Below, one piece after another: positions 1 through 21,650 of a stretch of 21,650 nucleotides of DNA. Below the pieces are notes generated by a model. That model searched no databases, was not told where the DNA came from, and was given only the letters and a program-made list of their open reading frames with translations. Position numbers and translations under genes: made by a program. The first letter of the stretch is position 1, and each line of letters starts with the position of its first letter. Source of the DNA: a virus; the IMG/VR virus record IMGVR_UViG_3300042383_000463, positions 1 to 21,650 of that record; one strand, 5' to 3'.

Positions 1-213
1 GCGGTCTTCGCACTTGGCCTTGGCGGCTTGGCTGTATCGATTGGTCGCAAGGACGCGACCATCGATCAGCACAGCGGGCAACTGACTGAACTGAAGTCCA
101 TCACGAGTGACCTCGTGCGTGCGCAGTTGAGTCTGAGCGGCAACGATCAAGTCACGGCCCAACGCCTTCAGGAACTGGAGCGTCGCCTTGCCACGCTTGA
201 AGCCAAGCGATAA
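1..213 (+). CDS. C-terminal part of a small membrane-anchored coiled-coil protein (5' end outside window)
   Basis: The frame is open from base 1 to a TAA stop at 211-213, so only the last 70 residues are visible. They begin with a hydrophobic, Gly/Ala/Leu-rich stretch (AVFALGLGGLAVSIG) that looks like the end of a transmembrane helix. A polar region follows, with heptad-like Leu spacing and an ending of QELERRLATLEAKR, which suggests a coiled coil. An internal ATG exists at 28, but it would start inside the hydrophobic stretch, so I read the gene as truncated by the window edge. It overlaps the metallophosphoesterase gene by 26 bases. Small one-helix plus coiled-coil proteins are common near phage lysis genes, but no family can be named. 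Confidence 0.6.
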   Translation, partial: AVFALGLGGLAVSIGRKDATIDQHSGQLTELKSITSDLVRAQLSLSGNDQVTAQRLQELERRLATLEAKR

Positions 214-1123
214 GAAGAAGCCGCTTCCGTTTCGCGTCGAGCAGAAGACGCGCAACATCCACATAGTCGAGATGCAAGCCGATGCGCGGGCGGGATGGGA
301 GCAATGGTTCCTGCTCCGATCGGACGCGCACCATGACAACCCGCACAGCGACCACGATCTTGAGCGCAAGCACCTTCGCGAGTGCGAGCAACGCAACGCA
401 GGATGGATCGACTTCGGTGACCTCTTCTGTGCGATGGCCGGCAAGGCTGATCCACGCCGCGCCAAGCACGGTGTGACGCGCGACGAGCACGCAATCGCAA
501 ACGACTACTTTGATTCACTCGTGCGCCATGCGACCAACTTCTATGAACCCTTCGCGCATCGGTGTGTGCTGATCGCTCGTGGAAATCACGAGACTGGCGT
601 GCTCAAGAACCAAGAGACCGACCTCACAGAGCGATTGACCGAACGCTTGAGCGAGCGCATCGGCGCGCCAGTTCTGTCTGGTGGCTACGGTGGCTTTATC
701 CAGTTCAAGACAAAGGTCGCCAACGGCGTCAACACCCTCACGATGGCCTACTTCCACGGCAGCGGTGGTGGAGGCATGATGACCTTCGACACGCTGCGAG
801 TGCGAAGGCAAGCATCGTTCCAGCCAGATGCGGATGTGCTTGTGTGCGGTCATGTGCATGAGCGATGGTGGCTGCAGACCGCGCGCTATCGCTTGCGAAC
901 CAACAACGGCAACTATCGCGTGACCGTTGAGCCGCAGCACCATGTTCGCACTGGCACTTACAAGCAGGAGCACGGCGATGGATTCGGTGGATGGGCGACC
1001 GAGAAGGGAATGCCACCGAAGCCAACGGGTGCAATCTGGATGCGTCTCTTCATGCGGCACCTTGAGAAGGTGAACGGCAACTCCATCTGGAGACTTGAAT
1101 GCGAGTTCCACGAGGCATCGTGA
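188..1123 (+). CDS. calcineurin-like metallophosphoesterase
   Basis: This 311-residue protein carries the ordered metal-binding blocks of the calcineurin-like phosphoesterase superfamily. They are SDAHHD near residues 45-50 (D-x-H), DFGD near 75-78 (GD), RGNHE near 131-135 (GNHE), an FHG near 190, and CGHVHE near 220 (GHxH). Proteins with this full set are two-metal phosphodiesterases or phosphatases; the substrate cannot be read from sequence. The start is a TTG at 188, with GGAG seven bases upstream inside the preceding gene. An in-frame ATG at 272 would remove only a poorly conserved, Lys-rich leader. The end overlaps the next gene, so the two are probably translationally coupled. Phage copies of this fold have been linked to nucleic-acid processing or host takeover, but that role is inference here. 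Confidence 0.85.
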   Translation: MPRLKPSDKKKPLPFRVEQKTRNIHIVEMQADARAGWEQWFLLRSDAHHDNPHSDHDLERKHLRECEQRNAGWIDFGDLFCAMAGKADPRRAKHGVTRDEHAIANDYFDSLVRHATNFYEPFAHRCVLIARGNHETGVLKNQETDLTERLTERLSERIGAPVLSGGYGGFIQFKTKVANGVNTLTMAYFHGSGGGGMMTFDTLRVRRQASFQPDADVLVCGHVHERWWLQTARYRLRTNNGNYRVTVEPQHHVRTGTYKQEHGDGFGGWATEKGMPPKPTGAIWMRLFMRHLEKVNGNSIWRLECEFHEAS

Positions 1124-1419
1124 GCATCCGCATCCGCGTGCGCGATCGCGTCTACACGATTCGCTTCATGCCAGCACGCGCGATGAACAAGGACTGGGGT
1201 CGCTGCTACTTCCCTCCCGGTCGCCATCCACTCATTGAAGTGCGACGCACCCTGACTGGACGCAACATGATCGACACTATCGCTCACGAAGTCTTGCATG
1301 CGTGTCAGCCTGACATGTCAGAGCAAGGCGTTGAAGAAACTGCTGGCGCAATCGCACGCGCGCTGTACGCTGCTGGCTGTCGCATGACTCGCAACCTCAA
1401 CACAAAGGAGAAGCCATGA
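1099..1419 (+). CDS. small zincin-like protein with HEVLH motif
   Basis: A 106-residue protein whose only recognisable signature is AHEVLHAC at about residues 62-69, the HExxH zinc-binding motif of metallopeptidases. A downstream Glu pair in EETAGAIARAL (near 79-80) could supply the third ligand, an arrangement resembling SprT-like or minimal zincin domains. The rest is basic, with a beta-rich N-terminus. Two starts are credible. ATG 1099 has GGAG six bases upstream. GTG 1120 has GAGG upstream and forms a GTGA overlap with the metallophosphoesterase stop, like other junctions in this genome. The stop overlaps the next gene as ATGA. Either a small protease or a metal-binding structural protein is possible; activity is unproven. 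Confidence 0.65.
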   Translation: MRVPRGIVSIRIRVRDRVYTIRFMPARAMNKDWGRCYFPPGRHPLIEVRRTLTGRNMIDTIAHEVLHACQPDMSEQGVEETAGAIARALYAAGCRMTRNLNTKEKP

Positions 1420-1544
1420 TGCTTGCAACGATGGAAAGTCTGATCGGGTCGATTTGGTTCGGTGTCGGCGCTTTGCTTGCTGGATACATCGCCGGGCACA
1501 TCGTGCCTGTCAGCCGCGTCGCCGAGTGGTTCGGACGCAAGTGA
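1416..1544 (+). CDS. 42-residue single-span membrane protein
   Basis: This short gene is joined to its neighbours at both ends: its ATG overlaps the preceding stop as ATGA, and its TGA overlaps the next start as GTGA. A strong Shine-Dalgarno AAAGGAG sits at 1404-1410, five bases before the start. The product has one hydrophobic segment, roughly residues 9-32 (LIGSIWFGVGALLAGYIAGH), followed by a short basic tail ending FGRK. Size, topology and position immediately before a lipoprotein would suit a small holin-like or pinholin-like protein. There is no sequence signature that proves this, so it should be read as a small membrane protein of unknown function. Confidence 0.65.
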   Translation: MMLATMESLIGSIWFGVGALLAGYIAGHIVPVSRVAEWFGRK

Positions 1545-2053
1545 TCACTGGTCGCCCACTCGCTTGCGTTGCAGCCCTCGCCATCACGGTGGCGAGTGGC
1601 TGCAGCGCGTCGCATCGCATCGCACAAAAGGCCAGCAGCATTCGTGAGAGTGCAGACTCAATCATCGATGCCACTGATCGAATGGATGAGGCCTCGCCTG
1701 ATGTCCAACTCGTGCGAGCCGAGGCCGAGCAGATTCGACATCAAGTGTCGGACATACATGGTGCGTTGCCCGGTGTACGAGATGTCGTGCCTGCTTGGCT
1801 AACGCTCCTCACATGGATCGCGATCGCTGCAGTTGGTGCGTGCGCGGTCTGGGTGTTGACTGCGAGCGGTGCACTGTCTGCGATTCGCATCGCGATCGGT
1901 TGGTTGCCACGACGCAAAGTGGTCGAAGCAGAGATGGCAGCAGCAACGATTGATGCCAATGCGCCTGAGACGGTGCGAGAGTTTGTCGCGATGAAACGCG
2001 GCACCGATCGCGAGTTCGATGCGGCTTTTCAAAGAGCCAAAAAAGGCTTGTGA
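1541..2053 (+). CDS. lipoprotein with coiled coil and transmembrane segment (u-spanin-like topology)
   Basis: I start this gene at GTG 1541, which overlaps the preceding stop as GTGA. The longer open frame upstream encodes an Arg-rich stretch that is only the shadow of the membrane-protein gene. From 1541 the 170-residue product begins with a signal peptide ending in VASGC, a lipobox with the modified Cys at residue 21. Residues 22-83 are polar and helical. Residues 84-108 form a clear transmembrane helix, extended by a hydrophobic stretch to about 122 and then RRK. The last 45 or so residues are charged and probably cytoplasmic. An outer-membrane lipid anchor plus an inner-membrane helix is the plan of unimolecular spanins, although those normally end at the helix. 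An alternative is a generic lipoprotein. Confidence 0.6.
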   Translation: MITGRPLACVAALAITVASGCSASHRIAQKASSIRESADSIIDATDRMDEASPDVQLVRAEAEQIRHQVSDIHGALPGVRDVVPAWLTLLTWIAIAAVGACAVWVLTASGALSAIRIAIGWLPRRKVVEAEMAAATIDANAPETVREFVAMKRGTDREFDAAFQRAKKGL

Positions 2054-2062
2054 AACAAGCCT
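2039..2062 (-). terminator. hairpin with A-tract 5' of stem: possible leftward terminator at end of left gene cluster
   Basis: A perfect 7-bp stem AGGCTTG (2044-2050) / CAAGCCT (2056-2062) with a five-base loop spans the stop codon of the lipoprotein gene. On the + strand six A residues (2039-2044) precede it and no T-run follows. On the - strand the same hairpin is followed by six T residues, the form of an intrinsic terminator. It could block leftward transcripts, or act on the + strand only as an mRNA end-protecting hairpin. Confidence 0.5.
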
Positions 2063-2063
2063 A

Positions 2064-2092
2064 TGTACAGAAGCATGGTTTCATGTCATAAT
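2064..2092 (+). promoter_or_regulatory. candidate extended -10 promoter
   Basis: CATAAT at 2087-2092 is preceded by TG at 2084-2085, giving an extended -10 (TGTCATAAT). Exactly 17 bases upstream lies TGTACA (2064-2069), a 4-of-6 match to the sigma-70 -35 box. It lies just after the left cluster and faces the operon with the repeated hairpin elements, about 500 bases before the first gene. The assignment rests on pattern only. Confidence 0.35.
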
Positions 2093-2503
2093 GCTTGCTG
2101 TTCGATCTTTGACATCCCGGCTGGATTACAAGTGCACCGCCGCCCAGCGCTCCGAACAAGCGCATCTGGGACTGGCGAGCAGCCCCGCACAACTCTGACG
2201 AGCGTGAAGCGACGACTCAGAGTGGCGAGGAGAAGCAGGACTGACGGCAAGCCTCGTACGCGAGTCGCGCCGACCACCTTCCCCTTCTAACGCAGCGAGC
2301 ACCCAGCCGGACAAGCAGACGCGAGTGACGACGCGCAGGACAGGCGATAGCGAAGAGCAACGACCCGCCCCTGCAACGCGACACGAAGCGACGAACAGAG
2401 TCTCAAGTAGTAGTACCGCCAACGCGATTGAAGTGAGAGCCAATCGGTTGTGAGCGGGCAGTGACCTGCGCGAGACGGATCGAACACCAATAGCGCGAAG
2501 AAC
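2093..2503. other. intergenic stretch without a convincing gene
   Basis: About 410 bases between the candidate promoter and the first repeated element. Open frames here encode only Arg/Ser/Thr-rich, low-complexity peptides with no family resemblance and no good ribosome site. The + strand is purine-rich with many recurrences of GCGAC/GCGAG-type words. TTGACA occurs at 2109-2114 but lacks a matching -10. If the candidate promoter at 2064-2092 is real, this is a long untranslated leader, and could hold a non-coding RNA or protein-binding sites. I see no tRNA and no long perfect hairpin. Confidence 0.4.
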
Positions 2504-2586
2504 AACCACGCCAGCCGTCGAGTCAGACGGCTGGCTGGTTCTTGTTCGCGGAACAAGATGCACACCACCAACGCGGCAACCGCCGC
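2504..2586 (+). repeat. three-hairpin intergenic element, copy A (divergent)
   Basis: This is the first and most divergent of six related elements. Hairpin 1 is CCAGCCGTC (2511-2519) / GACGGCTGG (2526-2534), closed outside by AACCA (2504-2508) / TGGTT (2536-2540). Hairpin 2 is CTTGTTC (2541-2547) / GAACAAG (2551-2557) with loop GCG, extendable by one T-A pair. A linker without G (2561-2572) follows. Hairpin 3 is GCGGC (2573-2577) / GCCGC (2582-2586), directly abutting AAGGA and the ATG at 2599. All three stems pair perfectly even though stems 1 and 2 differ in sequence from the other copies. Confidence 0.85.
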
Positions 2587-2598
2587 AAGGACACTCAC

Positions 2599-2973
2599 AT
2601 GAAGAACACGCACAACCTCGCTCGCCGTTTCAACATCGTCAACGCCGCAACCAGCAACTGCCTGCTCGACCTCGTGAAGCGATACGAAGAAGCCGCAGAA
2701 GATCAGCAGGTCGCATCAACGCTCGCAGATCAGATCAGTGCTCTGGACGAGCAGATCAACGAACTGGATCAACTCGACCATCTGACTGCAAAGCAGGAAG
2801 CGAAGCTCAAGAGCCTCACGAAGAAGGTCGAGGCTCTGGTGAAGAAACTGGAAGCAGCAGAGAGCGACTGCGAGATGAGCGCGAAGTCAGTCGAGTACTA
2901 CCTCAATCACATGATGGATCAGATGAATCGACACATCGACAACCTTGAGTACCAGTTCAACGGCTGCAAGTGA
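2599..2973 (+). CDS. small coiled-coil protein of unknown function
   Basis: The start is ATG 2599, with AAGGA at 2587-2591 immediately after hairpin 3 of element A. The open frame extends further upstream, but only through the hairpins. The 124-residue product begins with a basic patch (MKNTHNLARRF). Residues 40-90 are a clear coiled coil with repeated L/I/V heptads and many Glu, Lys and Gln. A more polar C-terminus follows, with YYLNHMMDQMNRHIDNLEYQF. It has no signal peptide or membrane segment. It is the first gene in a run of small unknown genes each preceded by the same RNA-like element, which suggests shared expression. Such small cytoplasmic coiled-coil proteins early in a phage operon are often host-takeover factors, but nothing here shows that. 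Confidence 0.75.
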   Translation: MKNTHNLARRFNIVNAATSNCLLDLVKRYEEAAEDQQVASTLADQISALDEQINELDQLDHLTAKQEAKLKSLTKKVEALVKKLEAAESDCEMSAKSVEYYLNHMMDQMNRHIDNLEYQFNGCK

Positions 2974-2981
2974 AGTGACAA

Positions 2982-3060
2982 GCCACGCACGCCGTCGAGC
3001 GACGGCGTGCTGGCCTGCAACTTCGCAGGACTCACTACACCCCAACGCGGCAATCGCCGC
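2982..3060 (+). repeat. three-hairpin intergenic element, copy B
   Basis: Hairpin 1 is GCACGCCGTC (2987-2996) / GACGGCGTGC (3001-3010) with loop GAGC, plus an outer GCCA (2982-2985) / TGGC (3011-3014) beyond a one-base C bulge. Hairpin 2 is CCTGC (3014-3018) / GCAGG (3025-3029). The linker CTCACTACACCCCAAC (3031-3046) has no G. Hairpin 3 is GCGGC (3047-3051) / GCCGC (3056-3060), followed with no gap by AAGGAG (3061-3066). It fills nearly the whole space between the flanking genes. Confidence 0.9.
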
Positions 3061-3072
3061 AAGGAGTCACTC

Positions 3073-3411
3073 ATGTCCGCTCTCTACGCCACCATCAATG
3101 ATTGCGCCGCCAAGAACAAGCCCACGGGTCGTGGGCATCGCAGCATCGCCGCGACTGTCAAGGATTGGGACTTCAAGATCGAGGCAACGCTTGAAGCCGC
3201 GCCGAAGGGTGCAGAGGTCGACACTTGGGCGACCATCACCGTGACTGATCTGCGCAGCGGCGAGTCGATCGAGATCGCCTCTGACGAACTGCCTCGCATC
3301 TTCAAGCAGGCCAAGGCACGCAAGGAGAAGCAAGAGCGCGAAGAGGCAGCGATCAGCAAGTTGCTGCTCGATCGCGAGACCGCTGCGTTTGCACTCGACG
3401 CGGTGCGTTGA
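3073..3411 (+). CDS. small protein of unknown function
   Basis: The start is ATG 3073, six bases after AAGGAG at 3061-3066. Longer frames would run through element B. The product is 112 residues. The N-terminal part (about 1-75) looks like a compact beta-rich domain, with alternating hydrophobic and polar residues in VDTWATITVTDL and SGESIEIASDEL. The C-terminal part (about 80-105) is a highly charged helix, KQAKARKEKQEREEAA. I recognise no family, catalytic motif or metal site. It sits between elements B and C and is presumably co-expressed with the neighbouring small genes. Confidence 0.7.
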   Translation: MSALYATINDCAAKNKPTGRGHRSIAATVKDWDFKIEATLEAAPKGAEVDTWATITVTDLRSGESIEIASDELPRIFKQAKARKEKQEREEAAISKLLLDRETAAFALDAVR

Positions 3412-3419
3412 CGGCACAA

Positions 3420-3495
3420 GCCACGCACGCTCGCACTCGCGAGCGTGCTGGCCTGCATCGTCGCAGGACTCACTACATCAACGCGGCACAGCCGC
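3420..3495 (+). repeat. three-hairpin intergenic element, copy C
   Basis: Hairpin 1 is GCACGCTCGC (3425-3434) / GCGAGCGTGC (3439-3448) with loop ACTC and outer GCCA (3420-3423) / TGGC (3449-3452). The inner stem differs from copy B on both arms, so pairing is preserved. Hairpin 2 is CCTGC (3452-3456) / GCAGG (3463-3467). The linker is ACTCACTACATCAAC (3468-3482). Hairpin 3 is GCGGC (3483-3487) / GCCGC (3491-3495), loop ACA. The ribosome site of the following gene is weak. Confidence 0.9.
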
Positions 3496-3509
3496 AGAAC
3501 GGAAACGCC

Positions 3510-3878
3510 ATGAGCCTGAATTGGAACCTCACAAAAATTCGCAATCGTGATGTCGTGTGTTGGGAGCGTGATGAACATGGATACAACAACATCAGTGGCG
3601 TGACACACACCATCATCTTCGCAACTATGGCAGTCGACCTCGGAGAGATCAGCGCGAAGAATGTGGACGAGTGGCTCGTGCGACTGCAGTGCATTGGTCG
3701 CGTCTACGCCGACAACGGCTGGTCATCCATCACGCGCCAGCAACTGACGGACCACATCGGCCTGAGCACCAATGTCTCCAACAAGACGCGCAAGCAGTTC
3801 TTGAGCAAGATGAGCCAAGCACTCGAGCGTGAGTGTGTGAGCGAAGTCAAGCGCTCTGCTGAACTTGCTGGCATGTAA
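3510..3878 (+). CDS. small protein of unknown function
   Basis: The start is ATG 3510 after hairpin 3 of element C; the only ribosome-site-like sequence is ACGGA at 3499-3503, so initiation may be weak or depend on the hairpin. The product has 122 residues. It is rich in aromatic and charged residues early (MSLNWNLTKIRNRDVVCWERD), and its second half is mostly helical, with an Arg/Lys-rich stretch near residues 95-105. No known domain is visible. Its last codons, encoding RSAELAG plus Met, are nearly the same in DNA and protein as the end of the gene at 4703-4984, and both stops are followed by copies of the same element. This points to duplication of the 3' end together with the element. Confidence 0.7.
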   Translation: MSLNWNLTKIRNRDVVCWERDEHGYNNISGVTHTIIFATMAVDLGEISAKNVDEWLVRLQCIGRVYADNGWSSITRQQLTDHIGLSTNVSNKTRKQFLSKMSQALERECVSEVKRSAELAGM

Positions 3879-3886
3879 CGAAGCAA

Positions 3887-3977
3887 GCCACGCACGCCGT
3901 CAAGGGACGGCGTGCTGGCCTGCATCGTTGCAGGATCATCACTCATCTCACTTCATCATCCAATGCCGCCCAGCGGC
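3887..3977 (+). repeat. three-hairpin intergenic element, copy D
   Basis: Hairpin 1 is GCACGCCGTC (3892-3901) / GACGGCGTGC (3906-3915), loop AAGG, outer GCCA (3887-3890) / TGGC (3916-3919). Hairpin 2 is CCTGCA (3919-3924) / TGCAGG (3929-3934). The linker (3936-3964) is the longest of the six copies and contains no G. Hairpin 3 is GCCGC (3965-3969) / GCGGC (3973-3977), with the arms swapped relative to copies A-C. AGGAG (3978-3982) follows directly. Similarity with copy E extends upstream into the end of the preceding gene. Confidence 0.9.
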
Positions 3978-3988
3978 AGGAGATCACT

Positions 3989-4516
3989 ATGGGTTTCATC
4001 AAGACCGCGTATCGCGCCATGCAGACTCGTTTCGCAGCATTCATGTGGGCACACGCAGACGAAGACTTCGTGCAGCGGTGCATCAGCGAATGCGTTGGAG
4101 TCATCGACATTGATGACATGGCGCAAGAAGCCAGTGAGCGCATCATCGATGCTGTTGACCTTGAAGGCATCACTCGCGAAGTGGAGCAGTCACTCATCGA
4201 GAACACCGATGTGGACACAGACGACATCGTTGAGAAGATCGTCTACAACCTCAGCACCGACGACATCGAGCGCATGGTCACGGATGAGTTGGTGCAGAAC
4301 ATCAGCGTGAGTCAATGCACGGATGCGATCGTTGAGACGGTCGGCGACGAAGTCAAGGACGACTGCATCGAGCAGATCATGGAGCAGATCGAGGATCAGC
4401 GCGAAGGATGGGCAGAGGTGATTGCGCAGCGTCTGGTCAAGAATGATGCGTTCCTGACTGCGATCGCAATCGCATTGGTGCGCAACAGCACGGAGGCGAC
4501 TAATGCGAAGGCATAA
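3989..4516 (+). CDS. acidic, helical protein of unknown function
   Basis: ATG 3989 follows AGGAG (3978-3982) with a six-base spacer. The 175-residue product starts with a short basic amphipathic segment (MGFIKTAYRAMQTRF). Its middle is strongly acidic: between about residues 45 and 140 it alternates short Asp/Glu-rich stretches with Ile/Val/Leu, as in DVDTDDIVEKIVYNL and DDIERMVTDELVQNI. The pattern looks like a repeated helical unit of roughly 20 residues. High negative charge and phage context would fit a DNA-mimic or an inhibitor of a nucleic-acid-binding host protein, but that is speculation. The gene ends 14 bases inside the sigma-like gene, so the two are probably coupled. Confidence 0.75.
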   Translation: MGFIKTAYRAMQTRFAAFMWAHADEDFVQRCISECVGVIDIDDMAQEASERIIDAVDLEGITREVEQSLIENTDVDTDDIVEKIVYNLSTDDIERMVTDELVQNISVSQCTDAIVETVGDEVKDDCIEQIMEQIEDQREGWAEVIAQRLVKNDAFLTAIAIALVRNSTEATNAKA

Positions 4517-4706
4517 GTGCTGCGCACCATCGATCGCGGTGCGACCGAACTGGTGGCGCGCGCACCTGCAGCCTGTTCGCAGCAGCGAGCAGGTCGCAGC
4601 CATGCTCGGGATTAGTGTCAACGCGGTGCGATCTCACGAATCAACAGCCATTCGCAAGTTGCGATCGGCACTCAAGAAACTCAACACGACAAGGAGACTG
4701 GCATGA
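4503..4706 (+). CDS. stand-alone sigma-70 region 4-like HTH protein
   Basis: This 67-residue protein has SSEQVAAMLGISVNAVRSHE followed by STAIRKLRSALKKL at about residues 27-60. The spacing matches the helix-turn-helix of sigma-70 region 4, which contacts -35 promoter DNA (compare the pattern E-x-V-x-x-x-L-G-x-S-x-x-x-V-R-x-x-E-x-x-A-x-x-K-L-R). No region 2 is present upstream, so this is a single domain rather than a complete sigma factor. The start ATG 4503 has GGAGG at 4493-4497 inside the preceding gene. The stop overlaps the next start as ATGA. Likely roles are redirecting host RNA polymerase or acting as a small DNA-binding regulator; a generic LuxR/sigma-like HTH cannot be excluded. 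Confidence 0.7.
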   Translation: MRRHKCCAPSIAVRPNWWRAHLQPVRSSEQVAAMLGISVNAVRSHESTAIRKLRSALKKLNTTRRLA

Positions 4707-4984
4707 TGGGTAGCAAGCACTTTGAACATCTGATGCACTGCCTGCGCAGCAAAGCTGCGAAGGACATGAAGGCCAATGAGGAGTACGCGGTGGTCGCGTT
4801 GCGTCGGCTTCGCCTCGGCAAGGACTGCGAGCGCATTCTGCAGTCGCTGTCGAGAGGGGCGACCAGCCCCACCGAGATCGCACGCGACCTCGGATGGGAT
4901 CCACCGCTGGTCGTCCTTGAGCCACTCGATGTCGCTGCGAAGCGATGGCTCGACAAGCGGTCGGCTGAACTTGCTGGTGAGTAA
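4703..4984 (+). CDS. small protein, possible winged helix-turn-helix
   Basis: ATG 4703 overlaps the sigma-like gene stop (ATGA) and has AAGGAG at 4691-4696. The 93-residue product is basic at its N-terminus. From about residue 40 it reads CERILQSLSRGATSPTEIAR followed by DLGWDPPLVVLEPLDVAAKR. The Leu/Gly spacing around SPTEIARDLGW resembles the helix-turn-helix of winged-helix regulators (x-S-x-x-E-I-A-x-x-L-G). Pairing with a region 4-like protein suggests that the two regulate transcription, but no partner or target is visible. The C-terminal RSAELAG plus Glu is shared with the gene ending at 3878. Confidence 0.65.
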   Translation: MMGSKHFEHLMHCLRSKAAKDMKANEEYAVVALRRLRLGKDCERILQSLSRGATSPTEIARDLGWDPPLVVLEPLDVAAKRWLDKRSAELAGE

Positions 4985-4992
4985 CGAAGCAA

Positions 4993-5068
4993 GCCACGCA
5001 CGCCGTCTCGTGACGGCGTGCTGGCCTGCATCGTGCAGGATGTTCACTACACAACGCCGCATTGCGGC
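4993..5068 (+). repeat. three-hairpin intergenic element, copy E
   Basis: Hairpin 1 is GCACGCCGTC (4998-5007) / GACGGCGTGC (5012-5021), loop TCGT, outer GCCA (4993-4996) / TGGC (5022-5025). Hairpin 2 is CCTGCA (5025-5030) / TGCAGG (5034-5039), loop TCG, one base shorter than copy D. The linker TTCACTACACAAC (5043-5055) lacks G. Hairpin 3 is GCCGC (5056-5060) / GCGGC (5064-5068), loop ATT. The downstream ribosome site is weak (AGAAAGA). Confidence 0.9.
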
Positions 5069-5082
5069 AGAAAGATTGACAC

Positions 5083-5613
5083 ATGGTTGCAAGCAATACA
5101 CAGATGGTCAGCACGCAGTTCAATCAGTACGGCTTCGGGCGCGACAGGAAGCGAGTTGATCGGCAAGCGCTGATCTCGGCGCGACGCGACGGCATCGCGC
5201 AACTGATGGAGAGTGGCATCCCGGAGATGGATGCGATGCTGAAGTGGGACTTTGAAATGGCACCAATGACTACTGATGCTGAGAAGTTGAAGTTGGTCTG
5301 CGTGCATGACATCTTGCCAGAGTCTATGAGCGAAGCGGAGGCATACGCCGCAAGCCTCGCTCAGAACAACGCACTCGGACTTCGCGCGTGCCTGATCGAC
5401 ACGATTGAAGGCCTCGCAGACCTCGGCACATTCCTCATCAATACAGACTCCTACAGCGATGCCGAGTTGATGGTGAAGCTGTGGAAGCAGGTGCTGCGAG
5501 ATGTCATTCATGACATTCCGCCCGGATGCTGTGCGGAGTTCATCGACATGGATCAGCACCGGATTCGTGATGCGAAGGTGGTCGACCGAGATCGCTGGAT
5601 GCCAAAGCCATAA
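5083..5613 (+). CDS. protein of unknown function
   Basis: ATG 5083 lies 14 bases after hairpin 3 of element E, and only a poor Shine-Dalgarno (AGAAAGA, 5069-5075) precedes it. The 176-residue product begins with a flexible Ser/Asn/Gln-rich leader and a basic segment (GRDRKRVDRQALISARRDG). A mainly helical, acidic middle follows, then a C-terminus with PPGCCAEFIDMDQHRIRDAK. There is no transmembrane segment, signal peptide, nucleotide-binding motif or metal-binding cluster that I recognise. It shares neighbours and an element-type leader with the other small genes here. Confidence 0.7.
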   Translation: MVASNTQMVSTQFNQYGFGRDRKRVDRQALISARRDGIAQLMESGIPEMDAMLKWDFEMAPMTTDAEKLKLVCVHDILPESMSEAEAYAASLAQNNALGLRACLIDTIEGLADLGTFLINTDSYSDAELMVKLWKQVLRDVIHDIPPGCCAEFIDMDQHRIRDAKVVDRDRWMPKP

Positions 5614-5621
5614 CGAAGCAA

Positions 5622-5700
5622 GCCACGCACGCCGTCGTATGACGGCGTGCTGGCCTGTCGCGTTGACGGGAACTCACTTCATCAAACGCCGCACAGCGGC
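5622..5700 (+). repeat. three-hairpin intergenic element, copy F
   Basis: Hairpin 1 is GCACGCCGTC (5627-5636) / GACGGCGTGC (5641-5650), loop GTAT, outer GCCA (5622-5625) / TGGC (5651-5654). Hairpin 2 has changed on both arms to CCTGTC (5654-5659) / GACGGG (5665-5670), still fully paired with one T-G wobble. The linker is AACTCACTTCATCAAAC (5671-5687). Hairpin 3 is GCCGC (5688-5692) / GCGGC (5696-5700), loop ACA. AAGGAG (5704-5709) and ATG 5716 follow. Confidence 0.9.
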
Positions 5701-5715
5701 AGCAAGGAGCGACCC

Positions 5716-6579
5716 ATGGTCGCAATCGGAAACTCATCGTTGGTTCTTCACGCAGGAGCGCATCAGGTCGAGAGGCAGCAGGTGTGCGATGTCATCACGC
5801 CCGAGGCGACTGACACGCACTTCCCGATCGCACACATCGCTGTGCTGCGCATGGTCGAGCAGACCATCGCAGACCTCGGTTGGACGATCACGGAGTACGC
5901 GCATGCACTGCTTGGTGACGGCCTGCGCTACTTCGGTCTGCTTGCGATCAAGCGACCGTATGGGTCGAGCGACGAGTCGTGCCTTGAGACAGACGGCACC
6001 TATCAGTGGGTGCTGGGCATTCGCAACGCCCACGACAAGTCATTCGCAGCAGAGGCGATTCTCGGATCGCGTGTGTTCGTGTGTGACAACCTTGCCTTCA
6101 GCGGTACGGGCAAGTCCGTGTTTCGATTCGCTCGCAAGCACACGCGATTCATCGAGCGCGACATGCCAGGACTCGTTGCTGGTGCGTTCGGCAACATGGT
6201 GCAAGGCATGCGAGCAGAGGCAGAGCGCATCGCGTCCTACAAGCAGTTCGCGATCGAGAGCGATGATCAGGTGCATGACTTCTTGATCCGAGCGATGGAT
6301 CGGCGAGCGATCACACCGCAGGCACTGCCTCATGTGCTGCGCGAGTGGCGACGCGAGGACGGCCCGGGCGGACTGGCTGTGCGATGCCGCGACGAAGACC
6401 CGGCCTTCGGTGCGCGCACTGCGTGGCGACTGCTGAACGCCTTCACCGAGGTCGAGAAGCAGAAGCCATCGCCGATGGCAAGCCCGAAGCGCACGAGTCG
6501 CCTCATCGGTCTGTTGGATGGGTTCGTCGGCAACGCTGAAGAGGCCAGCGTGCTCGATGTCGGTGGCGTTGACGATTGA
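5716..6579 (+). CDS. DUF932 / phage-plasmid-like protein
   Basis: ATG 5716 follows AAGGAG at 5704-5709. The 287-residue product matches my recollection of the DUF932 family of phage and plasmid proteins. The clearest parts are the block GLLAIKRPYG near residue 76 and then LGIRNAHDKSFAAEAILGSR, VFVCDNLAFSGTGKSVFRF between roughly 100 and 140. Family proteins are about this length and are common on phages and conjugative plasmids, often near recombination or anti-restriction genes; their biochemical activity is not established. Here it is the last gene of the element-linked series and lies just before the recombination genes. A 13-bp hairpin follows 14 bases after the stop. Confidence 0.75.
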   Translation: MVAIGNSSLVLHAGAHQVERQQVCDVITPEATDTHFPIAHIAVLRMVEQTIADLGWTITEYAHALLGDGLRYFGLLAIKRPYGSSDESCLETDGTYQWVLGIRNAHDKSFAAEAILGSRVFVCDNLAFSGTGKSVFRFARKHTRFIERDMPGLVAGAFGNMVQGMRAEAERIASYKQFAIESDDQVHDFLIRAMDRRAITPQALPHVLREWRREDGPGGLAVRCRDEDPAFGARTAWRLLNAFTEVEKQKPSPMASPKRTSRLIGLLDGFVGNAEEASVLDVGGVDD

Positions 6580-6593
6580 GTGTGATCGAGAGT

Positions 6594-6625
6594 GGGGAGG
6601 CGGTCGCCGACACGACCGCCTCCCC
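6594..6625 (+). other. 13-bp perfect hairpin without T-run
   Basis: GGGGAGGCGGTCG (6594-6606) and CGACCGCCTCCCC (6613-6625) pair perfectly around a six-base loop. It lies between the DUF932 gene and the next coding start. No T-tract follows, so a simple intrinsic terminator is unlikely. It could be an mRNA 3'-end stabiliser, a Rho-assisted termination structure, an RNase III-type processing site, or an inverted-repeat operator. It is unlike the stems of the six repeated elements. Confidence 0.75.
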
Positions 6626-6676
6626 GGCGTGCAAGGACGCGACGCAGACAGCGTACCAAACCAGAAAGGAATGGCA

Positions 6677-6895
6677 ATGAAGACACAGAACGCAGAGCGA
6701 CGACCGCTCAAGGTGGTGTTGGAACTTCGTAGCAACGGCGATCCATACGGTCGTGGGTATGTCGCATCGGAGTCACGAGACGGTGGACTCACATGGGTCT
6801 ACCGCGGCGATGTTGGAGCAGCGTCGCGTGAGTGGTGGCGACGAGAAGCGCGGCGCATCGGCGCACAGTTGCGAGAAGTGCGAGGTGGTCGATGA
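6677..6895 (+). CDS. small basic protein of unknown function
   Basis: I chose ATG 6677 because AAAGGA (6665-6670) lies six bases before it; the in-frame ATG at 6671 directly abuts the Shine-Dalgarno. The 72-residue product is basic, with an Arg/Trp-rich second half (SREWWRREARRIGAQLREVR). The N-terminal part reads as short beta strands (KVVLELRSNGDPYGRGYVAS, DGGLTWVYRGD). No family is recognised. It overlaps the following HTH gene by the ATGA junction at 6892-6895, so it heads the recombination operon. Confidence 0.65.
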   Translation: MKTQNAERRPLKVVLELRSNGDPYGRGYVASESRDGGLTWVYRGDVGAASREWWRREARRIGAQLREVRGGR

Positions 6896-7110
6896 GTCAA
6901 GTGCCCAATCTGCTACCGACACGATTGGTCGCGGACATCCTCGGAGTGTCACTAGGCCGCGTGCAGCAACTCGCAGCAGCGAGGGGTGTCCCTCCCGTGT
7001 TGCTGGGCGGTCGGCGATTCTGGACGCAGGAGCAAGTGTCACAACTGCGTCCGGGCAAGAACGGTAGACCACGCAAGAGCATCAAGCTCGGAAAGGACGG
7101 CGACAAGTGA
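6892..7110 (+). CDS. small MerR/excisionase-like HTH protein
   Basis: The 72-residue product begins with TRLVADILGVSLGRVQQLAA near residues 10-29, followed by a strand pair VPPVLLGGRRFWTQEQVSQL. This is the compact helix-turn-helix plus wing layout of MerR-like and excisionase-like DNA-binding proteins, where the wing reads roughly R-x-W-x-x-x-x-V. The tail is Lys/Arg-rich. ATG 6892 overlaps the preceding stop, with GAGGT at 6882-6886. The stop overlaps the exonuclease start as GTGA. No integrase is in view, so a regulatory role in the recombination operon is more likely than a true excisionase, but neither is shown. Confidence 0.7.
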   Translation: MSQVPNLLPTRLVADILGVSLGRVQQLAAARGVPPVLLGGRRFWTQEQVSQLRPGKNGRPRKSIKLGKDGDK

Positions 7111-8012
7111 TCACAGACAAGCAGCGAGAGAACAGAGCGAAGGGCATCGGCAGCAGTGAAGCGGCGACCATCATGGGATGCAATCGCTGGCAGACACCGT
7201 ATGACCTGTGGCTGATCAAGACTGGCAGAGCGCAATCTCCAGTCACCAACAACGCGATGCGCCTTGGTCAAGTGCTGGAGCCGACGCTTCTGCAACTCGC
7301 AGGAGAGCGACTTGGCACGCGCATCGTGAGGCCGAGCACGACCTTCGTCGGCCATCGACCGCACTTCCGTGCGAACATCGATGGCATGGTTGGTGAAGCG
7401 AAGCGCGGCAGCGACATCGTCGAGATCAAGACGACAGGCGTTGCCGACGAGTGGGGCACGGAAGGCACCGATCAAGTGCCGATGGCCGTGCGCGTGCAGG
7501 TTTCGTATCAGATGGCCTGCAGCAGTTCGCACTTGGCGCATGTGGGATGTCTCGTCGGGTCATGGGGCCTGCACTTCAAGTTGTATCGCGTCGAGTTCGA
7601 CTCGGGCTTCACCGAGTATCTGCTCGATCGAATCGACGCATGGTGGGGCAGGCACATCGTTGAAGATGTCCCGCCTGCAGAGTCGGCATCGATCGACCTG
7701 CTCAAGACCATGGAGCGCATCGACGACGAGAAGGACATGAGCGATCACCTTGATCTGTTCACGGCAGAGGAGACGCTCAAGCGCGAACTGGACATCGCTG
7801 AACGCAAGTACGAGGCAGCGAAGTCCGAGTTGTTGAAGCACCTCGGCAGTCATCGCCGAGGTCGCACCGGGCCGTACTCAATCGCAGTCACCGACGTGGC
7901 GACTGATCGATTCGATCGCAAGTCATTTGAGGCCGAGCATCCTGAACTCGCCTCACGCTTCGTTGTGCCGTCCGGGTACAAGCGCATCGACATCAGGAAG
8001 AAGAAGGACTGA
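7107..8012 (+). CDS. YqaJ-like recombination exonuclease (lambda-exo type)
   Basis: This 301-residue protein has the ordered motifs of the YqaJ/lambda-exonuclease branch of PD-(D/E)xK nucleases. These are GIGSSEAATIMG near residues 13-24, GQVLEP near 53-58, ANIDGMV near 90 (catalytic Asp), DIVEIKTT near 104-111 (E-x-K), and VQVSYQMA near 130 (the Q-x-x-x-Q/Y-like helix). These enzymes degrade the 5' strand of double-stranded DNA ends to expose 3' tails for annealing. The GTG start at 7107 overlaps the HTH gene stop as GTGA. The next gene encodes the matching ERF-type annealing protein two bases later. The C-terminal third has a charged helical region (LKRELDIAERKYEAAKSELL). Length fits the family. 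Confidence 0.9.
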   Translation: MITDKQRENRAKGIGSSEAATIMGCNRWQTPYDLWLIKTGRAQSPVTNNAMRLGQVLEPTLLQLAGERLGTRIVRPSTTFVGHRPHFRANIDGMVGEAKRGSDIVEIKTTGVADEWGTEGTDQVPMAVRVQVSYQMACSSSHLAHVGCLVGSWGLHFKLYRVEFDSGFTEYLLDRIDAWWGRHIVEDVPPAESASIDLLKTMERIDDEKDMSDHLDLFTAEETLKRELDIAERKYEAAKSELLKHLGSHRRGRTGPYSIAVTDVATDRFDRKSFEAEHPELASRFVVPSGYKRIDIRKKKD

Positions 8013-8014
8013 CC

Positions 8015-8743
8015 ATGACACGCACCAAGGACAAAATCGTGGACGCAATGAATGCGCCGAACCAGCACGCCATCGACCTCAAGGAAGAGATCGAAAGTCA
8101 GACACGCACATGGGAGTACCGACTCATTGCAGCACAAGCAGCGATGGCTCGCGTTGTGAAGGATTCGCGTGTTGCCTTCGGCACTCAGCGCTACGCCTAC
8201 ACGAGTGCAGAGGACATGATCGGTGCATGCCGAGAAGCACTTCTGAGTGCTGGCTTGGCCTTGACGAGGCAATGGGACATCGTCTCAACGGAACGCGGCG
8301 TGAATGTCGTCAGCTACTTCTCACTGCATCATCCGAATGGCACTGTGCAGATGGGCACTTGCCCATTCCCGTTGGTCGGGCAGAACGGCAAGGGCGAGGA
8401 CAAGGCAGTTGCGACTGCCCTGACTTCAAGCCTCGGCTACTTCCTGCGTGACTTGCTGATGGTTCCCAAGGAGGATGACTCGCAGCAGATGGTCAAGGCA
8501 CCAGAGATGGATGCCCGCGACGATCGCACGGTCACCAAGCCCGAGGAGCGCATCGGACTTGAAGGCGCAGCGTCGCTGCGTCAGCGTGTGCAAGTGACGG
8601 GCGCGACGCTCGCGCAGTTGCACAGCGCGATGGTGAAGGCAGGCGTGCCGCTGCCAAGCCCTGAGGTTCATACATGGCCCATCTCGTTGATGCCTCGCAT
8701 CGAGAAGTGGATCACAGCGCAGGCGGCAAAGCCTGTCGCATGA
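8015..8743 (+). CDS. ERF-family single-strand annealing protein
   Basis: The 242-residue protein resembles the ERF family of phage recombinases. It has YAYTSAEDMIGACREALLSA with GLALTRQ in the first half, and a later block KAVATALTSSLGYFLRDLLM. The latter matches the family's conserved A-x-T-x-x-x-R/G-Y-x-L-x-x-L-L pattern. ERF proteins form rings that anneal complementary single strands, working with a 5'-3' exonuclease, which is encoded directly upstream. ATG 8015 follows the exonuclease stop by two bases. The C-terminal part (about residues 170-242) is less conserved and likely carries partner contacts. A structured gap follows. Confidence 0.85.
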   Translation: MTRTKDKIVDAMNAPNQHAIDLKEEIESQTRTWEYRLIAAQAAMARVVKDSRVAFGTQRYAYTSAEDMIGACREALLSAGLALTRQWDIVSTERGVNVVSYFSLHHPNGTVQMGTCPFPLVGQNGKGEDKAVATALTSSLGYFLRDLLMVPKEDDSQQMVKAPEMDARDDRTVTKPEERIGLEGAASLRQRVQVTGATLAQLHSAMVKAGVPLPSPEVHTWPISLMPRIEKWITAQAAKPVA

Positions 8744-9137
8744 ACCATCGTTCTTCAACTTGAAGAACCATCATTTCGCCATCCATGCGTTGACGCGCAT
8801 GGGTGGTCTTCAAGCATGGTTTGTTGACTTTCTATGATGTGTCTTCAACCAATCGCCCACGCTCGGAGGGCGCGACACTTGCGAGTGAACGAGCAACGCA
8901 CCGACAGCGTTCCAGTCAAGTCGATCGTGGCCGTGATGATGTGTACACGGCGAGAGGCAGAGACTCACGACCTACTCTGCCCCGTGGCGCAAGTCACGCA
9001 CTCAAGGCATCATGCGGTGGCTGCTGACACGAGCAGCAAAATGGTGAACTGATGCCCAGCGACCGAAGCCAACGGCAACGGACTGCGACCCTTGTTGGGT
9101 CGTGCTCCCTCACCACAGCAACACTGAAAGGACAGCG
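8744..9137. other. structured intergenic region with four hairpins
   Basis: Nearly 400 bases without a convincing gene. Four stems are visible: GTTCTTC (8750-8756) / GAAGAAC (8762-8768); an 11-bp stem 8779-8789 / 8796-8806 with one T-G pair and loop TTGACG; GCTGCT (9020-9025) / AGCAGC (9032-9037); and CGACCC (9086-9091) / GGGTCG (9097-9102). TCTTCAA recurs three times near the left end. None of the stems has a terminator-like T-run. A -10-like TATGAT at 8833-8838 lacks a good -35. A GTG-started 55-codon frame at 8886-9052 is possible but weak. ParB-like gene translation uses AAAGGA at 9127-9132. Confidence 0.6.
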
Positions 9138-9935
9138 ATGAAGAACCGAACAGAGATGAAGTTGGAAGACTTGCGAATGGAACCTGACGCACAAGCAAGG
9201 ACGGCCATCAAGTCAGCAAGCGTCGAAGAGTATGCGGAAGCAATGCAGGACGGAGCATCGTTCCCGCCCATCGAGGTGATGATGGTTGATGGTCAGGCCA
9301 TCATCATTGATGGTTGGCATCGAGTCATGGCGGCATCGCAGTTGGGTCTCAAGAGCATCGACTGTGTGGTGGTCGAAGGCAGCACGATCGCAGACGCGCA
9401 GTGGTCAGCAGCCGCCGTGAACCAATCGCACGGCCTGCGCAGGACGAATGCGGACAAGGCGCGAGCCGTTACGCTTGCGATTGCCGCATGTCCTGATGCG
9501 ACCTACCAACAGATCGCTCAGCACTGTGGCGTGAGTCAGGCAATGGTGAGCGCGTACTTCGCAGCCATGCAGGAGGTCGATCAGGCGAACGAGGTCGCGG
9601 TCGAAGCACCGCGCCAGTCGACTCGCAAGGCTCCCAAGCAGCGAACGCTGCAAGACGACATGGCAGAGGCAACCGCGAGCATCGATGGTGCGGTGATCCT
9701 CGTCGCGAACGCATCTGCATCAGTTGAGGCTTTGACGCAATCAGCGGCAGGCGCGTACATCAATGCGCAATCGGTGCTGTCTGATCTGTCGAACGCTGCA
9801 AGCGCGTTGACCTCGGCGCGACCGCACAAGGTGTGCCCGCTTTGCAACGGCGAACGATGCGAGACATGCCGCATGCTGGGCTGGGTCAGCAAGAAGCAAT
9901 GGCAACTCATCCCGAAGAAGATGCGCGGGGAGTGA
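9138..9935 (+). CDS. ParB/Srx-fold nuclease-like protein with HTH and C-terminal Cys cluster
   Basis: The 265-residue protein has an N-terminal ParB/sulfiredoxin-type domain, seen as FPPIEVMMVDGQAIIIDGWH followed by RVMAASQLGL around residues 42-71, where the G-x-x-R-x-x-A-x motif lies. An HTH follows at about 134-150 (TYQQIAQHCGVSQAMVSAYF), as in ParB DNA-binding proteins. A linker rich in Ser/Ala comes next. Near the end, CPLCNGERCETCRMLGW gives two Cys pairs that could bind zinc. Start ATG 9138 has AAAGGA at 9127-9132. Partition-type ParB uses CTP in this domain; phage relatives are regulators or nucleases, so function is uncertain. A terminator follows. Confidence 0.8.
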   Translation: MKNRTEMKLEDLRMEPDAQARTAIKSASVEEYAEAMQDGASFPPIEVMMVDGQAIIIDGWHRVMAASQLGLKSIDCVVVEGSTIADAQWSAAAVNQSHGLRRTNADKARAVTLAIAACPDATYQQIAQHCGVSQAMVSAYFAAMQEVDQANEVAVEAPRQSTRKAPKQRTLQDDMAEATASIDGAVILVANASASVEALTQSAAGAYINAQSVLSDLSNAASALTSARPHKVCPLCNGERCETCRMLGWVSKKQWQLIPKKMRGE

Positions 9936-9961
9936 GTCGCAGGATCAGACTTTCACACATG

Positions 9962-9990
9962 GGCCATCCCGCGTTGGGATGGCCTTTCTC
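9962..9990 (+). terminator. intrinsic terminator after ParB-like gene
   Basis: GGCCATCCC (9962-9970) and GGGATGGCC (9976-9984) form a perfect 9-bp stem around GCGTT, followed by TTTCTC (9985-9990). It sits 26 bases after the ParB-like stop and 20 before the helicase start. The T-run is short, so termination may be partial. It likely separates the recombination cluster from the helicase operon. Confidence 0.75.
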
Positions 9991-10010
9991 ATTCAAGTAG
10001 GAGACACAGT

Positions 10011-11657
10011 ATGGAACTCCGTGACTACCAAGAGCGTGCAGTGAGCAACGCGATGGAAGCGATGCGTCTAGGCGGATCGACACTTGTGGTGATGGCGACT
10101 GGACTGGGCAAGACGATTGTCTTCGCCGAGATCATTCGTCGGTACATGATGACTGGCACGGGCAGGCGAGCCTTGGTGCTCGCGCATCGTGCCGAGTTGA
10201 TTCATCAGGCGGCGCAGAAGATCGGCATGGTGGCTGGATGCGATGTTGAGATTGAGATGGGAGAGTTGCGTGCGCGTGAGTCGACGCTCTATCGCGCCCC
10301 GGTCATCGTGTCGAGCGTGCAGACGCAGACCGCAGGGCGCAATGGATCGATGCGCATGCACAAGTTCAACCCGAAGCAGTTCGGCATCGTCATCATCGAT
10401 GAGGCGCACCACGCTGTAGGCGACTCGTACCGAAAGACGCTTGAGCACTTCAAGCAGGGAGGGTGCCGCGTCCTCGGTGTGACGGCCACGCCCGACCGTG
10501 CAGATGAAGCAGCCCTTGGGTCTGTGTTCGACTCGACCGCATTTGAGTTCGGCATCCGTGAAGGCATCGAGGCGGGTTGGCTTGTGCCCATTCGTCAACG
10601 CCTCGTGAGCGTCACCTCGCTTGACTACTCATCATGTCGCACGACCGCGGGCGACTTGAATGGCGCAGACTTGGACAGCGTGATGCAGTACGAGGAGAAT
10701 TTGCATGGGATGGTGTATCCCACGCTTGAGATCGCAGGCGATAGGCGAGGCATCATCTTCGCGAGCAGCGTGGCGCATGCCGAGCGCATCACCGAGATCA
10801 TCAACAGGCACAAGCCGAGCAGTGCGGTGTTCGTGTGCGCCGCAACGCCGACCGATGAGCGGCGGTCGCTCTTCGCAGGCTTCGCTGAAGGTCGATACCA
10901 ATGGCTCGTCAATGTCGGCGTGGCGACCGAAGGTTGGGACGATGCCGCGCTCGACCGCAAGGGCGTGCAGATCATTGCAATGATGCGACCAACTAAGTCG
11001 CGTGCTCTGTACTGTCAGATGATCGGACGAGGCACGCGACCGCTACCGCGCACCGTCGATGGTATCGCAGAGGCATCGATGCGCCGCGAGGCCATAGCAG
11101 GCAGCGCGAAGGACGGCGTGACCGTGCTTGACTTCTGCGGCAACGCGGGTCGCCATCGACTCGTGCATGTTGCAGACGCGCTCGCTGGCAAAGACCCTGA
11201 CGAGCATGCGGGACGCATCGCGAATGAGATCGTAGAGCGAGGCGCGCACGCGGCCGAACTCGATGTCCTTCAGATCCTCAACCGGGCAGAGGTTCAGGCA
11301 GTCAAAGAGCGTGAGGCATCAACGCGCAAAGGCCTCGTGGTCAAGGCAGGATACAAGTCGCAACTCATCGATCCGTTTCAGTTGATTGACCTCGCACCGC
11401 ATCGCGAAGCAGCGTGGGCGAAGGGAGTGCCCGCGAGTGAGAAGCAGTTGACTGTGCTGCGTCGTCTCAAGGTCGACATCCCTGACCTCTTGACGAGACG
11501 CGAAGCAAGTCGACTCATAGATGCAGCCGTCAATACTCCCACGCCAGCGCAGGCGTGGGTGCTATTGAAGAATGGATTGCAGCCGAGCGACTTCACGCGC
11601 CGCACCGCAAGCGAGGCAATCGACGCACTCAAAGCAGGAAGGAGTGTGCAGCGATGA
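10011..11657 (+). CDS. superfamily 2 DNA/RNA helicase
   Basis: The 548-residue protein has the full SF2 helicase motif series. These are a Q-motif-like RDYQERAV at residues 4-11, ATGLGKT near 29-35 (Walker A), LVLAHRAEL near 55-63 (Ia), IIDEAHH near 128-134 (DEAH box), GVTATPDR near 156-163 (III), TEGWDDAALD near 306-315 (V), and QMIGRGTRP near 336-344 (VI). This fits the COG1061-like phage helicases involved in replication or recombination. The last 150 residues form an extra domain containing ASEKQLTVLRRLKVDIPDLL and a TRREASRLIDA helix, seen as a C-terminal extension in some phage helicases. ATG 10011 has TAGGAG at 9998-10003. The stop overlaps the CsrA-like gene. Confidence 0.92.
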   Translation: MELRDYQERAVSNAMEAMRLGGSTLVVMATGLGKTIVFAEIIRRYMMTGTGRRALVLAHRAELIHQAAQKIGMVAGCDVEIEMGELRARESTLYRAPVIVSSVQTQTAGRNGSMRMHKFNPKQFGIVIIDEAHHAVGDSYRKTLEHFKQGGCRVLGVTATPDRADEAALGSVFDSTAFEFGIREGIEAGWLVPIRQRLVSVTSLDYSSCRTTAGDLNGADLDSVMQYEENLHGMVYPTLEIAGDRRGIIFASSVAHAERITEIINRHKPSSAVFVCAATPTDERRSLFAGFAEGRYQWLVNVGVATEGWDDAALDRKGVQIIAMMRPTKSRALYCQMIGRGTRPLPRTVDGIAEASMRREAIAGSAKDGVTVLDFCGNAGRHRLVHVADALAGKDPDEHAGRIANEIVERGAHAAELDVLQILNRAEVQAVKEREASTRKGLVVKAGYKSQLIDPFQLIDLAPHREAAWAKGVPASEKQLTVLRRLKVDIPDLLTRREASRLIDAAVNTPTPAQAWVLLKNGLQPSDFTRRTASEAIDALKAGRSVQR

Positions 11658-11848
11658 AAGGCCTCGTCTTGACTCGTCGCAACGGAGAGCAGATCGTATT
11701 CATGGATGAGCGCGGAACGATGATTGGAACGCTGACTGTCGTGAGTGCAGAATGGAACCGCGTCTCGATGCAGTTGGACTTTGTGAAGCAGGTTCGCATG
11801 GAACGCAAGCAGCCCGAGAAGGGCAGGAAGGTAAACCGATATGCCTGA
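11654..11848 (+). CDS. csrA-like: CsrA-like RNA-binding protein
   Basis: The 64-residue protein lines up with CsrA/RsmA along its length. It starts with LVLTRRNGEQIVFM, matching the L-I-L-T-R-R-x-G-E-x-I strand that holds CsrA's RNA-contact residues (Leu4, Arg6, Arg7). GTLTVVSAEWNRVSMQLDF matches the later strands, and VRMERK parallels the V-x-x-H-R-E-E segment containing Arg44, although the His is not kept. CsrA dimers bind GGA motifs in hairpins or Shine-Dalgarno sequences and repress or activate translation. ATG 11654 overlaps the helicase stop, with AAGGAG upstream. A one- to two-residue offset and a basic C-terminal tail are the main differences from host CsrA. A phage-encoded copy could retune host or phage mRNAs. 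Confidence 0.65.
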   Translation: MKGLVLTRRNGEQIVFMDERGTMIGTLTVVSAEWNRVSMQLDFVKQVRMERKQPEKGRKVNRYA

Positions 11849-12077
11849 ACAGGATCGATTCAAGGATGGCGAGTTGGTGTTTGTTCGTGCGCGTGTTGTG
11901 CGCCACGGCAGCACCTATGAGTTCGTGAAGGGCACTGGCATGGAAGCAGATTGGCTGCTTTCACCAATCGACGCGGCGGGTCGAGATGTCAACACAGCCG
12001 GGTGCATCTGGGCCAACCCAAGCAGCGTGGTCAGTGCGGCAGAGGTTCGAGCAATCGTGAAAGGAGACAAGCGATGA
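11841..12077 (+). CDS. small protein of unknown function
   Basis: The 78-residue product starts at ATG 11841, inside the end of the CsrA-like gene (eight-base overlap), with AGGAAGG a short distance upstream. It looks beta-rich, with FKDGELVFVRARVVRHGSTY and EFVKGTGMEADWLLSPID, then a short helical end AAEVRAIVKGDK. The pattern suggests a small barrel or SH3-like fold, but no family is recognised. Overlap at both ends puts it in the same transcript as the helicase, CsrA-like and primase-like genes. Confidence 0.65.
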   Translation: MPEQDRFKDGELVFVRARVVRHGSTYEFVKGTGMEADWLLSPIDAAGRDVNTAGCIWANPSSVVSAAEVRAIVKGDKR

Positions 12078-12349
12078 GTGCAGAGGACACATACAAGACC
12101 CATCACAGGAACTGCTGCTGCCTTGCGTGCGTGGTCACGCAAGTTGCCGTCGAGGCAGGCGATGAGATCGCGCGGCTTCACAAGGAGACACAGGAACTGG
12201 CAAAGCGAAACGCGCTGCTGGTCATCGAGATTGAAGAGTTGCAGACGCAACTGCAGTGGATGCGTGATGAGCGCAACGCGTTGGCAAAGGCAGTGCAAGA
12301 AGCACACGCCGAACTCAACGCCCTGAACCACGCGGAGGACGATCAATGA
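12074..12349 (+). CDS. small coiled-coil protein with Cys-rich N-terminus
   Basis: The 91-residue product starts at ATG 12074, overlapping the preceding TGA (ATGA), with AAAGGAG at 12059-12065. Residues 10-20 (HHRNCCCLACV) contain four Cys and two His in a short span and may bind a metal. Residues 28-85 form a strong coiled coil, with KETQELAKRNALLVIEIEEL then LQWMRDERNALAKAVQEAHA. No enzyme motif is present. Its position just before the primase-like gene and the ATGA overlap with it suggest a replication accessory protein, but that is inferred from context only. Confidence 0.65.
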   Translation: MSAEDTYKTHHRNCCCLACVVTQVAVEAGDEIARLHKETQELAKRNALLVIEIEELQTQLQWMRDERNALAKAVQEAHAELNALNHAEDDQ

Positions 12350-13206
12350 GATCGTTTCAACTGGTCGACAAGCGGACAGGCGAGGTCACCTTCGATGGGC
12401 AAGAAGCAACGCGACTACACCCATGTTGGGTGTGCGAGCATCTGCATCAGCGGCAGTCATGGTGTCTGGTCGATGATGTGCGCGGCCTCGTGATCTGCCC
12501 GCGCGTGGAGAGCCCGCGACGAATCGGCGACGCGGGTTGGCTTCACGATCGCGGCGATGGTTCGTTGATGTCAGCAACAGCAACGATGACTCGCAGAGTC
12601 ACTGAACCGCCAACGGTCAACATGAGCGAGGAGTGGAAGCGATGCCGCGAGCGAGTCACGACCGCTGACTATGTGCATCTCGCAGAAGCACTCGGCATGA
12701 AGCCAGTGGACTTCCCGGTGTGGGTCGAACTGGGGATGCACTTCGGTTCGTGGGCGTTCGCAATGTACGACCCGAGCGGTCGGGTCTGCGGCATCAAGTT
12801 GCGCGGACGCGATGGCGCGAAGTGGTGCATGCGAGGCAGCAGGCTCGGCCTGATCTACGCTCGTACCTTCGCACCATCGCTGCCGGAAATGATCGTGACG
12901 GAGGGTGAGTCAGATGCGTTCGTTGCGGCCTCGTGGGGCTTCAACGCAGTGGCTCGACCGGGTGCGAAGGCATGCACCACGCACCTTGAAACGATCTGCA
13001 AAGGCAAGTCGGTTGTGCTGGTTGCAGACAGAGACGCGGCAGGGATGGACGGTGCGAGAATGCTTGCGGCCGATCTGCGCAAGCGATGCAAGACATGCAC
13101 GATCGTCACGCCGCCACCGGGCGTGAAGGACTTGCGGGCATGGATGACTGCTGGAGGTACTTCAGAAGAGTTGGCGTGGTTGATTCGATCTTCGCGCGGA
13201 TGGTGA
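12346..13206 (+). CDS. Toprim domain primase-like protein
   Basis: The 286-residue protein has a Toprim domain: EMIVTEGESDAFVAASWG near residues 182-199 gives the catalytic Glu motif, and VVLVADRDAAGMDGAR near 223-238 gives the D-x-D motif. These match phage primases and primase-helicases. Upstream, residues 26-52 hold CWVCEH and two later Cys, in a spacing that may be a zinc ribbon like those of DNA primases. No helicase Walker motif is present, so it lacks the fused DnaB-like domain, and the SF2 helicase in the same operon may serve instead. ATG 12346 overlaps the preceding stop, with GGAGG at 12334-12338. A strong terminator follows. Confidence 0.8.
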   Translation: MRSFQLVDKRTGEVTFDGQEATRLHPCWVCEHLHQRQSWCLVDDVRGLVICPRVESPRRIGDAGWLHDRGDGSLMSATATMTRRVTEPPTVNMSEEWKRCRERVTTADYVHLAEALGMKPVDFPVWVELGMHFGSWAFAMYDPSGRVCGIKLRGRDGAKWCMRGSRLGLIYARTFAPSLPEMIVTEGESDAFVAASWGFNAVARPGAKACTTHLETICKGKSVVLVADRDAAGMDGARMLAADLRKRCKTCTIVTPPPGVKDLRAWMTAGGTSEELAWLIRSSRGW

Positions 13207-13209
13207 ACA

Positions 13210-13251
13210 AGGCCCACGGCGTGTCATGCGTCGTGGGCCTTTTTCTTTTTT
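13210..13251 (+). terminator. strong intrinsic terminator after primase-like gene
   Basis: AGGCCCACG (13210-13218) pairs with CGTGGGCCT (13232-13240), with further inner pairs possible, followed by TTTTCTTTTTT (13241-13251). The hairpin begins four bases after the primase-like stop. It is the clearest intrinsic terminator in the window and separates the replication operon from the resolvase and packaging genes. Confidence 0.9.
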
Positions 13252-13269
13252 CGAGGTAGCATTCGTGGC

Positions 13270-13482
13270 GTGCTGATCGAACCGCAATGCGAAGAGTGCG
13301 AAGCCAAGCGCGAAGCGTGCGAGCGTCGGTGTCAGCGTTGGATCCGATCGCTGTGCAAGGTCGATGAAGAACTGCGTTTCCTGTTGAACATCATCGACCA
13401 TCACCGCAAGCGGAACAAGCGGCTCGTCTATGTTGAGCAGATACGCGCGAGGATCCGATGTCTGATCGATCAACTGGACTAG
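13270..13482 (+). CDS. small Cys-rich basic protein
   Basis: The frame begins at GTG 13270, twelve bases after GAGGT at 13253-13257; the nearby GTG at 13265 hits a stop after three codons. The 70-residue product opens with EPQCEECEAKREACERRC, a CxxC-x6-CxxxC arrangement that may bind zinc. The remainder is strongly basic and helical (LLNIIDHHRKRNKRLVYVEQ). I recognise no family; a small DNA- or RNA-binding protein would fit the charge. It overlaps the RusA gene by 25 bases, and the start is less certain than most. Confidence 0.5.
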   Translation: MLIEPQCEECEAKREACERRCQRWIRSLCKVDEELRFLLNIIDHHRKRNKRLVYVEQIRARIRCLIDQLD

Positions 13483-13886
13483 AGTTTCGCGTGCCGGGCA
13501 CGCCAATCGCACAGCCGCGCCATCGGGCATCGTGCCGTGGCGGCTTCGCAAGGTTGTACCTGCCAAAGGATCATGCAGTGCATGAGTGGAAGCGCGCGAT
13601 CCATGTATGCGTGGAGCGTGAGATCAAACGAACCGGCGCACTCGAAGGCCCGGTGCGACTGGAGTTGCTGTTCTCATTTGAGGCGAAGACGCGCGCGGCC
13701 ATGAATCAATGGCGCACCAAGAAGCCTGACATCGACAACCTCGCGAAGGCAGTCATGGATGCGCTAACCGACGCGGGCGCTTGGCAGGATGACTCGCAAG
13801 TCGTGTGCATGCACTGTGCCAAGGTCATGGGCGCGGCATCGTTCGTCAATGTCAAGATCGCTTCTCTTGACTTCAGAGTCGACTGA
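13458..13886 (+). CDS. rusA-like: RusA-like Holliday junction resolvase
   Basis: The 142-residue protein shows the RusA signature: RTKKPDIDNLAKAVMDALTD followed by AGAWQDDSQV, around residues 84-113. This gives the K-P-D-x-D-N-x-x-K and W-x-D-D blocks whose Asp residues bind the catalytic metal. The N-terminal strand FRVPGTPIAQPRHR is also typical. RusA dimers cut Holliday junctions and resolve branched DNA, which clears replicated phage DNA for packaging. ATG 13458 lies inside the previous gene. The stop overlaps the HNH gene start as TGATG. Length fits family members. Confidence 0.92.
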   Translation: MSDRSTGLEFRVPGTPIAQPRHRASCRGGFARLYLPKDHAVHEWKRAIHVCVEREIKRTGALEGPVRLELLFSFEAKTRAAMNQWRTKKPDIDNLAKAVMDALTDAGAWQDDSQVVCMHCAKVMGAASFVNVKIASLDFRVD

Positions 13887-14527
13887 TGCCTTGGAAGCCT
13901 GACAGTGTTGGCAGCCGACGCACGGGACGCTGGCAACGATTGAGTCAACAGACGAGGCGAGGCGAGCCATTGTGCAGGCTGTGCTTGAGCGCAGGCAAGG
14001 TTGAACCCGCGACCGTTGTGGATCACATCGTGCCGCTCGCAGAGGGTGGCACGCATGCGACCGACAACCTGATGCCGCTCTGCAAGCGATGTCACGACAC
14101 CATCAAGACCCCAGCCGACAACACTCGCATGGCAAAGGTCATCCCATGCGTGCTGCGCCTTGTGTGGCCCAGCCTGCGCAGCGCGATCCCATGCACGGTC
14201 AACGCAGTCGAGTTGCGATTCAGCCTGTCTAGCAAGATGCCTATCGGAGAAGCGCAAGCAATCGCGACGGCTGCAGTCGAGGGCGTGGTCAAAGCCAGTC
14301 AGCGCGGCGACCTAAAGAGTGCGAGCGTCAGCATTGTCTTGGACGATTCTCGTCTTGCGAAGCACTTAGTCGCCTGCTACGGTGTAGAGATCGAGGAGAT
14401 CCCACATCATGGCGAAGAAGATCAAAGCAACAGCAAGCACGCCGACTGGTTCGAAGCATTCAAATCAAATGAACGCATCAAGCGATCACACAGCCCAACT
14501 GGCTCACAGCCAGAGCGAGACGGTTGA
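13886..14527 (+). CDS. HNH endonuclease with unusual C-terminal extension
   Basis: The first 80 residues carry an HNH nuclease domain: CRLCLSAGKVEPATVVDHIV continued by PLAEGGTHATDNLMPLCKRC and then HDTI. The two CxxC pairs bind structural zinc and the D-H-I plus N and H form the catalytic core. HNH nucleases of this kind sit beside terminases in many phages and help HK97-like packaging. The gene continues for about 130 residues with no known domain, including GEAQAIATAAVEGVVKASQR and a low-complexity polar end. Its last 119 bases overlap the next ParB-like gene. Start ATG 13886 overlaps the RusA stop. The tail may be a separate domain or the result of a frameshift. Confidence 0.8.
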   Translation: MPWKPDSVGSRRTGRWQRLSQQTRRGEPLCRLCLSAGKVEPATVVDHIVPLAEGGTHATDNLMPLCKRCHDTIKTPADNTRMAKVIPCVLRLVWPSLRSAIPCTVNAVELRFSLSSKMPIGEAQAIATAAVEGVVKASQRGDLKSASVSIVLDDSRLAKHLVACYGVEIEEIPHHGEEDQSNSKHADWFEAFKSNERIKRSHSPTGSQPERDG

Positions 14528-15014
14528 CATCACCAGTCTGGAGTTTGACTCCAACAACACGCGCATTCATCCGGTCGCGAACATCGAAACGCTGAAGAAG
14601 AGTCTTGAACGATTCGGACAGCAGAAGCCAATCGTCGTCTCGAAAGACAACATCGTCTTGGCTGGCAATGGAACATTGCAGGCTGCGAAGGCTCTTGGAT
14701 GGAAGACGATCGTCATCTGGAGATCGGAACTGACCGGGATGGAAGCAACCGCGTATTCGATTGCAGACAATCGCGCTTCCGAACTTGCTTCGTGGAACGA
14801 ACAGGCTTTGGCGCAGCAACTCAACGACTTGCAACTCTTTGAAGCTGACCTCGTTGCTGCAACGGGCTTTGAGCCGCAGGCAGTCGCAGATCTGATGCGA
14901 ACACTGGAACCAGCCATTGTCCGTGACAATGCGAAGTCGAAAGAGATTGATGTTGTGAGCGGATCCTTTCAACACACCTGTCCTCGTTGCAAGTTCGAGT
15001 GGAGCGAGCAATGA
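14409..15014 (+). CDS. second ParB/Srx-fold protein with C-terminal Cys pair
   Basis: The 201-residue protein has a ParB N-terminal-like domain: NIETLKKSLERFGQQKPIVV followed by NIVLAGNGTLQAAKALGWKT, then a Y-S-I-A-D-N-R-A-S-E motif at about residues 116-125. This pattern is common in phage ParB-like proteins next to DNA methyltransferases. The C-terminus has HTCPRCKFEW, a single CxxC that could join a zinc knuckle, possibly in a dimer. ATG 14409 has GAGGAG at 14392-14397 with a rather long spacer. The alternative ATG 14469 lacks a ribosome site. Its start lies 119 bases inside the HNH gene. The stop overlaps the methyltransferase start as ATGA. Confidence 0.8.
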   Translation: MAKKIKATASTPTGSKHSNQMNASSDHTAQLAHSQSETVDITSLEFDSNNTRIHPVANIETLKKSLERFGQQKPIVVSKDNIVLAGNGTLQAAKALGWKTIVIWRSELTGMEATAYSIADNRASELASWNEQALAQQLNDLQLFEADLVAATGFEPQAVADLMRTLEPAIVRDNAKSKEIDVVSGSFQHTCPRCKFEWSEQ

Positions 15015-16057
15015 CGCTCGGATGGAACCTCAAAGATCTCAGACCACCGAATGCCACTGCGCCGCGCGTCCTGTCAACATTCGCTTGTGGTGGCGGATCT
15101 TCAATGGGATACAAGCTTGCTGGATGCCGAGTCATTGCTGCCAATGACATTGATCCGAAGATGGCTTGGCACTATGAAACCAATCTGAAACCTCCGCACA
15201 TGCTGGTCTGTCCGATTCAGGAACTGATCACCCGCACCTTGCCATTCCCCATCGACGAGATAGACATCCTTGATGGATCGCCGCCATGTTCAGTGTTCAG
15301 CATGTGCGGCAATCGGGAAGATGACTGGAACAAGAACAGGCACTTTCAAGAAGGACAGGCAAAGCAGATTCTGTCCGACCTGTTCTTCGACTTCATCACC
15401 CTTGCCGAGCGCGTGCAACCGAAAGTGATCGTCGCCGAGAATGTGAAAGGCATGATCATGGGAAGAGCCAAGGGCTATGCGAAGGAAGTGGTACTTCGAC
15501 TGAATCGACTGGGATATGAGGTGCAGGTATTCCTGCTGAACGCTGCTGAATGTGGAGTTCCACAAAGTCGAGAGCGCGTGTTCTTCGTCGCCCGGAAGAA
15601 GAGTCTCAATCTGAAGCAACTCGTACTGCGACTCGATTCATCAGTCCCGACTGTCAGGCAGGCATTGGCAGATGTAGTCGTCGAAGCAGAAGTACATCAG
15701 GCACCACCATGCGTTCGGTCGCTGTACTCACTGAGCAAGTCAACGAAGTCTGATGCAATCGCCGCGACGCGCAGAAGACTCAACGGCGGGAACGCGTTCT
15801 TCAGTTGGAGGCGTTGTGCGTGGGATCAACCTGCATGCACCATTACCGCAATGGCGGCACAACTCCATCCTGATGAGCCGAGAAGCTTCACTCCACGAGA
15901 GATCGTTCGGTTGGGTTCGTTCCCTGATGACTATGTGTTTGCCAACAAGAAGACGCCCAAGACTCAAGCAACCTTGGCGCAGTACATCGTCGGCATGAGT
16001 GTGCCTCCTCGGATGATGGAACGAGTCGCTGAAGCAATCAAGCAACAATGGTTTTAG
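15011..16057 (+). CDS. C5 cytosine-specific DNA methyltransferase
   Basis: The 348-residue protein has the ordered C5-MTase motifs. These are STFACGGGSSMGYKLAG near residues 23-39 (I, SAM binding), LDGSPPCSVFS near 86-96 (IV, with the catalytic Cys of PPC), AENVKGM near 139-145 (VI), QSRERVFFVAR near 184-194 (VIII), ACTITAMAAQ (IX) and YIVGMSVPPRMM near the end (X). It methylates C5 of cytosine at a site set by the variable region between VIII and IX. No restriction enzyme lies nearby, so it is probably an orphan that protects phage DNA or marks it for packaging. ATG 15011 overlaps the ParB-like stop. By eye its codons look more AT-rich than its neighbours, which may reflect transfer. Confidence 0.93.
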   Translation: MTLGWNLKDLRPPNATAPRVLSTFACGGGSSMGYKLAGCRVIAANDIDPKMAWHYETNLKPPHMLVCPIQELITRTLPFPIDEIDILDGSPPCSVFSMCGNREDDWNKNRHFQEGQAKQILSDLFFDFITLAERVQPKVIVAENVKGMIMGRAKGYAKEVVLRLNRLGYEVQVFLLNAAECGVPQSRERVFFVARKKSLNLKQLVLRLDSSVPTVRQALADVVVEAEVHQAPPCVRSLYSLSKSTKSDAIAATRRRLNGGNAFFSWRRCAWDQPACTITAMAAQLHPDEPRSFTPREIVRLGSFPDDYVFANKKTPKTQATLAQYIVGMSVPPRMMERVAEAIKQQWF

Positions 16058-16298
16058 TAAGCAGGGCGGATAGGGGCATGAAAAGTTTTTTGTCAGTTGC
16101 CATTGGCCGGGCCTCCCTCTTGAGCGCGCGTATGCGCGGAACTTTGGAAAACAGGTCGCCTGATCAACTAGGATCCGTTCTGCCGCATCGGCGAGGCCAT
16201 GACGGGTGTCGAGCCATCGAAATGGGTCAACGCAGCGTGGGCCATCGTCGGCCGCTTGGAAGGCAATGCGAAACCATGGTTCTTCAGGGTGAAGAAGA
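16058..16298. other. intergenic gap with a possible 35-codon gene or gene remnant
   Basis: This 240-base gap interrupts an otherwise tightly packed packaging region. The frame at 16199-16306 (ATG, 35 codons) encodes TGVEPSKWVNAAWAIVGRLE followed by GNAKPWFFRVKKNG, which reads like folded protein. Upstream in the same frame, DPFCRIGEA follows a TAG at 16169-16171, and protein-like codons extend further left to a TGA. The nearest Shine-Dalgarno (GAGG, 16193-16196) is only two bases from the ATG, which is too close. A remnant of a broken small gene is plausible, as is a real short gene. The left part has AAAAGTTTTTT and a small CGCGC-GTAT-GCGCG hairpin, without a clear terminator. Confidence 0.4.
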
Positions 16299-16805
16299 AT
16301 GGTTGATGGAGCAGGGTTTCCCATGTTGAATGGCAGGCCACCAAAGCCGAACGCGCTTGCTGCCTTGTCGGGAGACAGACGCAGGAAGGGCAAGGGCATC
16401 GACTTGCCGAACTCGATGCCTGTAGTGCCCGAGTGGTTGCCCGAGGACGCGAAGGCAGAGTGGGCGACTCTTGCCCACACGCTCTCGACCATGCGCGTGC
16501 TGGCCGAGGTCGATGGCATTGCGCTCGCGCAGTTGGCCGACTACCTCGCGAAGTGGAAGAAAGCAGCGGAGCAGGTTGCCCGACTCGGCCTCGTCCTTCC
16601 CATTCGTGACGCAGCGGGAACCGTAGTGAGTTTCAGACGCAACCCGTATGTGACCATGCACCTTGAGTATGGCTTGATGGTGCAACGCCTACTCGCCCAG
16701 TTTGGTATGACTCCATCAGCGAGAGCGAGATTGATGAATGGCGAAGCGCAAGCGACCGACAACATCTTCAGCCGCATCGCGAGCGTCCAAGTCGGCGGCT
16801 CGTAG
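16299..16805 (+). CDS. terS: terminase small subunit, P27-like
   Basis: The product (up to 168 residues) resembles P27-family small terminases. It has GRPPKPNALAALSGDRRRKG near the start, then P-x-W-L and A-E-W (VVPEWLPEDAKAEWATLAHT), a helical core, FRRNPYVTMHLEYGLMVQ, and the family ending FGMTPSARARL. These proteins recognise phage DNA and load the large subunit. The start could be ATG 16299, which overlaps the end of the small upstream frame, or ATG 16323 (MLNGRPPKPN), which starts directly at the conserved part and has GGAG eleven bases upstream. The gene overlaps the large terminase by 68 bases. Confidence 0.85.
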   Translation: MVDGAGFPMLNGRPPKPNALAALSGDRRRKGKGIDLPNSMPVVPEWLPEDAKAEWATLAHTLSTMRVLAEVDGIALAQLADYLAKWKKAAEQVARLGLVLPIRDAAGTVVSFRRNPYVTMHLEYGLMVQRLLAQFGMTPSARARLMNGEAQATDNIFSRIASVQVGGS

Positions 16806-18402
16806 CGGACCTGAGCAGTTCAATCACCTGCCCGGGTACGACGCGATCGCGACTGCTGACGACTGCGTGTGGAATGATGCGGCCGCAAACCACGCCATCC
16901 GATTCATCGAGTCAATGTGCAGACACACGATGGGGGAGAAGACCGGGCAAGCATTCAGACTGCTGCACTGGCAACGATGCTTCGTCGGAAACCTATACGG
17001 CTGGCTACGCCCCGATGGCACGCGCCGATACAGACAGGCGCACTTGCTCGTGCCTCGCAAGTCAGGCAAGACCGAACTTGCGGCAGCCCTTGCGCTCTAC
17101 CACTTGCTTGCAGACGACGAACCAACGCCCGAGGTGGTCGGCATCGCTCGCGATCGCGAGCAGGCGAAACTGTGCTTCGGTCGCGCCAAGCGAATGATCG
17201 AGCAAGAACCAAGGATGAAGGAGCGCGTAGAGTTCTACCAGTCGCGGCTCGTCTCTCCTTCAACGCACGCGCTCTACAAAGTCCTGTCAAGCGATGCTCC
17301 GGGCGCGCACGGCTTGAATGTCTCCGCGTGCATCGCTGATGAGATTCACGCGATGGAGAACCGACGCGACTTGTGGGAAGCCGTCATGACATCGATGGGT
17401 TCTCGTCGACAGCCGATGATGGTGAGCATCACGACTGCTGGAACGCTTCGTGAGTCTCTTGAGTTCGACATGTTCACATATGCGCAGAAGGTCTGCGAGA
17501 GAGTCATTGACAACTCATCATTTCTGCCCGGGCTGTTCTACGCTGACACTGATGAAGCGTGGGACGATCCGAAGACATGGGCGAAAGCGAATCCGAGTCT
17601 CGGTGTCACGGTGAAGGAAGAGTGGTATGCGGCCGAAGCGAAGCGCGCACAGGATCAACCATCCTACGAGACGCCCTTCCGAACCTATTACCTGTGCCAG
17701 CATGTGACTGCATCGGAGCGATGGTTGAGAATGAGCGACTGGGATGCATGTGGCCAGACGATTGATGAGTCAGGTCTTGAGCAGTTGCCCTGCTATCTCG
17801 GTCTTGACCTCGGCCAGACCAGCGATCTCTCGTGCATCAGTGCTGTGTGGATCGATGGCGAATCGATGTATGTCAAGTGCTGGTCATACGCGCCAGAGGA
17901 AGGAGCGATCGCGCGCGCTCGGCGAGATGGAGTCCCGTATCTCGACTGGTCGAAGTCAGGTTGGCTCACGCTGACTCCCGGTGACACGACCGACTATGCC
18001 TACATCACCAAGCAGGTGCTTGAGATCGCGAAGCGACACAAGGTTCGGATGATCGGCTACGACCCGTACAACGCGCAAAACATCGGCAACGAACTAGACC
18101 ATGCGGGCCTGAAGGTCGTGCGAGTTCCGCAGTCCTATCTCAACCTGTCAACACCGACCAAGATGTGGGAGCGCGGCGTTGTTGGTCGCACGCTGCGCCA
18201 CGACAACAATCCTGTACTCTCTTGGGCGATGAGCCACACGGTGGTCGAGCAGGACTTTGCTGGCAACTCACGCCCAAGCAAGCGCAGGTCGGTCGAGAAG
18301 ATCGATCCGGTCGTCGCATCGGTCGTGGCGATCAGCGCAAGCCTGCATGACGAAAAGATGGCAGCAAGCCCATACGAGAAGCGAGGACTGATATGGCTTT
18401 GA
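16738..18402 (+). CDS. terL: terminase large subunit
   Basis: The 554-residue protein matches HK97-type large terminases. It has LLVPRKSGKTELAAALALYH around residues 102-121 (adapted Walker A), and ACIADEIHAM around 197-206 (Walker B plus catalytic Glu). ISITTAG-like VSITTAGTL follows (coupling motif). The C-terminal RNase H-like nuclease starts GLDLGQTSDL near 362-371 (first Asp), with GYDPYNAQNI near 440-449 (second Asp) and KIDPVVA near the end (third). It drives DNA into the prohead and cuts the concatemer. ATG 16738 lies inside the small terminase gene; the N-terminus is basic and Ser-rich. The stop overlaps the portal gene by ten bases. Confidence 0.95.
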   Translation: MAKRKRPTTSSAASRASKSAARSGPEQFNHLPGYDAIATADDCVWNDAAANHAIRFIESMCRHTMGEKTGQAFRLLHWQRCFVGNLYGWLRPDGTRRYRQAHLLVPRKSGKTELAAALALYHLLADDEPTPEVVGIARDREQAKLCFGRAKRMIEQEPRMKERVEFYQSRLVSPSTHALYKVLSSDAPGAHGLNVSACIADEIHAMENRRDLWEAVMTSMGSRRQPMMVSITTAGTLRESLEFDMFTYAQKVCERVIDNSSFLPGLFYADTDEAWDDPKTWAKANPSLGVTVKEEWYAAEAKRAQDQPSYETPFRTYYLCQHVTASERWLRMSDWDACGQTIDESGLEQLPCYLGLDLGQTSDLSCISAVWIDGESMYVKCWSYAPEEGAIARARRDGVPYLDWSKSGWLTLTPGDTTDYAYITKQVLEIAKRHKVRMIGYDPYNAQNIGNELDHAGLKVVRVPQSYLNLSTPTKMWERGVVGRTLRHDNNPVLSWAMSHTVVEQDFAGNSRPSKRRSVEKIDPVVASVVAISASLHDEKMAASPYEKRGLIWL

Positions 18403-19994
18403 CCGATTGGCTCAAGCGAAGGTTCAAGTCGACCACGCAGCCCGGAGTGCCGCTGTCCGGGTCGCAGATTTATACAGGGCTGTATTCAGACACTGGTCAG
18501 CCAATCACTCCACAGACGGCGATGAACTGCACGACGGTCAACGCCTGTGTGCAGGCCATCTCGACTGAACTTGCGAAGTTGCCGTGGAGCGTGATGAAGC
18601 ACGAGGGTGGCGGGCGCACGGTCGCACAGGATCACCCGGTGCATCGGTTGCTGTCGCGTGCAGCGAACAAGGACACGACCGCGCTGGTGTGGCGAGAACT
18701 CATGCTGATGTCCGCATGCTTGACTGGCAACGGATACAGCCTGATCGAGCGCGATGCTGCTGGTCGTCCGATCGGTCTGCACTACATGCGACCCGATCTC
18801 ATGCAGGTGATTCGTCTTGGAGCGGGCCAGATCGCGTACATCTACAGCGGCAGCGAAGGCGAGTCGGTTTTTGATTCGCACGATGTGTTCCATCTCATGT
18901 GGCTGTCACCAGATGGCATCTTGGGTTTCTCGCCTATCAGTCTCGCGCGTCAGGCCATTGGCCTTGCACTCGCTCAAGAGACATTCGGTGCCTCGTACTA
19001 CCGCAATGCAAGTCGACCAAGCGGCGCACTAGTCACCGACAAAGAGTTGAGCGTCGATGCGCTGCAGCGCATTCGCGAGTCGTGGGAAGCGCGCATGCGT
19101 GGCGCAACGCAGGCAGGCAGCGTTGCAGTTCTTGAAGGCGGCTTGAAGTGGCAGGCCATCAGCCTGTCGCCGCAGGACTCGCAATGGCTGCAGTCGCGTG
19201 AGTTTCAGCGCGAAGAGATCTGCAGCATCTATCGCGTGCCGCCGAGCGTCGTTGGCATTGGATCAAAGCAGTCCTACAGCAGCGCAGAGCAGGCCAATCG
19301 AGAGTGGGTCAGCAACTGCCTGTCGTCGTGGGCCGCTCGTCTTGAAGCAGAAGCACTGCGCAAGTTGTTCCGTGAAGACGAGGCAGGCCACTACTCAACC
19401 GACATCAGTTTCGATGCGCTGCTTCGCAGCGACATGATGACGCGCTATCAGGCGTTCAGCGTCGGTCGCCAGTTCGGCTTCCTGTCGGTGAATGAGATTC
19501 GCGCAGAGATTGGACGCAATAGCATCGGCGAGTTGGGTGATGTGTACCTCCAGCCAGTCAACATGGTTCCTGCCAGCAACGGGTTCGGTGGCACTCAGGT
19601 TGCGCCGCCGAGCGCGCTGCCAGATGACATGCCAGATGAAACGGACAGCGGCATCTCGCAGGAGCGCGCGCAGTCGTTCAAGCCGACCGCAGGCATGATT
19701 GAAGAAGCCAAGCGTGGTCTCGCTTGGCGATCAGAGTTCAAGCGTGGTGGCACGGCCGTAGGCATTGCTCGTGCGCGTGACATCGTGAATGGCAAGAGTC
19801 TGCCTATCGAGACGGTCAAGCGCATGTACTCGTTCTTTGCCCGGCACGAGGTCGACAAGAAGGGCCAAGGATTCTCCGCAAGCGAAGACGGATACCCGAG
19901 CAACGGTCGCATCGCCTGGGCGTTGTGGGGCGGAGACGCGGGATTCACTTGGAGCAAGTCGATCGTGGATCGACTGAAGGCGAAGGCTGACTGA
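18393..19994 (+). CDS. HK97-family portal protein with C-terminal extra domain
   Basis: Residues 1 to about 400 match HK97-family portals. Signatures are NCTTVNACVQAISTELAKLP near 45-64, LTGNGYSLIERD near 109-120, HLMWLSPDGILGFSPISLAR near 166-185, FQREEICSIYRVPPSVVGIG near 270-290, and LLRSDMMTRYQAF. Twelve copies form the DNA entry ring at one head vertex. The protein is longer than usual at 533 residues. After a Pro/Asp-rich linker, residues 429-533 form a further domain: EEAKRGLAWRSEFKRGGTAV, RDIVNGKSLPIETVKRMYSF, then HEVDKK, GYPSNGRIAWALWGGDAG. This block is known as a module in other phage head or protease proteins. ATG 18393 overlaps the large terminase stop, with GAGG upstream. Confidence 0.92.
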   Translation: MALTDWLKRRFKSTTQPGVPLSGSQIYTGLYSDTGQPITPQTAMNCTTVNACVQAISTELAKLPWSVMKHEGGGRTVAQDHPVHRLLSRAANKDTTALVWRELMLMSACLTGNGYSLIERDAAGRPIGLHYMRPDLMQVIRLGAGQIAYIYSGSEGESVFDSHDVFHLMWLSPDGILGFSPISLARQAIGLALAQETFGASYYRNASRPSGALVTDKELSVDALQRIRESWEARMRGATQAGSVAVLEGGLKWQAISLSPQDSQWLQSREFQREEICSIYRVPPSVVGIGSKQSYSSAEQANREWVSNCLSSWAARLEAEALRKLFREDEAGHYSTDISFDALLRSDMMTRYQAFSVGRQFGFLSVNEIRAEIGRNSIGELGDVYLQPVNMVPASNGFGGTQVAPPSALPDDMPDETDSGISQERAQSFKPTAGMIEEAKRGLAWRSEFKRGGTAVGIARARDIVNGKSLPIETVKRMYSFFARHEVDKKGQGFSASEDGYPSNGRIAWALWGGDAGFTWSKSIVDRLKAKAD

Positions 19995-20034
19995 AGACCT
20001 TGCAATCGGAAGCGAAGGGACTACCCTACGAACC

Positions 20035-20649
20035 ATGGACATCGAATACCGAGCAGCGCGCACCATTGAACTTCGCAAGCAGAGCGAAGACCCTGCCGCA
20101 CGGCTGTCACTGGCAGGCTATGCGTCCACATTCGATACGCCTTACGAAGTCGATGGCATGGTTGAGACCATCAGCCGCAGCGCGTTCGATGCGACGCTGC
20201 GATCCAAGCCTGATGTCTTCGCGCTGATCAGTCACGATCCGGGTCGCCCGATTGCACGCACGACCAATGGCAGTCTCACGCTGGGTGTCGATGAGCATGG
20301 CCTGCGGGTGATCATCAATCCGATCGACACGCAGGAAGGCCGCGACGCGGTGACGCTTGTGGAGACTGGCACGCTTGACTCAATGTCCTTCGGCTTCATC
20401 GTCAAGGACGACGCAATCGAACTGCGCGATGGGCGCATGCATCGCGAGATTCGCGACCTTGAACTGCACGAGGTCAGCATCGTCGCCTTCCCTGCGAACC
20501 CGACTGCACGAATCGCCACGCGATCGAAGCAGCGCGCAGAGACGCTTCTGATGCAGCAGACGGCAAAGCAGAACGCAATCACGCTGCGGCGGTTCCTCGT
20601 GGTGCCGCCGCTGGCGAATCTGAAGGGACGCACCAATGGCACTGTCTAA
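20035..20649 (+). CDS. HK97-type prohead maturation protease
   Basis: The 204-residue protein has the prohead protease pattern: LAGYASTFDTPYEVDGMVET near 27-46, FALISHDPGRPIARTTNGSL near 62-81 (His), ETGTLDSMSFGFIV near 109-122 (Ser), and LELHEVSIVAFPANPTA near 139-155. The His, Ser and an acidic residue form a serine protease site of the U35/HK97 type, which cleaves capsid protein or scaffold during head maturation. ATG 20035 has a distant GAAGGGA; no better start is in frame. Forty bases separate it from the portal gene. The C-terminal 45 residues are variable and basic. The stop lies 14 bases inside the capsid gene. Confidence 0.9.
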   Translation: MDIEYRAARTIELRKQSEDPAARLSLAGYASTFDTPYEVDGMVETISRSAFDATLRSKPDVFALISHDPGRPIARTTNGSLTLGVDEHGLRVIINPIDTQEGRDAVTLVETGTLDSMSFGFIVKDDAIELRDGRMHREIRDLELHEVSIVAFPANPTARIATRSKQRAETLLMQQTAKQNAITLRRFLVVPPLANLKGRTNGTV

Positions 20650-21650
20650 CAACGGCAACGGGCAACTCGCACCACGCGCCATCGCAGAGATGGCGTGGCT
20701 GCGTCTCTACGATACCTTCCCAATGTCTTACATCTCGCGAGCGACTGGCCCTCGCGGCATGATCTACCCGTATGCGACGAGCGCGACGACTGGCACGATT
20801 GCGACTGCGGCTGAAGCAGCGACGACCAGCACCAGCGCATTCGATCCGACCTTTGGTCTCAAGAGCAGTGATCTCGCGACCTATCGCGCTCGCATCACCG
20901 TGAGCAACGAACTGCTGGCCGACTCGGCCGTGTATCCGTTCATCGCGCAGCGTCTCGCAGGACAGATCGCAGAGACCGTCGCGGCGAAGATCGTGACGGA
21001 CATCCGCACTTCGCTTGTCACCGACAGTCGCTACACCGAGGCCGATCACTTCGACATCGGCAAGATCGGCACTGGCGCAACTACTGGCATCAGCGACCAC
21101 AGTGGCTTCAAGTGCTGGGCCAACTTGAGCAACACCTATCGCCAGCGTGCATGCTGGATTTTCTCACCGAGCGGCGCGGAGAACTGGGGAACGCAGGAAG
21201 GTCGCAACACGCTGTCCACGCTCGGCGTGCGTCAAGAGGACTACCTCTATCGCCGCTTGATCGGAGAGACCAACACGCCGTCTGCGGCATTGAGCAATGC
21301 GATCGGACAGTTCGGTGGCGCATACGGCGCTGGCGAGATCACCACGCCGGGTCAGGCAGGCACGCCTGACTGGGCAGTCGGTGCGCCTGCTGAAGAAGGC
21401 GGTGGCGGTGGTGAGATGGAACTTTCATCGCCAGTCAAACTTGAGAAGCGATCAGGCCTGACTGCTGCATCTCCAACGAATGACATGTGGCACACCGCGT
21501 ACCTCGGCTGCCCGATTCATACATCGACGGGCATGGCTGCTGTTCACAATCAGACTGGCGGTGCGTGGGCAATGCTCGTCGATCTGACGGCGTGGCTGCA
21601 CTTCGATCAGCCACTGACAGTCAAACTGGACAGCGAGTCGCTAATGAGCA
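20636..21650 (+). CDS. HK97-fold major capsid protein (3' end outside window)
   Basis: The frame starts at ATG 20636, after GAAGGGA, and stays open to the window end (338 codons). Signatures are SYISRATGPRGMIYPYATSA early, FDPTFGLKSSDLATYRARIT and VSNELLADSAVYPFIAQRLA near residues 68-107, typical of the spine helix and E-loop region of HK97-fold capsid proteins. Position right after the prohead protease supports this. The conserved part begins within about 20 residues, so the roughly 100-residue scaffold (delta) region of HK97 is absent. A Gly-rich insert (EEGGGGGEMEL) near residues 257-267 breaks the axial region. The stop is not seen. Confidence 0.88.
   Translation, partial: MALSNNGNGQLAPRAIAEMAWLRLYDTFPMSYISRATGPRGMIYPYATSATTGTIATAAEAATTSTSAFDPTFGLKSSDLATYRARITVSNELLADSAVYPFIAQRLAGQIAETVAAKIVTDIRTSLVTDSRYTEADHFDIGKIGTGATTGISDHSGFKCWANLSNTYRQRACWIFSPSGAENWGTQEGRNTLSTLGVRQEDYLYRRLIGETNTPSAALSNAIGQFGGAYGAGEITTPGQAGTPDWAVGAPAEEGGGGGEMELSSPVKLEKRSGLTAASPTNDMWHTAYLGCPIHTSTGMAAVHNQTGGAWAMLVDLTAWLHFDQPLTVKLDSESLMS

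Follow-up and report, generated by a model that had tools for sequence, protein, structure and literature searches.

Six gaps of one gene cluster between positions 2495 and 5700 of the window (an IMG/VR virus record of 21,650 bases, analysed here over its whole length, with genes for replication, recombination and the head) share a single RNA architecture. Comparison with related phages identifies it as a conserved, predicted cis-acting RNA of two modules that are joined by an essentially G-free, unstructured linker: module 1 comprises a short 5' strand (S1) and hairpins 1 and 2, and the second module consists of hairpin 3 next to the Shine-Dalgarno (SD) sequence. We infer that the element has a regulatory or processing role, and the reading that we favour, at a probability of about 0.4, is an intercistronic punctuation of the polycistronic early transcript, in which a block, a cleavable linker and a protected ribosome binding site (RBS) would be combined; cleavage, a responsible nuclease and a coupling to ribosomes are presumed in this reading.

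All six window copies are on the plus strand and present, in 5' to 3' direction, S1, hairpin 1, hairpin 2, the linker, hairpin 3, SD and ATG. S1 has 5 nt and occupies positions -10 to -6 relative to hairpin 1, which consists of 4 bp, a bulged C and another 10 bp (14 bp in total) with a loop of 4 or 6 nt. Hairpin 2 directly abuts hairpin 1 and has about 5 bp in five of the six copies and 8 bp in copy 1. The linker of 14–30 nt is composed of 40% C, 36% A, 22% U and 2% G, and hairpin 3 (5 bp) lies directly 5' of an open SD. Element 1 (2495–2586) has S1 at 2495–2499 (GCGAA), hairpin 1 at 2505–2539 (with ACCA-C and UGGU at its base), hairpin 2 at 2540–2558 and hairpin 3 at 2573–2586, and precedes the ATG at 2599 without an upstream open reading frame (ORF). 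In the same order, S1, the three hairpins and the ATG are located at 2972–2976 (GAAGU, pairing with ACUUC), 2982–3014, 3014–3029, 3047–3060 and 3073 in element 2 (2972–3060); at 3410–3414, 3420–3452, 3452–3467, 3483–3495 and 3510 in element 3 (3410–3495); at 3877–3881 (AACGA, pairing with UCGUU), 3887–3919, 3919–3934, 3965–3977 and 3989 in element 4 (3877–3977); at 4983–4987, 4993–5025, 5025–5039, 5056–5068 and 5083 in element 5 (4983–5068); and at 5612–5616 (AACG, pairing with CGUU), 5622–5654, 5654–5670, 5688–5700 and 5716 in element 6 (5612–5700). Compared with 200 dinucleotide shuffles each, all six elements folded better than every shuffle, with z scores of -5.5, -5.8, -4.4, -4.9, -4.6 and -3.6 for elements 1 to 6. 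An initial annotation of this DNA had already recognized the series of hairpin 1, hairpin 2, G-poor linker, hairpin 3, SD and ATG in six gaps at practically the same coordinates, and the motif GCCA-C-GCACG that it reported is exact in five copies; copy 1 carries ACCA/UGGU at the base of hairpin 1, a compensatory change relative to the other five. Its three hairpins are real, but the description as a three-hairpin element overlooked the pseudoknot and the division into two modules, hairpins 1-2 and hairpin 3, and its bounds hold except that the elements start 10 nt further 5', with the S1 strand.

At the head of the cluster, a consensus scan found a promoter-like site on the plus strand (TGTACA-17-CATAAT with TG before the second hexamer, 2064–2092) that is aligned in relatives; it must be considered weak because one site was found versus 0.8 expected. 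It is followed by a non-coding leader of about 400 nt (2100–2494, plus strand), which is conserved in relatives and included in a six-phage alignment with a mean column identity of 84%. The genes after the elements, again all on the plus strand, encode proteins of 124 aa without confident family (2599–2973, element 1), 112 aa of the MSALY family (3073–3411, element 2), 122 aa of the MSLNWN family (3510–3878, element 3), which is common to class I and class II phages (see below), 175 aa (3989–4516, element 4), 176 aa (5083–5613, element 5) and 287 aa (5716–6579, element 6). The last of these element-bearing genes encodes a DUF932 protein (Pfam PF06067, E 5.7e-8), so that the six genes, previously annotated as small and unrelated, are unrelated but not all small. 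Overlapping ORFs after the element-4 gene (4503–4706, sigma-70 region 4-like, and 4703–4984) leave no gap and have no element. Just 3' of the DUF932 gene, the sequence forms a perfect 13-bp hairpin (6594–6625, plus strand) that is not a copy of the element, and class II phages have a long hairpin at the same place.

Relatives were found by scans with DUF932, the terminase and sequence patterns and by whole-record searches. Copies are carried by 22 IMG/VR contigs of one phage lineage, 13 with class I and 9 with class II elements, in one early cluster with six to eight copies. In class II elements, hairpin 1 has about 13 bp and in most cases a GNRA loop; it is followed by a spacer that is mostly AUUC, a longer hairpin 2 whose loop is mostly GCGU, and hairpin 3 and SD. 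These elements precede homologous genes, e.g. MSLNWN and DUF932. Taking window and relatives together, the genes that follow a copy belong to at least 12 unrelated families. Wherever the leader of a class I phage could be read, the first copy lacks an upstream ORF, and the last copy precedes DUF932. A window gene without element (6677–6892) has a homologue with 50% identity in relative L079, which is placed before DUF932 and does have one; the element follows position, not gene. In full class I contigs of 35–37 kb, strong matches are confined to the early cluster and to gene orientation, and weak matches on the opposite strand overlap true copies because the hairpins are nearly palindromic.

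Outside this lineage, no credible copy was detected in about 60 phages with more distant DUF932 genes, and at the DNA level the element region matched none of the named phages. A strict pattern scan of approximately 85,000 species genomes, covering canonical class I copies only, returned seven matches, which we attribute to chance because hairpin 1 pairing was absent in all of them. Most matches of one sequence-pattern scan were also chance matches that lacked the structure. Two Brevundimonas phages with MSLNWN homologues were rejected as carriers, the gap before MSLNWN being only 36 nt in the one inspected, and so were Salinibacter phages with DUF932 homologues, in which no comparable element occupies the gaps.

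Evolution has clearly conserved the fold. In alignment A1, comprising 29 copies from the window and close relatives, 98.2% of the cells were paired and 64 double-sided changes were counted versus 18.8 in shuffles. Hairpin 1 was 100% paired in A1 with seven pairs changed on both sides, and compensatory changes support hairpins 1, 2 and 3 alike. The copies in A1 were gathered with a sequence pattern that fixed CCACGC and UGG, and these columns are invariant for that reason. A search with covariance model R1, which is free of the fixed pattern, recovered copies in L079 with GACA/UGUC or with another internal loop, and copies in a second relative, L287, add the hairpin 1 variants CGA/UCG and GCCG/CGGC. 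Thus, the CCA-C-GC core is variable, distant copies having GACA/UGUC, CGA/UCG, GCCG/CGGC or no bulge, and the GCCG/CGGC copy, whose loop is GAAA and whose hairpin 2 is longer, is an intermediate towards class II. Hairpin 3 occurs as GCGGC/GCCGC, GCCGC/GCGGC, GCCCC/GGGGC and GAUGC/GCAUC. Among class II copies, nine pairs showed double-sided changes, with 23 cells versus 7.4 in shuffles. In a per-pair, R-scape-like test on a small tree, two hairpin 1 pairs only had E<0.05 and none in S1 did (best E 0.9), while the helix-level tree test gave 0/3000 for both hairpin 1 and S1. G-U cells number 5 in A1 and 12 in alignment A4, compared with 6 and 4 C-A cells, respectively, and the strand asymmetry is therefore only weak evidence for the sense strand. 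Covariation in all helices, the confinement to one cluster, the gene orientation and the occurrence in 22 contigs bear out the earlier proposal of an RNA element rather than chance. Of the outcomes named there as counter-evidence, none was found: covariation is clear, a known Rfam family was not matched at gathering score or E<=1, and nothing pointed to an ordinary dispersed repeat.

A fourth helix is formed by S1, just 5' of hairpin 1, which is complementary to the hairpin 2 loop, and this pairing makes the element a pseudoknot. Module 1 can accordingly be described, on the strength of sequence comparison, as a predicted hairpin inserted into a pseudoknot, with the hairpin 2 loop pairing to a strand at the upstream stop codon. 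S1 and loop change together, as in GAAGU:ACUUC, AACGA:UCGUU, GACGC:GCGUC, CACGG:CCGUG, AACAG:CUGUU, AACGG:CCGUU and GCGAA:UUCGC. In 24 distinct S1/loop combinations, 107 of 120 positions pair, compared to 89.7 +/- 3.0 when the loops were shuffled between copies (0/20,000), and a scan of upstream positions for complementarity to the loop had its sole peak at -11/-10. In A4, S1 is 96.4% paired, both partners have changed in four of its five pairs, and pairing falls to 19–53% once the S1 partner is slid. Tree simulations with independent columns gave an S1 pairing of 0.81 +/- 0.055, and the observed 0.964 was reached in 0/3000 runs. In window copies 2–6, S1 starts within the upstream stop codon (position -11), and such overlap is usual; in some other copies the stop codon lies further 5', indicating that S1 does not need it. 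No consistent pseudoknot was seen by eye in class II copies, so that the pseudoknot is probably not required in all copies.

Hybrid copies indicate that the two modules are independent, since each of them has module 1 from one element and hairpin 3 with the SD from a different one. The first element of relative L011 combines hairpins 1-2 of the element 1 type with the hairpin 3 and SD belonging to MSALY, the second of the element-bearing genes in the window, and in relatives L010 and L009 the element before MSLNWN combines S1 and hairpins 1-2 of the window element 2 type with hairpin 3 and SD of MSLNWN. Crossovers in the hybrids fall between hairpins 2 and 3; hairpins 1-2 thus go with position and hairpin 3 with its SD goes with the gene. 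Gene loss or exchange by crossover inside elements is the simplest reading of their origin, and the phage encodes a RecE-like exonuclease and an Erf-like annealing protein. These observations would also suit the idea that the repeats are recombination joints, kept because homologous exchange lets the phage swap genes. We consider this improbable, because compensatory changes lower DNA identity yet keep RNA pairing, which is the opposite of homology-driven maintenance, and because of the strict gene orientation and the position of hairpin 3 adjoining the SD; exchange is more plausibly a by-product.

Rfam 15 gave no match at gathering score on the whole window and none at E<=1 on 2040–6700. Early intercistronic RNase III sites of T7 are likewise repeated structures in early gaps, each 5' of an RBS, but they are longer, irregular hairpins without pseudoknot, whereas the hairpins of the element are shorter and pseudoknotted, and any cleavage by RNase III would be putative. 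A published description of the element was not found in a limited search of open papers, which does not prove its absence. By its placement, the element resembles the ESAS of cluster K mycobacteriophages, multi-copy inverted repeats of unknown function that lie just upstream of the start codons of unrelated non-structural genes, nearly always in one orientation (PMC3203893). It shares the inverted repeats close 5' of the starts of non-structural genes but lacks the 13-bp SAS GGGATAGGAGCCC, for which one match with three mismatches occurs at 292–304 and none at the elements. Other differences from ESAS are its covarying helices, the pseudoknot, the linker and the RBS hairpin as a separate part, and the entire gap is occupied by the element. 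Its size and the number of its hairpins are similar to those of put RNA, and it uses a pseudoknot as does the T4 gene 32 leader; it nevertheless lacks a defining feature of ESAS and one of the gene 32 operator. Integron attC sites were rejected since RYYYAAC and GTTRRRY cores were both present in 0 of 29 copies, and known self-cleaving ribozymes since no Rfam match and no conserved unpaired core in A1 were seen.

Punctuation fits best because a generic module with a naked linker and an RBS-side hairpin is present at every non-overlapping junction, including that before the first gene. Module 1 would form the end of the RNA segment upstream, either leader or gene, and protect it as a stable block, the exposed linker would be the cut site for a host or phage nuclease, and hairpin 3 would guard the 5' end of a translation start that is separate and unmasked. 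Each gene in the cluster would get an equivalent, insulated mRNA in this way. Because of the overlap of S1 with the stop codon, the pseudoknot would be opened by an upstream ribosome that terminates there, and the step could thereby, speculatively, be coupled to translation. The more complete version, in which a previously undescribed pseudoknotted device at every non-overlapping junction, assembled from two modules that recombine independently and opened when ribosomes terminate, would convert polycistronic RNA to separate mRNAs, is proposed more tentatively. Against punctuation stand one L079 copy without hairpin 3 (5124–5206), one class II copy without a clear hairpin 1, the class II copies in which no pseudoknot was seen, and the A/C-rich linker, which is unlike a classic, A/U-rich RNase E site.

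We favour punctuation over a protein-bound operator or an attenuator, and the alternatives rank in the order operator, attenuator and put-like antiterminator. A shared translational or stability operator, where a phage protein binds module 1 on all leaders and sets the expression of the whole cluster together, is rather unlikely in our view. One generic module preceding unrelated genes would agree with it, as would the precedents in T4, where about 30 mRNAs are targets of RegA and a pseudoknot lies upstream of the start codon in the gene 32 leader (PMC3014915). Similarity in hairpin 1 sequence is higher within genomes (0.952) than between orthologous copies of another subclade (0.888), in contrast to hairpin 2 and the linker, which follow position (a small sample, string similarity only). 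A common recogniser predicts this, but gene conversion can also homogenise hairpin 1, and its sequence can vary freely in the loop and at most stem positions. No RNA-binding protein was found among the structure-modelled candidates: the MSLNWN model was good (pLDDT 91.8) but matched nothing in the PDB, and the MSALY model was poor. The T4 leader serves the autoregulation of a single gene through an A+U-rich operator (PMC3014915), whereas the element recurs as a generic copy ahead of many unrelated genes, contains an inserted 14-bp hairpin and has, after its pseudoknot, an A/C-rich linker and hairpin 3 in place of an unstructured A+U-rich operator.

Lack of a U-tract and of linker-SD pairing disfavours ordinary terminators and SD sequestration: of the six elements, only element 1 had a hairpin (hairpin 1) flagged as an intrinsic terminator, with a poor tail, and the helix sum for linker-SD pairing was 128 versus 132.8 in shuffled sequences. 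Intercistronic attenuators without U-tails, which would grade expression along the cluster, could account for strong GC-rich hairpins in successive early gaps and have a precedent in the phiC31 early region, as far as the title of Ingham et al. (1995, cited in PMC8355165) tells, from which no tie to an RBS hairpin and pseudoknot is known. We regard them as still less likely than an operator, as terminator-like sites are few (7 versus 4.0 expected) and mostly not the elements, termination does not need a pseudoknot or an RBS-linked hairpin 3, the first gene, too, has a copy before it, and the hairpin at the end of the last gene is a different one. It is improbable that the nascent two-hairpin RNA suppresses termination through binding of RNA polymerase in cis, in the manner of HK022 put RNA, which has about 70 nt and two adjacent stem-loops and occurs in the early transcript, once per early operon (PMC9378689). 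Module 1 shares size, stem-loops and early transcript, and its first copy lies in the early leader as do put RNAs, but six to eight copies per cluster, each adjoining an RBS, and a pseudoknot, which the put structure paper does not mention, set it apart. Models R1 and R2 had no credible match in positions 20000–40751 of HK022, the part searched (best R1 match E 0.022, inside the integrase).

Structured elements in multiple copies at the starts of phage genes have been described earlier, as ESAS, without evidence for the acting molecule; the compensatory changes described here place the action in RNA. They delimit a compact unit of about 60 nt with a pseudoknot, distinct from the RBS module. 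A device of this kind, which can be placed in front of unrelated genes, lends itself directly to reporter tests and could be of use as an insulator part. In this phage lineage, the elements also show how repeated RNA elements turn into joints for gene exchange.

The early cluster is preceded in the window by a long non-coding leader (2100-2494), which is kept across six related phages, is accompanied by a weak promoter-like site (2064-2092) and is possibly a structured RNA in its own right. The gene after element 3 (3510-3875) encodes a protein of the MSLNWN family, for which a confident AlphaFold model was obtained (pLDDT 91.8); a PDB fold search with this model gave no match at E<=0.001.

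A perfect 13-bp hairpin (6594-6625) lies 3' of the DUF932 gene, the last element-bearing gene in the window. At the same site, class II phages carry a long hairpin together with a second long palindrome (contig L238, 7563-7718). In Salinibacter phage M8CRM-1, repeated ACTACCC-containing motifs were observed in non-coding gaps close to its DUF932 gene (1747-2369, 3885-3961 and 4781-4829). The window also contains a 55-nt inverted repeat (8725-8779 / 16268-16322; 78% complementary) with a spacing of 7.5 kb.

Window gene 6677-6892 and its homologue in the related contig L079 lie on opposite sides of DUF932, and only the homologue situated within the element-bearing stretch, the L079 gene, has an element (3820-3915, minus strand). 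When class I copies were compared across the window and three related contigs (L009, L011 and L012), hairpin 2 and the linker tracked position; judged by its sequence, hairpin 1 looks homogenised inside each genome.
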